Positions 1-64,000 of a stretch of 64,000 nt of DNA are shown here, in pieces. The first letter of the stretch is position 1. Each line of letters opens with the position of its first letter. The stretch is from Bowmanella denitrificans (lineage in GTDB: Bacteria; Pseudomonadota; Gammaproteobacteria; Enterobacterales; Alteromonadaceae). The notes under the pieces are model-generated. The model saw only the letters and a program-made list of their open reading frames with translations, had not been told where the DNA came from and did no database searches. The stretch spans positions 496,001 through 560,000 of the forward strand of contig NZ_PEBU01000001.1 of NCBI RefSeq assembly GCF_002887595.1. The letters are read 5' to 3'. Made by a program: the position numbers and the translations under genes.

Positions 1-1
1 A

Positions 2-592
2 CGCCTTACTGAAGAGAAAAAAATTCTTGATGCAAGAATTTCATTAGATGCAGGTACTGCAAGTGAGCAAGATTTAATTGATAAGAAAACGTTAGATTCG
101 ACGTTAGATAAACTTCAATCACAATACAATTTGGATAATCAAATTGCTTCTCAAGAGTCAAATTTGCAAGCGTCTGTTGCTCAAGTACAGTTGAGCGCAT
201 TGAATGCCCAGCTTAATCTGGCTAAGGCCCAAGGCAATTTTGAAAATAATATTGCGGTTTCCCAGTTGGAATCACAGCTATCTTTATTGACAGCCCAACT
301 AAATGCGGACAAAGCTGGAGATTCCTTTGAGAACAACAGAAAAATAGCATCTCTTCAGTCTCAAGTGTCTTTGCTGACTGCTCAACTTAATGCCGATAAA
401 GCGAAAAAAGGCTATGCAACAGAGTTAGAAAGCCACCTAACCACAATCAATAATAACCTTAAAACTATTCTTAATACTGGTCAGAATCAGGCTCAAATAA
501 ACGCAATGCAGAGCGAGATTGAGTTGCTGAAGAAAGAAATAGAATTGATTAGAGCTCGGAGAGAACTTGAAGAAGTGAGGGCTCAAGACTGA
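2..592 (+). CDS. C-terminal part of a repetitive coiled-coil protein (5' end outside window)
   Basis: The reading frame is already open at base 2, so the gene starts upstream of the window and only its last 196 codons are visible. There is no need to invoke the internal TTG near 131. The product is hydrophilic, rich in Gln, Asn, Leu, Ala and Lys, and reads as a long alpha-helical coiled coil. It has about three imperfect 29-residue repeats, recognisable by the recurring blocks LTAQLNADKA and SFENN followed by SLQSQ or QLESQ. The C-terminus (IELLKKEIELIRARRELEE) is a strong heptad helix. Base composition is clearly more AT-rich than the genes after 2.3 kb, which with the adjacent IS suggests acquired DNA. 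I do not recognise a family; a surface, phage-tail or secreted structural protein are all possible. Confidence 0.7.
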   Translation, partial: RLTEEKKILDARISLDAGTASEQDLIDKKTLDSTLDKLQSQYNLDNQIASQESNLQASVAQVQLSALNAQLNLAKAQGNFENNIAVSQLESQLSLLTAQLNADKAGDSFENNRKIASLQSQVSLLTAQLNADKAKKGYATELESHLTTINNNLKTILNTGQNQAQINAMQSEIELLKKEIELIRARRELEEVRAQD

Positions 593-777
593 CAATTCAT
601 TTGGATTAGCACTGCTTTGATATTGGAGGCTGGACCATTTCTACTTTATAATTGGTCGCATATAAATTGAAGTTACATAAACATCCTGAAATGATCAAAA
701 TTCAATGCTGTTTCGATCATTGTCAGTAGCGAACTTTTTCGAGTGTATGTAAGTTTTGTACTTTAATAATTTTTTGG

Positions 778-786
778 GATCGAACT
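778..786. repeat. Target site duplication of the IS, left copy
   Basis: GATCGAACT lies immediately outside the left end of the IS and is repeated exactly at 2110-2118. Nine base pairs is the duplication length known for IS10-group elements. The perfect identity says the insertion is recent or has not decayed. Confidence 0.93.
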
Positions 787-2109
787 CTGACCGATCCCCA
801 CGAATTCATACTTTACCTTGTCCAAGCCAGGCCTCGTCAATACAAGTATAGAACCAATCCATAGCTCGTTGCCATTGACTGTGGGTAAAGGTGAACGCTG
901 TTGCCATGCCCCGCAGTCCGAGGCTATGCCACGATAGTGTTGGGCTGGTTGAGGTATTGGCTTGAAAGCGTCGATGTTTACCGCTCTTCCAGATGACCAT
1001 GCCCAATAGCAGCATCATTAGGGATGCCAGTGTAGTCAACAGCATTAAGACCGTCAGTCGGTCGGGTTTGATGCTATGGCTCTGTTCGACACCCAAACCA
1101 AAGCGACGGCTTTTCATATCCCGAAAGCCCTCTTCAATCTGCATGCGCTGACGGTAAATGCCGACCACCTGTTTAGCCAGCTTGCGATGTAGCGGCAATG
1201 AGGTAGCAAGTAGCCAGGGGTCATTGGCACTTTGTGCGTGTTTGATGGATTGCCCTGATTGTTTGTGTGAACCGTCAGGGTTGGTGGCATGTCGCCCTTT
1301 GTTGGGTTGCTTTATCAACACCAGGGTGCAGTCAAAAGGCCTATTCCGGGCAATCTTAGCCCGCTCAAACCGTTTGGCTCGCGCCGTCGCCTGTTGGTAC
1401 AAATGGGTAATACATTGCCAGCGGCTCCCTTGGTCAACAGAGTAGAAATGCGGTTTGCGTACACGTCCGACAAAATGCCATTGCATGGCCTGCACCAAAC
1501 GAAACCAGGGCGATTTAAAGCCGGCATCGGTGACGATAATGGGCTGGCACTGAGAAGGCAGGACAGAGCTCAGCTTGGCCAGAAATCGCTTGTGGGTGGC
1601 AGGTTTCTCTTTGGTGCTGTTGCTGTGCACTTCCTGATACAAGGTGACAGAGCGCCCTTTTAACGTCATTGCGGCCCGCAATAGGAAATGGCCCTTATGG
1701 TCATCCAAATCAGACCAATCTATGGCAATCACCGGATGCTTAGCATGGCAAAACACATGACTGATAGCGGTATAAAGTGCCGGTATATCCTGTCTGAGCG
1801 CCTGATTAGACAGCAGCCGGTCGGCCCGCTTTATCCGGTGTTTTTCATAGGCCTTTGAGCGGATACCGCGCCCGATACTCGTCACCGTTCCAGCGCTGCC
1901 ATTCGCCAAACTATGCACACAGGCCAGCACGGCTTGTTGTCTGGTTTTGTGCATATTGAAGGTGACAAGCGAGACTAACTTGGTCAACATAGTACGGACA
2001 TTCATGGCGTTTCCTGACGGTTTTGTTTTGGCGAACGATCTGATCACTAAACGCCGTGAATGTTCCCTATCTCAATGAATTTTATCGACTATTTGTGGGG
2101 ATTCCTCAG
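787..2109 (-). mobile_element. Complete IS4-family (IS10-group) insertion sequence, 1323 bp
   Basis: The element is bounded by terminal inverted repeats: CTGACCGATCCCCAC at the left end (787 inward) and CTGAGGAATCCCCAC at the right end (read inward from 2109). Both resemble the known IS10 end beginning CTGATGAATCCCC. A perfect 9-bp duplication, GATCGAACT, flanks it at 778-786 and 2110-2118. One transposase gene fills the element. Length, ends, duplication size and transposase all agree with the IS10 group. It lies in AT-rich intergenic DNA and does not visibly interrupt a gene. Confidence 0.95.
806..2005 (-). CDS. IS10-like DDE transposase
   Basis: This transposase (399 aa) catalyses cut-and-paste movement of the surrounding IS. 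It follows the IS10 transposase along its length: an N-terminal helical region ending in IKRADRLL, then VIAIDWSDL with the first catalytic Asp, GRSVTLYQEVH, IVTDAGFKSPWF with the second Asp, and the IS4-family YREK signature as YRQRMQIEEGFRDMK with the catalytic Glu. IS10 transposase is 402 aa, close to this size. The frame is open to a GTG at 2047, but the ATG at 2005 is preceded by AGGA at good spacing and gives the family length, so I use it. The frame is intact and all three acidic residues are present, so it is probably active. Confidence 0.93.
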   Translation of the reverse strand: MNVRTMLTKLVSLVTFNMHKTRQQAVLACVHSLANGSAGTVTSIGRGIRSKAYEKHRIKRADRLLSNQALRQDIPALYTAISHVFCHAKHPVIAIDWSDLDDHKGHFLLRAAMTLKGRSVTLYQEVHSNSTKEKPATHKRFLAKLSSVLPSQCQPIIVTDAGFKSPWFRLVQAMQWHFVGRVRKPHFYSVDQGSRWQCITHLYQQATARAKRFERAKIARNRPFDCTLVLIKQPNKGRHATNPDGSHKQSGQSIKHAQSANDPWLLATSLPLHRKLAKQVVGIYRQRMQIEEGFRDMKSRRFGLGVEQSHSIKPDRLTVLMLLTTLASLMMLLLGMVIWKSGKHRRFQANTSTSPTLSWHSLGLRGMATAFTFTHSQWQRAMDWFYTCIDEAWLGQGKV

Positions 2110-2118
2110 GATCGAACT
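2110..2118. repeat. Target site duplication of the IS, right copy
   Basis: GATCGAACT directly follows the right terminal repeat and matches 778-786 exactly. The stretch from here to the subtilase start at 2364 is AT-rich; I see no gene in it. Confidence 0.93.
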
Positions 2119-2363
2119 TTATTATAAAGATCATACATTTAGTGAGATATCTCAGTTTCGTACTTTATTTAGCTCGCACACTTCGGGGCCTTCAGCTCCC
2201 TTTTTAATGCCTAGTTATGCCCAATGAAGATTTGATGCTCTTATACAGACAGGCAAATCAATTACACCCTGTAGCACTTATTCACTAACTGTTGGTTTTT
2301 TGCTCTGACTTTCTGATTAACATCTGACTAACTTTTCGCCCCATCATGCCAATGGAAGGGACA

Positions 2364-5300
2364 ATGCGTAATTTCTGCCGGTGTTATTTAGTCTTTGTAA
2401 TCAAATCGTTAGCCATTTTTATGGCGATAGCAACCTATGCTCAGGGTTCTGTAGAGCGCCTTGCTGGCCAATATATCGTTGTTCTGGACACGCCGACAAT
2501 CTCAGCACCGTCTGATCAGCTGCAACTGGCAACCCAGTCGGTTTCTGCCCTTGCCCGTCAGCAAGTTCATCATCAGCAGCAGGTATTTTCCCGGCAGGTA
2601 AAACGGCAGGTGCCTGGCGCCCGCATAAAACGTCGTTTTGATACCTTGATCAATGCGGTGGAAGTGGCTATCGACGACAGCCAGTTACCCGCCTTATTGG
2701 CGCTACCGGCAGTGAAACAGATTTACCCGGTAAGAATGCGTTATGCCCATCTGGATGCCAGTCATCAGGTCACCGGTAGTGTACAGGGCTGGCAACTGCT
2801 GGGCGGGCAGCAGCATGCTGGCAAAGGGGTAAAGATTGCCATTATCGACTCTGGTATTCAGCCGCGTAACCCAATGTTTTCCGACAACGGCTTGGATGCG
2901 CCGGATCTGGCCAGGCATAGCTGGCTTCAGGAGACCCCGGACTATTGTCGTCAGGTCGGGGGAGACCCAAATTTTTGCAACAATAAAGTGATTATCGCCC
3001 GGGTATTCCCGCCTTCGGAAGACGATATATTTCACTTAGAACCTGGCGTCGAGATTTCACCATTGGACAACAACCGCCATGGCAGCCATGTGGCTGGTAT
3101 CGCCGCCGGTGTACCTATTGATGTCACCTTCGAAGATGTGAATGTAAGCTTGTCCGGCGTGGCACCCGGTGCCTATCTGATGGTCTACAAGGCGCTGTTT
3201 GATAATGGCGGCGTTGTCAGGGGCTCGGATGCCATGCTACTGCAAGCACTGGAATACGCGGTAAAAGACGGCGCAGACGTGATTAATAACTCCTGGGGCG
3301 CCATCCAGGACGAAGACCCGCAAGCCTCGGTGTTTGCTGCGGTGTTTGCTGCGGCAGAGCAAATGGGCATAGTGATAGTCAATTCCGCCGGGAACAATGG
3401 TGCCTGGGGTGATAATGCGATTAATTGCCCGGGTTGTATCGAGTCTGGTATCACGGTAGCGAACAGCACTCACGGCCGCACTTTTGGGCATAAGATAACC
3501 CTTGGGGATACGCAGATTGCCAGCTCGTCGGGCGATAATCAGCTGGCCTTTGAGGACTTGCAACTGCCTCTGATGTCAGCCCGCAATCTCAGTTCTGATG
3601 CCTGCAACAGCATTAGCACAGCGGTATTTAGCGGGGCAGCAGTACTGATTGATTACAACAACGGCTGCCCACTGGATACCCTGGCGCACAACGTTGCACA
3701 GGCCGGTGGCCAGGCCCTGTTGATTTATCAGGAAAACTTATCTGATTTTGAGACGCTGCGGCCCTTTAACCAGATTTCCGGTGATTTCCCCGTACCGGTA
3801 TTAGGCCTGACCAGAGAACAGGGGCGCATGTTGCAGGAGCGGGCGCTGACTCCAATTAGTGTCACGATATCCGGCAGTCGCGAGGCATTGGTAGATCAAA
3901 GCCTGCATAACCAGTTAAATCCGGGCAGCTCGGTGGGCCCGAATACCAATCCCAATGTGCTTAAGCCCGATATCACCGCACCAGGCACAGATATTCTGTC
4001 TGCCGCCGCACCTCGCCCGGATGTGATATTTCCGCCAGGCCTGCCGCCCATATCAGATCCGGATAATGAGCAGCCGGTGTTTGCCCTGATCAGTGGCACC
4101 AGTATGTCGTCACCCCAGGTGGCAGGTGCGGCCGCACTGCTGCGCCAAGCACATCCCGACTGGAGCGCCGCTCAAATTAAAACCGCGCTGACCTCTACCG
4201 CCAGCGCCAGCATCAAAAAAGAACAAGCCACTGCCACTCCTTTTGAACAAGGCGCGGGCCTGCTGAATATTGCGGCGGCCATCGAGGCAACATTAACCTT
4301 TACATCCGCATCCCATGCCCATGGTGCTTGTGTGGCGCGCTGTCATTTTGCGAATCAACTTACCAACGTCAGTGACCAGAACCAGTCGGTGCAGGTCAGT
4401 ATTCAACTGGACCATCCGCTAGCGTCTTACACGCTGGCGCAACCTTATTTTGATTTATCTGCAGCGGGTTCATCCGGCTCGTCAGCCAATCTGAGCTTCA
4501 GTATCGACACCTCGGCAGTTGAAAACGCTACCTGGGTATTTGGCAGAGTGATGTTGACCCTGAGTAACGGTAAAATTCAGCAACTCCCAATCGCGGTTTA
4601 TGCCAATGACAACAGCGACACCCGGGCATTAAGTTCCAATATTTCCCTCGGCCCAGATGGCCAGTTAAACGCCACCACCAGAGTCAGAAACGTAGATTTT
4701 GTCAGCCCGCCATCTCTGAGTATCAGCACGCCAGACTTTGCCACTATCCTGGCCGACAGCATCCGCGCCGACACGTCTAACGGCCAAACCAACGAGCTGG
4801 CCATCAACAGCGATGGCAAGTTGCTTTGGCGGGGCACACTTAGCGCGGGCAATATGCAGTTGCAACCAACTACGGCCTGGAGCGCACCAAGCTTAAAAGC
4901 CAGCGGCGTGCCGCCGGTGGCCTGCCAGGACAGCTGTTTCGCCTTTTCCAAACAGGTGGATTTTCCCTTTATTTACCATGGTCAGCAGTACCAGGGCATT
5001 ACGGTATCCAGCAATGGCTTCATAGTGGCAGGCCAGGTGGAACTTGGGCCGTTTGACGCCAATCCGGTGATGACGTTGCCCAGTGAAGACAACCTGAATA
5101 ACGTTATTGCCCCGCTGTGGGCCGAGTACGATCTGCGTAACCCCGGCACCCCCGACGACAGTGGCCAGGGTGAACTTTATATCGATACGGTCAGTTGGCA
5201 GGGCGAGGAGTATCTGGTGGTTGAATGGAATCAGGTGGGGTTGTTTGGTTATGACGAGGAAGGCTATGAGCCTTATACATTTCAGGTCATTATTAAAGCC

Positions 5301-6254
5301 AACAGCGACCAGATTCTGTTTAACTATCTGCACGTTACGCAGTTAGTTAACGCCATCATAGGGGCGGAAAACCATGATGCCACCCTGGGTGTGACCTATT
5401 CGCCGCAAACCAACGGCTTAGCCTTACCCATTCCTATCCAGGGCAGCAACGTGTCGCTGGCCTTAACCTCACAACCGGCCGGCATGGCAGATATTCACTA
5501 TGCCATTGCCCTGCAAGCAGCGGGCATTCAGGCCCAGGCGGATGAGATCCGTATCGAGGAAGATCAGTCTGTCAGCATTGATGTGCTGAAAAATGACAAT
5601 CCTCCACGTGACCTTGTTATCAGTGCCGAACTGACCGGCACAAAACAGCGCACTGAGGCACAGCGTTTAGTATCTTTACCCTTGCCGCCGCTTGATGCCT
5701 CCACTCTGAGTATTGTGTCGGCGCCGTTACAGGGTAGTGCCGCGGTTGTAGAAGGTCGTATCAATTACACCCCTGACCCAAACTTTAATGGCAATGATAC
5801 CCTGACTTATCAGGTTGCTGACCAAACCGGTAAATTGTCAACGGCGACCCAGGTTACACTGATTGTCTCTGCGGTTAATGATGCGCCCAGCATCGACTCT
5901 ATTGCCACACAGCTGGTAGCGCCAGGCACCGATGTCAGCGTGATTGCCCAGGGCAGCGACGCAGAAAACGACAGCCTGACCTGGACCTGGACACAAACAG
6001 CAGGACCTGCGGTATCCATGACAACGGATGCCAATCAATTACAGTTTCGCGCGCCAAACAGCCCGGCGGGTGCCAGTTTGTCGTTTTCTGTCACGGCCTC
6101 TGACGGCCTGTTATCCAGTACCCCGCAGCAGGCCAAGGTAACGGTAAGGGCAACGGAAAAAGCAGCAGATAATCGTTCAGGTGGCAGTCTGCACTACGCC
6201 TTACTCTATCTGCTGATATTACTGATGGTACGAAAACGCAGCTTGCCTCAATAA
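2364..6254 (+). CDS. Secreted S8 subtilisin-like serine protease with PA insert and GlyGly-CTERM tail
   Basis: Large secreted protease of about 1296 aa. Counting from the ATG at 2346, the order is: signal peptide (to about 34), I9-type inhibitor propeptide (about 40-130), S8 catalytic domain with Asp168 (IAIIDSGIQ), His245 (RHGSHVAG), oxyanion Asn350 (SAGNNG) and Ser586 (SGTSMSSP), a PA-like insert between Asn and Ser (about 400-505), then Fn3/Ig-like and cadherin-like modules (NDTLTYQVAD, VNDAPSI). The last residues, SGGS plus a hydrophobic helix plus RKR, look like a GlyGly-CTERM signal cut by rhombosortase in Alteromonadales and Vibrionales. I prefer the ATG at 2364 because GGAAGGG precedes it and the next residues form a normal signal peptide; the ATGs at 2346 and 2352 lack a ribosome site. 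The gene is monocistronic. Substrate unknown. Confidence 0.93.
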   Translation: MRNFCRCYLVFVIKSLAIFMAIATYAQGSVERLAGQYIVVLDTPTISAPSDQLQLATQSVSALARQQVHHQQQVFSRQVKRQVPGARIKRRFDTLINAVEVAIDDSQLPALLALPAVKQIYPVRMRYAHLDASHQVTGSVQGWQLLGGQQHAGKGVKIAIIDSGIQPRNPMFSDNGLDAPDLARHSWLQETPDYCRQVGGDPNFCNNKVIIARVFPPSEDDIFHLEPGVEISPLDNNRHGSHVAGIAAGVPIDVTFEDVNVSLSGVAPGAYLMVYKALFDNGGVVRGSDAMLLQALEYAVKDGADVINNSWGAIQDEDPQASVFAAVFAAAEQMGIVIVNSAGNNGAWGDNAINCPGCIESGITVANSTHGRTFGHKITLGDTQIASSSGDNQLAFEDLQLPLMSARNLSSDACNSISTAVFSGAAVLIDYNNGCPLDTLAHNVAQAGGQALLIYQENLSDFETLRPFNQISGDFPVPVLGLTREQGRMLQERALTPISVTISGSREALVDQSLHNQLNPGSSVGPNTNPNVLKPDITAPGTDILSAAAPRPDVIFPPGLPPISDPDNEQPVFALISGTSMSSPQVAGAAALLRQAHPDWSAAQIKTALTSTASASIKKEQATATPFEQGAGLLNIAAAIEATLTFTSASHAHGACVARCHFANQLTNVSDQNQSVQVSIQLDHPLASYTLAQPYFDLSAAGSSGSSANLSFSIDTSAVENATWVFGRVMLTLSNGKIQQLPIAVYANDNSDTRALSSNISLGPDGQLNATTRVRNVDFVSPPSLSISTPDFATILADSIRADTSNGQTNELAINSDGKLLWRGTLSAGNMQLQPTTAWSAPSLKASGVPPVACQDSCFAFSKQVDFPFIYHGQQYQGITVSSNGFIVAGQVELGPFDANPVMTLPSEDNLNNVIAPLWAEYDLRNPGTPDDSGQGELYIDTVSWQGEEYLVVEWNQVGLFGYDEEGYEPYTFQVIIKANSDQILFNYLHVTQLVNAIIGAENHDATLGVTYSPQTNGLALPIPIQGSNVSLALTSQPAGMADIHYAIALQAAGIQAQADEIRIEEDQSVSIDVLKNDNPPRDLVISAELTGTKQRTEAQRLVSLPLPPLDASTLSIVSAPLQGSAAVVEGRINYTPDPNFNGNDTLTYQVADQTGKLSTATQVTLIVSAVNDAPSIDSIATQLVAPGTDVSVIAQGSDAENDSLTWTWTQTAGPAVSMTTDANQLQFRAPNSPAGASLSFSVTASDGLLSSTPQQAKVTVRATEKAADNRSGGSLHYALLYLLILLMVRKRSLPQ

Positions 6255-6334
6255 CGCTTGAAGGCATTCAACATCACTGCACAGGCAAAACAAAAGGTAA
6301 CGGGCTGTTCTGCCAGTTACCTTGAAACAGCGGA

Positions 6335-7183
6335 TTATTCGACCGGGATATAGATTTCCGTCTTGAGATTTTGTGGCTTGGTTTTGCGTGGGTCGCGGTT
6401 CAGGTACAGCTCAAAGACCGGCACATCGCGCAACTTATAATTGCCCTCAGGCAACCATTGATGAAATATGCTGGTGTAGGTTTCACTGAGTTTTTCATGG
6501 GCGCCGCGATGCAGAAACTTCAGATATCGTCCGCCTTCAATCACATGCTGACTGACGTCAGTGGTGCCGCCCAGGTCGGCATTAATATCCAGGCAGGCGT
6601 CATAGCGAATCCGGTCTGGCTGGGTCAGATTCGGGTCATCTCTGGGAATGCCAAATAGCCTGACCTGGCTATTCATCAGGCGGTTTGAATACGCGAATTT
6701 CATTATCTTGGCCCAGGCTTGCGGTGCCGCTTGGGCATAAGTGCCAACTGCCCTGGCACAAATTACAGGCATGTCTGGCAGTTCAACAATATCAGGTTGC
6801 ATATCAATACTCCTTGTGGGAATTGGTTGAATGGCATGGTTACCAATATGAACCACCAGCTTTCTGACCTGACTGGGCGTACAGCAAAACTGCTTTTTAA
6901 ACGCCTTATGAAAAGACGCCTGATTGTCGTATCCACACTTAAAGGCAATCTCGGTCAGACTGTCACTGGAATGCAGCAGGTGCTTTACCGATCTTTCCAG
7001 TAACAGTCTTTTCTTAAAGGCATACACCCCCTCGCCGAAGGCCGCGCAGAACAGTCGATGAAAGTGAAACTTTGAATAACAGGCAATATCCGCCAACCTG
7101 CCCACATCCAGGTCCGCATCCAGGTTGTTTTCAATGTAGCGAATAACCCTGTTGATCCTGTCTGTATGAATGTCTCTGCTCAC
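6335..7183 (-). CDS. AraC-family regulator with GyrI-like effector domain
   Basis: A 282-aa transcription factor. Residues about 1-110 form the AraC/XylS double helix-turn-helix; visible marks are LADIACYSKFHFHRLF in the first HTH and LTEIAFKCGYDNQASFHKAF in the second. Residues about 125-282 are a GyrI-like/effector-binding fold, the domain used by Rob- and SbmC-type proteins to bind small amphipathic compounds; the end, VFELYLNRDPRKT then IYIPVE, is typical. The DNA-binding domain comes first, as in other AraC-GyrI fusions. Neighbours do not reveal a target; it may control itself or distant efflux genes. The inducer is not inferable. Confidence 0.9.
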   Translation of the reverse strand: MSRDIHTDRINRVIRYIENNLDADLDVGRLADIACYSKFHFHRLFCAAFGEGVYAFKKRLLLERSVKHLLHSSDSLTEIAFKCGYDNQASFHKAFKKQFCCTPSQVRKLVVHIGNHAIQPIPTRSIDMQPDIVELPDMPVICARAVGTYAQAAPQAWAKIMKFAYSNRLMNSQVRLFGIPRDDPNLTQPDRIRYDACLDINADLGGTTDVSQHVIEGGRYLKFLHRGAHEKLSETYTSIFHQWLPEGNYKLRDVPVFELYLNRDPRKTKPQNLKTEIYIPVE

Positions 7184-7276
7184 AACCCGTCCAAAGCTAA
7201 TGGTTCATCGCCATGCTATGGCGGATGCCCCAAAGATTCTTTTCCATTGCTGCTATTTTGCTAGGCTAAACCGGCG

Positions 7277-8545
7277 TTATGGCAGACGACTGACAATCAG
7301 TGCGGCGTTGACCCCACCGAAGCCAAAGCCGTCGCACAATGCATGTTGAATATTGGCTTTACGCGCGGTGCGTGGCACAAAATCCAGGTCCTGCATTTCT
7401 TGGTCGGCGGCATGGAAATTCAGGGTTGGCGGCAACTCCCCATTTATGACGGCCAGAGCCGAGAAAATACTTTCCACACCACCGGCCGCACCGAGCAAAT
7501 GGCCGGTGGCAGATTTAGTTGAGGAAATCGGCACGTTGGCCAGCGCCGCGCCAAATACATTGCGTAAGGCGGCAATTTCCGCCCGATCGCCAACCGGAGT
7601 AGAGGTGGCATGGGCATTAATATAGCCAATATCGCCGGTACTGAGATTCGCCATAGCCAAGGCCGTTTCGATAGCCATGGCAGCACCTGAGCCGTCGTCC
7701 GGCCCGGCGGTAATATGATGAGCATCGGCACTGGTGCCGTAACCACTGAGCACGGCCAGTGGCGTGGCACCGCGCTGCAGGGCATGTTCCAGGGTTTCAA
7801 TAACCAACAAGCCCGCACCTTCTCCCATCACAAAACCGTTGCGGTCCTTATCAAAGGGCCTGGATGCCTGAGTCGGCTGGTCGGTTTGCAATGACAGTGC
7901 CTTAAGGGCGTTGAAACTGGCCAGGGATAATGGGTCGATACAAGCTTCCGCCCCGCCCACCAGCGCCACTTTGGCTTCACCCGTTCGAATCAGGCGCATA
8001 CCATCGCCAATGGCTTGTACCCCGGCAGCGCAGGCGGTAACAGGGCAACCCAGCGGGCCCTTAAAGCCATAACGAATGGAGATATTGCCAGCCGCCAGGT
8101 TGGCCAGAAATGCCGGTACGGTAAACGGCGAAAGGCGCCTAAATCCCCTTTGCACCAGGGTGTTTTGCGCCTCGGTGATGGTGGTAAAACCGCCTATGCC
8201 CGAAGCCACTATGGTGGCAGTGGCTCTTTTGTCCTGCTCGGTTTGTGGCAACCAGGCTGCCTGTTGTAAAGCTTCCTGCGCCGCCGCCATGGCATACAGG
8301 GTAAAGCGATCGAGCTTCTTCAGATCTTTCTTATCCACCACACTAAGCGGATCAAAACCTGCTTCACTGTCTTCATCAATACCTGGCACCACGCCGCCGA
8401 TACGCACGGGCACATCGCCCAGCTCAATATGCGATAGGGTTCTGATGCCGGATTGTCCGGCAGTCAGCCTTTGCCAGTTTACCTTGACCCCGTTAGCCAG
8501 AGGACTGATCATACCCATGCCGGTGATTACAATAGGTGAATGCAT
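7277..8545 (-). CDS. FabF-like beta-ketoacyl-ACP synthase
   Basis: A thiolase-fold condensing enzyme of 422 aa (E. coli FabF is about 413) that would extend acyl chains by decarboxylative Claisen condensation with malonyl-ACP. The catalytic triad is intact: Cys172 (CPVTACAAG), His312 (NAHATSTPVGD) and His349 (KSATGHLLGAAGG), with the conserved Lys344. Gly-rich GMGMISPLANG opens the protein and GFGFGGVNAALI closes it. It stands alone, without acpP or fabG, and is divergent from a TetR-type regulator, so it is more likely a regulated accessory ketosynthase (membrane lipid adjustment or a specialised fatty acid) than the housekeeping FabF. Substrate preference cannot be read from the sequence. 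Confidence 0.92.
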   Translation of the reverse strand: MHSPIVITGMGMISPLANGVKVNWQRLTAGQSGIRTLSHIELGDVPVRIGGVVPGIDEDSEAGFDPLSVVDKKDLKKLDRFTLYAMAAAQEALQQAAWLPQTEQDKRATATIVASGIGGFTTITEAQNTLVQRGFRRLSPFTVPAFLANLAAGNISIRYGFKGPLGCPVTACAAGVQAIGDGMRLIRTGEAKVALVGGAEACIDPLSLASFNALKALSLQTDQPTQASRPFDKDRNGFVMGEGAGLLVIETLEHALQRGATPLAVLSGYGTSADAHHITAGPDDGSGAAMAIETALAMANLSTGDIGYINAHATSTPVGDRAEIAALRNVFGAALANVPISSTKSATGHLLGAAGGVESIFSALAVINGELPPTLNFHAADQEMQDLDFVPRTARKANIQHALCDGFGFGGVNAALIVSRLP

Positions 8546-8612
8546 AAAAACTCCTGATAAGTTGCCAACGCAAGCACCCTAAACTCAGGCAATATATGAT
8601 CAAGATAATAAT

Positions 8613-8625
8613 CTGCCGTCGGCAG
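8613..8625. promoter_or_regulatory. Palindrome CTGCCG-T-CGGCAG, candidate TetR-type operator
   Basis: A perfect 6-1-6 inverted repeat lies in the 90-bp divergent space between the ketosynthase and the TetR gene and directly abuts the TetR ribosome site (GAGGAG) eleven bases before its ATG. Position and symmetry suit autoregulation by the neighbouring TetR protein and possible co-control of the ketosynthase. This is inference from placement; the site could also act as an RNA hairpin. Confidence 0.45.
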
Positions 8626-8635
8626 AGGAGATATC

Positions 8636-9259
8636 ATGCCCTACAGCAAAGACCATAAGCATCAGTCACGTCGCAGCATTCTGCAGGCGGCCCGTGACTT
8701 GTTTTGCCTGCATGGTTTTGACCGGGTTTCGATTAATCAGATTATGCGCCGGGCGAAAATGACTCATGGTGCCTTTTATAATCACTTCAAATCCAAGGAA
8801 GAGCTGTATAGCGCGGCGTTTGTGGATAGCCTGAAGGCCAGCCGCACTGCCAGATTGGTCAAAGGGCCGCTGTCTATTCAAAATCTGGTGGCACTGGCCA
8901 CCAGCTACTGGAATCTGCAGGAAACCAAATCCCTGGAATTGCCCGGCCCCGAAGCCATTTTGTTTAATGAAATAGGCAACAATAACAATGAGGTGCAGGC
9001 CTTATTCAGCCAGGCCTACAGCAGCCTGGTTAAAATGCTGGAAACCCGAATCAAGGCGCTAAGCAGACTGAATAAACAGCCGCAAACAAGTGATCAGGGC
9101 CTGATTGCCAACAGGGCCAGGGTAGTACTGGTCTCTCTGGTTGGCGCGGTAACCGTAGCGCGGGTGATTGCCGATGAGGATGAACGCCGACAGTTGTTAC
9201 AGGCCGCGCAGGAACAAATTCTTGCCCTGCTGGGTGCCGATAAATTACCTGTGAGTTAA
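8636..9259 (+). CDS. TetR/AcrR-family regulator divergent from the ketosynthase
   Basis: A 207-aa repressor-type protein. Residues about 12-58 carry the TetR helix-turn-helix: RSILQAARDLFCLHGFD, then MTHGAFYNHFKSKEELY as the recognition helix region. The rest is an all-helical ligand and dimer domain without a recognisable ligand signature. GAGGAG sits at good distance before the ATG. It is transcribed away from the FabF-like gene across a 90-bp gap holding a palindrome, so that gene and itself are the likely targets. An acyl-CoA or fatty-acid ligand is plausible given the neighbour but is not shown. Confidence 0.9.
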   Translation: MPYSKDHKHQSRRSILQAARDLFCLHGFDRVSINQIMRRAKMTHGAFYNHFKSKEELYSAAFVDSLKASRTARLVKGPLSIQNLVALATSYWNLQETKSLELPGPEAILFNEIGNNNNEVQALFSQAYSSLVKMLETRIKALSRLNKQPQTSDQGLIANRARVVLVSLVGAVTVARVIADEDERRQLLQAAQEQILALLGADKLPVS

Positions 9260-9311
9260 GCCCCAGTAACGCAATTCACCGACACAGAGCCAAGCATGCA
9301 GGTTTGCCGGT

Positions 9312-10067
9312 TCAGGTTAAGGAAAGTTGATACGCACAAATTCCCACCGAGCTGGCCAGATTCAGCGAATCAATACTACCGCATCCGGCAATAGTAAAAG
9401 CATCAGCGCTAAAGGCCTGCAGCGCTTCTGATGGCACGCCGCGGGCCTCATTACCGAACAAATAGCAGTGGTAATCAGCAAAGCCCGGCGCACTGATGTT
9501 CTGCCCTTGCAAATCCAGATAGGCAAAGCGGCTGAAGCGTTGCGGCAGCTCGTCCAGCAAAACATCCTGCTCAACAGGCAGATGGAATATCGCGCCCATA
9601 CTGGCGCGCACCACTTTGGAATTAAACGGGTCGACACTGTTGGGGCTTAGCAGTAAACGAAACTGTCCAAACCAGGCCAGGGTACGAATAATAGTGCCCA
9701 GATTACCCGGGTCCTGCACCTCATGCAGATAAATACAACGTTCACCCTGTTGCGGCGCTGGCAGGCTGCGCTGTTCTGGCAATGGCACACAGGCAATCAT
9801 GCCCTGTGGGGTTTTGGTATCACTGAGCTGGGCCATCTGTTTTTCATTTAGCACTACCAATTGAAAATCCGCTGGTAGCTGGCTGGCCCAATCCTGATGC
9901 GACTCGGTGATATACAGGGTCATCCGGCCTGCATCTGCACGAGTTTTGATGGCTTTTTGCAGCTCCAGAATCAAGTGCTCGCCTTCTACAAGATAATGGC
10001 CGAATTCGGTGCGATACTTTTTCTGATGCAGCTTTTTAACGTCGTCCAGTTTCATAAAGATACCCAA
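9312..10067 (-). CDS. TrmH/SpoU-family RNA 2'-O-methyltransferase
   Basis: A 251-aa SPOUT enzyme that would transfer methyl from S-adenosylmethionine to a ribose 2'-OH in rRNA or tRNA. The N-terminal part (KKYRTEFGHYLVEGEHLI) is the SpoU substrate-binding domain. The C-terminal trefoil-knot motifs are visible: HEVQDPGNLGTIIRT (motif 1), LFGNEARGVP (motif 2) and SIDSLNLASSVGICAY (motif 3). It resembles the RlmB/TrmH branch more than TrmL. Either the ATG at 10067 or the one at 10055 (MKLDDVKK) could start it; neither has a clear Shine-Dalgarno. The exact target nucleotide cannot be assigned. Confidence 0.88.
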   Translation of the reverse strand: MGIFMKLDDVKKLHQKKYRTEFGHYLVEGEHLILELQKAIKTRADAGRMTLYITESHQDWASQLPADFQLVVLNEKQMAQLSDTKTPQGMIACVPLPEQRSLPAPQQGERCIYLHEVQDPGNLGTIIRTLAWFGQFRLLLSPNSVDPFNSKVVRASMGAIFHLPVEQDVLLDELPQRFSRFAYLDLQGQNISAPGFADYHCYLFGNEARGVPSEALQAFSADAFTIAGCGSIDSLNLASSVGICAYQLSLT

Positions 10068-10081
10068 TACAAAAAGATACT

Positions 10082-10263
10082 TACCACAGAGACACGAAGA
10101 ACACAGAGAGTGCCAATATGAGGATGTGCTTGTGCCTTATTGTTCCCCTCGACGCTCGGGCACTGTGGGAATACTGGGATGGTAGCAGAGATATTCCCCT
10201 TTACCCCGCGTCAGTTAATTCTCCAGGCTTTCCACTCTCTGTGTACTCCGTGCCTCTGTGGTT
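10082..10263. repeat. Inverted-repeat-ended element (copy 1), upstream of rlmE
   Basis: About 182 bp bounded by 30-bp imperfect inverted repeats: the left end begins TACCACAGAGACACGAAG (10082-10111) and the right end (10234-10263) is its reverse complement at about 26 of 30 positions. The CCACAGAGRCACRGAG type of end is a dispersed extragenic repeat I recall from several proteobacteria. A second copy lies at 11025-11190 with unrelated interior. The 306-bp gap between the methyltransferase and rlmE (10068-10373) consists mainly of this element; open frames through it are not convincing genes. Confidence 0.8.
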
Positions 10264-10373
10264 TGGCTTTCTGTGGTTTTTCCTTCTGCCGGCAACCCAG
10301 CCTAAGGATTTTGCAATTCAGGGGCGCAAGCTTACAATATGCGCCGTTTCAGCGACAGCAGCAGACTTATCTT

Positions 10374-10994
10374 ATGGCCAAATCAAAAACCAGTAAAAAG
10401 TGGATGGACGAACACGTAAACGATCCCTACGTGAAAAAGGCCCAGATTGACGGCTATCGTTCCCGCGCCAGTTATAAGCTGCTTGAAATCAATGAGAAAG
10501 ATAAGTTGTTTCGCCCCGGCAGTGTGGTAATGGACCTGGGCTCAGCGCCTGGTGGCTGGTCACAAATTGTCGCGCCTATTGTCGGTGATAGCGGGCGGGT
10601 GATTGCCTCGGATATTCTGCCGATGGACGGCATTGTCGGTGTTACCTTTATCCAGGGCGATTTTACCGACGAAACCGTGTACGAGCAGATTCTGCAAGCC
10701 CTGGGCGACTGCCAGGTTGATGCGGTGATTTCCGATATGGCACCGAATATGAGCGGTGTGAATACTACCGACCAGTATGCCTCTATGTATCTGGTGGAAC
10801 TGGCACTGGATATGGCCCGCAATGTTCTGAAGCCCGGCGGCAGCTTTTGTGCAAAGGTATTCCAGGGCGTGGGTTATGAGGAGTACGTTAAGGATGTACG
10901 CACTTCCTTTAATCAGGTGCTGGTGCGCAAACCGGCCGCGTCCCGCCCACGCTCCCGCGAAGTCTATCTGGTCGGCAAAGGCTTTAAGGGTTAG
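10374..10994 (+). CDS. rlmE: RlmE (FtsJ/RrmJ), 23S rRNA 2'-O-ribose methyltransferase
   Basis: Methylates the 2'-OH of U2552 in the A-loop of 23S rRNA during 50S assembly. The 206-aa product (E. coli 209) has the SAM motif [14 protein letters not shown], the [10 protein letters not shown] motif with catalytic Asp, and [10 protein letters not shown] near the start; the C-terminus [15 protein letters not shown] is diagnostic. The catalytic K-D-K-E set is consistent with [21 protein letters not shown] and SREVYLV. The frame extends upstream to 10140 but those codons come from the repeat element; the ATG at 10374 gives the family N-terminus [15 protein letters not shown]. coli has ftsH downstream; here a repeat element follows and then a convergent GTPase gene. 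Confidence 0.96.
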
Positions 10995-11024
10995 CGGCCT
11001 TTTCTGTAAGAGAAATAAGATTTC

Positions 11025-11190
11025 ACCACAGAGACACAGAGGGCACGGAGAGATCAAGGCGATCTCTCGATTTATTTTATTGATAACTGGACGTTATACT
11101 TGTCTCTGCAGCAAATAATCGAAGGCTTCTCGCTGAGACGCTGAGGAACAATACCTTCAACCACTTCGTGTTCTCTGTGCCTCTGTGGTT
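11025..11190. repeat. Inverted-repeat-ended element (copy 2), downstream of rlmE
   Basis: About 166 bp. The left end begins ACCACAGAGACACAGAGG (from 11025) and the right end finishes CTGTGCCTCTGTGGT (to about 11189), its reverse complement with few changes. The ends match those of the 10082-10263 element while the interior differs, so the mobile or amplifying unit seems defined by its ends. It fills most of the space between rlmE and the convergent GTPase gene and could form a long hairpin that terminates both. Confidence 0.78.
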
Positions 11191-11206
11191 AATTCTGAAA
11201 TAATGA

Positions 11207-12220
11207 TTAGCATTTTTTCATGCGGCGGCTTTGTTCCTGGCGTTTTTCGGTGCGCTTTTCCTTGCGGTCCTGTTTATCCGGCGTTAATGAGCCATCTTTA
11301 AAGCGCTGCTTGCGTTTGGCCTTATCCGCCACCTTCTTGGCCGCCGCCGCTTCCATCTCGACTTTTTCCTGCATCAGCATTTCCGGGGTTTCCAGGCTAA
11401 TTCGGCCCAGCTTGCCGGATTGCAGTTCGTTCAGCAGCACTTCGCAGATTTTATGCAGATTAACCCGCCCACCGCTCATAATGGCGCCGCGCTTTCTAGC
11501 GGCCGCTTCGAGAAATTCCAGCTCAGTATCTGGCAATTCTTCCAGTTTAAAGCGCTCCTGCATTTGCGTCGGATAGGCTTTGATCAAATAGTCGGCGGCG
11601 TAAAAGCCGACATCGTCGTATTCCATGGCGGTATTCTTTACCGCCCCGGAGGCGGCCAGACGATAAATAGAATTGGGGTTTTCCAGCTTGGGCCAGAGCA
11701 CGCCGGGGGTGTCATACAACACAATGCCGCTGCCCAGATTAATGCGCTGCTGGTTCTTGGTCACCGCCGGTTCATTACCGGTTTTAGCAATAACTCGTTC
11801 GGCCAGAATATTGATCAGGGTAGATTTGCCCACATTGGGAATACCGGTGATCATGGCATTAATGGCTTTTACCGAGGCATCTTTTTGCGCACAGATGCTG
11901 CGCACCAGTTGCATAATCTGTTTACTTTCTGCCGGTTTATCGCTGGAGGTGGTAATGGTTTTTACCCCGCGCTCACTTTCCAGATGGGCCTGCCAGCGGG
12001 CGGTAATATCCGGGTCGGCCAAATCGTATTTGTTCAGGATCTTAAGGCAAGGCTTGTCACCACGAATCTTGGCGATTTCAGGGTTCTCGCTGGAATAGGG
12101 GATACGTGCATCCAATACCTCGATCAGAATATCTACCTGATGCAAAGACTCTTTTATTTCTTTCAGGGCCTTATGCATATGCCCGGGAAACCACTGTAAC
12201 GCCACGTCGACCACCTTCAT
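11207..12220 (-). CDS. ylqF: Circularly permuted ribosome-assembly GTPase (YlqF/RbgA family)
   Basis: A GTPase of about 337 aa that acts in late 50S ribosome maturation in its family. The order of motifs is permuted: G4 NKYD comes first, then the G1 P-loop GIPNVGKST, then G3 DTPGV. The N-terminus LQWFPGHMHKA is the family hallmark, and the C-terminal ANTAR-like RNA-binding domain ends in a very basic tail (KAKRKQRFKDGSL through RRMKKC) expected to contact rRNA. The frame is open to 12370, but that extension overlaps the neighbouring PepSY gene and has no family sequence; the ATG at 12220 (or 12238) gives the usual start. The context of two RNA methyltransferase genes fits ribosome biogenesis. 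Confidence 0.92.
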   Translation of the reverse strand: MKVVDVALQWFPGHMHKALKEIKESLHQVDILIEVLDARIPYSSENPEIAKIRGDKPCLKILNKYDLADPDITARWQAHLESERGVKTITTSSDKPAESKQIMQLVRSICAQKDASVKAINAMITGIPNVGKSTLINILAERVIAKTGNEPAVTKNQQRINLGSGIVLYDTPGVLWPKLENPNSIYRLAASGAVKNTAMEYDDVGFYAADYLIKAYPTQMQERFKLEELPDTELEFLEAAARKRGAIMSGGRVNLHKICEVLLNELQSGKLGRISLETPEMLMQEKVEMEAAAAKKVADKAKRKQRFKDGSLTPDKQDRKEKRTEKRQEQSRRMKKC

Positions 12221-12285
12221 CAAACCAATTGCCGGCATTCTACTTGATTTACCGACTTTATTTGGATTTCTGTTGTCAGTGCAGC

Positions 12286-13677
12286 TTAGTCCAATGCCGG
12301 TCTTCTGACGACCACCAACCAGTCCAGTAAAATAATGCCCAGCAAAGACAATGCAGAAAGTGGGAAGCACAGCGCTACCAGCAACATCAGAGCGGCAGCC
12401 GCGTTACTGTAAGAGGGCTCGGCCTGAGGGGGCGCAGCCAGTGCTCGGCGTTTGGGACGCCGCTTCCACCACAATATCAGGCCGCTGATGGTCAGCAGCA
12501 AAATCAGGCAAACCAGCAACACATTCAGCAGCCAGTTCGATACTCCCAAATCACCCTGGTGAAATGGAATGGAAGCGGCCATGGCCTGTCCCATCAAGGG
12601 GTAATCAGCAAAGCGGATATCCGCCAGTACCTCGGCATTGGATTTATCCAGATGTACAATGCGTTCTTGCAAGGGGTTGTTGATATCCCCGGCCATGGTG
12701 GTGGCGGAAATAGTCCACACGCCGCTGTCATCCAACGGGAAATGCACCCTATAGGTAGTCAAGCCCTGCTGAGCGGCAATAGCGACAACCTGATCAAGAT
12801 CCAGCGCTTCAAGGCGGCCCGCCGATGCAGGCATAAGGGTTTGCTCCATGGCCCAGGGCACCTGATGCATGCCTGCATGATTCATGCTCTGATGCTGTTC
12901 CGCACTTTTTGCGCCCTTAAAACTGGTACCTGGCAATGAGCCCCAGGGTTGCACCAGCATACCGCCCCAGACATTGGTCCAGGCCAGCCCGGACAGCAGG
13001 AAAAACAGCAGCGGCAAGGTTACCGCCAACCCCACCACTTTGTGGATCTGCCGCCACTGGCTGCGACTGGCCGGGCACCAATGAATACTTAAAGATCGCC
13101 ATCCGGTTCTGGGCCAGGCCAGATAAAGCCCGGACAGCACCATCAGAACACCCAGCCCTGCTGCGGTCTCAATCAATGCATCACCCAGTTTGCCCAAAAA
13201 CAAACTGCCATGCAGATCTTTCAGCCAGTTATACAAGCTGTGAGCAGGCTGCTGGCTGGCCAGAATCTCGCCGTTGTAGGGATGAATAAACACCTGTTCA
13301 CCACCTGCGCCATGGCCAGCATGGCCGCCCTGATGATGAGCTGCCGGTTGCAGATAAAACTGCGCGGCACTGCTGGCATTGTGCGGCGCAATATACAATT
13401 TAACGCTGGCATCAGGGTAATGCTGGCGGACCACTGCCAGCAACTGTGAGGCTGGCAGTGGTTTGGCGTTTTCCTCTACCTGTAAACTGGATTGGGCAAA
13501 CAACGACTCGGGTGGTTTGCTCAGCAGCATTAGCAGTCCGCTTAACAGCAGTATCAGCATAAATGGCACCACCAGCAGCCCGGCATAATAGTGCCAGCGC
13601 CAGACCGCCTGATAAAACCGGCCATTTTGTTTGCCTGTCGGCAGGGGCTCCGACTTATCGATAGCAGTGCTTAACAC
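12286..13677 (-). CDS. PepSY-associated multi-helix membrane protein, His/Met-rich
   Basis: A 463-aa inner-membrane protein of the PepSY-TM/PiuB type. It has a TM helix at about 33-52, a periplasmic PepSY region, a TM pair near 170-190 and 215-235, a second periplasmic part, and C-terminal helices near 385-405 and 430-455. Relatives act beside TonB receptors in reduction or release of imported metal. Two stretches look metal-binding: HHQGGHAGHG (114-123) and HQSMNHAGMHQ (262-272), more like copper than siderophore iron. The GTG start overlaps nothing but directly follows the receptor's TAA (TAAGTG), with GGATGGGG as ribosome site, so the two are cotranscribed. Function in copper handling is inferred. 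Confidence 0.85.
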   Translation of the reverse strand: MLSTAIDKSEPLPTGKQNGRFYQAVWRWHYYAGLLVVPFMLILLLSGLLMLLSKPPESLFAQSSLQVEENAKPLPASQLLAVVRQHYPDASVKLYIAPHNASSAAQFYLQPAAHHQGGHAGHGAGGEQVFIHPYNGEILASQQPAHSLYNWLKDLHGSLFLGKLGDALIETAAGLGVLMVLSGLYLAWPRTGWRSLSIHWCPASRSQWRQIHKVVGLAVTLPLLFFLLSGLAWTNVWGGMLVQPWGSLPGTSFKGAKSAEQHQSMNHAGMHQVPWAMEQTLMPASAGRLEALDLDQVVAIAAQQGLTTYRVHFPLDDSGVWTISATTMAGDINNPLQERIVHLDKSNAEVLADIRFADYPLMGQAMAASIPFHQGDLGVSNWLLNVLLVCLILLLTISGLILWWKRRPKRRALAAPPQAEPSYSNAAAALMLLVALCFPLSALSLLGIILLDWLVVVRRPALD

Positions 13678-15750
13678 TTAAAACCCCATCCTGAAACCGG
13701 CATAAAAAGAACGGGGTTCACCGGCCTGTAAAATCGCCGCATCAGCACTGGCCTGATTTCTGACACTGACCAGTGACACATAGGCGCGATCGGTCAGGTT
13801 GCGCAGCTCGGCAAAAATCTCCCAACTCTTGCCGCTGTAACCACCGCGCAATCCCAGCAGACTGTAGCCGTCAACCTCGTAGCTGTTGTTAAAATCGGCA
13901 TAACGCGCATCCACTTTGTCAAAGGTGGGGCCAATAAACCAGCCATTGTCGTGCCGGTAAATCACCTCACCTCTGAGTACATACCCCGGTGCGGAGGGCA
14001 ACGTATTGTTGCCATAGTGGCTATCCTTGTCGAAGGAGAATTCATTCAGGGTCAGACTGAGTTTAGGTTCGAGCCGATGCGCGCCTTTGCCAAGCGCCAG
14101 GCTGGCTGCCAACATCGCTTCCAGTCCGGCATGAATGGTGTTATCCACATTGGTGGCCAAGCTGGTTCCTGGTGCATCCGGATCGTCCACCGACAAAATC
14201 TCATCCTGCAATCTGGCGTAATACAGCGCCAACTCCCAATGCCATAGCCCACTTTGCCCCAGGTTATTACTGCCGCGGCTACCTATCTCAATCACTTCGC
14301 CCTGCATGGCCTTAAGAGCGCTGTCATCGGGGCTGGCATCGTCTTCCAGTTCGTAATTTGTCGGCGGCTCGTATAAACGACTGAGATTAGTAAAGACTTC
14401 GATATTGTCATGCCACTGATAAATCAGACCAAGCCTGGGATTAACACTTTGATAGTCAGCATCCGGGTGGTACAAAGCACCAGTGTCGACATTCAGGTTG
14501 CGCACCTCGCGGCTGGTCAGCACGCCCTGCACGCCGTAAATCAGCTTCCAGTTTGGCGCAAATTGCCAGCGATCCACTACAAAGGCTTCCAGACTGTCGG
14601 CATCATTGTCCACCCTGGTCATCAGCTCGGTTCTGCGCCCCTTGTCATGACGGTAATTTCCGCCTTTGACACTGGTCTGGCCGTAATTCAGCCCCATTAA
14701 CACATCATGCGCATGCCATTGATGGTTGTAGCGCAGCGACAAGCCGCTATTGTGCTGGTCGGTGTCAATCAGCAGGCTGAAGAACGGGTTATACACTATG
14801 GGGTGATACAGGGCCTGCTGCTCGTGGGACAATCCCACCGACAAGCTGCTGACGGGACTGATATCCCACTGCGTTTTACTGGCTACGCGCCAGCTACGCA
14901 CATTGTATTGATAATGCCCAAGCTCAGCACCGGCCTGGCCCTGATATGGGTCCTGATCAAACTCAGCACGGCTTAGTGCGCCAGGCAGTTCCTGATCGTT
15001 GTCGATATAGGTCAGATACAAGCGGGTGGCAAGATTATCACTGGCCTGCCAGCCGCCATTGGCATACAGGCTTTGCCTGTTTTGTTGCTGATGGCCGCGA
15101 AAACCATCCCACTTGCGACTTTCCAAAGTGACCACCCCATCCAGATTACCGCTCACCTTAGCCGCACTTAAGCGCCCTTGCCAAAGACCATGGCTGCCGC
15201 CGTTTATCACCAGTTGCAGTGGCTCTAAATCATGGGCCGTGGGGGAAATGAAATCAATCGCGCCGCCCAGTGTGCTGGCGCCATAAGTCAGTGCATTGGC
15301 ACCGCGTGCTACCACCGCATAACGGGTACTTAGCGGGTCAACGCTGCGATTGTGATTATTGCCGTCGGCGGCGGTGATGGGCAGGCCGTCCTGCAACAAT
15401 TTGATGCCGTTGCCGTCATAACTAGTGGCGTCCAGATTCGAGCCCCGGCTGGAAAAAAAACTGGAGTCGCCGGTGGAGCCGCTGGCCACCCAAAGGCCAG
15501 GTACAAAGCGCAGCATATCGGCCAGATTCGCCACATTGCGCTGATAAAAGTCTTCGCTGTCGACAATGCTGACGCCGCCTGGCGTTAAGGCTTGCTCCGA
15601 CTCAATATCCAGCTTGCTCTGTGCGCCTTGTACCAATATGCGTTCGAGTGGCTGATTATGGTTATCAGGGTTGGCATCATCCGCATAGGCTTGTGGTATC
15701 AGGCATAGGGCAAGGCAACTTGCCAAAAGGGTGCGCCGGCTGGTGAGCAT
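13678..15750 (-). CDS. TonB-dependent outer-membrane receptor, probable metal uptake
   Basis: A 690-aa receptor that would import a metal chelate or metal ion using TonB energy. A signal peptide (MLTSRRTLLASCLALCL..QAYA) is followed by the plug domain (about 45-160: SIVDSEDFYQRN, LADMLRFVPGLWV, SSRGS, then ARGANALTYGASTLGGAIDF) and a 22-strand barrel ending in Phe (YAGFRMGF). The start at 15750 is preferred over the longer frame to 15837 because it gives the signal peptide and has AAGGGAAA before it. It is immediately upstream of the His/Met-rich PepSY gene and divergent from a copper chaperone, so copper is the favoured substrate, though ferric-siderophore uptake remains possible. Confidence 0.92.
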   Translation of the reverse strand: MLTSRRTLLASCLALCLIPQAYADDANPDNHNQPLERILVQGAQSKLDIESEQALTPGGVSIVDSEDFYQRNVANLADMLRFVPGLWVASGSTGDSSFFSSRGSNLDATSYDGNGIKLLQDGLPITAADGNNHNRSVDPLSTRYAVVARGANALTYGASTLGGAIDFISPTAHDLEPLQLVINGGSHGLWQGRLSAAKVSGNLDGVVTLESRKWDGFRGHQQQNRQSLYANGGWQASDNLATRLYLTYIDNDQELPGALSRAEFDQDPYQGQAGAELGHYQYNVRSWRVASKTQWDISPVSSLSVGLSHEQQALYHPIVYNPFFSLLIDTDQHNSGLSLRYNHQWHAHDVLMGLNYGQTSVKGGNYRHDKGRRTELMTRVDNDADSLEAFVVDRWQFAPNWKLIYGVQGVLTSREVRNLNVDTGALYHPDADYQSVNPRLGLIYQWHDNIEVFTNLSRLYEPPTNYELEDDASPDDSALKAMQGEVIEIGSRGSNNLGQSGLWHWELALYYARLQDEILSVDDPDAPGTSLATNVDNTIHAGLEAMLAASLALGKGAHRLEPKLSLTLNEFSFDKDSHYGNNTLPSAPGYVLRGEVIYRHDNGWFIGPTFDKVDARYADFNNSYEVDGYSLLGLRGGYSGKSWEIFAELRNLTDRAYVSLVSVRNQASADAAILQAGEPRSFYAGFRMGF

Positions 15751-15811
15751 TGTGTTTCCCTTGCTTGTCAGTGAGTTAGAAAACCATACTGAAAAAAGCC
15801 ATTGAGGGGGA

Positions 15812-15828
15812 TGCGACAAAATGTCGCA
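15812..15828. promoter_or_regulatory. RegA/PrrA-type site, perfect palindrome TGCGACA-AAA-TGTCGCA
   Basis: A 7-3-7 perfect inverted repeat containing GCGAC-N5-GTCGC, which matches the loose GCGNC-N(x)-GNCGC pattern recalled for RegA/PrrA binding sites. It lies between the divergent TonB receptor and copper-chaperone genes. A RegA homologue is encoded 2 kb downstream. Confidence 0.62.
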
Positions 15829-15854
15829 GGTGGCCAATTTGGCTGGCTTTAAGG

Positions 15855-15871
15855 TGCGACAATATGCCGCA
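15855..15871. promoter_or_regulatory. Second RegA/PrrA-type site, TGCGACA-ATA-TGCCGCA
   Basis: The same 17-bp palindrome with one mismatch, centred 43 bp (about four helical turns) from the first. Two phased copies in a 187-bp divergent promoter region are hard to explain by chance and suggest cooperative binding of one regulator to both promoters. Confidence 0.6.
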
Positions 15872-15937
15872 TTGCCTGCGGCGCCGGAGTTTTTACAATA
15901 AGTCGTATCATCCTGTTGATAGAAAACGGATTTCCAG

Positions 15938-16426
15938 ATGCGTCATGTATTGAGATTACTGCTGACCCTGCCTTTTGCACTGCTGTCTGTCAGCGCCTTT
16001 ACCCACAGTTATGCCAACAGCAAACTCAGCATTGACCATCCCTGGGCACGGCCCACCCTGGCGGTCACCGGCACTGGTGCGGTATATCTGAATATCGACA
16101 ATCCGCAAAGCCAGGACGAAAAGTTAATCGCTGCCACAGTCGCAGACACCCTGGCAACCAGTGTGCAAATTCACCAAACCCTGCACCAGGATGACATGAC
16201 CATGATGCGGGAAGCCAAAGACGGCATTCTGATCGCGGCCAACAGTAATCTGCATTTAACGCCGGGCGGCACCCACATTATGCTGATTGGCCTGAAGACC
16301 CAGTTAAAAGAAGGGGATACCTTTCCCCTGACCTTGCACTTCGCCCGCAGCGGCCAACTGGAAGTTCAGGTGAAAGTGGAAGACAACCCCAACGCCTCCA
16401 CCATGCAGCATCATCACCATCACTGA
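15938..16426 (+). CDS. Periplasmic copper chaperone, PCuAC family (DUF461), with natural His tail
   Basis: A 162-aa secreted protein (signal peptide to about residue 27, LSVSAFTHSYA). PCuAC proteins carry Cu(I) to cytochrome oxidase assembly or uptake systems. The domain shows IDHPWARPT at its start, the ligand region VQIHQTLHQDDMTMM and the HxM pair in GGTHIMLIGLK. The very C-terminus is MQHHHHH, a natural five-histidine tail likely to add a Cu(II) site, also known from some family members. It is divergent from a TonB receptor and followed by a large terminator and then regB-regA, placing it in a copper/redox module. Two RegA-like palindromes lie upstream. Confidence 0.9.
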   Translation: MRHVLRLLLTLPFALLSVSAFTHSYANSKLSIDHPWARPTLAVTGTGAVYLNIDNPQSQDEKLIAATVADTLATSVQIHQTLHQDDMTMMREAKDGILIAANSNLHLTPGGTHIMLIGLKTQLKEGDTFPLTLHFARSGQLEVQVKVEDNPNASTMQHHHHH

Positions 16427-16466
16427 CAGCCGTAAAAAAAGCGGTAAACTGGTGAATAATTTTTTG

Positions 16467-16513
16467 CCACCGGGGCGGTTTCTGCTCGGATCGCCCTGGT
16501 GGACTTCTTTTTG
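16467..16513 (+). terminator. Rho-independent terminator after the copper chaperone gene
   Basis: CCACCGGGGCG (16467-16477) pairs with CGCCCTGGTGG (16492-16502) to give a long GC-rich stem with one internal mismatch and a 14-base loop, followed by ACTTCTTTTTG. It separates the chaperone from regB, but read-through would make them one transcript. Confidence 0.75.
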
Positions 16514-16529
16514 AATTGGATATCACCGG

Positions 16530-17768
16530 ATGCTGACGCAGTATTTGCAGACCAACCGCCACCTGTTGCAACTGATTAAACTCAGATATGGCTTTATCCT
16601 GCTGCAATTGCTGGCCATTCTGCTGTCACAACACTGGTTCGACATTGAACTACCCTATCACAGCTTAAAGGCGGTAGTGGCCGTTGAGCTAACCGTGAAT
16701 ATGCTGCTGTATTTTTGCTACCGGGGTAACCGCAATGCGCATCCCGCCGAGTATTTATTACAGGTGCTGCTGGATATTCTGTTTTTGACCCTGCTGTTGT
16801 ATTTTGCCGGCGGCGCCACCAACCCTTTTGTGTCCCTGTTACTTTTACCTGTGGCCATTGCTGCCGTCACCTTGTCTCGTCGCTTGCTATTACTGGTCAG
16901 TCTGGCGGCCTTAACGGCTTATACCGCGCTGCTGCTGAGCATTAATCCCCATCAGTTGCACAATATGGATATGCAGCAGCACTTTATCGGCATGTGGGTG
17001 AACTTTGTATTATCCGCACTGGTAGTGGTATTAGTGGTGGCGTCGCTAGCCAGAGCCATGCAACGTCAGGAGCGCTTTTTCAGCCAGCAGCGCGAGGAAC
17101 AGTTGCGCCAGGAACAACTGGTGGCCCTGGGTACCACGGCGGCGCAGTTTGCCCATCATATGGCTACGCCATTGTCTACGGCTACGCTGCTGACCGAAGA
17201 GCTTCAGGAAGACCTGGCAGATCATCCCCCGGTGCTGCAGCAATTGCAGCAACAGTTGCAACACTGCAGCCGTCATCTGCAGGATTTTCGCGCCATTGCC
17301 GAAGAGGTGAAGCTCAATCGCAAACGCGATATCCCCGTTACCCTGCTGTTCAAACAATTACAGGACGAAGTGCAGCTGAATTTTGCCGATATTCAGCCCC
17401 AGTACCAATTGGCAGAACAAAACAATCTGGCAGTTCGCGCCGATACCACCTTACTGCCCGCCTTGTTGAATCTGATTCAAAACGCGGCGCAGGCCAGCCG
17501 AAGAAATCACCAGCAAAGCATTCAGTTGCGCAGCCAGGTAAACGGGCAGCAGTTGACGTTGCAAATCAGGGACTATGGTCGGGGCTTGCCGCCACAGAAT
17601 CTACTGGCATTGGGAGCCAGCCTGGTGGAAAGTGAACAGGGCCTGGGCATGGGTGTATTGCTCAGCCACGCCACGCTGGAGCGCCTGGGCGCACAGTTGA
17701 AGCTTTACAATCATAAAGAGGGTGGTGCGGTGGCAGAGGTCAGTATTGGCCTGGTGGCAGTACAATGA
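16530..17768 (+). CDS. regB: RegB/PrrB-type redox-sensing histidine kinase
   Basis: A 412-aa membrane kinase. Six hydrophobic segments lie before residue 172, and GGATNPF at 94-100 is the quinone-binding GGXXNPF signature of RegB. The H-box is LVALGTTAAQFAHHMATPL with His209 as phosphoacceptor (RegB has AHELGTPL). Cys246 (LQHCSRHL) aligns with the redox-active linker cysteine of RegB. The HATPase part has NLIQNAAQAS (N box), DYGRGLP (G1) and EQGLGMGVLLS (G2). Known RegB reports quinone and redox state to RegA to control respiration genes. The next gene overlaps by 4 bp and is the partner. Placement beside PCuAC fits terminal-oxidase copper supply. Confidence 0.92.
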   Translation: MLTQYLQTNRHLLQLIKLRYGFILLQLLAILLSQHWFDIELPYHSLKAVVAVELTVNMLLYFCYRGNRNAHPAEYLLQVLLDILFLTLLLYFAGGATNPFVSLLLLPVAIAAVTLSRRLLLLVSLAALTAYTALLLSINPHQLHNMDMQQHFIGMWVNFVLSALVVVLVVASLARAMQRQERFFSQQREEQLRQEQLVALGTTAAQFAHHMATPLSTATLLTEELQEDLADHPPVLQQLQQQLQHCSRHLQDFRAIAEEVKLNRKRDIPVTLLFKQLQDEVQLNFADIQPQYQLAEQNNLAVRADTTLLPALLNLIQNAAQASRRNHQQSIQLRSQVNGQQLTLQIRDYGRGLPPQNLLALGASLVESEQGLGMGVLLSHATLERLGAQLKLYNHKEGGAVAEVSIGLVAVQ

Positions 17769-18283
17769 ATACCGTACTGCTGATTGAAGACGAACAAAGC
17801 TTTGCCGATGTGCTGCAGCGGCGTCTACACCGCCATGGCTATCAAAGCCTGCATGCTGCGACCCTGGCCCAGGGCCTGAGTCTGGCGCATGCTCACCTGC
17901 CCAGTCATGTGATCCTGGATATGAAGGTAGGTCAGGACAACAGTCTGAGTATTTTACCCAGCCTGCGAAACCTATTACCAGAAGCGCGGATTATTCTGCT
18001 GACCGGCTATGCCAGTATTGCCACGGCGGTAGAAGCGATAAAAATTGGCGCCGATGACTATCTTGCCAAGCCAGTGGATACACAGGCTTTGATACAGGCC
18101 CTGGCTGGCCAGTGCACAGAATCGCTAGCCTTGCCCACCATGTCTACGTCGCGCCTGGAATGGGAACATATTCAGCAGGTGTTGATGCAGAATCAGGGCA
18201 ATATTTCTGCCACCGCCCGCCAGTTGGGTATGCATCGACGCACTCTGCAGCGCAAGTTGGCGAAAAAACCCAGAACAGAATAG
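17765..18283 (+). CDS. regA: RegA/PrrA/ActR-type response regulator
   Basis: A 172-aa two-domain regulator. The receiver has the acidic pair EDE at 8-10, phosphoacceptor Asp52 (VILDMKVG), Thr80 and Lys102 (DDYLAKPVD). After a short linker comes a Fis-type helix-turn-helix ending TARQLGMHRRTLQRKLAKKP, nearly the invariant RegA recognition helix. Its size matches RegA homologues (about 180 aa). The ATG overlaps the regB stop by four bases, so synthesis is coupled. Two GCGAC-N5-GTCGC palindromes upstream of the copper genes are its likely targets. Confidence 0.93.
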   Translation: MNTVLLIEDEQSFADVLQRRLHRHGYQSLHAATLAQGLSLAHAHLPSHVILDMKVGQDNSLSILPSLRNLLPEARIILLTGYASIATAVEAIKIGADDYLAKPVDTQALIQALAGQCTESLALPTMSTSRLEWEHIQQVLMQNQGNISATARQLGMHRRTLQRKLAKKPRTE

Positions 18284-18346
18284 GGGCCGATGATTCAGCC
18301 CCTGTGTATCAGCTTGATATGTCAAACACCACTCATAACGGTATGT

Positions 18347-19096
18347 TTATGATTGACGGTGTTTGTGTTTCTGGCGTTTTTCCATACGCTGTTGCAATGC
18401 ACTGCGCTGATCTTCGCTCAGTAATTGATAAAAATCATGGCGCTGTGCCAGCTTTTGCAGTTCCAGATTCAGAAATTGTGGCTGGTACTGGTTGTACAGG
18501 GCCTGCCAATTCTGCTCATTGAGTTTACCTTGCTCAATCAGGTCCAGCTCGGCATCGGCAAAACCCTGACGCAAAGTCTGGCTTTGTTGTCTGGCCGCGC
18601 TGGCAGCCACTTGCAAGGTTTCCAGCTTTTGCTGTTGCTCGTCAGTCAGTTCCAGCTTTTTCAGCCAGCGGCCATTGAAGGGTTCCCCTCTGGGGCCGTC
18701 AAAGCGCTGTTCCTGGATGTCCTGCCATTGCTCACGCTGGTCGCTAGTTAACACCTGCCAGACTGCCTGGCGCATTTGTGCCTTGCCCCACATGGCCGCT
18801 TGGCGGTCTGCACTGCTTTGTTCCAGCAATGTCTGCGCTGCCTGAGCATCCCAGTTGTCGGCTTTTATCAGCACCTGCATCTGCTCATGTATCGCCCGCC
18901 GGTCTTCGCGAAACACGCCCATGTCCTCACGACCTTGTTTAAACAGGGTACGGATATCCTGACGTTGCTGCTCGCTAAGCTGTAACGCTTCAAACATCTT
19001 GAATAAATGGCCTCTGGGCGGTTCTTTTGCTTGCACGGCAGCGCCGAAGGTCAAGCCGACAACCAACGGCAGCAACAACTTGGTCAATGGTTTCAT
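18347..19096 (-). CDS. CpxP/Spy-like periplasmic protein with two LTxxQ domains
   Basis: A 249-aa secreted helical protein (signal peptide cleaved near AVQA). CpxP and Spy are ATP-independent envelope chaperones, and CpxP also restrains CpxA. The LTxxQ-type signature occurs four times (LSEQQRQ, LTSDQRE, LTDEQQQ, LSEDQRS), so this is a tandem of two Spy/CpxP units, longer than the usual 160 aa. The C-terminus is basic and His-containing (KRQKHKHRQS). AAGGAG precedes the ATG. An array of GYAAA half-sites at 19156-19192 lies upstream and is shared with the cpxRA promoter 4 kb away, so CpxR control is likely. Confidence 0.85.
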   Translation of the reverse strand: MKPLTKLLLPLVVGLTFGAAVQAKEPPRGHLFKMFEALQLSEQQRQDIRTLFKQGREDMGVFREDRRAIHEQMQVLIKADNWDAQAAQTLLEQSSADRQAAMWGKAQMRQAVWQVLTSDQREQWQDIQEQRFDGPRGEPFNGRWLKKLELTDEQQQKLETLQVAASAARQQSQTLRQGFADAELDLIEQGKLNEQNWQALYNQYQPQFLNLELQKLAQRHDFYQLLSEDQRSALQQRMEKRQKHKHRQS

Positions 19097-19155
19097 AACA
19101 ATCTCCTTGGTTGATTCGCATATCGCGACGTTGAGATAAGTCTAACCAGTGCAAT

Positions 19156-19192
19156 GCAAAGTAACGCAAAGCCAATGTAAAGCTTGTGTAAA
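19156..19192. promoter_or_regulatory. Array of four GYAAA half-sites, CpxR-type box
   Basis: GCAAA at 19156 and 19166, then GTAAA at 19177 and 19188, are spaced 10-11 bp, one helical turn. The last two form GTAAA-N6-GTAAA, close to the CpxR consensus GTAAA-N5-GTAAA. The array lies 60-96 bp upstream of the CpxP/Spy-like gene; the same box precedes cpxR. Confidence 0.7.
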
Positions 19193-19205
19193 GGTGTGGT
19201 AGGCT
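19172..19205. repeat. 34-bp direct repeat, left copy, bounding the flgT/flgH block
   Basis: Matches 23150-23183 at 31 of 34 positions, including 23 identical consecutive bases that contain the CpxR box. The copies are 3978 bp apart and in the same orientation. They bracket four minus-strand genes that sit between the CpxP-like gene and cpxRA, which are normally neighbours. Confidence 0.85.
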
Positions 19206-19251
19206 CAAACTGTGTTTCGGTGGTTATTGAATCAGCGCACCTTAGTTGATG

Positions 19252-20460
19252 CTAATGCTGAGACACATATTCCGCGAGGCTATCTTGAGTGTCTAACTCA
19301 CGCACCAGGTCGTACATTCTGGCATTACTTGGCACACCAATATTCTTGCCGCGCAAGATAGCTGAGTCGGCGTTCACCTGAATCACCTCAAGAGCGCTGT
19401 TGACTTGCGGAATAACATAAGCAGGAGAGCGACTGTTAGTTAGTGGTTTGGCACTTGGCCTTTGCAGTGAGAACAATTCACCGGACCTGACTCCCTGACG
19501 AGCGCCAATGTTGATGATGACCTCCTCAGAAGTGACGGCGACAACTTGCGCCAATGTCTGGCGACAGTTCAAAGTAGCTTTGACATCTTGCACCACACTA
19601 TTCAAGGTATTCAGAACTGAGCGGCCATAGGCTGATTGCCAAAAAAGACCGCTATTGAGGTCGACCGGGCTATACAAGTCAAATTCCCAGCTTGCCGAGG
19701 TATGATAGCTGTCATCCACCACAATACTCTGATTGAATACATCCAATACATAAACACGCAGGGTAAAATTACGTTGCGTTTGTACATCTTCAGATAGCCA
19801 GGTTTTACGCTTACGGCTAAACAGGCTGATATCCCGGATAGACCCAAAGATAAGGTACTGGTAGCCATAAGAACGGCTGAGTAAGGTGGCCTTTTCTATT
19901 TGTTCTTCGGTAAATGCCCAGGCCAGTTCCGAAGCATTAGCAAAACGTTGAGGAAGGATTTGTGTTCGGGTTTTGGGGTTCTCCCTTTGTAATTGCTGTT
20001 CTATACGTTTACTAACATGCGCCCCCAGCTCTTGAATACCACCGAACACTGCTTGTTTCATATCGTCAAGACCAAATTGGCTAACTAAAACAGATGGCCC
20101 GAGTCTTGGTACATCACAGCGGTCATGATTTTGCATATCTACCTTTACCCACACAGTCAGCAGACCATTGTCGAGTTCTTCGTCTATCACTTCCACACGA
20201 TTGACTTCACCATTGGCTTTGATAGACACCGAACTACCAACCAAAACTCCGTTAAGCAGTACTTCCTCTGCCGAAATCATGGCGCCAGACTGGAAAGCCG
20301 CATCTGCGACTGCATTTTTAATCGCTTGCACTCTGACCTTGTCCAGTGGCGCATCTTTCACTGCTACTGCGGCCTCGCCATAAATCCAATGAACTTGTGC
20401 ATTGACATAAACGGATAAGGGGTAAAGTAAAATGCTCAACAAAAAAGATAGTTTGCTCAT
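19252..20460 (-). CDS. flgT: FlgT-like flagellar outer-membrane ring protein
   Basis: A 402-aa secreted protein (signal peptide through YVNA). FlgT forms the H-ring around the basal body in Vibrio and is needed for outer-membrane ring and stator assembly. Visible family marks are the N-terminal VRVQAIKNAVADAAFQSGA segment, a central region with QYLIFGSIRDIS, and a C-terminal domain with INIGARQGVRSGELF. The ATG at 20460 (MSKLSFLL) gives a clean signal peptide; the longer frame to 20499 overlaps flgH. It begins 10 bp after the flgH stop, so the two are cotranscribed. No other flagellar structural gene is near, so this is an orphan or second copy. Confidence 0.82.
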   Translation of the reverse strand: MSKLSFLLSILLYPLSVYVNAQVHWIYGEAAVAVKDAPLDKVRVQAIKNAVADAAFQSGAMISAEEVLLNGVLVGSSVSIKANGEVNRVEVIDEELDNGLLTVWVKVDMQNHDRCDVPRLGPSVLVSQFGLDDMKQAVFGGIQELGAHVSKRIEQQLQRENPKTRTQILPQRFANASELAWAFTEEQIEKATLLSRSYGYQYLIFGSIRDISLFSRKRKTWLSEDVQTQRNFTLRVYVLDVFNQSIVVDDSYHTSASWEFDLYSPVDLNSGLFWQSAYGRSVLNTLNSVVQDVKATLNCRQTLAQVVAVTSEEVIINIGARQGVRSGELFSLQRPSAKPLTNSRSPAYVIPQVNSALEVIQVNADSAILRGKNIGVPSNARMYDLVRELDTQDSLAEYVSQH

Positions 20461-20470
20461 ATGCCGGCAC

Positions 20471-21244
20471 TCAGTTGAATACCGAAAGAATTCGGCCAAT
20501 CACCGACTCTTGCTGATTATCGGCCAGTGTTCCTTCTGTGCTGTATTCAATCTTGGCATTGCCGATTTTTTGAGAACTGACACGATTCGCTGCATCAATA
20601 TCACTGCGCCTTATTTCCCCGGCGATACGGATGTATTCCTCCCCTTCATTTAGCTTTATCCATTTTTCACCAGACACCACCAAGTTGCCATTTTTCAGAA
20701 TTTCTCTGACAAAAACATTCACTATGCCGTCCAGTGAGTTAGATTGCCTGGCCCTGGATCCGCTGGAAAAAGCGCTGGATTGGTTATGATCTACACTTAA
20801 CTTGCCTTTTTCTATACGAATGGGTCCGGCATTAACTTCTAGCGGCGAAAGCCTGAATTCACTGCTTTTGTCTTTATCCATCTCAAGCGACTTAGAGGCT
20901 TTGGTTTCTTCCTCCAGAAACACCTGGATCATATCCCCTACAGCATAATGACGCTTCTGTGCAAAGAGTCCGATGTAGCGATCTTCACGAAACAATGAAC
21001 CTGTTGGGAGCACCAATGTCTCAATAGCTGCCTCACGGACCGGCGTGTATCTTGGGTCCCCAGGTATTGTGTCTCTCAGTTTGGTCGCCATTTTTAACTC
21101 TTCCACCTCTACCTGCGGATTGGTCGGTAATTGTTCGACGAGCTTTTCCTCAGGAGATGGTGCACTTTGGCATCCACATAGAAGCACAGCAAAGCAGCTC
21201 AGACAGCACAAGTACCATTTAATACCACTATTCCAATCAGACAT
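20471..21244 (-). CDS. flgH: FlgH-like L-ring lipoprotein
   Basis: A 257-aa lipoprotein; the signal sequence ends in lipobox LLCGC. FlgH forms the outer-membrane L ring of the flagellum. Conserved FlgH segments are present: LPTGSLF, YAVGDMIQVFLEEETKASKS, ILKNGNLVVSGEKWIKLNEGEEYIRIAGEIRRSDID and the closing region with ESVIGRILSVF. It is about 25 residues longer than typical FlgH, mostly before GSLF, and diverges at several normally fixed positions (IGRIL rather than GWLxRF), consistent with a specialised copy. It sits between an unknown secreted-looking protein and flgT. Confidence 0.88.
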   Translation of the reverse strand: MSDWNSGIKWYLCCLSCFAVLLCGCQSAPSPEEKLVEQLPTNPQVEVEELKMATKLRDTIPGDPRYTPVREAAIETLVLPTGSLFREDRYIGLFAQKRHYAVGDMIQVFLEEETKASKSLEMDKDKSSEFRLSPLEVNAGPIRIEKGKLSVDHNQSSAFSSGSRARQSNSLDGIVNVFVREILKNGNLVVSGEKWIKLNEGEEYIRIAGEIRRSDIDAANRVSSQKIGNAKIEYSTEGTLADNQQESVIGRILSVFN

Positions 21245-21268
21245 GTCGGTATAACCTTCTTATTACTA

Positions 21269-22042
21269 CTAGCGGCTTGATAATTTTGGATTTGAGTTTG
21301 GCGACATGGTAACTGGTTTACTCTCTACAGTAGTGCTCACCTCCGGGTTTTGCTGGCCGCTACCTGTGACTGCTGACAGAGCATCCTGCGACAGCTTGAC
21401 GGCATTGCTCAGCATCGAATCCCCCGTCATTTTTTCAACTAATATATCGGCAGCAGAATAGGCAGCTCCTATCGGTCCGGCAAACAGGAAGCCCCCCACC
21501 AAAGAAGACGCAGAACTGACATTGTCAGATGTCACGTGGTGATAAATATCAGACACTACCGGAATGTGGTGCAGCATGTTTACGGCATCAAACAGATCTT
21601 CAGCCTGTAATCCGTCCTCACCAAAACTGTATTTTTCCGCACGGTCAATAAAGTCCAGCAGACCCTCTGTAGCAGTACTTTGCTTAACGTCTTTCTTCTG
21701 TTGGGGCTCTTTGGCTGCTGAGGCGTCTGCTGCCGATTCTGACGAAACCGTTTCATTACTAGAGAACAATGACTGTTGCAGGGCATTTAAGAGTGAATTC
21801 TGTATAACAGATATATCCTCTGAACCTGTGGCAGTGCCTGCAGACGTGATTTGCTGTGACGCATCCGACACTATTTTCGACTCAGGTGTATTACTTGACG
21901 CAGACAAATCAGACTGAGTCACACCGTTGAGAAGCTGTATAAGCTGAGAAAACCTTTCTTCATTTATGCCTTCAGCCTGACTAAAGGCTTGTGAGTTAAC
22001 AAGCTGAGTCACTGCTGCCTGTGCATCAGAAATGGATACCAT
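21269..22042 (-). CDS. Unrecognised protein upstream of flgH
   Basis: A 257-aa protein I cannot assign. The first 130 residues are polar, Ser/Gln/Ala-rich and low-complexity, with no signal peptide. A compact conserved-looking segment follows (about 165-215): HIPVVSDIYHHVTSDN, then SSLVGGFLFAGPIGAAYS, a Gly-rich hydrophobic stretch, then LVEKMTGDSML. The tail is again low-complexity. AGGAGAT precedes the ATG, and the stop is 24 bp before flgH, so it heads a three-gene operon with flgH and flgT. The absence of a signal peptide with a Gly-rich amphipathic core might mean export by the flagellar-type apparatus, but this is speculation. Confidence 0.7.
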   Translation of the reverse strand: MVSISDAQAAVTQLVNSQAFSQAEGINEERFSQLIQLLNGVTQSDLSASSNTPESKIVSDASQQITSAGTATGSEDISVIQNSLLNALQQSLFSSNETVSSESAADASAAKEPQQKKDVKQSTATEGLLDFIDRAEKYSFGEDGLQAEDLFDAVNMLHHIPVVSDIYHHVTSDNVSSASSLVGGFLFAGPIGAAYSAADILVEKMTGDSMLSNAVKLSQDALSAVTGSGQQNPEVSTTVESKPVTMSPNSNPKLSSR

Positions 22043-22380
22043 TGCATATCTCCTATGATTTTATCGAACGATATGAAATAAGCATGCCAACCAAAAAGAA
22101 ATTAAAACAGACATACAGAAAATAAATTATCAGTCGATATTAAATAAATTTGCGGCAGGTGGAAACTGACAGACTATGACAATTGCTGCCTCGACATGGC
22201 AGTTTTTGCCCGCTGGAAGGCATAGTCTTGCCATCCTTAGAAGCTGAATAAGCCGATCTTGAATACAGTAATCAATGGCGGCCGTCTGGGTTAACTTCGC
22301 TAAGTTAGAGAATATGAGATTACCAATAAAGAGCTAGTCTCTTGCCCGCTGAGGGGATTTCGGCATGTAATTTGGAAAGG
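22043..22380. other. 338-bp AT-rich intergenic region
   Basis: Lies between the unknown-flgH-flgT operon and the TetR gene, both on the minus strand. It must contain the operon promoter. The sequence just upstream of the operon (22080-22160) is very AT-rich, but I could not settle on a sigma-28, sigma-54 or sigma-70 site. No RNA gene or convincing ORF seen. Confidence 0.5.
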
Positions 22381-22977
22381 CTATTTTTCGCTGAGTAAGC
22401 TAACCGCCAGTTTTGCTGAAAAATCAATATGTCGTTGAATCAACGCTCTGTCACTCTGTGCCCTGAGAAGCATTGAAAGGCCGTAAACCTGTGTACATAA
22501 AAACTCAGCACAATTTATCAAGCGTTCGGGCTTTATCAGTTCTTCCTTCTCAAGCACTTTAACCAGCATGCTTCGCCAATAGGCTTCAACTTGCTCTCTG
22601 TGCGTCTGCATCTTCAATGCGGTTTCATTATCTGACGGGGCAACTTCAATCGCGGCGTTGCATACCATACAACCTATGTGGCCATTGCTATCGAGAAACC
22701 CCAGAAGGGTATGAAAAACCTCGGCGACAGCAGTGCTAACCTCTTGAGAGTCAACTTTATGAGCGTTCAGTGCTGATATGTACATCTTGATATACTCATC
22801 CAAACTCTTAAGGAAAATCTCCTTTTTGTCCCCTAAAGAGCTGTATAGTCCGTAAAAGTTGACCCCAGTGATTGAGATCAAGTCTCTTATCGACGTATTT
22901 TCATAACCGTTCTGCCAAAAAAAATGCATGGCTTTTGTCAGCGCGACATCCGGATCGAACTCTTTTTTTCTTGGCAT
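22381..22977 (-). CDS. TetR-family regulator
   Basis: A 198-aa TetR-type protein. The helix-turn-helix lies at about 8-54 (DPDVALTKAMHFFWQNGYENTS, then VNFYGLYSSLGDKKEIF). The C-terminal domain contains IGCMVCNAAIEVAP, the GCxxxN-type motif of the subgroup that includes YezE- and NemR-like regulators of reductases and electrophile responses. GAAAGG precedes the ATG. It is the rightmost gene of the 4-kb block between the two 34-bp repeats and has no obvious adjacent target. Confidence 0.88.
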   Translation of the reverse strand: MPRKKEFDPDVALTKAMHFFWQNGYENTSIRDLISITGVNFYGLYSSLGDKKEIFLKSLDEYIKMYISALNAHKVDSQEVSTAVAEVFHTLLGFLDSNGHIGCMVCNAAIEVAPSDNETALKMQTHREQVEAYWRSMLVKVLEKEELIKPERLINCAEFLCTQVYGLSMLLRAQSDRALIQRHIDFSAKLAVSLLSEK

Positions 22978-23149
22978 ACCTTTCAGCTACCACTGCCTAA
23001 GCAGTGCCTCTCAACCTCGTTAACCTCTCCATGGCAGTCTAACAGCAGAAAGATTTTTTAAGAATCAATATGTTCGAACACGAATTGAGTAGTTGCGCTA
23101 GATCGTCTCATCACCCCATAAATTCCATCATTCCCTGATCTGCACAGAA

Positions 23150-23183
23150 CCAATGTAAAGCTTGTGTAAAGGCATGGCAGGCT
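23150..23183. repeat. 34-bp direct repeat, right copy, bounding the flgT/flgH block
   Basis: Same orientation as 19172-19205 and identical at 31 of 34 positions; includes the CpxR-type box. It lies 62 bp upstream of cpxR. See the left copy for interpretation. Confidence 0.85.
23155..23170 (+). promoter_or_regulatory. CpxR-type box upstream of cpxRA
   Basis: GTAAA-GCTTGT-GTAAA at 23155-23170, two direct half-sites one helical turn apart, about 75 bp before the cpxR ATG. Supports autoregulation of cpxRA, as known in E. coli. Confidence 0.7.
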
Positions 23184-23245
23184 GGCTTTGACAATTCTGC
23201 ACGCGCGGGTAGCATCCAACTCATAGCACTTGACGGTTAAGCGAT

Positions 23246-23938
23246 ATGAATAAATCCCTGCTGCTGATCGATGACGATACCGAGTTAACGGCGCTGCTGT
23301 GTGACTACCTGTCTCCCCAGGGCTATCAACTGACCCTGGCCCACGACGGCAGGCAGGGGCTGGCCATGGCCACCAGTGGCCAGCACTTTGATGTGATTCT
23401 GCTGGATGTGATGTTGCCGCAACTGGATGGCTTTGAAGTACTGAAGAAACTGCGCCAGACGCATCTGACCCCGGTATTAATGCTGACCGCCAAGGGCGAT
23501 GATTTTGACCGTATTTTCGGTCTGGAGCTGGGTGCCGACGACTATCTGCCTAAGCCTTTTAACCCCAGAGAACTATCGGCCCGTATCAAGGCCATCGTAC
23601 GGCGTATGGAATTATTGCCCGCCACCAGCCAGCAGCAGGTGTTGCAAATCGACCGGTTAAAGCTGGACCCGTCCACCCAAAAGGCCAGTCTGGCCGATAC
23701 CGAGCTGGAGTTAACCGGTACCGAATTTGCCATGTTGCATTTACTGATGAGCAATCTGGGTAAACTGGTGACTAAGCAGGATTTCAGCGAGAAGGTGCTG
23801 GGGCGCAAGCTCAGTGCCTTTGACCGCAGCATCGATATGCATGTAAGTAATTTACGCCGCAAGCTTGCGATGGTGGCGGAAGAAGACCGAATCCGAACCA
23901 TCCGTGGCGCGGGTTATATGCTGGTGGAAATACCATGA
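23246..23938 (+). CDS. cpxR: CpxR, OmpR-family envelope-stress response regulator
   Basis: A 230-aa winged-helix response regulator. The receiver has acidic residues DDD at 9-11, phosphoacceptor Asp54 (VILLDVMLP), Thr82 and Lys103 (DDYLPKPFNPREL). The OmpR-type winged helix starts near residue 130 and contains LTGTEFAMLHLLM, then the recognition region DRSIDMHVSNLRRKL and the wing RGAGYML. It is close to CpxR in the family pattern RIFGLELGADDY. cpxA overlaps by 4 bp. A CpxR box lies upstream and another before the CpxP/Spy-like gene, supporting assignment to Cpx rather than OmpR or PhoP. Confidence 0.9.
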   Translation: MNKSLLLIDDDTELTALLCDYLSPQGYQLTLAHDGRQGLAMATSGQHFDVILLDVMLPQLDGFEVLKKLRQTHLTPVLMLTAKGDDFDRIFGLELGADDYLPKPFNPRELSARIKAIVRRMELLPATSQQQVLQIDRLKLDPSTQKASLADTELELTGTEFAMLHLLMSNLGKLVTKQDFSEKVLGRKLSAFDRSIDMHVSNLRRKLAMVAEEDRIRTIRGAGYMLVEIP

Positions 23939-25329
23939 CAACATGGTGGCTGAAACTGAATCCGCTGAATAGCCTGTTTGGCCGCATCTTTCTGTGGTTC
24001 TGGCTATCTGCATTGATCATGATAGTGGCCACAGGCTGGACATCGCGGCAGCTTGCCGAACAGGCTAGATATTCACCGGCCAATGCCGAGCAGGTGGAAA
24101 AGCTGCAGCAAATCGGCCGCCGTGTGCTGGACGTGGCGCAACGACGCGATGCCGACCAGCAGGATCTGAACCGCTTGCTGCGGGGTATGGGCATGCGCCA
24201 CCGGATGGGTCTGCTGCTGCTCAATCCTGCAGACGACAGTTTTATCGCTGGCTTTCCCGGTGAAGACAGATTCGACATCCAGCCGTTTTTATCCCTGAAA
24301 CAACAAACCGGCATGATCCAGATTGAAGGTCTGTTCTGGCAGTTTACCGGCCCGCTACCTATCATGCTGGCCGACCAGCAGTATTTATTGTTTGCCGGCC
24401 GTCATCGTCCACCGGGTTTGTTCAGTCAGATCAAAGAGCATCCCTATCTGCTGGCAGCGCTGGTGTTAGGACTGAGCGGCACCCTTTGTTTGCTGCTGGC
24501 CTGGTCGATTATCCGTCCCATTGGCCAGTTAAAGGCCGCCACTCAGGCCATGGCAGATGGTAACTTGCAAAGTCGTGCCAGCAGAGTGGCTCATCGCCAT
24601 GACGAAGTGGGCCAGCTAGGCCGCGAGTTTAATCATATGGCCGATAAGCTTGAAGCTCTGGTGGACAGCCAGAAACGCATACTGGCAGATATTTCCCATG
24701 AATTACGCTCTCCCCTGGCCAGACTGCAGGTGGCGATTGGCATCGCCCAGCAACGCGAGCAGCAGACCATTCCGGAATTGGCCCGAATCGAACAGGAAGC
24801 CAACCGCATCGATACCATGCTGGAACATGTGCTGACCCTGGCCAAACTGGATGCTGGCCAGCAGAAACTGGTTCTGGAAACCGTTACCCTTGATGAGTTG
24901 TTGCAACCACTCTGTCAGGATATTCAATTTGAAGCCAACGCAGGTAAAGTTGAATTTACCTGTAGCTATCCAGACTCGGTCAAGCTGCAAGTCGACACCC
25001 GGCTTATCAGCAGCGCCCTGGAGAATGTACTACGTAATGCCTTGCGCTATGCCAGTAGCCGTGTGGTCTTAGATGCGGAGCAACAAGGTAAGCTGATTTG
25101 CATCCGTATTTGCGATGACGGTCCGGGATTGCCAGAACAAGAGCTTAAGGCGGTGTTTAAACCTTTTTATCGGGTTTCCAGCGCCAGAACCCGGCAAAGC
25201 GGCGGTACCGGCCTGGGATTAGCCATTGCCGCTGGCGCCCTGGCCTCCCATGGTGGCAGAATATGGGCAGAAAACCTGCCCAGTGGTGGTCTGCAGGTTA
25301 ACCTGGAGCTGCATACCCTTGCACCATAA
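23935..25329 (+). CDS. cpxA: CpxA, envelope-stress sensor histidine kinase
   Basis: A 464-aa inner-membrane kinase: TM1 at about 17-34, a periplasmic sensor of about 135 residues, TM2 at about 170-192, HAMP (RPIGQLKAATQAMADGNL), HisKA with His255 (ILADISHELRSPLARL), N box ENVLRNALRYA, G1 DDGPGLPE, F box KPFYR and G2 SGGTGLGLAI. Cpx detects misfolded or mislocalised envelope proteins and is normally quietened by CpxP; a CpxP/Spy-like gene lies 4 kb upstream. The ATG overlaps the cpxR stop (ATGA). The last codons overlap the probable start of the next gene. Confidence 0.9.
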   Translation: MTTWWLKLNPLNSLFGRIFLWFWLSALIMIVATGWTSRQLAEQARYSPANAEQVEKLQQIGRRVLDVAQRRDADQQDLNRLLRGMGMRHRMGLLLLNPADDSFIAGFPGEDRFDIQPFLSLKQQTGMIQIEGLFWQFTGPLPIMLADQQYLLFAGRHRPPGLFSQIKEHPYLLAALVLGLSGTLCLLLAWSIIRPIGQLKAATQAMADGNLQSRASRVAHRHDEVGQLGREFNHMADKLEALVDSQKRILADISHELRSPLARLQVAIGIAQQREQQTIPELARIEQEANRIDTMLEHVLTLAKLDAGQQKLVLETVTLDELLQPLCQDIQFEANAGKVEFTCSYPDSVKLQVDTRLISSALENVLRNALRYASSRVVLDAEQQGKLICIRICDDGPGLPEQELKAVFKPFYRVSSARTRQSGGTGLGLAIAAGALASHGGRIWAENLPSGGLQVNLELHTLAP

Positions 25330-26353
25330 AGTCCTGACAATCTGCTACGGCTTTCTGCTATCTTTAGGCTTTTGCTCATCCTTGCCGGCCATGGATTACT
25401 ATTTTTCCGAAGAAAGTCAGTTGGAATCCAGCTACCCCATGCAAATTCAAGGGTTCTGGCATAATCAGGTCACAATCGGTGAATTCCAGGGCATCGACAA
25501 TGTGCCCATTAGCTACGCCTACAGCCTGCACCCGGAAGCAGTCGGCAGCATTGTAATAAGCAGTGGCCGCATTGAGGGGTTTCTTAAATACAAGGAAGTG
25601 ATCTTCGATCTGTATCAGAACCACTATTCTGTCTTTATTCTTGATCATCGCGGCCAGGGTTTGTCCGGGCGCATGAGTGATAATCCACACCATGGCTATG
25701 TGCAGGACTATGTGGATTATGTGCAGGATATAAAAACCTTTTATGACCAGGTAGTCACGCCAAACACCCGGCATAAACCTGTGTTATTGGGCCACTCCAT
25801 GGGCGGTGCAATTGGTGCGCTGTACCTGCACCAACATCCTCAGGACTTTGTCAAAGCGGCTTTTACCTCACCGATGTTTGGTATAAAAACGCCACTGCCA
25901 ATGTGGCTGGCCAAAGCGCTGATAAGTAGCGGTCAGACCCTGAATCACTGGTTTGCCTCCAGACCCTGGTATTTTGTTGGCCAGGGCGATTATCTGGCCG
26001 TGCCTTTTGCCCTGAATGTACTGACTCACAGCAAAGCGCGCTATCAGATTTTCAGACAGGAATATGAACAAGAACCCAGATTACAATTAGGTGGCGTGAC
26101 CTTTAACTGGTTGGCTGCATCTGTGCAGGCCATGGACAGAATTGCGGAGCTGGCAGCGCAGATTCAGACGCCAGTACTGGTATTACAGGCTGGCGCGGAT
26201 ATGGTGGTGGAAAACAGCGCGCAGGACCATGTGTGCGCCATGATGCCCAACTGTCGGCTAGTGCAAATAGACAAAGCCAAGCATGAACTGCTGATGGAAG
26301 CCGACCAGTATCGACAGCCTGCTATGCAGCAGATCCTGGACTTTCTGCAGTAA
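25319..26353 (+). CDS. pldB: PldB-like alpha/beta hydrolase (lysophospholipase L2 family)
   Basis: Serine hydrolase that by family would cleave the acyl ester of lysophospholipids. It follows PldB: FWHNQVTIGEFQGIDNVPI near the start, DHRGQGLSGR, the nucleophile elbow LGHSMGGAIG, SPMFGI, then the acid in LQAGADMVV and the His in KAKHELLMEA. A TTG at 25319, overlapping the cpxA stop, gives a signal-peptide-like start (KVLTICYGFLLSLGF..LPA) and about 344 aa; the ATG at 25391 would give a 320-aa cytosolic form. I favour the exported form because a random out-of-gene stretch is unlikely to look like this. The 3' end overlaps the convergent fieF by 32 bp. Confidence 0.82.
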   Translation: MHHKVLTICYGFLLSLGFCSSLPAMDYYFSEESQLESSYPMQIQGFWHNQVTIGEFQGIDNVPISYAYSLHPEAVGSIVISSGRIEGFLKYKEVIFDLYQNHYSVFILDHRGQGLSGRMSDNPHHGYVQDYVDYVQDIKTFYDQVVTPNTRHKPVLLGHSMGGAIGALYLHQHPQDFVKAAFTSPMFGIKTPLPMWLAKALISSGQTLNHWFASRPWYFVGQGDYLAVPFALNVLTHSKARYQIFRQEYEQEPRLQLGGVTFNWLAASVQAMDRIAELAAQIQTPVLVLQAGADMVVENSAQDHVCAMMPNCRLVQIDKAKHELLMEADQYRQPAMQQILDFLQ

Positions 26354-27239
26354 CAGACACCGGATCCTGGTGTATCAACACCTCGGCTTCCGGTATGGCG
26401 TCTTTCACTTTGTTTTCCACCCAAACGGTAATATCGTGGGCCTCCAGCAGGCGCAGGTTGTCGTCCAGTTCAAGGTGAAACTGAATAAAAATAGTGCGGC
26501 CGGCCTGGCGGGTGCGGATATCATGTACCCCGTGTACTTTGGGATGGCTGGTGGCCAGGGCCATAATCTGCTCACTAAAGCTTTCTGGCAGCTCTTTATC
26601 CATCAGGGCGTTGGCTGACTCCTGCACTATGCCTTTTGCTCCCCACATCAGATACAGGGCAATGCCGATAGCAAACCAGGCATCCATGGACAAATAGCCC
26701 TGAGTGCTTAGCCACAAGGCCAGCAATACCGCCAGGTTCATCAGCAAATCCGACTGGTAATGCAATGAATCGGCCCGAATTGCCACAGACCTGGTGCGAC
26801 GAATGGCCATACGCTGCACCCCCACCAGGGCCAGTGTCATGACTACGGTAAACAGGGTGGCATACACAGCCAGCATGGGCTGCTGCAATGGCATAGGATT
26901 TTTTAAGCGGTCAACGCTGTGTAACACCAGTAGCAGGGCTGAGCCGAAAATAAAGGCGGCCTGAGCTAACCCCGCCAGGGACTCGGCCTTACCGTGACCA
27001 AAGCGATGATCATCATCTGCCGGCATCAGCGCATAACGGATCACAAAGAAATTGATCACTGACGCGGCCACATCAAAGAAAGAATCGGTCAGGGATGCCA
27101 GCATGGCGGCTGAATCGGTTCTGTACCAGGCCCAGATTTTTACCAGGATCATGCAAAAGGCGGCAAAAAGGGCAAAAGAGCTGGCCAGGCGTACCCAATA
27201 ACTATAACTGTCCGTATTGGCTTTTTTGCTGAATATCAC
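26322..27239 (-). CDS. fieF: FieF-like cation diffusion facilitator (Fe2+/Zn2+ efflux)
   Basis: A 305-aa CDF transporter that exports Fe2+ or Zn2+ by proton antiport. It has six TM helices and aligns along its length with E. coli FieF: LTDSFFDVAAS in TM2 (DxxxD metal site), DDDHRFGHGKAESLAGLAQ in the TM2-TM3 loop, ADSLHYQSDLLMN in TM5 (second pair of the site), then the cytoplasmic domain with VHDIRTRQAGRTIFIQFHLE and VLIHQDPVSV, which bind metal at the dimer interface. It is on the minus strand, convergent with the hydrolase. No metal-regulator gene adjoins it. Confidence 0.93.
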   Translation of the reverse strand: MIFSKKANTDSYSYWVRLASSFALFAAFCMILVKIWAWYRTDSAAMLASLTDSFFDVAASVINFFVIRYALMPADDDHRFGHGKAESLAGLAQAAFIFGSALLLVLHSVDRLKNPMPLQQPMLAVYATLFTVVMTLALVGVQRMAIRRTRSVAIRADSLHYQSDLLMNLAVLLALWLSTQGYLSMDAWFAIGIALYLMWGAKGIVQESANALMDKELPESFSEQIMALATSHPKVHGVHDIRTRQAGRTIFIQFHLELDDNLRLLEAHDITVWVENKVKDAIPEAEVLIHQDPVSVTAESPGSAA

Positions 27240-27363
27240 CCTTCACCTGCCTTCATTCCTGCTGTGCTGAGCAGTATACCCCGACGTGCCAGCGATGCAC
27301 AGGCCGGGCACAGGCGCACAGAAAATGCTATTCTTGGCCACCTTTTGTCTGCAGCTCGTGCCT

Positions 27364-27828
27364 ATGCTGGATATTCTGCTTTACGAACCTGAAATCCCCC
27401 CCAATACCGGCAACATTATCCGCTTGTGTGCCAATACCGGATTTCGCTTGCACCTTATCGGCCCACTGGGGTTTGCCTGGGACGATAAACGCCTGCGACG
27501 GGCTGGCCTGGATTATCATGAATTTGCTGCGGTTGGGCGCCATGACAGTCTGGAAGACTGTCTGGCGACGGTAAAGCCCGCTAGGCTGTTCGCCTGCACA
27601 ACCAAAGGCAAAGCTAACTATACAGAAGCAGGATTTCGCCCGGGCGATGCCCTGCTGTTTGGACCAGAGAGTCGCGGACTGCCTATGTCCGTGATTGAAT
27701 CACTGCCCGAGGCGCAGCGATTGCGAATACCTATGCGTGCCCAAAGCCGCAGTATGAACCTGTCCAACGCGGTGGCAGTAATGGTGTTTGAAGCCTGGCG
27801 GCAGTTGGGCTTCGAAGGGGCGGTATAG
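27364..27828 (+). CDS. trmL: TrmL, tRNA (cytidine/uridine-34-2'-O)-methyltransferase
   Basis: A 154-aa minimal SPOUT methyltransferase that modifies the wobble ribose of tRNA-Leu. It has the family N-terminus [26 protein letters not shown], motif 2 [11 protein letters not shown] and motif 3 [22 protein letters not shown]. The frame is open from 27286, but the ATG at 27364 matches the conserved start and length (E. coli TrmL 157 aa). The stop TAG at 27826 is followed without a gap by a long heptamer repeat. Confidence 0.95.
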
Positions 27829-27975
27829 TTGGCGGTTGGCAGTTGGCAGTTGGCAGTTGGCAGTTGGCAGTTGGCAGTTGGCAGTTGGCAGTTGGCAGTT
27901 GGCAGTTGGCAGTTGGCAGTTGGCAGTTGGCAGTTGGCAGTTGGCAGTTGGCAGTTGGCAGTTGGCAGTTGGCAG
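27829..27975. repeat. Heptamer microsatellite, (TTGGCAG) x 20 plus one variant unit
   Basis: 147 bp made of 21 head-to-tail 7-bp units. The first is TTGGCGG and the other 20 are identical TTGGCAG. It starts at the base after the trmL stop codon and lies between convergent trmL and ubiB. Because the unit contains no stop in some frames, it creates artificial ORFs on both strands; I do not regard these as genes. Perfect homogeneity means recent slippage expansion. Confidence 0.98.
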
Positions 27976-28020
27976 TTTAGTCTGACTCGCCCTCGCGCGC
28001 TGTCAACGGATTTCTGCCAT

Positions 28021-28070
28021 CTGACCACTTAATTCAGCTAACTGCCGACTGATTACTGACCACTTAATTC
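28021..28070. repeat. Pair of 15-bp direct repeats CTGACCACTTAATTC
   Basis: Identical copies at 28021-28035 and 28056-28070, just after the heptamer array and just before the ubiB stop. They may be remains of a longer duplicated stretch; no function seen. Confidence 0.8.
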
Positions 28071-28074
28071 CGCT

Positions 28075-29700
28075 CTAGCGGATTAGCCAGGAACGCAACC
28101 AGCACAAACCACCTGCCACGCCGACAGCAGCGGCATAAGCGAGGCTGATGGGATACAAGGGCAATAACACCGCCACCACCACCAAAGTTGCCCCCAGGGT
28201 CTGATAACGACGGCTGCGGTGCTGCAGATGCTGTTGCTGTTGTAACGCCTCCAGCCACTGTTGTTGTTGCTGCGGTAATTGTTTCACCTGCTTAAGGGCA
28301 TCGAACAACAAATCCGGTACTTCGGGCATTTTTTCCGACCAGTAAGGCAGATTGGCCTTCACTTTGCCAAGCATGGCTTTCAAGCCAATCTGCTCTTTCA
28401 TCCAGTTCTCCAGAAACGGCTTGGCGGTTTTCCACAAATCCAGTTGTGGATACAGCTGGCGACCCAGGCCTTCGATATACAGCAAGGTTTTTTGTAACAG
28501 CACCAACTGCGGTTGTACCTGCATGTTAAAGCGCCGCGCGGTATTAAACAGCTGCAACAACACGATACCGAAACTGATCTCCGCCAATGGCTTCTGGAAG
28601 ATAGGTTCGCATACGGTGCGAACCGCCACTTCAAACTCATCAATATTGGTGTCAGCCGGTACCCAGCCTGAATCCACATGCAACTCGGCTACTTTGCGGT
28701 AGTCGCGATTGAAGAAGGCCACAAAATTCTCGGCCAGGTAGCGTTTATCTTCGCGGTTCAGGGTACCGACTATGCCAAAGTCGATACCGATATATTTGGG
28801 ATCATGGGGATTTTCGGTACTGACAAAAATATTGCCAGGGTGCATGTCGGCATGGAAGAAACTGTCCCGGAACACCTGGGTAAAAAACACCTCTACTCCC
28901 CGTTCCGCCAATTTCTGCATATTGGTGCCCTGGGCCATCAGTGCATCTACATCTGCCACTGGTATACCCTGAATACGCTCCATCACCATCACATTTTTAC
29001 GACAGTAGTCACTATAAATATGTGGAATGTATAAAGAGTCAGAATCTTCGAAGTTACGCCTTAATTGAATCCCGTTGGATGCCTCCAGCAGCAGGTCAAG
29101 TTCATCCAGAATAGTGCGTTCATATTCCCTGACCACTTCCACCGGGCGCAGCCGCTTGCCGTCGGGTAGCCACTTCTGCACCGCCAGGGCCAGGGTGTGC
29201 ATCAGCTCAATATCGGCCTGAATGGTATCTTCGATATCCGGACGGATCACCTTGACCACTACCCTTTCACCATTAGGTTTGAGCAGGGCGGTATGCACCT
29301 GAGCGATGGACGCCGACGCCAGCGGCTTGGCATCAAATTGGTCGAACAATTCATCCAGACTGTTCAGCCCCAAAGCCTTGCGGATGGTATGCTGGGCCTG
29401 TTCGCTATCGAAGGGCGGCACCTTGTCCTGTAACAAGGTCAACTCGTCGGCGATATCCGGCGGCAGTAAATCGCGGCGGGTCGACAGCATCTGACCAAAC
29501 TTAATAAACACCGGCCCTAAGGATTGCAAGGCCAGGCGAATACGTTCGCCGCGGTTTCTATCCGGGTACTTGTTACTCAACCAGAAGGCGCTGCTTCTGG
29601 CCACACGGGCGTACCAAGGCAGCCACTTAGCCGGAATCAGTTCATCCAGGCCGTGTTGCAATAAAGTTTTCTGAATAGTGTAAAGACGGGTCAAACGCAC
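28075..29700 (-). CDS. ubiB: UbiB, ubiquinone biosynthesis kinase-like ATPase
   Basis: A 541-aa ABC1/ADCK-family protein needed for coenzyme Q synthesis. The hallmark KxGQ region is [23 protein letters not shown], followed by the Ala-rich loop [19 protein letters not shown] and the catalytic-loop-like [11 protein letters not shown] and IGIDFGIVG. Two C-terminal TM helices (about 495-535) anchor it in the inner membrane. It starts with GTG in the sequence TAGTG, sharing a base with the ubiJ stop, so translation is coupled. Order ubiE-ubiJ-ubiB is as in E. coli. Confidence 0.96.
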
Positions 29701-30314
29701 TATCGGCTGGCCTTTAATTGTTCCAACTGACTGAGCCTGGCTTCGAATCGGGCGGTATCGGCACGCAGTTTGTTAACATCACGACTGAAATCTTCCACCG
29801 CCAACGGGTGCGCAGCCAGTTGTTTCTCATGCAATGCACCGTCTTTAATGATTTGCCCTAATTGCTGCAAATGGCCTTTGGCTCGTTGATGCAGACTTTT
29901 GGCCAGTTGTACCGACTGATGCGCAAAGACGTCACCGGTATAACGTGATAACTGCTCTTCCCAGTCAATATCCAGTTCTTTGAGCAGGGCGGCGAAGCTT
30001 TGTGCCGTATGCATATCACCATTGAGGCTGAGTTTTTTATCCTGAATCAAGGCACTGATGTTGGCCGGGTCCTGCATTTCCTGCAGATGGGTTAATGACA
30101 GCTCCATGGCACAATCCACCGGCTGCTCGTCGTCCATCAGCAAGTCAATTTGCGAAGAAAACACAAAGGTCAGTGGCCAGGGCAGTTCTTTGAGTTTAAC
30201 GCGCATACGCTTACCACACAGCGGCGCTAAACGCTGCTGACTGGCGTTATCCAGCGACAGCACCTTGTTCAGGGCCAGCTCCAGGGCACCGGCCAGTAAT
30301 TGCGGCGCTGGCAT
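29700..30314 (-). CDS. ubiJ: UbiJ, ubiquinone biosynthesis accessory lipid-binding protein
   Basis: A 204-aa protein of the UbiJ type (length as in E. coli, about 201): an N-terminal SCP2 lipid-binding fold (about 10-110, with [19 protein letters not shown] and [17 protein letters not shown]) and a C-terminal coiled coil ([28 protein letters not shown]). It organises the soluble Ubi complex and presents the lipid intermediate. It overlaps ubiE by one base (TGATG) and ubiB by one base. Confidence 0.93.
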
Positions 30315-31072
30315 CAGAATTTAAATCCGCGGTGCAGGGCAACAATGCCACCGGTCAGGTTATGGTATGTCACCTGCTCAAAGCCCACTGTCTCCATCAT
30401 GCCTTTCAGGGTGTCCTGATCCGGGTGCATGCGGATAGACTCTGCCAGATACTGATAACTTTCGGCATCACCCACCACCAGTTGCCCCACTTTTGGTAAC
30501 ACGTGGAAGGAGTAGAGATCATAGGCTTTACTGAGTGCTTCAATCTCTGGCTTGGAAAATTCCAGCACCAGCAAACGACCGCCCGGCTTTAATACGCGGA
30601 ACATAGACGCCAGGGCTTTATCTTTGTCGGTCACATTGCGCAGGCCAAAAGCAATGGTAATCAGGTCAAAATGATTGTCGGGAAAGGGCAGGCATTCTGC
30701 ATTGGCCTGCACATACTCTACATTGCCGACAATGCCTTTATCCCGCAGCTTGTCGCGGCCCACTTTAAGCATTGAGTCGTTAATATCGGCCAACACCACC
30801 TGGCCTTTTTCCCCCACCAGACGGGAAAACTTCGCCGCCAGGTCGCCGGTACCACCGGCCAAATCCAGCACCCTGTGACCAGCGCGAACGCCACTGCAAT
30901 CAATAGTGAAGCGCTTCCAGATACGGTGAATACCCATGGACAGCAGGTCATTCATCAGATCGTATTTGGCCGCCACCGAATGGAACACACCCGCCACCAT
31001 AGAGGCCTTACTGTCCTTGTCTACCGTCTTATAACCGAAGTGGGTTTGATTGGATTCGGGTTGCTGATTCAT
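30314..31072 (-). CDS. ubiE: UbiE, C-methyltransferase of ubiquinone/menaquinone synthesis
   Basis: A 252-aa class I SAM-dependent enzyme that methylates the quinone ring carbon. Signatures: [20 protein letters not shown] at the start, SAM motif [12 protein letters not shown], the UbiE signature [13 protein letters not shown] and the end [13 protein letters not shown]. The ATG at 31072 has AGGACAG before it and gives the E. coli length (251); the frame open to 31159 is an artefact. First gene of ubiE-ubiJ-ubiB. Confidence 0.97.
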
Positions 31073-31168
31073 GCGCTGTCCTGTGGGCTGGGCAAATTGC
31101 CGCGCCAGTGTACTCGAATGGGCCAAGAATACCAGAATCCCCCGCCCCAGGCATGGCATTTAGCGACG

Positions 31169-31861
31169 TTATTGCTGGGTAATGTTGTCGCCAACGCTAA
31201 AGGCAATAATGCGGCTGAGTTCCTGCAATGAACGACCACTTTGTGCCGCCAGTTGGTTAAAGTACTGTTGAATGGCTTGCAAGTTACGTTTACTGGTGAG
31301 ACCACCTTCAATAATCTTGTGGGCGCGCAGATAGCTTTCCACGTCCTGGCTCAGCAGGAAGGTGTCTTTCCCCACAAAGCGCAGGGCATAAGGGCCGGTA
31401 TTGCCACCCAAACGGGCACCATGCTTTTTTAGGTATTCCCATAAACCGATAATGTTATTGCCCGGCCAGCCGGCAATAAAATGACCGAAGCTGCCATGTT
31501 GCTTGCGCACGGTATCTATCATCAGGGCATTATCCCGGATGGTTTTCACTTTATTGAAGTTACGGATAATGTCGGGGTTGGCAGCTTTGCGTTCCAACAT
31601 TTCATCTGGCATCAGCAGCACTTTGTCGATATCAAAACCGAAGAAGCATTCTTCAAAGGCTGGCCACTTCTGTTCCACCACCCGCCAGACAAAACCGGAC
31701 TGAAAGATCTTTTTGCTGAACTCGGCTAAGAAGCGATCATCTCCGATTGCCTTAAGTTCGTCAGCAGACTTAGGTTTACCCAGCATAGCCTCAAGGGCTT
31801 GCTCACCGCCTTTGCGCTCGCAAGCACGCTGATAAAGCGCCTCGAAAGTTTCATATTCCAT
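31169..31861 (-). CDS. DNA-3-methyladenine glycosylase I (TAG)-like protein
   Basis: A 230-aa helix-hairpin-helix glycosylase-fold protein. It matches the TAG family in order: LAEFSKKIFQSGFVWRVVEQKWPAFEECFFGFD, then MPDEMLERKAANPDIIRNFNKVKTIRDNA, then the C-terminal YALRFVGKDTFLLSQDV. It lacks the Cys/His zinc ligands of E. coli Tag, as in a known non-zinc branch. It would excise 3-methyladenine or related alkylated bases. It lies 96 bp upstream of ubiE on the same strand, with no evident functional link. Confidence 0.82.
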   Translation of the reverse strand: MEYETFEALYQRACERKGGEQALEAMLGKPKSADELKAIGDDRFLAEFSKKIFQSGFVWRVVEQKWPAFEECFFGFDIDKVLLMPDEMLERKAANPDIIRNFNKVKTIRDNALMIDTVRKQHGSFGHFIAGWPGNNIIGLWEYLKKHGARLGGNTGPYALRFVGKDTFLLSQDVESYLRAHKIIEGGLTSKRNLQAIQQYFNQLAAQSGRSLQELSRIIAFSVGDNITQQ

Positions 31862-32011
31862 CAGGACTGCCTGTTGTGTTAGTTGATTGCCGCATTCTGG
31901 CTAAGCCACAAAGTAGAATAGCCAGCAAAGGACACGGCAATAAGTCTGCTACAGCATTTTTTAATTTGGCAGACAACATACATTGTCTGACGTCTGACTG
32001 CTTGAGACTTG

Positions 32012-34036
32012 TTAACCACCAATACCGCTATGGCGCAGCAAAGCATCCACCTGCGGCTCCCTGCCACGGAACGCCACAAACAGTTCCATCGGCTCCTTGC
32101 TGCCGCCCATTTCCAGAATATGGGTAAGGAAGTCTTCGCCGGTGCGCGGATTAAAAATACCTTCCTCTTCAAAACGCGAGAAGGCATCGGCCGACAATAC
32201 TTCGGCCCACTTGTAGCTGTAGTAGCCTGCCGCATAGCCGCCGGCAAAGATATGCCCAAAACTATGCTGGAAGCGATTAAAACTTGGGGGGATCACCACC
32301 GACACCTGCTGGCGCACTTTATCCAGCACTTGCTGTACCTGACCGGATTGACCGGCCTGATAATCCTGATGCAAATGGAAGTCGAACAGACTGAATTCCA
32401 GTTGTCTGACCATCTGCATGGCGGACTGGAAGTTGCGGGCCGCCAGCATCTTATCCAGCAATGCCTTGGGCAGCGGCTCACCGGTCTGGTAATGGCCGGA
32501 AATAAAGCTCAGGGCTTGTTCTTCCCAGCACCAGTTTTCCAGAAACTGGCTGGGCAGTTCCACCGCATCCCAGGGCACACCATTAATACCGGCAACGCCG
32601 CTGGCTGCCACTTTGGTCAGCATATGATGAATACCATGGCCGAATTCGTGGAATAAGGTCACCACTTCATCATGGGTAAACAGAGCGGGTTTATCGCCGA
32701 CCGGGCCGTTGAAGTTACAAGTCAGGTAGGCCACCGGATTTTGCACCTCGCCGCCATCCAGCAAACGTCTGTCCAGACAGACGTCCATCCAGGCACCACC
32801 GCGCTTGTGGGCGCGGGCATACAGATCCAGATAGAAGCTGCCACGCAGTTCATTATTCTTGTCGAAAATATCGAAGAAACGTACGTCTTTATGCCAGACA
32901 TCTACGCCATCCCGCGGCTCGATACGCAAACCATACAAACGTTTAACCACCTCAAACAATCCGCTGACCACCTTGTGCTCGGGGAAGTAAGGGCGCAACT
33001 GTTCATCGGAAATCGCATACCTGTCCTCTTTGAGCTTTTCGCTGTAATAGGCCAGGTCCCAGGCTTGCAGATGATCGACCCCGTATGCGTCTTTAGCAAA
33101 CTCACGTAATTCGGCCAAGTCAGCTTGAGCCTGAGGTTTGGAGCGTTTGGCCAGATCGTCTAAAAAGACAATCACCTGTTCAGTGGACTCCGCCATTTTG
33201 GTGGCCAGTGAACGCTGGGCATAAGTGTCAAAACCTAGTAGCTGCGCCAGTTCCTGACGTAGCGCCAGAGTTTCTTCCATAATCGCGCTATTGTCCCATT
33301 TACCCGCATTGGGGCCCTGATCCGAAGCGCGGGTACTGTAGGCCTTGTACATTTCTTCGCGTAACTCGCGATTGTCGGCATACATCATGACTGGCAAGTA
33401 GCTGGGAATATCCAGGGTAAATAACCAGCCCTGCAAGTCTTTTTGCCGGGCAGCCTGGGCTGCGGCTTCCAGAGCGGACTCGGGTAAACCGGCCAGTTCT
33501 TGCTGATCCTCAATATGTTTGGTCCAGCCCAGAGTGGCATCCATCAGGTTATTGCTGAACTTGCTGGATAAATCTGACAAGCGGCTTTGAATCTCGGCAA
33601 AGCGCTTTTTCTTATCATCCGCCAGGGCAATACCGGATAGTTCGAAATCCCGCAGGGCGTTATCTATTACTTTGCGCTGCGCTTCTGTCAGTTTGGGATA
33701 CTCAGCGCCTTCACGAATGGCCTTGTAGGCCCGGTATAGGCCCTCATGCTGGCCTACCCAAGTACCGTAATCCGATAACAATGGCAGACAGGCATCATGA
33801 GCTTCGCGCAATGCATCATTACTGACCACAGAATTCATATGAGAAACCGGCGACCAGTAACGGTTGAGCCTGTCATCGGCCTCATCCAGCGGGGCGACCA
33901 GATTGTCCCAACTGAAATGGTCCTGCTTAACCAGACGTTCAATTTCGGCCTTGCAATGGGCAATGGCCTGTTCAACCTGTGGCTGAATGTCTTTTGGCTG
34001 GATGGCAGAAAACTGCGGAAGAAGGGCTGCGCTCAT
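32012..34036 (-). CDS. prlC: Oligopeptidase A (PrlC), M3 zinc metallopeptidase
   Basis: A 674-aa cytosolic thimet-type oligopeptidase (E. coli PrlC 680) that degrades short peptides, including cleaved signal peptides. The zinc site is HEFGHGIHH within VVTLFHEFGHGIHHML, with the downstream Glu ligand in the ELPSQFLENWCWE segment (M3 pattern). The rest is the helical basket that restricts substrate size. A sigma-32-like promoter (34068-34095) sits upstream and hsp20 precedes it on the same strand. The leader has a small hairpin (GTCTG..CAGAC) just before the ribosome site AGGATT. Confidence 0.95.
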   Translation of the reverse strand: MSAALLPQFSAIQPKDIQPQVEQAIAHCKAEIERLVKQDHFSWDNLVAPLDEADDRLNRYWSPVSHMNSVVSNDALREAHDACLPLLSDYGTWVGQHEGLYRAYKAIREGAEYPKLTEAQRKVIDNALRDFELSGIALADDKKKRFAEIQSRLSDLSSKFSNNLMDATLGWTKHIEDQQELAGLPESALEAAAQAARQKDLQGWLFTLDIPSYLPVMMYADNRELREEMYKAYSTRASDQGPNAGKWDNSAIMEETLALRQELAQLLGFDTYAQRSLATKMAESTEQVIVFLDDLAKRSKPQAQADLAELREFAKDAYGVDHLQAWDLAYYSEKLKEDRYAISDEQLRPYFPEHKVVSGLFEVVKRLYGLRIEPRDGVDVWHKDVRFFDIFDKNNELRGSFYLDLYARAHKRGGAWMDVCLDRRLLDGGEVQNPVAYLTCNFNGPVGDKPALFTHDEVVTLFHEFGHGIHHMLTKVAASGVAGINGVPWDAVELPSQFLENWCWEEQALSFISGHYQTGEPLPKALLDKMLAARNFQSAMQMVRQLEFSLFDFHLHQDYQAGQSGQVQQVLDKVRQQVSVVIPPSFNRFQHSFGHIFAGGYAAGYYSYKWAEVLSADAFSRFEEEGIFNPRTGEDFLTHILEMGGSKEPMELFVAFRGREPQVDALLRHSGIGG

Positions 34037-34067
34037 ATGGTAAATCCTGTCTGCAAAGATACAGACA

Positions 34068-34095
34068 AGATTGGGCCCGGCGCACGGATCTCAAG
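34068..34095 (-). promoter_or_regulatory. Sigma-32-like heat-shock promoter before prlC
   Basis: On the minus strand: CTTGAG (34095-34090), a 14-bp spacer, and CCCAATCT (34075-34068), close to the sigma-32 consensus CTTGAA-N13/14-CCCCATNT. prlC is a heat-shock gene in E. coli. Confidence 0.55.
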
Positions 34096-34104
34096 TGCCG
34101 TGAG

Positions 34105-34131
34105 AAAAAAACAGGCGCCATCGACGCCTGC
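34105..34131 (-). terminator. Rho-independent terminator of hsp20
   Basis: On the minus strand CAGGCG-TCGATGG-CGCCTG is followed directly by seven T residues. It lies just after the hsp20 stop and before the prlC promoter, so the two genes are separate transcription units. Confidence 0.85.
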
Positions 34132-34152
34132 TTTGCAGCTTACCCCGCAGGG

Positions 34153-34611
34153 CTATTTGATTTCGATGCGCTTGCTATTGACCTGCTCACCTACCGGCTT
34201 TGGCAGCATCACGGTCAGCACGCCTTTTTCATAGCTGGCTTTGACATCACTGTTATCACTTAAACTAAAAGGCAACGGGATCACACGCCGGAAGGAACCG
34301 TAACTGCGCTCCATAAGGTGATAACCTTTGTCTTCCTTCTGTTCTTTTTTAAACTCTCTCTGGCCCTGAATCAGCAGTTGATCGCCGTGCAGTTCAAGTT
34401 GAATGTCTTCCCGGTTCATATCCGGAAGATCCACTTTGATTTCCAATCCTTCTTTGGTTTCTGCGACATCAACAGCCGGTCGCAACCACTTGGCCGCACC
34501 AGCCTCGGGCCAGTCTTTAAAAAAGTCGTCGAAGACATTGTCCAGGCGACTGCGTAAAGATGTTACGGCCTCTGGTTTGTGGTGGCCGAACAGACTAGGA
34601 AAAATACTCAT
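34153..34611 (-). CDS. Hsp20/alpha-crystallin small heat-shock protein
   Basis: A 152-aa ATP-independent holdase. The alpha-crystallin domain spans about 45-145: PAVDVAETKEGLEIKVDLPDM, EDIQLELHGDQLLIQGQRE, RSYGSFRRVIPLP and the beta-9 motif ASYEKGVLTVMLPK. The short N-terminal arm and a C-terminal tail without a clear IxI motif resemble the marine class A/HspH group. AGGAGGT precedes the ATG. A sigma-32-like promoter and a strong terminator frame it as a single-gene unit. Confidence 0.95.
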   Translation of the reverse strand: MSIFPSLFGHHKPEAVTSLRSRLDNVFDDFFKDWPEAGAAKWLRPAVDVAETKEGLEIKVDLPDMNREDIQLELHGDQLLIQGQREFKKEQKEDKGYHLMERSYGSFRRVIPLPFSLSDNSDVKASYEKGVLTVMLPKPVGEQVNSKRIEIK

Positions 34612-34644
34612 GATGACCTCCTGTAATTTACCAATGCAGTTAGA

Positions 34645-34673
34645 AAATAGTGGCGCGTCTATCCTGCTTCAAG
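34645..34673 (-). promoter_or_regulatory. Sigma-32-like heat-shock promoter before hsp20
   Basis: On the minus strand CTTGAA (34673-34668), a 14-bp spacer, then CCACTATTT (34653-34645). The -35 is a perfect sigma-32 hexamer and the spacing is ideal; the -10 is a moderate match to CCCCATNT. Confidence 0.7.
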
Positions 34674-34765
34674 GCCGATTTGCACAAAATTTGTGCTGGA
34701 TCAATTAATCACAGCAATACACAAATACAGGTTTGGCTCAGGCAAAAGTTGGCTTAACAAGAAGG

Positions 34766-36514
34766 TCAGGCGGGAGCATCGCACTCCAATTTCTGTGAAT
34801 GCATTAAACGTCGATACAGGGTATCTGCTTTTTGGCTAAGCTCTCGGTGACTGCCATATTCCACCAGTTCGCCCCGATCTATAACCACCACCCGGTTTGC
34901 TTTAACTATTGTAGACAGACGATGAGCAATCATTATGGTGGTACGTCCCGCCATTAACCGGTCCAATGCATCCTGAACCAGCTTTTCGCTATCACCATCC
35001 AACGCACTGGTCGCTTCATCCAGGATCAGGATCCTTGGGTTACGCAACAGTGCTCGAGCAATGGCAATACGTTGTTTCTGCCCACCGGAAAGTTGCACCC
35101 CCCGGTCTCCCACCATGGTGTGGTAACCATCCGGGAAGTTGAGAATAAAGTCATGGGCATTGGCTTGCCTGGCTGCTGCTTCAACCTCCGCCTGACTGGG
35201 CCGACCACCAGGTACCGCAAACGCAATATTGTCGTACAAACTGCCCCAGAACAGGGAGGGCTCCTGTTCTACTATCGCCATTTGACTGCGCACATCTGCA
35301 AGATTTAGCGCAGCGAGTGGCTGCCCATCCAGCAAAATCCGGCCACTATTTGGTTGGTAAAATCCCAGCAACAAATTTGCCAAGGTGGACTTGCCCGCAC
35401 CGGAAGGCCCAACCAGGGCAATTTTCTCGCCGGGTTGAATAGTCAGATTAAAATTACTTAACGCCAGGTTTTGCGGGCGTTGTGGGTAACTGAAACTCAG
35501 GTGTTCAATAACGATATGCCCCTGTAAACACAACGGGGTCTGGCTAACTTTAGCGGGCACAGAACTGTCATCAATAATGCTGAAAATTCTGTCGGTTGCC
35601 CCCAGCGTTCGCATCCAATCGCTCCAGAAACCACTTACCGCTTCTGCAGAAGAAGCGACCATGGCGGCATAAATAACAAAGCTGGTAAGTTCTCCCACCG
35701 TCAACATTCCCTGGCTAATAAGGCTGCCGCCAAGCCACAATGTAAACAGCAGTGCCATAAACATCAGAAAAGATGCCAGACCATTAAACATTGCAAGGAA
35801 ACCTGTGCATGACAACGAGCTGTGCAAGGCCTTGTCTGTTGCCTGCTGATAATGCTGCTGTGCCAGCGACCATTGGTTAAACGCATGTACCAGCCTGGCA
35901 TTAGCAAAATTTTCATGAGCCACTCTGCCACATTCAGCCTGACAGTCTTGTATGGCCTGAGATCGAAGGCGAATGCGCTGGCCCAGCCACCGCCCCAGAA
36001 ACATACTGGTTGGAATAAAAAACAATAATCCCAAACATAGCATCGGTGAAATGCTCAGCAGCATAATCAAGCCACCAATACAGATGCATAGGGAGCGCAG
36101 TGAAATGGCCAGTCCCATGGTCAGGGTGTCATGCAAAACTTCCGTATCAGCATTCAATCTGTTGGTCATCTCACCGACATTATGCTGATCAAAAAAGGCG
36201 ATAGGCTGGCAGAGCAGAGACTGGTGCAGCAAAGTTCGCACTTTAGCCACAACGAGTAAGCCGGCAGACTCAAACAAATAGTATCGTAACGCAGCGGCAC
36301 CCGCCTGTAAGGTCAACAACACAAGCATCACAACTGCATAGTCTGACAGCCAGCCGCTCGCCATTGCCGCATCAATGTTGTCAATAAAGTGCGATAACGC
36401 TTTGGGATAATAAAGCTGGATGGCAATGGTAGTCAGCATTGCAACCAAGCCAAGAGCCAGTCTGGACGCCAGGCCTTTTAACAAAAACAGGCGTTTTAAG
36501 TGCGAGTTGCTCAA
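34766..36514 (-). CDS. ABC exporter (fused permease-ATPase) of the RiPP cluster
   Basis: A 582-aa half-transporter. The TMD covers about 15-300 with six helices; the NBD has Walker A GPSGAGKST (369-377), Q-loop VEQEPSLFWGSL, signature LSGGQ (475-479), Walker B ILILDE (495-500) and the H-loop His531. It belongs with lipid and peptide exporters of the MsbA/LagD type but has no N-terminal C39 peptidase domain, so leader removal must be done by another protein. It starts with TTG, overlapping the preceding stop by 4 bp (TTGA), and is the last gene of a seven-gene run beginning with two precursor peptides. Its likely cargo is the matured peptide. Confidence 0.9.
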   Translation of the reverse strand: MSNSHLKRLFLLKGLASRLALGLVAMLTTIAIQLYYPKALSHFIDNIDAAMASGWLSDYAVVMLVLLTLQAGAAALRYYLFESAGLLVVAKVRTLLHQSLLCQPIAFFDQHNVGEMTNRLNADTEVLHDTLTMGLAISLRSLCICIGGLIMLLSISPMLCLGLLFFIPTSMFLGRWLGQRIRLRSQAIQDCQAECGRVAHENFANARLVHAFNQWSLAQQHYQQATDKALHSSLSCTGFLAMFNGLASFLMFMALLFTLWLGGSLISQGMLTVGELTSFVIYAAMVASSAEAVSGFWSDWMRTLGATDRIFSIIDDSSVPAKVSQTPLCLQGHIVIEHLSFSYPQRPQNLALSNFNLTIQPGEKIALVGPSGAGKSTLANLLLGFYQPNSGRILLDGQPLAALNLADVRSQMAIVEQEPSLFWGSLYDNIAFAVPGGRPSQAEVEAAARQANAHDFILNFPDGYHTMVGDRGVQLSGGQKQRIAIARALLRNPRILILDEATSALDGDSEKLVQDALDRLMAGRTTIMIAHRLSTIVKANRVVVIDRGELVEYGSHRELSQKADTLYRRLMHSQKLECDAPA

Positions 36515-37074
36515 GACGCGACCTCCATTTCACTGCTAACCTCATCCATTTGCTGCATAAAGGACTGCCAGTCTTCATCGCCAATGGTACCCGCCGCCTG
36601 CAGATATCCGGCATGATCAATAAACAGATAAAAGGGACTGGACCAGGAGGGATTCAAAGATTGATAAGCTTTCTTGTCCAGTTTTAACAGGTGATCAATC
36701 AACGGACTGTCAGTTAAAAAACGCCGCAAACGCTTGTCCGGCTCGGTGCTGAGCAGCCAGAGCCTGACACCGGCCTGTTCGGCCAATGGTGGCAAAGTTG
36801 ACAGCTGTGGTAACTTCTCTCTGCATTTGTCACAACGACTGGATAAAAAAAGTAAAACCCTGGCCTGCTGATCTGCCTCAAGCTCTACTTTGCAACCACT
36901 CAGCCATTGCCTGGCTTTTGGCAGCACCAGCCGCTCTCCTGGTGGCACTTGCGTCAACGCAACAGGAGGCGGAGGATTATGGATACGATAATACAAATAG
37001 AATGTCAGTTTCAGATTGAGTGCTAATCCCAATGCCAACAGCAACAGGCAAAGATAAAGTAACGATTGCTCCAT
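36511..37074 (-). CDS. Membrane-anchored thioredoxin-like protein (MauD/TlpA type)
   Basis: A 187-aa protein with an N-terminal TM anchor (about 3-28) and an extracytoplasmic thioredoxin fold. The redox motif is CDKC (Cys81, Cys84) in VLLFLSSRCDKCREKLPQL, the TlpA/MauD position; the cis-Pro region is probably WSSPFYLFID. MauD-type proteins work with MauE in periplasmic disulfide formation. Its ATG shares a base with the mauE-like stop (TAATG), and the ABC exporter overlaps its own stop, so the three are translationally coupled. In this cluster it likely oxidises or isomerises the two conserved Cys of the peptide. Confidence 0.85.
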   Translation of the reverse strand: MEQSLLYLCLLLLALGLALNLKLTFYLYYRIHNPPPPVALTQVPPGERLVLPKARQWLSGCKVELEADQQARVLLFLSSRCDKCREKLPQLSTLPPLAEQAGVRLWLLSTEPDKRLRRFLTDSPLIDHLLKLDKKAYQSLNPSWSSPFYLFIDHAGYLQAAGTIGDEDWQSFMQQMDEVSSEMEVAS

Positions 37075-37604
37075 TAATGTTTGACTCCTGTCGTATCCCT
37101 TAATATTTCCATTAACTCATGAAAATGCATTAACAACGGGTTCAATGCCAATGCCAGGGCTGCCAGAAGAAGGAGTTCGGAAAGTAGCAAAGACGGTGGA
37201 ACAGGATTGAGTAAGTAAGTGACTGTCAGGCCAATCAGCAACAGATTTCTTAGCAAATCGAAGGCAGAAACGGGTCTTTGTGACGAACCAAAACAATGAC
37301 AACGGATCAGGTCTCCCTGCAGGTATGGCCAGGCTAGTCTTAGGGTAAAAAATGTGAGCATCAGCGATGCACACAGCATACTCCAGTACCCCAACCAATT
37401 GCTGAGCATCGTTATCGCCACCGCCCCCTCAATTAACGCCAGCGCGGGTCCCAACCAGTTGGCCAACGGCACAGGTACAGCAAAGGTTTCGTGCAGATTG
37501 CCACGAAAGGCTGACATATCCCGGCTTTTACTCCAGGCGGCCTGTAAAAACAGCAATCCAATCATGCAGCGGATCAGCTCACTAATATATACAGCGTCAA
37601 TCAT
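37074..37604 (-). CDS. MauE/DoxX-like redox-associated membrane protein
   Basis: A 176-aa protein with four to five TM helices and the MauE hallmark CxCFG: Cys102 and Cys104 in DLIRCHCFGSS, placed in a loop after TM3. The N-terminal RCMIGLLFLQAAWSK and FRGNLHETFAVP are also family features. MauE supports disulfide formation in the methylamine dehydrogenase small subunit and recurs in peptide-modification clusters. It overlaps the protease gene upstream by 8 bp and is immediately followed by the thioredoxin-like gene, forming a MauE-MauD-type pair. Confidence 0.87.
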   Translation of the reverse strand: MIDAVYISELIRCMIGLLFLQAAWSKSRDMSAFRGNLHETFAVPVPLANWLGPALALIEGAVAITMLSNWLGYWSMLCASLMLTFFTLRLAWPYLQGDLIRCHCFGSSQRPVSAFDLLRNLLLIGLTVTYLLNPVPPSLLLSELLLLAALALALNPLLMHFHELMEILRDTTGVKH

Positions 37605-38487
37605 GACAGTCCACCAAGCTGTGCCAACATCCTGCTAACATGGCATGGTTGCGCTGACGAACCAGTACACTTTTATTGCTGGCCAATAGGGCATCACACC
37701 ATGGCTCATCCGCAGAATTGCGTTGCGCGCCTCCTACGGTTGCCTGTAATTGACGAGAAACCTGCCAGGCTAAGGCTTGTACATCTTGATGGGTTACACA
37801 GTTCAGCCCCATTCTCTGCATTTCCTGACCACTCAGGGCATAGCCATGTGAATGATAGCCACTGACCAATTCTTCAATCAGTTGAGCCCGTGTTGCATCC
37901 TCTAAATGGGGTAATTGATAGGCAAGCAATTCCATGGCTATTTGTTTGATTTCAAGGGTCGTACGATAGAAAGCAGTAAGACTGGGCGGGAAAATGCTCT
38001 GACAAAGCAGTTGCAAGGATTCTTGCCTGGCCTGTTCGGCTTCAACACCAAACCACTCCTGACACATTGCGCCAAACAAACGAACGTCTTCACTGGACAT
38101 GGCAACTTCTTGTTCCGTTTCTGTGCCACCATGCAAGTGAGGGTCAATAGGGGAAAACATGGCTAACGGACCAGCAAGAATTTCATCGCCAACAAGGCAT
38201 AGCAAAGTCGCGGCAGATTGACACACATAAGGCACGATAAAACCCAGCTTATCGCAGTGCTGACGCAACAATAAGGCAATACGCCTGGTTGCATTCACTT
38301 CGCCCCCCCGGGCGTGAACTAATACGTCCAAACGCTCGCATGGGCCCATGCTTTGCAGTTGGTCGTACAACTGGGGTAACAACTCCATTTCCAGATGGGA
38401 GGCAGCCAGCACCAGGACTTTGCTGTTTCGCTGTTCTTCAACCGCACGAACTAACGAGAAAAACGACGTCGTTTCTAACTGCGACAT
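37597..38487 (-). CDS. SDH/ClpP-fold serine protease, candidate leader peptidase
   Basis: A 296-aa protein of the serine dehydrogenase proteinase/SppA-ClpP superfamily. The crotonase-like core shows VLVHARGGEVNATRRIALLLRQ, then VPYVCQSAATLLCLVGDEI with the likely nucleophile Ser91, then GPLAMFSPIDPHL, the conserved SPIDP turn. No signal peptide or TM segment, so it is cytosolic (or membrane-peripheral). Residues after about 240 look variable. It overlaps the ATP-grasp stop by 13 bp. Because the ABC exporter lacks a peptidase domain, this enzyme is the best candidate to remove the leader; a role in quality control or immunity is the alternative. Confidence 0.82.
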   Translation of the reverse strand: MSQLETTSFFSLVRAVEEQRNSKVLVLAASHLEMELLPQLYDQLQSMGPCERLDVLVHARGGEVNATRRIALLLRQHCDKLGFIVPYVCQSAATLLCLVGDEILAGPLAMFSPIDPHLHGGTETEQEVAMSSEDVRLFGAMCQEWFGVEAEQARQESLQLLCQSIFPPSLTAFYRTTLEIKQIAMELLAYQLPHLEDATRAQLIEELVSGYHSHGYALSGQEMQRMGLNCVTHQDVQALAWQVSRQLQATVGGAQRNSADEPWCDALLASNKSVLVRQRNHAMLAGCWHSLVDCHD

Positions 38488-39485
38488 TTTACTTCCTGTA
38501 TCAGAGTGTCAGCCAGGCAATCCAGCATGGTAAATTCAGGGATTAACTGTTCTACATAGAGAAACTGGCCGTTGGGGTTGTTCTCAAGAAAAACATATTC
38601 CCCCTGCTGAGTTACAACGATATCCAGCGCACTAAAGTTCAGGCCATAGCTTTTTACCAGAGCCAGGCAACGTTTCTCAACATCCGCAGGCAACTGGGTG
38701 GCTTCATATAAGATTTCTGCCGACATATCCCGGCTGTCTACCTTCGTTCTTTCATCATCCTGTGAATGGATTTTCGCGGCAAAGACATGTTGGCCAATAA
38801 TGGTGACTCGGAGCTCATACTCTTTATCAATGTAACGCTGAAAATGGCAAGGCACTTCGCGCACCGCATCCAAACAATCGAGCATTTCTTCACTCACCAA
38901 CGTAGTGGCAAGCCCGCCTGGCGTGTGCACGTCGCTGTCATTGACCTGATCTGCGCCGAGATCTGGCGAGGATAGGGTTTTGAATATCATTGGGCTGTGG
39001 AGCTGGTCAGCAAAGCTTTTCACGTCATCCGGGTAATTTGTCACTAGCGAGTCAGGAATACAGAAACCAAGGGCTTGGGCACGATTAAGTTGCTCGGTTT
39101 TCCACATTGCCCCACGTAAACTCAGGGGATGACTTATCCAGTAACAGTCCAGGCAATAAAGCCAGCCAAACATGGCTTGATCGGTTTCCAGCTTGGCAAA
39201 GGCACGTTCCTGAGCGCTCAAATCATCGCTGAAATAGCGGTAATCGGCTGGCTTACGCAGCCACACTGCTGCCACCTCCTCTAGTTTCAGGCTAGCTAAT
39301 GAAGGCAGGTGGGTGAGTTCACCCCGGACTTGTCCACGACTGAACGTGTGTTGAATATGGTAATCGCAGGGGAAATGATCCAGATTCACCCTGAAAGGCT
39401 GATGACCTTTGCGCTGTAATTTGCTGTCCAACAGATCTGCATGCAAATCATGGCTGTTGGTAATAATCAGGATTTTTTTTTGCAT
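38475..39485 (-). CDS. MvdC/MvdD-like ATP-grasp peptide ligase (graspetide maturase)
   Basis: A 336-aa ATP-grasp enzyme. Relatives MvdC and MvdD close omega-ester and omega-amide rings between Asp/Glu and Ser/Thr/Lys side chains of microviridins. Family marks: VAAVWLRKPADYRYF (the W-R-P motif), ISHPLSLRGAMWKTEQLNRAQALGF, IPDSLVTNYPDDV, the ATP-binding MIFKTLSSP, RYIDKEYELRVTIIG, then LDIVV and the metal-binding ENNPNGQFLYVEQ. The ATG at 39485 lacks a Shine-Dalgarno, and a perfect hairpin separates it from the precursor gene, suggesting lower expression than the peptides. Which residues it links is unknown. Confidence 0.88.
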   Translation of the reverse strand: MQKKILIITNSHDLHADLLDSKLQRKGHQPFRVNLDHFPCDYHIQHTFSRGQVRGELTHLPSLASLKLEEVAAVWLRKPADYRYFSDDLSAQERAFAKLETDQAMFGWLYCLDCYWISHPLSLRGAMWKTEQLNRAQALGFCIPDSLVTNYPDDVKSFADQLHSPMIFKTLSSPDLGADQVNDSDVHTPGGLATTLVSEEMLDCLDAVREVPCHFQRYIDKEYELRVTIIGQHVFAAKIHSQDDERTKVDSRDMSAEILYEATQLPADVEKRCLALVKSYGLNFSALDIVVTQQGEYVFLENNPNGQFLYVEQLIPEFTMLDCLADTLIQEVKCRS

Positions 39486-39500
39486 AGAATAACTTAGAAA

Positions 39501-39521
39501 GTCCCGGTCCTAGACCGGGAC
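39501..39521 (-). terminator. Perfect hairpin between precursor and ATP-grasp genes (attenuator or RNA-processing site)
   Basis: GTCCCGGTC (39501-39509), loop CTA, GACCGGGAC (39513-39521): a 9-bp perfect stem with 3-base loop, followed on the minus strand by CTTTCTAAG. The T-tract is short, so it is likely a partial terminator or 3'-end stabiliser giving more precursor than enzyme message, a common RiPP design. Confidence 0.7.
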
Positions 39522-39537
39522 AGGGTTGAAGGCCTAC

Positions 39538-39711
39538 CTAGCAATAAATGCCCGCATCACGGGCACCAGTGTAGATATTGTCAGCACGAGTAAAGCGGCC
39601 TGAACAACCTGCAGTTGATACTTTGCTTCTGACTTGCCAGGACTGCTTGGCAGGCGCAGATTGTGAAGCAACTTTAAAGGCAAAAATTTTATTATCTGAT
39701 TGTTTATTCAT
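39538..39711 (-). CDS. RiPP precursor peptide 1 (57 aa)
   Basis: A 57-residue peptide with a very strong ribosome site (AAGGAGAT) before the ATG at 39711. The leader has FAFKVA at 10-15, resembling the PFFxRFL recognition helix of microviridin leaders. The conserved part begins WQVR at 25-28, then AGCS (34-37), RAD (42-44), YTG (47-49), RDAG (51-54) and the final Cys57. Cys36 and Cys57 enclose a 22-residue core. The paralogue upstream keeps the same landmarks. Possible ester donors conserved in both are Ser37 and Thr48; acceptors are Asp44 and Asp52. I expect cleavage near Gly35/Cys36, but this is not proven. Confidence 0.85.
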   Translation of the reverse strand: MNKQSDNKIFAFKVASQSAPAKQSWQVRSKVSTAGCSGRFTRADNIYTGARDAGIYC

Positions 39712-39807
39712 GTCTATCTCCTTGAAATAAAAATTTCCAGACACAATCGTCCGACAAGCCAAACAGGCCTTACACACCTGGGCGAAAATAGTCTGGAACA
39801 GTTGTTA

Positions 39808-39831
39808 CCTTAGTCTTTGACAGATCTAAGG
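39808..39831 (-). other. Short hairpin between the two precursor genes
   Basis: CCTTAG (39808-39813) pairs with CTAAGG (39826-39831), with two further pairs inside. It lies just after the upstream precursor stop and could stabilise or process the transcript. Modest stem; function inferred. Confidence 0.4.
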
Positions 39832-39835
39832 GGGG

Positions 39836-40006
39836 TTAGCACCACATACCGGCATCACGACGACCGGTCCAGGGGTGATCTGCACGATAGTCCGGTAACG
39901 AGCAACCAGCTACGGCAACGTTTTTACGGACTTTCCATTGATTGGTGGATTTGGTTTTTTCTGCCAGTTGAAAGGCAAAAGGCTTGGTAGGGGATTGTTG
40001 TTTCAT
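39836..40006 (-). CDS. RiPP precursor peptide 2 (56 aa), first gene of the cluster
   Basis: Translated from ATG at 40006, with AAGGAG at ideal distance. The 56-aa product has PFAFQLA at 9-15 (leader motif), WKVR at 24-27, AGCS at 33-36, RAD at 41-43, WTG at 46-48, RDAG at 50-53 and terminal Cys56. Cys35 and Cys56 bound a 22-residue segment exactly as in precursor 1, while the residues between the shared blocks differ (LPDY against GRFT, HP against NI, R against A). This pattern, a conserved frame with variable loops, is typical of paired RiPP precursors. The small size, strong ribosome site and adjacent ligase make it a genuine gene despite its length. Confidence 0.86.
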   Translation of the reverse strand: MKQQSPTKPFAFQLAEKTKSTNQWKVRKNVAVAGCSLPDYRADHPWTGRRDAGMWC

Positions 40007-40333
40007 CTTAATTCTCCTTGATGATATCTATTTCTTTGTGAGCAAAAATCGCTCAAATCCAACATATCACTCCCCCCCTATCAGTCAACATTTTGTTAAC
40101 AATATCGCCACACATTTAATCAAACTAGTGAAAAAAAAGTTCGCTAACCTTTGACCAGCCTGGCATGGAAGAAACTGTATCAATTTGCAATCGTGGCTGT
40201 GCTTTCTATAGGGCCGTCGCAATTAGATTTACCAAGTAGAAAGACAAACATAGATAGCCGGGTCCCTTAATGTTCTGACATTGCCAATGAAGTTTGGCAG
40301 AATCACCGTATCAAGAGTAAGTGAGCACCCAAG
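40007..40333. other. 327-bp divergent region between the RiPP operon and gor
   Basis: Holds the RiPP promoter and palindrome at 40061-40100, a short inverted repeat GAGC-N7-GCTC in the RiPP leader (about 40041-40055), and presumably the gor promoter, for which I could not choose a convincing -35/-10 pair. A weak inverted repeat GCCAA-N6-TTGGC lies near 40285. No ORF or RNA gene seen. Confidence 0.6.
40061..40088 (-). promoter_or_regulatory. Sigma-70-like promoter of the RiPP operon
   Basis: On the minus strand TTGACT (40088-40083), a 16-bp spacer with a run of seven G, and TATGTT (40066-40061), about 55 bases before the precursor 2 ATG. An imperfect palindrome GTCAACATTTTGTTAAC (40084-40100) covers the -35 and could be an operator. 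No regulator gene is adjacent. Confidence 0.6.
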
Positions 40334-41683
40334 ATGCAAGAATTTGACTATATCTGTATAGGCGGTGGCAGCGGCGGTATCGCCTCGGCCAACCGCGCAG
40401 CCAGCCACGGTGCCAACGTTGCCCTGGTCGAAGCGAATAAAATTGGCGGTACTTGTGTGAATGTGGGTTGTGTACCCAAAAAGGCCATGTGGTTTGGTGC
40501 CCAGGTGGCCGAGGCCATTAAGCTCTACGCCCCGGATTATGGCTTTGACCTGACCCTGAACAATTTCAGTTGGAAAACCCTGGTGGACAGTCGCGAGGCT
40601 TATATTGAGCGTATCCACGGTTCATATGATCGGGTACTGGGCAACAACAACATCCAACGTATTCAGGGTTTTGCCCGTTTTGAGGATAGCAATACCATTG
40701 AGGTTAATGGCCAACACTATCGCGCCAAACATATTCTGATTGCCACTGGCGGCAGACCTAGCTGGCCGGATGTACCGGGTGCTGAGCATGGCATAGATTC
40801 GGATGGCTTCTTTGCCCTGCGCCAGCAGCCCAAACGAGCATTAGTGGTAGGTGCCGGTTACATCGCCGTTGAACTGGCCGGTGTATTACATAGCCTGGGC
40901 ACCCAAACCCATCTGGCGGTACGTAAAGAAAAGCCACTACGCAGTTTTGATCCTATGCTCAGCGATACTCTGGTAGAACTGATGGCGCAGCATGGCCCTA
41001 AGTTACATACCCACAGTGATGTACAGCGGGTGGATAAGCGCGGCGATGGCGCATTGGATGTCACCTTTAAAAATGGTCAGAGTTTACTGGTGGACTGCCT
41101 GATTTGGGCAATTGGCCGCAAGCCTGCCACCGATAAGCTCAATCTGGACAAAGTCGGGGTAGCCACTGATGCCATTGGCTACATCCAAGTGGATAAATTC
41201 CAGAACACCAGCACCCCAGGTATTTATGCGCTTGGTGACAACACCGGGCAAGTTGAACTGACCCCTGTGGCGGTCAAGGCCGGTCGCCTGCTGTCAGAGC
41301 GGCTGTTTAATGGCCAGAGCCAGGCCCATATGGACTATAACCTGGTGCCGACTGTGGTATTCAGCCATCCCACCATCGGCACCATCGGTCTGACAGAACC
41401 CCAGGCGGCTGAGCAGTATGGACAAGACAACATCAAAGTCTACAACTCCAGTTTTGGCGCTATGTACACTGCCGTTACACGCCATCGGCAGATTACCCGG
41501 ATGAAGCTGATTTGCGCGGGCCCAGAGGAAAAAGTGGTAGGTTTGCACGGTATAGGTTTAGGCATGGATGAAATTCTGCAGGGATTTGCCGTGGCCATAA
41601 AAATGGGCGCGACCAAAGCCGATTTTGATGCCTGCGTCGCCATTCACCCCACCAGTGCCGAAGAATACGTGACGATGCGCTAA
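40334..41683 (+). CDS. gor: Glutathione reductase
   Basis: A 449-aa FAD flavoenzyme (E. coli Gor 450) that reduces oxidised glutathione with NADPH. FAD site [16 protein letters not shown], redox-active disulfide [18 protein letters not shown] Rossmann motif [15 protein letters not shown] followed by Arg-containing [11 protein letters not shown] for NADPH choice, second FAD motif IYALGDN, and the C-terminal catalytic [12 protein letters not shown] with His-Glu pair. Length and start match the family. Divergent from the RiPP operon with no evident link, though both concern thiol redox. Confidence 0.97.
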
Positions 41684-41770
41684 AACAAATCAATTACCGG
41701 CGCTTTGAATACTTTACATAGGGCAGGCAGGGTAAACACCGATGTTTGCCCATAAACACTCCATAATTGT

Positions 41771-44320
41771 TCACACTTGCCCTGCTAAAAGTAACTTATC
41801 AAACGATTCGAGAGGCAAGGGTTTGCTGAATAAGTAGCCTTGCCCCAGCTCGCAATTTAAATCCATAAGTGCCAACTTTTGTTGTTCTTCTTCAATACCT
41901 TCACCAATCAGCGTCAGACCTAATGACGATGCCAGATAAGCAATGGTTTTCACGATATCCAGACTTTGCTTATCCAAAAGCATGTCACGAACAAAAGACT
42001 GGTCAATTTTTAACACATCAATGGGAAATGCCTTCATGTAAGACAGGCTAGAGTAGCCGGTACCAAAGTCATCAATTGCAATCGAAACACCCATTTCCAC
42101 CAAGTTGGTTAAAATATTCTGCGTTTCTTCAAAGTTGTCCATCAGGGCACTCTCGGTCACTTCAAGTTCGAGTTGTGTGGCTGATAATTTTGTCTCTTCC
42201 AAAAGCCTGGCGACATCGTCACTCAAACTGGACTCGACAAATTGTTTTGCTGCAATGTTGACGGACACTCTGATGTCGAACCCTTGCTGTTGCCAGTTGC
42301 TCGCCGCCATGCAGGCCTTACGCATCACCTGTAGGCCTAATTGAGTAATCAACCCAGTCTCTTCGGCCAATGGTATAAAATGTATCGGCGAAATCAGGCC
42401 ACCTTTGTCATCGCGCAGTCTGACAAGTGCTTCAGCACCAATAATTCGCCCAGAGTTTAATTCGATCTGAGGCTGATAATGTACCTCAAGCGCATCGTTA
42501 GAGATTGCAGCCCTGAGGATTAACTCTACGTTATGGCGCTGTAATAGTTTTGCTTCTAGCTCTTCCGAGAAGTAACAATAACGATTTCGTCCTTCTTGCT
42601 TAGCACGATACATAGCCACATCAGCATGGCGCATTAAGCTTTCTTCATCATCAGCATCGGTTGGATTGAGGCTAATACCGACACTGACTGACAATCGATA
42701 TTCTTGCGCTTCGATAATAAACGGGTCAGCCATTTCCTTAACAATGGCCGTGGCAATACTATCCACAATCCCTGAATTTCGAATACCTGGTACCACTAAA
42801 ACAAATTCATCACCGCCTATTCGCGCCAGTGTTGCACTGACATCAACCAACGATTCCAATCGCTTGGCAACTTGTTTGATGATCAAATCACCATGATGAT
42901 GGCCAAGCGAGTCATTCAGGTATTTAAAATGGTCGACGTCGATTAGGAATACGGCCACTTGCCTGCCCATCGAATTGGCTTGTTTACAGGCCTGACCAAG
43001 CCTGTCATGCAATAAAATGCGATTGGGTAAATCCGTGAGTTGGTCATGGTTGGCCAGGTAACTCATCTTAACGGCCATCGCGATGGATTCGCTAACATCG
43101 TGAAACACAATAATGGCACCAATAATATTACCTTCATCATCACGAATGGGCGCAGCTGAGTCTTCAACTCTGTATACCTCGCCAGATTTAGCGGTAAGCT
43201 GACTGTTCAGCGCCATGGCAACAATTCTTTTCTCCTGAAGTGCCAGCATGATCGGGTTTATCCCGGGCTTTTTAGAATCTGCGTCACAAAGGTTCATGAC
43301 TGACTCGATATGCTCACCTTCGGCTTCTTTGGAGCGCATCCCTGTCATTCTTTCAGCAATAGGGTTCATAAACGTCACACGGCCATCTGTATCCGTCGCG
43401 ATAACGGCATCCCCAATGGAATTTAAAGTGACTTTTAACCGTTCTTTCTCCAGCATTAAATCATGCTTGGCTCGCCTGACACTTGTGACATCAACCAATG
43501 TCAGCAGATAGCCAATTTCTTCTTCCTGCATCCGACGGGCGGTTAAGTAAACCTGCGCATACTCAATGTCATTAGGCCGCTCTGGCATGTAAACGGTGAA
43601 CGTACCCAGGGGGAGACCTTCTTGTATTTTTTCCTGAATCTGATTGTAGAGACTTGCTGGGAATACATGCTGCATAGATTGATCAGTCATTGCTTTGGCG
43701 TTGATACCAAACCAGTCACCTCCGAAATCGTTACTAAACAAGTTTTCTAGCTTTTTGGACCAACAGGAGATGAACACCGGTACTTGTGTCACCAGTTCAT
43801 GTAGGTCATCTTTGGCGACTTGTAACGCTTCTGTGCGCTGTTGCAGTATTAATTGATTTTTAACCCGCAGGCGACACAGACCCAAATCTATTGGTTTACC
43901 AATAAAATCAATCCCCCCCTGACTAAGGGAATGGTATTCGTAGCTGGATTCACTGTGAGATGTCACAAAAACAACAGCGCACTCTGACGTGCTTGGATTG
44001 GTTTTTAAACGCCTACAGACTTCAAAACCGTCAATGCCGGGTAGATCAATATCCAGCAGCACCACCTTTGGGCGCAATTTATCTGCCAGCTCCAAAGCCT
44101 GCTCGCCGGTTTCGGCTTCCACAAGCTTACCGAGATCCTGCACAGCCTCAGAAAGAATGATTCGGTTAATTGCTTCATCATCCACGATTAGAATGATGGG
44201 CAGATCTTGCTTTTGTGGGATGAACAACATAGTTAAGCCGTCTCCGTACTGGCACTTTCCCAGAGTATCGACTATTTTCATCAATGCTGCTGTAAATTGC
44301 TGTAAATGCGCATAAATCAT
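41771..44320 (-). CDS. Response regulator with PAS, GGDEF and EAL domains (c-di-GMP turnover)
   Basis: Up to 849 aa. An N-terminal receiver (ILIVDDEAINR, phospho-Asp in VVLLDIDLPGIDG, Lys in IGKPID), a first PAS-like region, a PAS domain (LNSIGDAVIATDTDGRVTFMNP) with PAC, then GGDEF (502-506, intact, in ARIGGDEFVLV) and EAL (630-632, AEALVRL) with the phosphodiesterase residues DDFGTGYSS and LKIDQSFV. Both catalytic halves look competent, and no RxxD inhibitory site precedes GGDEF, so net activity may be phosphodiesterase or switchable. The start is uncertain: ATG at 44320 or MLFIPQKQ at 44230; neither has a good ribosome site. Divergent from a REC-GGDEF gene. Confidence 0.92.
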   Translation of the reverse strand: MIYAHLQQFTAALMKIVDTLGKCQYGDGLTMLFIPQKQDLPIILIVDDEAINRIILSEAVQDLGKLVEAETGEQALELADKLRPKVVLLDIDLPGIDGFEVCRRLKTNPSTSECAVVFVTSHSESSYEYHSLSQGGIDFIGKPIDLGLCRLRVKNQLILQQRTEALQVAKDDLHELVTQVPVFISCWSKKLENLFSNDFGGDWFGINAKAMTDQSMQHVFPASLYNQIQEKIQEGLPLGTFTVYMPERPNDIEYAQVYLTARRMQEEEIGYLLTLVDVTSVRRAKHDLMLEKERLKVTLNSIGDAVIATDTDGRVTFMNPIAERMTGMRSKEAEGEHIESVMNLCDADSKKPGINPIMLALQEKRIVAMALNSQLTAKSGEVYRVEDSAAPIRDDEGNIIGAIIVFHDVSESIAMAVKMSYLANHDQLTDLPNRILLHDRLGQACKQANSMGRQVAVFLIDVDHFKYLNDSLGHHHGDLIIKQVAKRLESLVDVSATLARIGGDEFVLVVPGIRNSGIVDSIATAIVKEMADPFIIEAQEYRLSVSVGISLNPTDADDEESLMRHADVAMYRAKQEGRNRYCYFSEELEAKLLQRHNVELILRAAISNDALEVHYQPQIELNSGRIIGAEALVRLRDDKGGLISPIHFIPLAEETGLITQLGLQVMRKACMAASNWQQQGFDIRVSVNIAAKQFVESSLSDDVARLLEETKLSATQLELEVTESALMDNFEETQNILTNLVEMGVSIAIDDFGTGYSSLSYMKAFPIDVLKIDQSFVRDMLLDKQSLDIVKTIAYLASSLGLTLIGEGIEEEQQKLALMDLNCELGQGYLFSKPLPLESFDKLLLAGQV

Positions 44321-44364
44321 TCATTTTATGAGTGTTTCGCAAGTGATATTAAGGATGCTTGGCC

Positions 44365-45300
44365 TTGCAAAGTTTGATCGACACTCCCTACCAGCTAAGT
44401 ACATCTACGGTACTCATCGTCGAAGACGAACCTATTACCAGAACAATTATTGCGAACTATCTTGACGATCTTTGTAAGGTTGCCGTTGTTGCCAGTGCGG
44501 AAGAAGCAATCAGGTACTGTTCTCGCAATCCTCCCGATCTTATATTGACCGATATCTTAATGAAGGAAATGGATGGGTTATCCTTCTGTAAATTGCTTAA
44601 ATCCGAAGCGGGCCTTCAGCACATCCCCGTTATTTTTATCACCTCATTGAACGAGGACGACGACGAACAAGCTTGTTGGGAGGCTGGCTGCGTCGACTAT
44701 GTTGTCAAGCCCGTGAATGCGGTTACCTTGATCAATCGGGTAAAAGCCCATTTGACACTGAAATTACAAACTGACTTCCTTAAACTGCAGAGTGTGCTGG
44801 ACGGCTTAACCAGGGTATATAACCGACACTGGCTAAACGACGCCGTGCCACGATTAATTCGACAAGCCAGACGAAAGCAACAGCCCTTTTGCTTAGCCAT
44901 GTTTGATGTGGACTGGTTTAAACGCTACAACGACCACTTTGGCCATATACAGGGCGATCAGTGCCTAAAACAGGTAGCACACGCACTGAAAAGTACCCTA
45001 TTGCGCCCCTCAGATGCCTTGGTCCGCTATGGTGGTGAAGAATTTCTATGCCTGTTACCAGATACAGACTTAAATGGCGCACTGAATGTGGTCGAACGCA
45101 TCAAAGCGGCGATTAAGCAACTTGAATTACGTCATCCAGAATCCCCTTTTGGGGTCGTCACGCTGAGCGGGGGACTCTCACAACTTGAGGAGTCAGATGG
45201 CGCGAATTGGGAGGCTTGGCTCCAACGTACAGATGATCAATTGTATAGGGCCAAAACAGATGGACGTAATCATGTCTGCGTTACCTCAAATGGCCAATAG
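44365..45300 (+). CDS. Response regulator diguanylate cyclase (REC-GGDEF, PleD-like single receiver)
   Basis: About 311 aa. The receiver (VLIVEDEPITR, Asp in LILTDILMKEMDG, Lys in YVVKPVN) is joined to a GGDEF domain with active GGEEF and the inhibitory I-site RPSD five residues upstream, so product feedback is expected. It begins DGLTRVYNRHW, the usual GGDEF entry. The start is TTG; AAGGA at 44351-44355 is better spaced for the TTG at 44365 than for that at 44359. The next gene, an Hpt-containing hybrid kinase, begins 14 bp downstream and is its likely phosphodonor. Confidence 0.92.
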   Translation: MQSLIDTPYQLSTSTVLIVEDEPITRTIIANYLDDLCKVAVVASAEEAIRYCSRNPPDLILTDILMKEMDGLSFCKLLKSEAGLQHIPVIFITSLNEDDDEQACWEAGCVDYVVKPVNAVTLINRVKAHLTLKLQTDFLKLQSVLDGLTRVYNRHWLNDAVPRLIRQARRKQQPFCLAMFDVDWFKRYNDHFGHIQGDQCLKQVAHALKSTLLRPSDALVRYGGEEFLCLLPDTDLNGALNVVERIKAAIKQLELRHPESPFGVVTLSGGLSQLEESDGANWEAWLQRTDDQLYRAKTDGRNHVCVTSNGQ

Positions 45301-45314
45301 ATTGAGAAGAAACA

Positions 45315-48300
45315 ATGACAGTGGACTCAGAAGGCTCAGATGAAAAGCGAGTAGCGTTTAATAGCGGTGTAAAACGCTTAGATGTCTTCAAGTACTTTCT
45401 GCCTGCCGCCCTGACCGTTGTTGCATTTATTACCGTGCTTTTGACGATTTACTATGAATCGAGACTCAATGAAGAAGTTAAGGATGAGGTAGATCAACGG
45501 CTCCAGCAAGGCATAGTTTTAAGTGCTAATCTAGTCAACGAAGCGATTAGACAATACCGACAAGAACTACTTTTTTTACATGCCACTCCCCCTATTTCAG
45601 GCTTAGCGCGAGCAACAGAAAACAACGGTGTTGACCCGTTAGATGGCACAAAACTGGAACAGTGGAAACAACGCCTTAGTACAATATTTACTGCTCTGAT
45701 GCAGAATAGAATTGAGATTGATCAATTAAGAGTTATCAGTACTGAAAGGGCTGGCAGGGAAGTCGTACGAGTTGATCGAGTGGCTGGTGCACTGTTAACT
45801 ACCCCCACAGAACGCTTACAAACTAAATCTGACAGCGGTTACTTTAAGGTACTTAAAGACTCTCACCCTGGTGAGCTCTATATATCCAATATCAATCTAA
45901 ATCGCGAGTACGGAAAAATTGAATACCCTTACCGTCCAATGCTTAGATTGGCACTGCCCATTTTTTACGACTCTGGCGCTCAGTATGGTTTCCTGATCAT
46001 CAACATCAGCGCGAAAGAATTGCTTACCCGCTTGATTAATTCCCTGGATTCTGAGGTTGTCTTAATGCTGCTAGACGACGACGGACACTTTATCTATCAC
46101 CCAGATGAACGACTGCAGTATTCAGAAGATTTAAACCCTGAATTATCGTTGAATTCAGAGTATATGCTTTCAACCACGGATAGTGGTCGCCGGGGAAGCC
46201 TCGTTTCAAGGGAAGACGCCAAGGCATTCCAGTTTATCCGTAAAGATATCCGCATTAGCGGTAGCTCCGATGACGGGATATTGCAACTGCTCCTCGCTTA
46301 TCCCCAAGCAAATATTCAACTCATGCTAATGCAAGAACGCCTTTCGTCTTATGGTTTTGTGTTTATTTTATCCAGCATACTTTTAACCATTTTATTGATC
46401 TTTAATGGGAAACTTAGATCCCAAATCAAACTTTCTGAGACACTGGCAGAAACCGAAGCGATAGTAAATGGTGCCTCCGATGCCATCTTCAGCATAGATC
46501 TTGCTGGACGCATTAAGACTTGGAATGTTGCAGCGCAGAGATTATTTGGTTTGTCTACGGCCAATGTCTTAGGGGCGGTATATAACAGTTTACCGGCTTT
46601 GAACAACAAACAGCTAAATGAAGCCATAGATAAGGCAATTAACAGCAGTTCAGTTGAAGTTACCGAAACACAATTTAAAACGGTGACGTCTCAAATAGAT
46701 GCAAAGATATCCCTGTCACCGGTGATTACAAATGACGGTACTTTGAAAGGTTTTGCCGTGTCAATTGAGGATATAACAGCACAAAAGATAGCCGAGCAGA
46801 AAAGCCAGCTGGCCAAAGAAGAACTGGAAAAACAGGTCAAGCAGCGAACCGCTGAGCTGGCCCTTGCGCACCAAAAGGCCGTGCAGGCCAGCGAGATAAA
46901 AAGTGCTTTTATCTCAAATGTCAGCCACGAAATGCGCACCCCGTTAAATGGCATGATGGGTTCAATACAGTTATTAAAACGTGATGCCCTGACAGATAAC
47001 CAGAAGAAATATCTGGCGATGACCGAAAGTAGCACAAACACCTTAGCCACGCTGATCAACGACATTCTGGATCTGTCAAAAATTGAAGCCGGCAAATTGG
47101 ATATTGAACTAGCCTCATTCAATGTTGTACATATGCTCGAAACGTTGGCAGGTTCCATGGCGGTAAAGATACAAGAGCAGGGATTGGAATTTATTTTGGA
47201 CCTAGCTGACCTGCATGTTGATGAAGTGCAAAGCGATATACTGCGCTTGAAACAGATCCTGACCAATTTGTTATCCAACGCGTCCAAGTTCACCGAGCAT
47301 GGTTACATTAAGCTATCGGCTTTCAATGACGTAGATGAAAATGGAAAAGATCGACTGCACTTTGAGGTTCAGGACAGTGGTGTTGGCATAGCTGATGAGA
47401 ATAAGCACAAGATGTTTCAGGCTTTTAGCCAGGAGCATTCTGGCATTTCAGAGCAATATGGTGGAACTGGACTGGGGCTATCTATCTGTCGGCAACTTTG
47501 CCACCTCTTGGGAGGAGAAATCGAATTCGAGTCCCAAAAAGGCGAGGGTAGCTGCTTTAGATTTTACGTGGTTCCAGAGAAGCCACCTATACTGACTCAC
47601 GATGTCTCCGCCGCCCTTAATGACAAACATGTCACCATTCTTGTAGGTCACCCTGTCCTGCGGAAGTGTACGCAGCGCTTGTTGGTTAAACTCGGCGCAT
47701 CGGCAACGGCTCCTGAGGACAGTAGTTTACTACCACAAGCTCTGGAGAAGTCTGATATTTGCATATTTGATCACAACTATGCCGAACTGACAGAGGTAGT
47801 AGACATGTTAGCGCAAGAACAACTCCGTTGCTTCGCGCTGTTAGGCCTATTTAAGGACGAGGAAAAAGCACTTCCTGTTGATTACTCGATATTAAACAAA
47901 CCACTGACCCAAACAGAGCTACTTGAAAAAGTTGCAGGCTTGGCATCCGTGACCTCGAATGTCCAATCAACCCTCGAAAGACCGCAAGTAACTTCCAATA
48001 GATCACTTTTAGGGCACACCATCCTGATTGTGGACGACAATGCCATCAATGTTGAAGTGGCAAAAGGGCTAATAGAACCGTTGTCAGTAGATATCCTTGT
48101 TGCCAACTCCGGAAAAGAGGCACTGCATGTATTGTCTGAGCATCCATCAGTCAGCTGTATTTTAATGGATTGCCAGATGCCCATCTTAGATGGTTTCGAG
48201 ACAACACAGAGGATAAGAGCAGGTGAAGTTGGTGACAAACTGGTTGAGATCCCGATTATTGCGATGACGGCAGGCGCGATGGCCGGAGAGCGGGAGAAGT

Positions 48301-48776
48301 GTCTGGCCAGTGGCATGAACGATTACCTTACAAAGCCTATCTCAGCCACCATCCTGGAAGATAAGCTGATTAAGTGGTGTGATGGAAAGAAGGTTCCTAA
48401 AAAAGTGCCGCCCAGGGAAAGTAGCAGCCTGCCGGTATGGGACAAAAACGCAGCATTAACCAGAATGCAGAACAACCAAACGCTGTTTGACAAAGTGGTT
48501 CGAATGTTTATTGATTATTCCGGTGAGAAACTGCAGTTACTCAATAGCTCTATAGAGAAACAAGACATTGATGCGGTAAGAAAAACGGCCCACGCATTTC
48601 GGGGATTAGCGGGTGATGTCGGTGCCTCACATTTGGCATCAGAGCTGTCCGAATTGGAAGATGTGGCGAAACGAGGGGATACAAGTTTATTTCCCCCTTT
48701 TCTCGCCAAAATACAAAATAGCTATTCAGATTTGATGAAGCAACTCACTGATGCTGCTGATTTACCTATTGGCTAG
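45315..48776 (+). CDS. Hybrid sensor kinase: extracytoplasmic sensor-PAS-HisKA-HATPase-REC-Hpt
   Basis: A 1153-aa membrane kinase. TM1 at about 27-47, a Cache-like periplasmic domain to about 345, TM2 at about 350-370, PAS (IVNGASDAIFSIDLAGRIKTW), HisKA with His538 (FISNVSHEMRTPLNG), HATPase with LSNASKFTEHG and QYGGTGLGLSICRQL, a degenerate receiver (about 770-880, no phospho-Asp context), a true receiver with Asp952 (ILMDCQMPILDG), and a C-terminal Hpt with His1093 (TAHAFRGLAGDVG). All phosphorelay parts are in one protein, leaving the upstream REC-GGDEF protein as the likely terminal acceptor. It converges on the next kinase gene with only 8 bp between. Confidence 0.92.
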   Translation: MTVDSEGSDEKRVAFNSGVKRLDVFKYFLPAALTVVAFITVLLTIYYESRLNEEVKDEVDQRLQQGIVLSANLVNEAIRQYRQELLFLHATPPISGLARATENNGVDPLDGTKLEQWKQRLSTIFTALMQNRIEIDQLRVISTERAGREVVRVDRVAGALLTTPTERLQTKSDSGYFKVLKDSHPGELYISNINLNREYGKIEYPYRPMLRLALPIFYDSGAQYGFLIINISAKELLTRLINSLDSEVVLMLLDDDGHFIYHPDERLQYSEDLNPELSLNSEYMLSTTDSGRRGSLVSREDAKAFQFIRKDIRISGSSDDGILQLLLAYPQANIQLMLMQERLSSYGFVFILSSILLTILLIFNGKLRSQIKLSETLAETEAIVNGASDAIFSIDLAGRIKTWNVAAQRLFGLSTANVLGAVYNSLPALNNKQLNEAIDKAINSSSVEVTETQFKTVTSQIDAKISLSPVITNDGTLKGFAVSIEDITAQKIAEQKSQLAKEELEKQVKQRTAELALAHQKAVQASEIKSAFISNVSHEMRTPLNGMMGSIQLLKRDALTDNQKKYLAMTESSTNTLATLINDILDLSKIEAGKLDIELASFNVVHMLETLAGSMAVKIQEQGLEFILDLADLHVDEVQSDILRLKQILTNLLSNASKFTEHGYIKLSAFNDVDENGKDRLHFEVQDSGVGIADENKHKMFQAFSQEHSGISEQYGGTGLGLSICRQLCHLLGGEIEFESQKGEGSCFRFYVVPEKPPILTHDVSAALNDKHVTILVGHPVLRKCTQRLLVKLGASATAPEDSSLLPQALEKSDICIFDHNYAELTEVVDMLAQEQLRCFALLGLFKDEEKALPVDYSILNKPLTQTELLEKVAGLASVTSNVQSTLERPQVTSNRSLLGHTILIVDDNAINVEVAKGLIEPLSVDILVANSGKEALHVLSEHPSVSCILMDCQMPILDGFETTQRIRAGEVGDKLVEIPIIAMTAGAMAGEREKCLASGMNDYLTKPISATILEDKLIKWCDGKKVPKKVPPRESSSLPVWDKNAALTRMQNNQTLFDKVVRMFIDYSGEKLQLLNSSIEKQDIDAVRKTAHAFRGLAGDVGASHLASELSELEDVAKRGDTSLFPPFLAKIQNSYSDLMKQLTDAADLPIG

Positions 48777-48784
48777 CAGTTATA

Positions 48785-51700
48785 TCAGGTTCGAGCTAGT
48801 ACGCTTAAAATCTTCTCAACAACGTTCTCTAGATCAAACGGTTTCCCAATATGGTCATTCATACCTGCATCTAAACAGGCCTGAATATCATCCTTTGAGA
48901 CGTTGGCCGTCATAGCGATTATAGGTAGAGAAGTAAATTCGGGGATTTTCCTTATGCGAGTGGTCGCTTCAATTCCATCGACGTCCGGCATTTGCATATC
49001 CATCAACACTAATTGAATGCGCTCTTTATTTGCTTTCAGCATAGTAATGCACTCCGCACCGCCCTCAGCGCAATAGACTTTGGCTCCTTCAGCAGACAGT
49101 AATTCATTGGCGACAACACGGTTGATTTCATTGTCATCAACCAAAAGAATAGTCACATTACTAAGCCGTTTAGCTTTTTGGCTATTCTTGGACCTCTCAC
49201 TAACTGCCTCATCTTTTTTCCCAGCACTTATCAACTCAAATAACTGTAAAGGCGTTACAGGTTTGGTGATAAAACAGTCAAAGGAAGGCTGCTCACCGTT
49301 TAACTCACTTTCTAGCTCATCCCTTCCATGCGCAGTGACCATTACAATTTTAGGTTGCAACGATGAGGGTGCAGAGCGACGTACGCTGCGCGCCACATCT
49401 AATCCACTGATATCCGGTAAGCGCAGGTCAACCAACAATAGATCTATCGGATGCGATCTACTATGGTGTTCAAACTTTGCGATACCCTCTTGGCCCGTTT
49501 TCGCTTGGTCAACTTCAAGACCAAATCCTTTTAAGCTCTCTGAGAGAATTTCGAGAGCATAGGGATTGTCATCAATCACTAGAACCCTTTTAAAGAGAAC
49601 TTGGGCTGTTGTTATGGATGGTGTATTAGCGTCATCTACAGCCACTAGTGGGAGTGAAAACCAGAAGTGGCTACCTTCTCCTTCCTCACTGGTAAATTGA
49701 AGCTCTCCCCCCATCAAGTTGGTCAGGCGTCTTGAAATAACAAGCCCCAAGCCCGAGCCACCAAAGCGTCTGGCGGTCGATGGATCGGCTTGACTAAAAC
49801 TTTGAAATATTTTCTTTTGTTGCGCCTCAGTAATACCAATACCTGTATCTTTAACACCAAACTGAATTTCTCCGTTAGATTGTCGTTTCACCACAACGGT
49901 GACCGTCCCTGCCATAGTGAACTTTAAGGCGTTGCTGACCAGGTTTATCAACACCTGTTTTAATCTGAGACTGTCAACAAGCACTGACTTAGGTAAATTA
50001 GTATCAATGTCATACAGCAGTTCTACGCTGTTTTTCATCTGACTCCCGCTGAACACCACGGTGAGCTCTCTTATCAAGGATTCTAAGTCTGCGGGATGTA
50101 AATCGATATCAATTTTTCCCGCTTCAATTTTTGAATAGTCCAAAACATCGTTAAGCAATTGTAGCAGTGACTTTGATGCCGATTGTGCTTTGCTGAGGTA
50201 ATCTTGCTGTTTGTCAGTAAGAGACGTTTGATTAATGAGTTGTAACATGCCAATCACTGCATTCATTGGGGTTCTGATTTCATGACTCATATTGGCTAGA
50301 AAATTTGACTTAGCGGCACTGGCCGCGTCAGCATTCTCTTTGGCACGCCGTAAACTTTGTTCGACTTCCACTTGGTCAGTAACATCTATGTTGATACCAG
50401 TTACATAAATTACCCGACCGTCACTATCTTTTACGCTGCGAGCCTCCGCTTTTATGAACTTAATCTCACCTTGGGGACTGATAAGCCTAAACTTCGTGTT
50501 GTATTCCAGATCTCTTAGCACAACGTCCATCAATGCTGACTCAGCCATTTCTATATCGTCAGGATGCACTCTGCGGCGCCAATGTTGATAGGTGATGCCC
50601 TGCGATTTGATATCAGTGCCGTAATCATAGATTTCGTACATCCTGTCGTTCCAGTTAAGCTCATCGCTTTGAACATCCCAGTTCCAGATACCCAACTCAG
50701 CAACACTCGTTGCCATAAGCAAGCGATCCCTGGTGTCCTCCAGCGCCGCCTTTATGCTTTTTTGTTCAGAGATGTCGTTGGCGATAAGAAGATAACCCGA
50801 TGTGACATTATCAGTTCCTCTGATAGCCGTGATAACCATTGATACAGGTACTGTTGAGCGGTTAGCCTTGATAAGGTGGCATTCGAACTTTTCAATACCG
50901 TCTGTTTGTGCAGGCCCGGTGAGTGCCGCTAAACCAACAGGGCAGTAGTTGACTCCTGCGGCTAGTTTGACATTTCTGGCGTTTAATTCATTGTCATTGA
51001 ACAGCGCCAATATGTTGCTGCCAAGGGTCTCGTCTTCGTTGTACCCCAACACCTGTTCGGCACCACGGTTAAACAAGGTAACAATACCTTCTGCAGTAAA
51101 AACAATAATGACAACTTGTGACGCTGCATCTAATACAGATTGGAGCAGCTGATTAACACTCTGAAGTTCTGTTGTTCTGGATGCGACTTTTTTCTCTAAC
51201 AGGAGATTGGCATTTTGTATGGTTAGTTCAGCCTCTTTTTGCGTTGTCTCATTGCGGATCACAACTGAGTACCCTTGTTCAGTATCGCCAATAACACTGA
51301 TCGTGATCGCTAACCATTGAACTTTTTCATCACGCTCCCGTTGAATATGGAAAGTATGAATGCGCTGCCCCTTGTCCAATGCAGAAAACGCCTGGTCAAG
51401 AAAAGGCTGATATCGCGGCTCCCAAAGATTGTGAAACTCATCGCCAGGCTCCAAAGGCTTCTGATTGGCAACCAGCTCTTTGGCAGCATGGTTCCAACTA
51501 ATTAATTCCCGGTTAGCTGTCAGACCTAAAATTCCGTCTTCCGAATTCTCAACAATCGAGGCCATCTTAGCCTGCGCATCAATAGTCGCTTGTCTGCTCC
51601 TTCTTCCCAATGCCAGTACATAAACAAGGGTAGACAAAAGCAAGCTTAAACTTAGTCCTCCAGCCAGGTAATGCATACTGTTTGCTGGACTCAACTGGTA

Positions 51701-52603
51701 TATGAAATCCGGCTTAATACCAAATTCAAACTTCCATTTTCGTCCGAATACCTCAACAGTCGAACTTTGCCAACGAATGATGTCTTCATCCGACGGCTCA
51801 CTGACGTAGAAGTACTCTCTTGATTCACTCTCGGTAATATCCTGAATCCGTAGAAAACTTGTATCCGTATCGACCTTAATATCGGCCAGCACTTCGGACA
51901 TTAGCAATGGTGCATAACTCCAGCCAAATGCCAGTTCTTCTCTTTGTGCAACAGGGGGGAGTGTGGTGCTTTGGTAGATAGGCATGAGGATCAGGAATGA
52001 TTGCAAATGTTTCCCTGATACCTGAACTAAGGTAATTGGCCCGGTTATCTGCACTTCACCAGTGAGTAGCGCTTTTCTTGCCGCTTCTCGCCTATTTCTC
52101 TCTGATGCGATATCCAGCCCTACCGCTTTAACATTTCTGTCTACTGGTTCAATGTATTGAATGATATAGCGCTCGCTTGCATTGGCAGATAGCTCAGTGA
52201 GGCTAAAAGAAGGCCAACCATCATCCCTGGCTTGTTGAACAAATGCTTCAGTCTCTTGAGGCAACACTTTGCGAATAACACCAAAGCCTCTTGCTCCAGG
52301 AAAGTTTCGGTTATAGTTCCGGGTTTCGGTGTAACGCAAAAATGCGGCTCTGGACAGGTTTGCCAACCCGACAGTATGAACAGCCCCCCGCACACCATGC
52401 AGACCATATTGGTAGAGTCTTATCCGCTCCAGTACGGCGGCGACAGCTTTATTGTGACTGTCAGCAAGGGCTTCTTCGATTCTTACCTTAGTGGTTCGTT
52501 CCACGTCCCATGTAATAAGGCCAGTGGCAAAGACACCGATGAAGAAGGTGCCAGCAACCTGCCATATTGTCTTTCTCACGTGCATATCCTTTGTCATACT
52601 CAC
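48785..52603 (-). CDS. Hybrid sensor kinase: CHASE-PAS-PAS-PAS-HisKA-HATPase-REC-REC
   Basis: A 1272-aa membrane kinase. TM1 (about 12-32) and TM2 (about 310-332) flank a CHASE domain recognisable by AVGLDIASERNRREAARKAL and GPITLVQ. Three PAS domains follow (ENSEDGILGLTANRELISW; LDAASQVVIIVFTAEGIV; a PAS_3 type with YEIYDYGTDIKSQG and WRRRVHPDD). HisKA has His774 (NMSHEIRTPMNAVIG), the HATPase ends FGGSGLGLVISRRL, and two receivers carry LLLVDLRLPD and LVLMDMQMPD. No Hpt is present, so a separate phosphotransfer protein is needed; the Hpt of the converging kinase could serve. Start codon among M1, M3 and M7 is uncertain. Confidence 0.9.
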   Translation of the reverse strand: MSMTKDMHVRKTIWQVAGTFFIGVFATGLITWDVERTTKVRIEEALADSHNKAVAAVLERIRLYQYGLHGVRGAVHTVGLANLSRAAFLRYTETRNYNRNFPGARGFGVIRKVLPQETEAFVQQARDDGWPSFSLTELSANASERYIIQYIEPVDRNVKAVGLDIASERNRREAARKALLTGEVQITGPITLVQVSGKHLQSFLILMPIYQSTTLPPVAQREELAFGWSYAPLLMSEVLADIKVDTDTSFLRIQDITESESREYFYVSEPSDEDIIRWQSSTVEVFGRKWKFEFGIKPDFIYQLSPANSMHYLAGGLSLSLLLSTLVYVLALGRRSRQATIDAQAKMASIVENSEDGILGLTANRELISWNHAAKELVANQKPLEPGDEFHNLWEPRYQPFLDQAFSALDKGQRIHTFHIQRERDEKVQWLAITISVIGDTEQGYSVVIRNETTQKEAELTIQNANLLLEKKVASRTTELQSVNQLLQSVLDAASQVVIIVFTAEGIVTLFNRGAEQVLGYNEDETLGSNILALFNDNELNARNVKLAAGVNYCPVGLAALTGPAQTDGIEKFECHLIKANRSTVPVSMVITAIRGTDNVTSGYLLIANDISEQKSIKAALEDTRDRLLMATSVAELGIWNWDVQSDELNWNDRMYEIYDYGTDIKSQGITYQHWRRRVHPDDIEMAESALMDVVLRDLEYNTKFRLISPQGEIKFIKAEARSVKDSDGRVIYVTGINIDVTDQVEVEQSLRRAKENADAASAAKSNFLANMSHEIRTPMNAVIGMLQLINQTSLTDKQQDYLSKAQSASKSLLQLLNDVLDYSKIEAGKIDIDLHPADLESLIRELTVVFSGSQMKNSVELLYDIDTNLPKSVLVDSLRLKQVLINLVSNALKFTMAGTVTVVVKRQSNGEIQFGVKDTGIGITEAQQKKIFQSFSQADPSTARRFGGSGLGLVISRRLTNLMGGELQFTSEEGEGSHFWFSLPLVAVDDANTPSITTAQVLFKRVLVIDDNPYALEILSESLKGFGLEVDQAKTGQEGIAKFEHHSRSHPIDLLLVDLRLPDISGLDVARSVRRSAPSSLQPKIVMVTAHGRDELESELNGEQPSFDCFITKPVTPLQLFELISAGKKDEAVSERSKNSQKAKRLSNVTILLVDDNEINRVVANELLSAEGAKVYCAEGGAECITMLKANKERIQLVLMDMQMPDVDGIEATTRIRKIPEFTSLPIIAMTANVSKDDIQACLDAGMNDHIGKPFDLENVVEKILSVLART

Positions 52604-52783
52604 GTTTCACAATTCTACGTTCAATGAAAAACCAAGTGATGGATATAGTAGAGATTCAATGAATATCGTAAAAACCGCAAGAAACTAACCCAAATAATGC
52701 AGGAGGCCTCTATTCCCGCAGAAGCAACTTACTATTAGCACTTAATTTGCTAACAGAGCCAGTTTCTTGTCCGCACGACAGCA

Positions 52784-53029
52784 CTACGCTACTTTGAGCC
52801 CATCCAGTAATAAATCCGGGCTCTGCAATGAATCCATCAGAGCTTGCTGAGGTTGGTCGCTGTCAGCTATCCATAGGACAGCATCCATCAGGCCGCCATG
52901 TATCAGCCTGGCAAGGGGCTCGGCTGGCGCCTGCCGGACCTGTCCACGTTTCATCAGGTGTTTCAGTAAATCGCTGATAGAGCCAACACAGTCGCCTTTG
53001 CTGGCCTGCAAATAATCTGCGCCCAGCAC
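52784..53029 (-). pseudogene. Remnant of a TetR-family regulator (C-terminal part only)
   Basis: About 81 codons resembling only the C-terminal helices of a TetR protein: APAEPLARLIHGGLMDAVLWIADSD and the ending ALMDSLQSPDLLLDGLK. The frame stays open upstream (FILLFVLGADYL) but runs into the divergent MOSC gene with no helix-turn-helix and no ribosome site. I read it as a 5'-truncated relic rather than a gene. Short hypothetical protein is the alternative. Confidence 0.6.
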
Positions 53030-53067
53030 AAAAAGTAATATGAATTGTATTAATTTACAGGAAAGGT

Positions 53068-53754
53068 ATGCGTATGAATTTAGACCTGTTTGTTGGTCAG
53101 TCAGGTAAGCTTGGTAAGGATATACAAAGCGCTATTTTTAAGCATAAACAGCAGCAAGCTTTGCTACTTAGCCGACAGGGTTTTGCCGGGGACGAGCAGG
53201 CCGACCAGAAACATCACGGCGGTCCGGATCGCGCCCTGCATATTTACCCGCAGGAACACTATGCCTACTGGCAGCAACAATACCCTGAGCATCCAGACTT
53301 TGTGCCGGGGGCTTTTGGTGAAAATATCAGCCTGACCGGTATGACAGAGGAACAGGTTTGTATTGGCGATGTGTTTCAGATAGGCCAGGCAACAGTGCAA
53401 ATCAGTCAGCCACGCTCCCCTTGCTTTAAGTTGAATCTGCGCTTTGGGGTGCCGGATATGGCCTTGCAATTGCAACTGACCGGCCGGGCTGGCTATCTGC
53501 TGCGGGTGCTGGAGCCCGGTTTGGTAACACCCGGTGATAGCGTCAGTTTGTTGCAGCGAAACTGGCCGGAGTTAACCGTACGCATAGTAGCCTGGCAATT
53601 TTTCAACCACCCGTTAAATTCATTATTCTTGAAGCAATTACTGGCTTGCGATGCGTTATCTGCAAGCTGGCAGGCAAAAGCCCGGCTGCGTTTGGAGCAG
53701 GGCTATGTTGAAGACTGGAGTAAGCGCTTGTTCGGTTTTTTGCCCCGTTCCTAG
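53068..53754 (+). CDS. yiiM: YiiM-like MOSC-domain protein
   Basis: A 228-aa MOSC protein of the YiiM type, whose E. coli member takes part in molybdenum-cofactor-linked reduction of N-hydroxylated compounds. Family marks: GFAGDEQADQKHHGGPDRALHIYPQEHY, PGAFGENISLTGMTEEQVCIGD and the conserved Cys in ISQPRSPCFKLN. The C-terminal 3-alpha region ends EDWSKRLFG. ATGs at 53068 and 53074 are both possible behind AGGAAAGG. It stands alone. Confidence 0.92.
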   Translation: MRMNLDLFVGQSGKLGKDIQSAIFKHKQQQALLLSRQGFAGDEQADQKHHGGPDRALHIYPQEHYAYWQQQYPEHPDFVPGAFGENISLTGMTEEQVCIGDVFQIGQATVQISQPRSPCFKLNLRFGVPDMALQLQLTGRAGYLLRVLEPGLVTPGDSVSLLQRNWPELTVRIVAWQFFNHPLNSLFLKQLLACDALSASWQAKARLRLEQGYVEDWSKRLFGFLPRS

Positions 53755-53859
53755 CCTGCGTCATCCCCTATTCATCTTTTTGCTGCCATAGTATTGCCAG
53801 GATTTGGCGTTACGCTTGGCCAACTATCCGGGTCAACATATATACAAGAGAGAAAGCAT

Positions 53860-54570
53860 ATGCAAAAACAACAAAACAGTCTGCTGGCACTGGGCGTTTT
53901 CTTAGGCCTGGCGCTGCTCGGCTATTTGCTCGGCAATGCAGCCATTCAAGTTAAAGAGTATGAGCGCACCGTCACCGTTAAAGGCCTGTCTGAACGAGAG
54001 GTATCGGCCGATGTGGTGATATGGCCGATTGCCTTTACCGAAGCAGGAAACGACCTGGAGCAACTGTATCTGGATATGGAAAAAAACGTTGAAAAGATCC
54101 GCGCTTATCTCACTCTCAAAGGCATAGATGAAAGCGCTGTCAGTATTAACGCGCCATCCGTTACTGACAAATCAGCCCAGCAATGGGGTGGCGGTGAAAA
54201 AGCAGAATTTCGCTTTCTGGCCACTCAGGTGGTGACAGTTTATTCCCCGCAAATAGAGCTGGTTCGTGACGCCATGCAGGATATTGTTGAGCTGGGTAAA
54301 CAAGGGTTGGTGTTCAGTGCCAACAACTACGAACATATGACCGAATACCAGTTTACCGGCCTGAACGAATTAAAACCGGCCATGGTGCAGGAAGCCACCA
54401 CCAACGCCCGCGCCGTAGCTGAGAAGTTCGCCAAGGATTCGCAAAGCCAGGTCGGTAAGATTCGCCGAGCTTCTCAGGGCCAGTTCAGTATTGAAGATCG
54501 CGATAAGAACAATCCACATATTAAAACCATCAGGGTTGTGTCGACTATTGAGTATTATCTGGCTGACTGA
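53860..54570 (+). CDS. SIMPL-domain (DUF541) membrane-anchored periplasmic protein
   Basis: A 236-aa protein with an N-terminal TM segment (about 6-27) and a SIMPL domain. The family signature at the start is TVTVKGLSEREVSADVVIWPI, and TNARAVAEKFAKDS then KIRRASQGQFSI mark the C-terminal half. SIMPL proteins form oligomers in the envelope with poorly defined roles, including oxidative stress tolerance. The ATG at 53860 has GAGAGAAAG before it and gives the anchor; the frame open to 53794 is not needed. Not visibly in an operon. Confidence 0.88.
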   Translation: MQKQQNSLLALGVFLGLALLGYLLGNAAIQVKEYERTVTVKGLSEREVSADVVIWPIAFTEAGNDLEQLYLDMEKNVEKIRAYLTLKGIDESAVSINAPSVTDKSAQQWGGGEKAEFRFLATQVVTVYSPQIELVRDAMQDIVELGKQGLVFSANNYEHMTEYQFTGLNELKPAMVQEATTNARAVAEKFAKDSQSQVGKIRRASQGQFSIEDRDKNNPHIKTIRVVSTIEYYLAD

Positions 54571-54649
54571 AATCGTTCATATTTCCGTCATGTGCCCGAC
54601 ATAAACCACCACTAGGATTGCCGGATAGTTAATTGTCTACGGAGGCGTT

Positions 54650-54880
54650 ATGGGCCTGAGTGTTTGGCAAATCCTGTTGGTGGTATTGATATTCCTGTTG
54701 CTGTTCGGCCGTGGCAAAATTCCTGCGTTGATGGGTGACCTGGCCGCTGGCATCAAGAGCTTTAAGAAAGGCATGAGCGAAGAGCAGCAGGAAGCTGAGC
54801 AAACAACTTCCAGGCTCGAGCAGGGCCATATCGCCGATAAAGCCGAACAAAACACTAAGTCCCAACAGCCCTCTTCCTGA
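54650..54880 (+). CDS. tatA: TatA, twin-arginine translocase pore subunit
   Basis: A 76-aa protein: short N-terminal TM helix with [20 protein letters not shown], the FG hinge, an amphipathic helix ([16 protein letters not shown]) and an acidic Gln-rich tail. TatA multimers form the translocation site for folded proteins. GGAGG precedes the ATG. tatB follows after 2 bp, so this is the first gene of tatABC. A Tat substrate gene (PhoX-like) lies downstream. Confidence 0.96.
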
Positions 54881-54882
54881 TC

Positions 54883-55239
54883 ATGTTTGACCTTAGCTGG
54901 ATGGAATTGCTGTTTGTCGCAGTGCTGGCGCTGATTGTAATTGGCCCCAAAGACCTGCCTGCCCTGTTTCGCACCGGTGGCAAGCTGATGGCAAAAGCCA
55001 GGCGCATCTACAAGGATATGCTTGGCAGCATCAGTCAACTGGAGCGGGAGGTGGATATGGCCTCCGGTAAAACCAGCCAGCCCGACGAACAATGGCGACA
55101 GTGGCTCCCCGACGAAGTGCGCAACCTGCCGGCTGACTTCACGCCAGGCAGCATGAGTGCCGAACAGCATGCTGAACGTCGCACTCAGTTGGATCAAGCC
55201 CGGCAGCAGGCCATGCAGAGCAAAGAGCAACAGCCATGA
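54883..55239 (+). CDS. tatB: TatB, twin-arginine signal-peptide receptor subunit
   Basis: A 118-aa protein with N-terminal helix MFDLSWMELLFVAVLALIVIGPKDLPALFRTGG, containing the conserved Glu8 and GPKDLP hinge of TatB, then a long amphipathic helix (KARRIYKDMLGSISQLEREVDMA). It works with TatC to bind RR signal peptides. Overlaps tatC by 4 bp. Confidence 0.95.
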   Translation: MFDLSWMELLFVAVLALIVIGPKDLPALFRTGGKLMAKARRIYKDMLGSISQLEREVDMASGKTSQPDEQWRQWLPDEVRNLPADFTPGSMSAEQHAERRTQLDQARQQAMQSKEQQP

Positions 55240-56027
55240 GCCATCAGGACCCGTTGGATTTGTCCAAGGCACCATTACTCAGCCATTTGTTGGAGTTACG
55301 TACCAGGCTGTTGTATTGCCTTGGCTTCTTCGCTCTGGCATTTGCCCTCTCTTATGTGTTTGCTCAGGATATTTATCACTTTTTGCAGCGCCCTTTGTTA
55401 GTCATTTTTGGGCCAGACAGTGGCAGAAGAATGATCTACACAGGCCTGCATGAAGCCTTCTTTACGTACCTGAAACTGGCATTTTTCAGCGCCTTGTTCT
55501 TTACCCTGCCACTGATGCTTATCCAGCTATGGCGTTTTCTGGCACCGGGGCTTTATCAACATGAGAAAAAAAGCCTGTCGATATTGTTTGCCATGACACC
55601 GGTATTGTTTGTTGGCGGGGCCGCCCTGGCGTTTTACATCGTCATGCCACTGGCCTGGGATTTTTTTATCAGTTTTGAAACACCGGGCGGCGGTGATGCC
55701 ATCAGTGTGGAGCTGGAAGCCAAGGTCAGTGAATATCTGGGTTTGGTCATTAAGCTGATTCTGGCCTTTGGCCTGTGTTTTGAACTGCCCATCCTGCTAC
55801 TGGTACTGGCCAAAGCCGGAATAGCCAGTGCCGAAGGACTGAAACGCTATCGTCGCCATGCCGTAGTGGCGATTTTTTTGCTGGCGGCTCTCCTCACGCC
55901 ACCGGATCTTATCTCGCAGATTGCCTTGGGTTTGCCAGTTTTACTGTTGTACGAATTGTCCATCTGGCTGATTCACTGGACCGAGGCCGACGCCAGCAGC
56001 CGCCAGCGACGTCAGGCCAGTATCTAA
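55236..56027 (+). CDS. tatC: TatC, twin-arginine translocase core subunit
   Basis: A 263-aa six-helix membrane protein. The cytoplasmic N-terminus and first loop (HLLELRTRLLY) form the RR-recognition site; the first periplasmic loop carries the usual GLHEAFFTYLK and FLAPGLYQHEKK. Good length for the family (E. coli 258). Its ATG overlaps the tatB stop. Last gene of the tat operon. Confidence 0.97.
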   Translation: MSHQDPLDLSKAPLLSHLLELRTRLLYCLGFFALAFALSYVFAQDIYHFLQRPLLVIFGPDSGRRMIYTGLHEAFFTYLKLAFFSALFFTLPLMLIQLWRFLAPGLYQHEKKSLSILFAMTPVLFVGGAALAFYIVMPLAWDFFISFETPGGGDAISVELEAKVSEYLGLVIKLILAFGLCFELPILLLVLAKAGIASAEGLKRYRRHAVVAIFLLAALLTPPDLISQIALGLPVLLLYELSIWLIHWTEADASSRQRRQASI

Positions 56028-56072
56028 CCTACCCGCAATAGCGATTTATCCCTCATATCAATTCTGCATTTG

Positions 56073-56090
56073 GTGTCATAAAACTTTCCA
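56073..56090 (+). promoter_or_regulatory. Possible Pho box upstream of the PhoX-like gene
   Basis: GTGTCATAAAACTTTCCA resembles the PhoB pattern CTGTCAT-N4-CTGTCAT: the first half-site matches 6 of 7, the spacer is four A, and the second half matches 4 of 7. It lies about 140 bp before the PhoX-like ATG. A phosphate-starvation site here would fit the gene's predicted role. Confidence 0.42.
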
Positions 56091-56228
56091 CTAAGTGTCA
56101 ACTATTTGACGGAACACTGTCATCTGCCCCCGCTACATTGGCTTGGCTGGAATAACCAGTTGGGTGTTGTTGCCTTGAGGTTTACAGGTAACCCAAAGAA
56201 TTTCAAAAACAACTGTTTAGCAGGTGCA

Positions 56229-57662
56229 ATGATGACCAGTAATCTTTCCAACGATAGCAATGAAATCCAACCCGTAGTTAATCGACGCGACTTCGTAAAA
56301 GGCAGCGGCATGGTCGCCGCCAGTACCGCCTTTGCCATGATGGCTAATCGCGCTGTTGCTGCCAGTCTGCCGTATTCTGATTCTTATGGCCCACTGACCA
56401 TGAAGCCATGTCAGGCCACAGGCCTTGAGCTGCTGGCTCTGCCAGAAGGTTTTGAATATACCTCATTTGGCTGGACCGGATACAACCAGGCGGATGGCCA
56501 GCCCACCCCTGGCGCCCATGATGGCATGGCTGTGGTTGCCGCCAAAGGCAGCGTAGTTTGTTTAGTCCGTAACCATGAGCAAGGCGGCAGCGGCCATACT
56601 TCCGCACCTCGCGGTGGTCGTGGTGTTTACAACTCCGCTCAGCGCGGCGGTACCAGTAATATCCTGTTTGATGTCATTCAGGGTAAATTCCTGTCTTCTT
56701 ACAACAGCCTGGGCGGCACCATTCGCAACTGTGCTGGCGGACTGACGCCCTGGGGGACCTGGATGTCCTGTGAAGAAACCTATCAGAATGCGCAAGGTTT
56801 CTATCATGGCTATGTGTTTGAAGTACCTGGATTTGGCCTGTCTGACGGTGAACCTATTCGTGAAATGGGCCGTTTCTCTCATGAAGCTGCTGCCGTCGAC
56901 CCAGCCACCGGCGTAGTGTACGAAACCGAAGATGCGGGTCAGTCAGCGTTCTACAAATTTGTTCCTGCCGGTAAATGGGGCGACCTGAAATCAGGCGGTA
57001 AGTTGTATGCCATGGTGCTGGACAATACGCCTCGCCTGGACCTGCGCGGCGGTTTGGTTGAAGGCAGTACATGGAACGTGAGCTGGCAGGAAGTTGCAGA
57101 TCCCGATGCCTTTAACGAGAGATGTTTCAGCCAGGCAACCGACGCAGCCATTATCGAGCGTGGTGAAGGTTGCTGGTATGACGATGGTAAAATTTACTTT
57201 GTTTCCACCTCTGGCGGTGCAGCCAATTTGGGACAGATCTTCTGCTACGACCCACGTAAAGAGCAACTCACCCTGGTGTTTGAGTCTCAGAGCCGTGATG
57301 AAGTAGATGGCCCGGACAATATCGCCGTTAGCCCCCGTGGCAACATTCTGATGTGTGAAGATGGGGGTTCCAATCCCAAGCGTATGGTCGGCTTAACGAT
57401 GGAAGGCAATACGTTCCATTTTGCTGAAAACCGCATTGCGCTGGATCAGGGCGACCTGGCCATTATTGATGCCGTATACCCTGGCACTCGTGCCAACTTC
57501 CTCTCCAGTGTTGGCAATTCCACCGATGGTTCCAGTCGCCGCAGCTTCACCAGCAGTGAGTGGGCCGGAGCCTGTTTCCATGATCGTTGGTTGTTCGTCA
57601 ATATCCAGACCCCTGGCGTGACATTTGCGATTACCGGTCCCTGGGAAAATGGCGCCCTGTAA
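56229..57662 (+). CDS. Tat-exported PhoX-like protein (DUF839)
   Basis: A 477-aa secreted protein with a twin-arginine signal: NRRDFVKGSGMVAAST..FAMMANRAVA. The mature part is a PhoX/DUF839 beta-propeller-like enzyme; typical segments are GAHDGMAVVAAKGSVVCLVRNHEQ, NCAGGLTPWGTWMSCEET, GRFSHEAAAVDPATGVVYETED, and DGPDNIAVSPRGNILMCEDGG. PhoX enzymes are Ca/Fe-dependent alkaline phosphatases folded before export, which explains the Tat signal and suits the adjacent tatABC. The conserved Cys (MSCEETY) is a known iron ligand position. Start at ATG 56229 (AGGTG before it); the frame to 56106 adds nothing conserved. Substrate unproven. Confidence 0.88.
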   Translation: MMTSNLSNDSNEIQPVVNRRDFVKGSGMVAASTAFAMMANRAVAASLPYSDSYGPLTMKPCQATGLELLALPEGFEYTSFGWTGYNQADGQPTPGAHDGMAVVAAKGSVVCLVRNHEQGGSGHTSAPRGGRGVYNSAQRGGTSNILFDVIQGKFLSSYNSLGGTIRNCAGGLTPWGTWMSCEETYQNAQGFYHGYVFEVPGFGLSDGEPIREMGRFSHEAAAVDPATGVVYETEDAGQSAFYKFVPAGKWGDLKSGGKLYAMVLDNTPRLDLRGGLVEGSTWNVSWQEVADPDAFNERCFSQATDAAIIERGEGCWYDDGKIYFVSTSGGAANLGQIFCYDPRKEQLTLVFESQSRDEVDGPDNIAVSPRGNILMCEDGGSNPKRMVGLTMEGNTFHFAENRIALDQGDLAIIDAVYPGTRANFLSSVGNSTDGSSRRSFTSSEWAGACFHDRWLFVNIQTPGVTFAITGPWENGAL

Positions 57663-57670
57663 TTGACTCC

Positions 57671-57687
57671 GGGGCGCACTGCGCCCC
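57671..57687 (+). terminator. GC hairpin after the PhoX-like gene
   Basis: GGGGCGC-ACT-GCGCCCC, a perfect 7-bp stem with 3-base loop, followed by GCCTTATTTAATT. It lies between the PhoX-like and PEP-CTERM genes; with a poor T-tract it may be a partial terminator. Confidence 0.65.
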
Positions 57688-57711
57688 GCCTTATTTAATT
57701 GGAGAATAGCA

Positions 57712-58254
57712 ATGCAAACATTAATAAAATCCGCTGGCCTGGCTTTGCTGCTGATGCTCAGCACTACCACTCAGGCGGCCATTATGTCGATGACCGTGCC
57801 TGGCACAGTAACGGGCCAAGTGGTTGGCGAGGATGCCTGGCAAATGGATGACACCGCCGGGGTGGATTTCTGGACTTTTGAAGTCACCCAGGCTGGCAAC
57901 TATGAATTTTCGGTCAGTTCAGCCATTACCTTCGGCCTGTCGTTGTTCAGCGGCACCCTGAGCGCTGACCCAGGTTTTTTGTTCTTCCATGATCAAAACT
58001 TCACCAGCTTGTTCGACGGAGAACTTGCCTATGTTGGTGGCAGCGAACCTTATGTACCAGGCATGGGCAATATGTTTGGCATAAACCTGGCTGCAGGGTT
58101 CTATACCCTGGCCGTGGGTGGCAATGACTTTGGCCCAGGCATAGATGTCTACGATTACAGCCTGAGTGTGGCACAAGTGCCAGAGCCGTCACTGTTTGCC
58201 ATCTTCCTGTTAAGCCTGGCAGTGCTGGCATACCGCCAGCGCCGCGGCTATTAA
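57712..58254 (+). CDS. PEP-CTERM sorting-domain protein
   Basis: A 180-aa secreted protein. A signal peptide ends at TTTQA, followed by a beta-rich domain (about 25-150, FEVTQAGNYEFSVSS and LAAGFYTLAVGGND) resembling pre-peptidase C-terminal-like folds. The C-terminus is a PEP-CTERM tripartite signal: VPEPS, a hydrophobic helix, and RQRR, recognised by exosortase. Such proteins usually join the cell surface or exopolysaccharide matrix. It lies 49 bp after the PhoX-like gene beyond a hairpin; GGAGAA precedes the ATG. No exosortase gene is in view. Confidence 0.9.
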   Translation: MQTLIKSAGLALLLMLSTTTQAAIMSMTVPGTVTGQVVGEDAWQMDDTAGVDFWTFEVTQAGNYEFSVSSAITFGLSLFSGTLSADPGFLFFHDQNFTSLFDGELAYVGGSEPYVPGMGNMFGINLAAGFYTLAVGGNDFGPGIDVYDYSLSVAQVPEPSLFAIFLLSLAVLAYRQRRGY

Positions 58255-58267
58255 GCTGTTCTATTGT

Positions 58268-58288
58268 CCGGCGGCTTGAGTCCGCCGG
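58268..58288 (+). terminator. Hairpin after the PEP-CTERM gene
   Basis: CCGGCGG (58268-58274), 7-base loop, CCGCCGG (58282-58288). A stable stem shortly after the stop codon but with no T-tract, so it may act as a Rho-assisted end or 3' stabiliser. Confidence 0.5.
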
Positions 58289-58386
58289 CAACTGCCCTCA
58301 AAAAAGTCATTAGAAAAGCATTGATTGGCAACATATTTTCTCCCAGTTATGATGCCTGAGATGATTTCTACACTTGTACACCCACC

Positions 58387-58896
58387 ATGCAATTATTGAC
58401 GCCAAGATTATCTTTACGCCTGCTGACCGAAGCGGATGCCGACTTTATCCTCGCACTGCTCAATGATCCGGCGTTCTTGCAGTATATCGGTGACAAAAAT
58501 GTGCGAAGTCTGGAAGATGCCCGCCAGCACATTCAGGATGGCCCGTTAGCCATGTATAGAAGCCATGGCTACTGCCTGCTGAGGGTGGCTCTGCGGGACA
58601 CAGACCAAGCCATAGGTTTATGTGGCCTGCTTAAACGTGACTATCTTGACCACCCGGATCTGGGCTATGCATTTCTGCCGGCAGGCCGTGGCGCAGGTTA
58701 TGCGCAGGAAGCCATTCAGGCGGTGCTGGCAAATGCTGACGCCACAGGTTTGAAGCAAATCCTGGCCTATTGCCAGTCAGACAATCAGGCCTCCATTCGT
58801 CAACTGGAAAGAGCCGGTTTTTCTTCCCTTGGCCCCTTTAAGTTAGAAGGTTCAGCGGACAACTTATTGCTCTTCCAACGCGGTCCCAGATATTAA
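58387..58896 (+). CDS. GNAT acetyltransferase, RimJ/RimL-like
   Basis: A 169-aa N-acetyltransferase with the Acetyltransf_3 pattern: LLTPRLSLRLLTEADADFILALLNDPAFLQYIGDK at the start, LGYAFLPAGRGAGYAQEAIQAVL for the acetyl-CoA loop (motif A), and ILAYCQSDNQASIRQLERAGFS (motif B). It would acetylate an amine of an unknown protein or small molecule. Single gene; substrate cannot be inferred. Confidence 0.9.
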   Translation: MQLLTPRLSLRLLTEADADFILALLNDPAFLQYIGDKNVRSLEDARQHIQDGPLAMYRSHGYCLLRVALRDTDQAIGLCGLLKRDYLDHPDLGYAFLPAGRGAGYAQEAIQAVLANADATGLKQILAYCQSDNQASIRQLERAGFSSLGPFKLEGSADNLLLFQRGPRY

Positions 58897-58934
58897 TCGC
58901 TCGTCACAGGTATCGTTAAACATATCCATAAAAA

Positions 58935-58987
58935 CTACAAAGTAGTAGAAATAATCCTGCTCGTGGTTTATTTCTACTACAAAGTAG
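58935..58987. promoter_or_regulatory. 20-bp inverted repeat, likely PadR operator
   Basis: CTACAAAGTAGTAGAAATAA (58935-58954) and TTATTTCTACTACAAAGTAG (58968-58987) are inverted repeats differing only at the centre of the nested palindrome CTAC-AAA-GTAG. They lie 20-72 bp before the padR ATG. PadR repressors bind palindromes in their own promoters, so this is the probable autoregulatory site and controls the whole padR-pomA operon. Confidence 0.75.
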
Positions 58988-59006
58988 GAATAGATGGGGA
59001 AAGGTG

Positions 59007-59354
59007 ATGGCTGAACCCGGAAAGATACTAGGTGAGTTTGAGCAGGTGACCCTGCTAGCACTGCTGCAACTGGACAACTGTGCTTACGGTGCAGCGATAC
59101 GACAATTGTTGCATAGCAGAATTAGCCGGGATGTCGCCCTAGGTGCGCTATATGCCACGTTAGAGCGTATGGAAAAGAAAGGATTAGTCAGATCCTGGCT
59201 TGGCGATGCCACTCCCGAGCGGGGAGGGCGTGCTAAACGCTACTTTGAAGTGACCGCCAAAGGCAGACTGGCCCTGAAACAATGTAAAGCCGCATTGGAT
59301 ACTATGTGGCAGGGCATCATAATCTGTTCCTCAGGGGAGATGGTTTATGACTAG
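59007..59354 (+). CDS. PadR-family transcriptional regulator
   Basis: A 115-aa winged-helix repressor: LGEFEQVTLLALLQLDNCAYGAAIRQLL (helices 1-2), ALGALYATLERMEKKGLV (recognition helix) and RAKRYFEVTAKGRLALKQ (wing). It belongs to the small PadR class that is often paired with membrane proteins carrying a permease-prefix domain. GGGGAAAGG precedes the GTG-ATG; I use the ATG. The next gene overlaps by 8 bp. A large inverted repeat lies directly upstream. Confidence 0.9.
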   Translation: MAEPGKILGEFEQVTLLALLQLDNCAYGAAIRQLLHSRISRDVALGALYATLERMEKKGLVRSWLGDATPERGGRAKRYFEVTAKGRLALKQCKAALDTMWQGIIICSSGEMVYD

Positions 59355-60063
59355 TCAAAACACCCCTGTGCAGCCGCCGTTACTTGCTCAGGGTTTGTTG
59401 CAAATACTGGCCGGGCAGGCCAAGGCAGCCCCCTTACTGGGCGACCTGTATGAAGAATTCCAACAGCGGGCAGTCTCTTCGATACCAGCAGCAAGAGCAT
59501 GGTACTGGCAACAAACAATACATAGCCTGCCCTATGTCGTTACGCATTCCCTTGTCATCATAAAATTGCTGCGTTATACGACCTATGCCAGCCTGGCATT
59601 AGTGCCCGTGCTGGTTGCCTTTATTGCCTGGTTATCCAGTTTTGACCAGTTCCCCACTGGCGTCGAACAAGGTATGCAACGTTTAATTACTGGCCAGCTT
59701 CCTGGGCTGTTGACGGAAAGCGCCATTTGGGCACAGTTTCCTCTGGCTCTGACCGAGGTGGAAGATCTCTGGTTCTTAGTGCATCCCCCCGCCCTGCTGT
59801 GGAGTTTGCTGAGCATTGCCATGGGCTGGTATTGCTACCACCGCAATCGCACTACTACTGCAAAACTCACGGGGATATTTATGATGCTTATCTTTACGCC
59901 GTATCTGATCGGCAAACTTTATATCTTCTGGTACACGCCGCCAGCCCGGCAAGTTGGCCCCGTGTTGGCTTTCATGGTGCTGCATATATGCTACAGCTTA
60001 CCGCCACTGGCCTGCCTGCTGATCAAGCGCCTTAACCTGTTAGTGGAGTCCAGACATGAATAG
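59347..60063 (+). CDS. Membrane protein with PadR-linked permease-prefix-like N-terminus
   Basis: A 238-aa protein. The N-terminal 60 residues (LLGDLYEEFQQRAVSSIPAARAWYWQQTIHSL) match the permease-prefix type domain that accompanies PadR regulators and FtsX-like permeases. The remainder has about four TM helices (near 75-100, 145-163, 175-195, 205-225) but no MacB/FtsX core. It overlaps padR by 8 bp upstream and the pomB-like gene by 8 bp downstream, so all four genes form one coupled operon. Function unknown; perhaps a membrane partner that relays a signal to PadR. Confidence 0.75.
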   Translation: MTSQNTPVQPPLLAQGLLQILAGQAKAAPLLGDLYEEFQQRAVSSIPAARAWYWQQTIHSLPYVVTHSLVIIKLLRYTTYASLALVPVLVAFIAWLSSFDQFPTGVEQGMQRLITGQLPGLLTESAIWAQFPLALTEVEDLWFLVHPPALLWSLLSIAMGWYCYHRNRTTTAKLTGIFMMLIFTPYLIGKLYIFWYTPPARQVGPVLAFMVLHICYSLPPLACLLIKRLNLLVESRHE

Positions 60064-60919
60064 TCAGGAGCTGCTGCACGAAACCGAACGCAGCGAAGGT
60101 GAGCAAGGCTGGTTAGCAACCTTTGCTGATTTAATGTCGCTATTGATGTGCTTCTTCGTGCTGCTGCTGTCATTTTCTGAAATTGACGTGATCAAATTTA
60201 AACAGCTGGCTGGGTCAATGAAGCATGCCTTTGGCGTACAGCAACGTATTCCGGCAGAGGATATTCCCAAAGGGACCAGTGTCATTGCCCAGGAATTCAG
60301 CCCAGGCAAGCCAGAGCCAAGTCCTGTCAATCAGGTTCGCCAATACACCACTAACGATTCACAGCCCCTGGTACAAAGGCTTGATGGCCAGGCTAAGGTT
60401 GCACAAGCCGCCCTGAGTCAGTCCCTTAAACAGGCTCAAACCCGCATTCAGACCGACATGGCAGAACACCTTAAAGAAGGCCGTTTCGAGCTGGACAATC
60501 TGGGACAACAATTGGTCATTCGCATACATGAAAAAGGTGCCTTTGCCAGCGGCAGTGCCTTTTTGCAACCTCAGTTTGTACCATTGGTACAACAGATTGC
60601 CGGGATACTCGGTGATGTACCAGGGGAGATCATTGTCAGCGGTCACACAGATAACCTACCCCAGCGTAATGAGTTGTTTCAGGACAACCTGGAGTTGTCA
60701 GCAGCCCGGGCCATTGCTATTGCCAGGGTGCTGAGCAATGAGGCCAATCGCTGGCGTTTAAAAGTAGAAGGTCTGGCAGATACCCAGCCGCTGCTGCCCA
60801 ATACCAGCTCCGCCAACCGGGCCAGTAACCGTCGGGTGGAAATCACCTTAAGTCAGGGGAAAGCCATCAATCGGGAGCTGTCTTTAATCGAACTTCAACA
60901 AGGAAATCACAATGGATAA
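60056..60919 (+). CDS. pomB: PomB/MotB-type flagellar stator subunit
   Basis: A 287-aa protein with a single TM helix carrying the ion-binding Asp25 (ATFADLMSLLMCFFVLLLSF), the plug region directly after it, a PomB-like stretch (KQLAGSMKHAFGVQQRI, DIPKGTSVIAQEF) and a C-terminal OmpA-like peptidoglycan-binding domain (VSGHTDNLPQ, ELSAARAIAIARVL, RASNRRVEI). The strong resemblance to Vibrio PomB after the TM segment suggests a Na+-driven stator. Unusually it precedes its A partner and is cotranscribed with padR. Overlaps the next gene by 8 bp. Confidence 0.9.
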   Translation: MNSQELLHETERSEGEQGWLATFADLMSLLMCFFVLLLSFSEIDVIKFKQLAGSMKHAFGVQQRIPAEDIPKGTSVIAQEFSPGKPEPSPVNQVRQYTTNDSQPLVQRLDGQAKVAQAALSQSLKQAQTRIQTDMAEHLKEGRFELDNLGQQLVIRIHEKGAFASGSAFLQPQFVPLVQQIAGILGDVPGEIIVSGHTDNLPQRNELFQDNLELSAARAIAIARVLSNEANRWRLKVEGLADTQPLLPNTSSANRASNRRVEITLSQGKAINRELSLIELQQGNHNG

Positions 60920-61694
60920 AGGTTCAGTTGCCGGATTACTTCTGGTGGTTACCGCCATCATCCTGGGTATTATCAGTGGCGGTGAATCACTGTTTAGTTA
61001 CATTAATGTCCCGTCGGTTTCCATCGTGCTGATAGGTACTTTGGGCGCAGTAATCCTCAGCGTTCGCCCTGAGGTTTTCTTTCAGGCCATCAGCAATATC
61101 GCTTATGCCTTCAGACGCAACCAACTGGATATGACGCAAGCCATTGAAACCTGTGTACGTTTGGCTGACAAATCCCGCCGTGGCGGGTTGCTGGCATTGG
61201 ATCAGGAAAGCTATGCCGATCCTTTTGTGAAAAAAGCCATGGACATGCTGGTTGATGGTTATGACGTCACAACGGTTGAAGCGTTATTGAACAAAGAGAT
61301 CTACCTGACCCGTGAGCGTAATCAGCAATCCGTTAAGGTACTGATGACCTTTTCTGAATTCGCCCCGGCGATGGGAATGATAGGCACACTGGTGGGCCTG
61401 GTGGCGATGCTGCAAAATATGGAGGATCCTGCCAGTATTGGACCAAAAATGGCGGTGGCGTTACTGACCACCTTATACGGTGCTTTGATTGCCAATGGTA
61501 TTACCACGCCACTGGCGAAAAAACTCAGCGCCCGCAGTAATGAAATATTACTGTACCAGAGCCTGATTAAGGACGCCGCGATCAAGATAGTTCAGGGCGA
61601 GCACCCCAAAGCCACGTTTAATTTCCTGCAAACCTATGTGGAAAGCCATAAGCGCAAATCGGAAGAGGAAATGAAACAACTGATGACAGGCTGA
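60912..61694 (+). CDS. pomA: PomA/MotA-type flagellar stator subunit
   Basis: A 260-aa four-helix membrane protein. TM1-TM2 are at about 6-50; the cytoplasmic loop has ETCVRLADKSRRGGLLALDQE and the charged segment with KKAMDMLVDGYD that touches the rotor; TM3 and TM4 are about 150-175 (APAMGMIGTLVGLVAML) and 185-205. With PomB it forms the ion channel that drives flagellar rotation. The order B then A reverses the usual motA-motB arrangement. Last gene of the PadR operon; converges on a kinase gene 23 bp away. Confidence 0.92.
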   Translation: MDKGSVAGLLLVVTAIILGIISGGESLFSYINVPSVSIVLIGTLGAVILSVRPEVFFQAISNIAYAFRRNQLDMTQAIETCVRLADKSRRGGLLALDQESYADPFVKKAMDMLVDGYDVTTVEALLNKEIYLTRERNQQSVKVLMTFSEFAPAMGMIGTLVGLVAMLQNMEDPASIGPKMAVALLTTLYGALIANGITTPLAKKLSARSNEILLYQSLIKDAAIKIVQGEHPKATFNFLQTYVESHKRKSEEEMKQLMTG

Positions 61695-61717
61695 TACCCC
61701 TTGGAAATTAGCCCGTT

Positions 61718-63295
61718 TTATCTGTCGTCTGAGGGCAACTGATTTAACCAGACCACCAGTTGCTTGAACCTGTATTGGCGGATAAAAGGTTGGATCTTTT
61801 GCACAAACGCCTGATATTCATGTTGCAGTTCCAGATCCTTAACCAGTTCCCGAATGCCCAACACATTGTGTTGCCGGGCCAGCAGTTGTAGTTGCTGCAG
61901 AATGTCCTGCGACGGCAGCACTAACGGCGTGTTAATTTGACTGGGCTCAGGCGCGTTTTCCATCTCAGCCGCGTTAGCAATACTGCGCAGCTCCAGTTCA
62001 AACCAGAACTCACTACCTTGTTCCGGCACGCTGCGCACCTCTAATTCAGCTCCCATCAGCCTGACCAGTCGCTGGCTGATAGTCAGACCCAGGCCTGAGC
62101 CTTCGGCGCGGGTAATGTCGTTGTCCAATTGCTGAAAGGGAATAAAAATGTGCTGAAGTTGCTCTTTGGCGATGCCAATCCCCGTGTCTTTGACACTAAA
62201 GCGCACCTTATGCCGATGATCGCGGCTTTGTTTCAAGTGCGTGACGCTAAAATTAATCTGTCCTGAATGGGTAAACTTCACCGCATTGTGCAACAAGTTA
62301 AGCAATACCTGGCGCAGGCGTTTATCATCCACCAGCACCATATCCGGCAGGTCTGCAGAAAATACATGAGTGAACGTCAGGTTTTTCACCTCTGCGCTGA
62401 TACTGATCATGTCCACCAGCGTGCGCAGGAGTAAGGGTAAATTAACCTCGTGGGGGTGGATTGTCAGGCTGTCCTCATCGGTGCGGGAAAATTCCAGAAT
62501 ATCGTTAATCAGCAACAAAAGATGTTCGGCACTGCGGTCTATGGTTTCAATACCGTGACTGTGTTCCTGCATCAGCGTACTGTTTTGCTTGTATAGCTGC
62601 GTGTAGCCAAGAATGGCATTCAATGGCGTACGTAGCTCGTGGGTTACATTGGCCATAAACTTTGTTTTAGCCTGATCAGAAGCCTCAATCAGCAGTTTGG
62701 CGGAATTGAGTCGCTGGAACATAATGGCCAGTGCCAACCACACAGCCACCAACAAGCCCAGGGCAATGCTGGATTCAGCATACAACTTGGACTTCATTTC
62801 CGCGCTTAAACTTCGAAAATAGGCGTCACTAATATCAAACATGGCCACACCCATCAATTCTCCCATGTGGCTGATGAGCGGAATATCCACGCGAAAGCAA
62901 TCAGGACAGGGGGTGCCTTCGGTACTGTAATCCAGGCTCCCTGCCGGGGCCCCGATGGCGTCATAATTTAATTCCAGGCTGAAGTGATGAATATAACGCC
63001 CACCAATTGCTGGATCTTCCACAATCAGCATCTGTCGAATGGTATTCATCAAGTCCTCAGCCAGGGCATTACTGTGTTCCAAGGTTCCTAATAAAACCGT
63101 GCCTTGTGACTGGGCCAGGATACTGGCCTGGGTTTTCGCCGCCAGATACAATCTGGGCTGTAAGGTTTTTTGCCAGTACCTGTCCAATGACCACAGAAAA
63201 ACCGCCAGCAGGGTCAGAAAGATAATGGCAATCACCAGGTGATTGACCAGATTGCTGTTGCCTTTGAGCCAGCGTTGTATTTGCCTGTTATTCAT
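61718..63295 (-). CDS. Membrane histidine kinase with periplasmic CPDC motif
   Basis: A 525-aa sensor kinase: TM1 (about 17-37), a periplasmic domain of about 135 residues containing CPDC (Cys130-Cys133) and DIPLISHMGELMGVAMFD, TM2 (about 174-194), HisKA with His219 (KFMANVTHELRTPLNAILGY), HATPase with NLLHNAVKFTHSG, DTGIGI and AEGSGLGLTISQRL, and a C-terminal helical tail of about 90 residues instead of a receiver. The CxxC in the sensor might be a redox or metal site. It overlaps the upstream YfiR-like gene by 8 bp, and a TonB receptor lies further upstream, suggesting one sensing operon. No response regulator is visible. Confidence 0.9.
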   Translation of the reverse strand: MNNRQIQRWLKGNSNLVNHLVIAIIFLTLLAVFLWSLDRYWQKTLQPRLYLAAKTQASILAQSQGTVLLGTLEHSNALAEDLMNTIRQMLIVEDPAIGGRYIHHFSLELNYDAIGAPAGSLDYSTEGTPCPDCFRVDIPLISHMGELMGVAMFDISDAYFRSLSAEMKSKLYAESSIALGLLVAVWLALAIMFQRLNSAKLLIEASDQAKTKFMANVTHELRTPLNAILGYTQLYKQNSTLMQEHSHGIETIDRSAEHLLLLINDILEFSRTDEDSLTIHPHEVNLPLLLRTLVDMISISAEVKNLTFTHVFSADLPDMVLVDDKRLRQVLLNLLHNAVKFTHSGQINFSVTHLKQSRDHRHKVRFSVKDTGIGIAKEQLQHIFIPFQQLDNDITRAEGSGLGLTISQRLVRLMGAELEVRSVPEQGSEFWFELELRSIANAAEMENAPEPSQINTPLVLPSQDILQQLQLLARQHNVLGIRELVKDLELQHEYQAFVQKIQPFIRQYRFKQLVVWLNQLPSDDR

Positions 63296-63866
63296 ATTGT
63301 ATGGCTACCTTCATATAGAAGGACTTAATGTTGAGGCCACTGCGTTTCAGCGTGCGCAAATTAATGTAGGGGCGCACTGTTGCCTGCACCGACAAGCCGC
63401 CAAGCACCCCTTGTTCAACGTCCCCTTCAAAAGGCGAGAACAACACAAAAGGTTCAGCGATACTCTTCGCCACCAGTGCCTTAAGTTCATCGTCATTTAG
63501 CGGTTGGGTAATAAAAGCGCCGGCAATTTGTTTGCCCGGCAACGCAAGCAGCTCTTCCAGAGTGACAACTTCTACACGGGTTTTGGCATTCTGCAACTGC
63601 TCGAAACTGTCTGCCAGTACTTGCCGGTAAAGCTGCGCGTCCTCATCGGAATTGACATGAATCAGGTAAAACACCAGCGTCTGGTCCTGTGCAATTCGCT
63701 CGTGCAGGCCAAGATCTGAGGTCACCAGGGTTCGAAACAGTTTCAGACCAACATAGGCACGATGCTGGCCATAACCGTCGGCCAGATATAGGCTCTGCAC
63801 AGGTGCTGGCACTGACAAGACAGTCAGTGTCAACAGACATGCAAACCAGCGCCTTATATGCTGCAT
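63288..63866 (-). CDS. Periplasmic YfiR-like protein
   Basis: A 192-aa protein with a signal peptide (LLTLTVLSVPAPVQS). It resembles small YfiR/DUF4154-like periplasmic proteins: VFYLIHVNSDEDAQLY, a central GKQIAGAFI segment, and the ending VQATVRPYINLRTLKRSGLNIKSFYMKVA, which is the most family-like part. Such proteins often sit between a TonB receptor and a kinase or cyclase and regulate it from the periplasm. That is the arrangement here. Assignment rests on motif resemblance; a solute-binding-like fold is the alternative. Confidence 0.65.
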   Translation of the reverse strand: MQHIRRWFACLLTLTVLSVPAPVQSLYLADGYGQHRAYVGLKLFRTLVTSDLGLHERIAQDQTLVFYLIHVNSDEDAQLYRQVLADSFEQLQNAKTRVEVVTLEELLALPGKQIAGAFITQPLNDDELKALVAKSIAEPFVLFSPFEGDVEQGVLGGLSVQATVRPYINLRTLKRSGLNIKSFYMKVAIQYE

Positions 63867-63906
63867 AATCTTGTCGCATCACCTTGTTTCAGGATGACGA
63901 CAAATC

Positions 63907-64000
63907 CTATCTGAATGCATATTGCAGTTGCACATAAGCCTGACGTCCACCATATGGCAGTCCTTCAGGGTACTGAATCAGATTTGGCACAATGTCATAC
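63907..64000 (-). CDS. C-terminus of a TonB-dependent receptor (rest outside window)
   Basis: Only the last 30 codons are visible, reading in from the right edge and ending TAG at 63907. The end GRQAYVQLQYAFR is the final beta strand of a TonB receptor barrel, with a hydrophobic-alternating pattern and an aromatic near the terminus. It is transcribed toward the YfiR-like and kinase genes, 41 bp upstream of the former, so it is probably the first gene of their operon. Confidence 0.7.
   Translation of the reverse strand, partial: YDIVPNLIQYPEGLPYGGRQAYVQLQYAFR

Follow-up and report, generated by a model that had tools for sequence, protein, structure and literature searches.

Two short ORFs on the minus strand of the window (the whole 64,000-nucleotide stretch of Bowmanella denitrificans DNA analyzed here) stand before a gene for an ATP-grasp ligase, which raises the question of what peptide such a locus would make and by how many bonds that peptide would be closed. 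The initial annotation had taken the ORFs for twin precursors with a 22-residue Cys-to-Cys core, in which two ester rings would lie inside a disulfide-closed loop. Judging from the comparison of sequences, the gene set very probably makes small ring peptides with one enzyme-made side-chain bond, one sulfur bridge and a highly variable loop.

The operon and its two precursors

The operon is tight and lies entirely on the minus strand (Table 1). The precursors are followed by the ligase, a protease, a MauE-like protein, a thioredoxin-like protein and an ABC exporter, and the frames overlap from the ligase on. The twin precursors were borne out as real ORFs with shared landmarks: AGCS, RAD, (Y/W)TG, RDAG and a terminal Cys are equally spaced in both, and the segment from the inner to the last Cys is 22 residues long in each. 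The ATG of the 57-aa precursor is internal to a longer ORF of 79 aa that begins with GTG.

Table 1. Features of the cluster and their positions in the window.
Feature	Position	Strand	Basis
Precursor 1, 57 aa	39538..39711	-	AAGGAG 6 bases 5' of ATG; family profile match
Core of precursor 1, Cys36-Cys57	39541..39606	-	Lactone Ser37-Asp52 and disulfide Cys36-Cys57 proposed; residues kept in 73/73 cores, bonds inferred
Precursor 2, 56 aa	39836..40006	-	AAGGAG 7 bases 5' of ATG; family profile match
Core of precursor 2, Cys35-Cys56	39839..39904	-	Lactone Ser36-Asp51 and disulfide Cys35-Cys56 proposed; residues kept in 73/73 cores, bonds inferred
Perfect 9-bp hairpin between precursors and ligase gene	39501..39521	-	Sequence
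ATP-grasp ligase, MdnC/CdnC type (graspetide synthetase), 336 aa	38475..39485	-	Homology, fold, motifs
ClpP-like SDH-type serine protease, 296 aa, proposed leader peptidase	37597..38487	-	Pfam SDH_protease 48.4 bits (cut-off 31.3)
MauE-like membrane protein, 176 aa, CxC	37074..37604	-	Pfam MauE 80.1 bits (cut-off 27)
Thioredoxin-like protein, 187 aa, CxxC, N-terminal hydrophobic stretch	36511..37074	-	AhpC-TSA 19.8 bits, below cut-off 26
ABC exporter, 582 aa, membrane and ATPase domains	34766..36514	-	Domain matches; C39 peptidase match absent

The likeness of the twins exceeds chance, as a family profile built from 19 loci of the contig search and from the loci of sampled genomes gave 126 precursor matches (some places being counted twice), all of which adjoin related ligases. 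These proteobacterial matches comprise 94 distinct precursors and 73 distinct Cys-to-Cys cores; beside the 60 ligase matches of below 37% identity, the profile found no precursor. The 22-residue core holds for both window peptides but not for the family, whose cores measure 17 to 30 residues from Cys to Cys, and a fixed length was rejected. A lipoprotein reading, with xAGC as a lipobox, was also rejected, since inspection by eye found no hydrophobic stretch upstream in either precursor. The microviridin core motif TxKxPSD was absent from both precursors by eye, and the same inspection did not find PFFARFL, which PMC8939145 gives as a motif of microviridins.

A possible role of the 9-bp hairpin is to set the ratio of precursor to enzyme, although this is a guess. 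A promoter scan returned 6 hits (8.1 in shuffles) and a terminator scan 9 (5.9 in shuffles, sd 2.2); neither result was used. A gene for a pyridine nucleotide-disulphide oxidoreductase (window 40334-41683) lies divergently beside the cluster and is probably unrelated to it.

Ligase identity and distribution

The ligase matched CdnC (8.1e-41) and MdnC (5.4e-40) over its full length. In a fold search with its structure model (pLDDT 89.2), the top 32 PDB chains were graspetide synthetases (5.9e-31 to 2.4e-16), followed by ArgX/RimK at 4.2e-14. The protein scored above the Pfam cut-off for the MvdD pre-ATP-grasp domain and below the NCBIfam cut-offs for MvdC (175 of 425 bits), MvdD (205.3 of 475) and GRASP_SAV_5884 (230.5 of 350). 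D250-x-R252, E301 and N303 were invariant in 15 of 15 sequences; a DFR motif is described as critical for graspetide synthetases in PMC13097080. With a synthetase of this type adjoining, a leader that is kept and a core that varies, the view of the ORFs as graspetide-type precursors was upheld, and by sequence the product is a graspetide.

The small ORFs might instead encode thiol carriers or partners of redox proteins, as each holds two Cys and redox genes are adjacent. This reading is scarcely credible: the adjoining gene encodes a graspetide synthetase, the leader is conserved while the loop is hypervariable, and a single genome can carry nine copies.

A single ligase match was found in the window genome, and none in the other four genomes of the host genus. 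In the host family, 62 of 295 genomes matched at E 0.001, and eight of the 295, including the window genome, at E 1e-70 or better. Two broad phylum samples, of 396 and 301 genomes, yielded nothing further: in each, the one genome that matched at E 1e-58 was that on which the search had been centred. The ligase matches at L024 and L091 each contain one in-frame stop codon.

One conserved pair of side chains between terminal cysteines

We then compared the 73 cores. All of them follow C-[S/T]-x(9-22)-[D/E]-x-G-x-x-C, with a freely varying loop in between. The residue after the first Cys, proposed earlier as the donor, is Ser in 37 cores and Thr in 36; the acid of the RDAG motif, proposed as an acceptor, is Asp in 72 and Glu in one. 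Both proposals were therefore retained, as was that of a Cys pair at the two core ends, which occurs in 73 of 73 cores and is accompanied by thiol-redox genes in the operon. The core ends at Cys in 67 cores and at Cys-Ala in six. The statement that a C-terminal Cys is unusual among graspetides stands for this end position and not for Cys itself, since the graspetide precursor ThfA has a native Cys76, which was replaced to avoid disulfides (PMC13003496).

Conservation of the cores reflects shared ancestry in part. In the 34 cores of less than 60% identity, Ser/Thr at position 2 and the acid at its position were both still at 100%, whereas the other positions examined (2-9 relative to the first Cys and 2-12 relative to the last) reached at most 38% hydroxyl and at most 33% acidic residues. 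Shuffling within these 34 cores gave approximately 10^-29 to 10^-30 per position, a figure that ignores shared ancestry. Mean pairwise identity among nine Massilia paralogues was 0.27 in the loop, 0.54 in the leader and 0.64 in the clasp, i.e., the residues at the two core ends. In Massilia sp. BJB1822 (L002:5926-7944), nine precursors in a row precede one ligase, and their loops are very different, as in a natural library. Hellea (L019:7230-7895) has three cores with three Cys each, an odd number unlike the rest of the family; in this locus the genes for MauE and the thioredoxin-like protein are found upstream, in the opposite orientation.

The second ester, which had been assigned to the Thr of TG and the Asp of RAD, did not hold as a conserved feature. 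When homologues were checked, the Cys residues were retained and the Thr/Asp pair was not: RAD occurs in 10 of 73 cores, and TG stands directly before the acid motif in two, both of them from the window. In 17 cores, the residues present do not allow a second ester. Two cores have only one acid and 15 only one Ser/Thr, and ten could form neither a second ester nor a Lys amide. On the other hand, 63 of the 73 contain at least two possible donors (Ser/Thr/Lys) and at least two acceptors; therefore, further rings are possible in single members, those of the window included. Two ester rings in the window peptides themselves, joining Ser36/37 and the Thr of TG to the two Asp, would agree with the equal spacing of these four residues in both cores and with the several rings that PMC13097080 describes for most known graspetides. 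Given the family counts above, we consider this quite unlikely.

The ligase might also form a bond of another kind, namely a thioester with Cys or an amide with Lys or an N terminus, or might activate the C-terminal carboxylate. According to PMC13097080, amides and non-native thioesters are within the capability of graspetide synthetases, and the peptide end is strongly fixed, at Cys in most cores. However, nothing but Ser or Thr occurs at position 2 and nothing but Asp or Glu at the acid position, Lys is fixed nowhere among the positions examined (2-9), and six cores end in Cys-Ala, which makes such a bond very improbable. A single conserved macrolactone and a single disulfide, forming a constant clasp that displays a variable loop on graspetides made by this operon, is the reading that we consider likely.

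Association of protease and redox genes with the ligase clade

Accessory genes were compared in wide loci (at least 7 kb, non-redundant), from which L076, L078 and L080 were dropped as copies of L007, L008 and L015 and in which the window was not counted. By profiles of the accessory proteins, the protease, MauE and thioredoxin-like genes occurred together in 23 of the 24 wide loci of the ligase clade; the one locus that departed from this was L010, a MAG contig of 7.3 kb. Nine of the ten loci outside the training of the protease profile were positive, L010 again being the negative one. Among nine wide loci with more distant graspetide ligases, none had the protease or MauE, and L020 alone had a thioredoxin-like match, 4 kb off and on the other strand. 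Across all locus sizes, with copies included, tblastn found the protease with 66 of 70 ligase matches of at least 37% identity and with 0 of 60 below that value. The four without it were L009, at a contig end, L010 and L013, on short contigs, and L134, for which the wider stretch L140 has the protease. In a tree of 103 ligases, which was quick, had long branches and was used for the clade claim only, all 50 protease-linked entries grouped with L009, L010, L013 and L134 (SH-aLRT 99).

Candidate precursors beside actinobacterial ligases outside the clade have one core Cys (L136, L137) or two (L138), and their loci lack the three accessory genes; therefore, Cys alone does not imply these genes. 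A strict rule that Cys and redox genes come together was rejected, as L138 contradicts it: MauE and thioredoxin-like matches are absent there despite a two-Cys candidate precursor.

The CxC of the MauE-like protein (C102 and C104) and the CxxC of the thioredoxin-like protein (C81 and C84) were each invariant in 13 of 13 sequences. In the protease, S91, D115 and H214 were invariant in 15 of 15 and would be the catalytic residues. His214 follows Asp115, so that the order appears to be Ser-Asp-His; Asp115 stands at what we take to be the position of the His in ClpP. The structure model of the protease fell into the ClpP/SppA fold with moderate likeness (E 3.7e-5; TM 0.41 by query length), and a sequence search of the PDB returned no match at E up to 1.

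With only this moderate likeness to ClpP/SppA, the protease could serve immunity instead of release. It would then be a self-protection copy or a model of the target, and an outside protease would free the peptide. PMC13097080 reports that the proteinases of some graspetide clusters are suggested to be self-resistance copies, and the fold of the protease is compatible with such a role. However, the protease and ligase genes share 13 bases, the protease tracks the ligase clade, and an exporter without a C39 peptidase match implies that a leader peptidase is needed. We regard self-protection as doubtful and leader removal as the preferred role of the SDH protease.

Proposed pathway and relation to known systems

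By analogy with known graspetides, a leader of the FAFxLA type would recruit the ATP-grasp synthetase, which would form one macrolactone by linking the hydroxyl of the Ser/Thr that follows the first Cys to the acid (Asp, in rare cases Glu) at the fifth position ahead of the last Cys. The two end Cys would form a disulfide with the aid of the MauE/thioredoxin pair, most likely at the membrane or beyond. The SDH protease would cut off the leader, perhaps at AG/Cys, and the ABC protein would export the peptide. The predicted product has its C-S/T bound by an ester and a disulfide to D-x-G-x-x-C, with a loop of 9-22 free residues. Its target is possibly a protease, which is a guess from known graspetides.

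The family shares full-length ligase homology, fold and the D-x-R motif with established graspetide systems (MdnC/MdnB of microviridins, CdnC of chryseoviridin, PsnB of plesiocin and PruB of Streptomyces coelicolor), as well as a short precursor, the FAFxLA leader motif and the kept Ser/Thr and Asp/Glu of the core. Unlike them, it has a single conserved donor-acceptor pair rather than several, an obligatory Cys pair, its own MauE/thioredoxin and SDH protease genes, and a ligase below the NCBIfam family cut-offs. To our knowledge, no earlier graspetide pathway has its own disulfide machinery, and that of the window would be the first. Likeness to the Mau maturation proteins MauE/MauD lies in the MauE family (Pfam) and the CxxC thioredoxin-like neighbor; the substrate here would differ, being a peptide of 17-30 residues, and Pfam found no methylamine dehydrogenase subunit among the seven cluster proteins.

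In a search of the literature on ATP-grasp ligases or graspetides with disulfide, MauE, thioredoxin or SDH proteinase, only the decRiPPter paper was relevant, for MauE. There, mauE beside ATP-grasp genes in Streptomyces was taken as a sign of RiPP modification, and MauE is cited as suggested to aid disulfide formation (PMC7794033). The mauE families described in that paper share with ours the ATP-grasp and mauE genes (one family also mauD) and Cys-rich precursors, which have at least 8 Cys as against two in the window. By description, which is the level of this comparison, an SDH protease is not named for them.

PMC13097080 reports a serine proteinase in more than half of graspetide group 9, one of 43 RODEO groups; its main text contains none of the words "Cys", "disulfide", "thioredoxin" and "MauE". 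There may be overlap between the window family and either group 9 or the mauE families of decRiPPter. PMC8939145 discusses conserved Cys as thioether donors, with "disulfide", "ClpP" and "thioredoxin" absent from its main text. It also describes two clusters of precursors in which no more than one ester could form, and relatives may be among these. "ClpP" and "SDH" are likewise absent from the main text of a review of leader removal (PMC10885120). The ester-plus-disulfide layout was not found in the literature searched, and the genes of the family may already be listed in a published table. The proposed disulfide-clasped layout within graspetides is apparently new.

If the proposal is true, an enzyme-made ester and a disulfide would share one small constant clasp, and the free loop would offer a ready-made display format, with up to nine precursors per genome. 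The graspetide ring would be readable from the sequence, as one donor and one acceptor are conserved, and the SDH protease would likely represent a leader peptidase of a new kind.

Relatives in other phyla

Ligases of 38-45% identity from Actinomycetota and Chloroflexota adjoin precursors that retain the motif F-[A/G]-[F/L/M] in the leader and have a Trp later in the sequence. Thirteen distinct Cys-containing candidates were chosen by leader motif, by how many Cys they have and where, and in part also by an acid towards the end; which residue follows the first Cys played no role in the choice. Two were dropped, one at L135 and one at L010, as neither adjoins a ligase. All 11 that were kept have Ser/Thr after the first Cys and an even number of Cys (2, 4, 6 or 8; only L011 has 8), and in five the core contains just one acidic residue, which either immediately follows the last Cys or precedes it by six residues. 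The 11 relatives are not independent, as one genome contributed three (L014 twice, L140) and another two (L016), and L141 is nearly a twin of L142. L143, with just two Cys, has the layout C-T...D-x-G...C, and L140, counter to the rule, has its acids after the last Cys.

Tentatively, and with a little less than even confidence, the cluster may mark a separate graspetide lineage that extends over Pseudomonadota, Actinomycetota and Chloroflexota. Its members would all need one enzyme-made lactone together with one to four cystines, giving a clasp with two bolts and a hypervariable loop, its own MauE/thioredoxin oxidation and release by the SDH protease. The three-Cys cores of Hellea, the acid placement at L140 and the two Cys without redox genes at L138 run counter to the reading of one lactone beside one disulfide, and L138 also lowers confidence in the separate lineage. 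The Deinococcus locus L135 is without protease, MauE and thioredoxin-like genes. This locus, on plasmid pDrdI of Deinococcus wulumuqiensis (L135:5672-5887), encodes a ligase of 36.6% identity and a neighboring Cys-free ORF of 71 aa with a similar leader.
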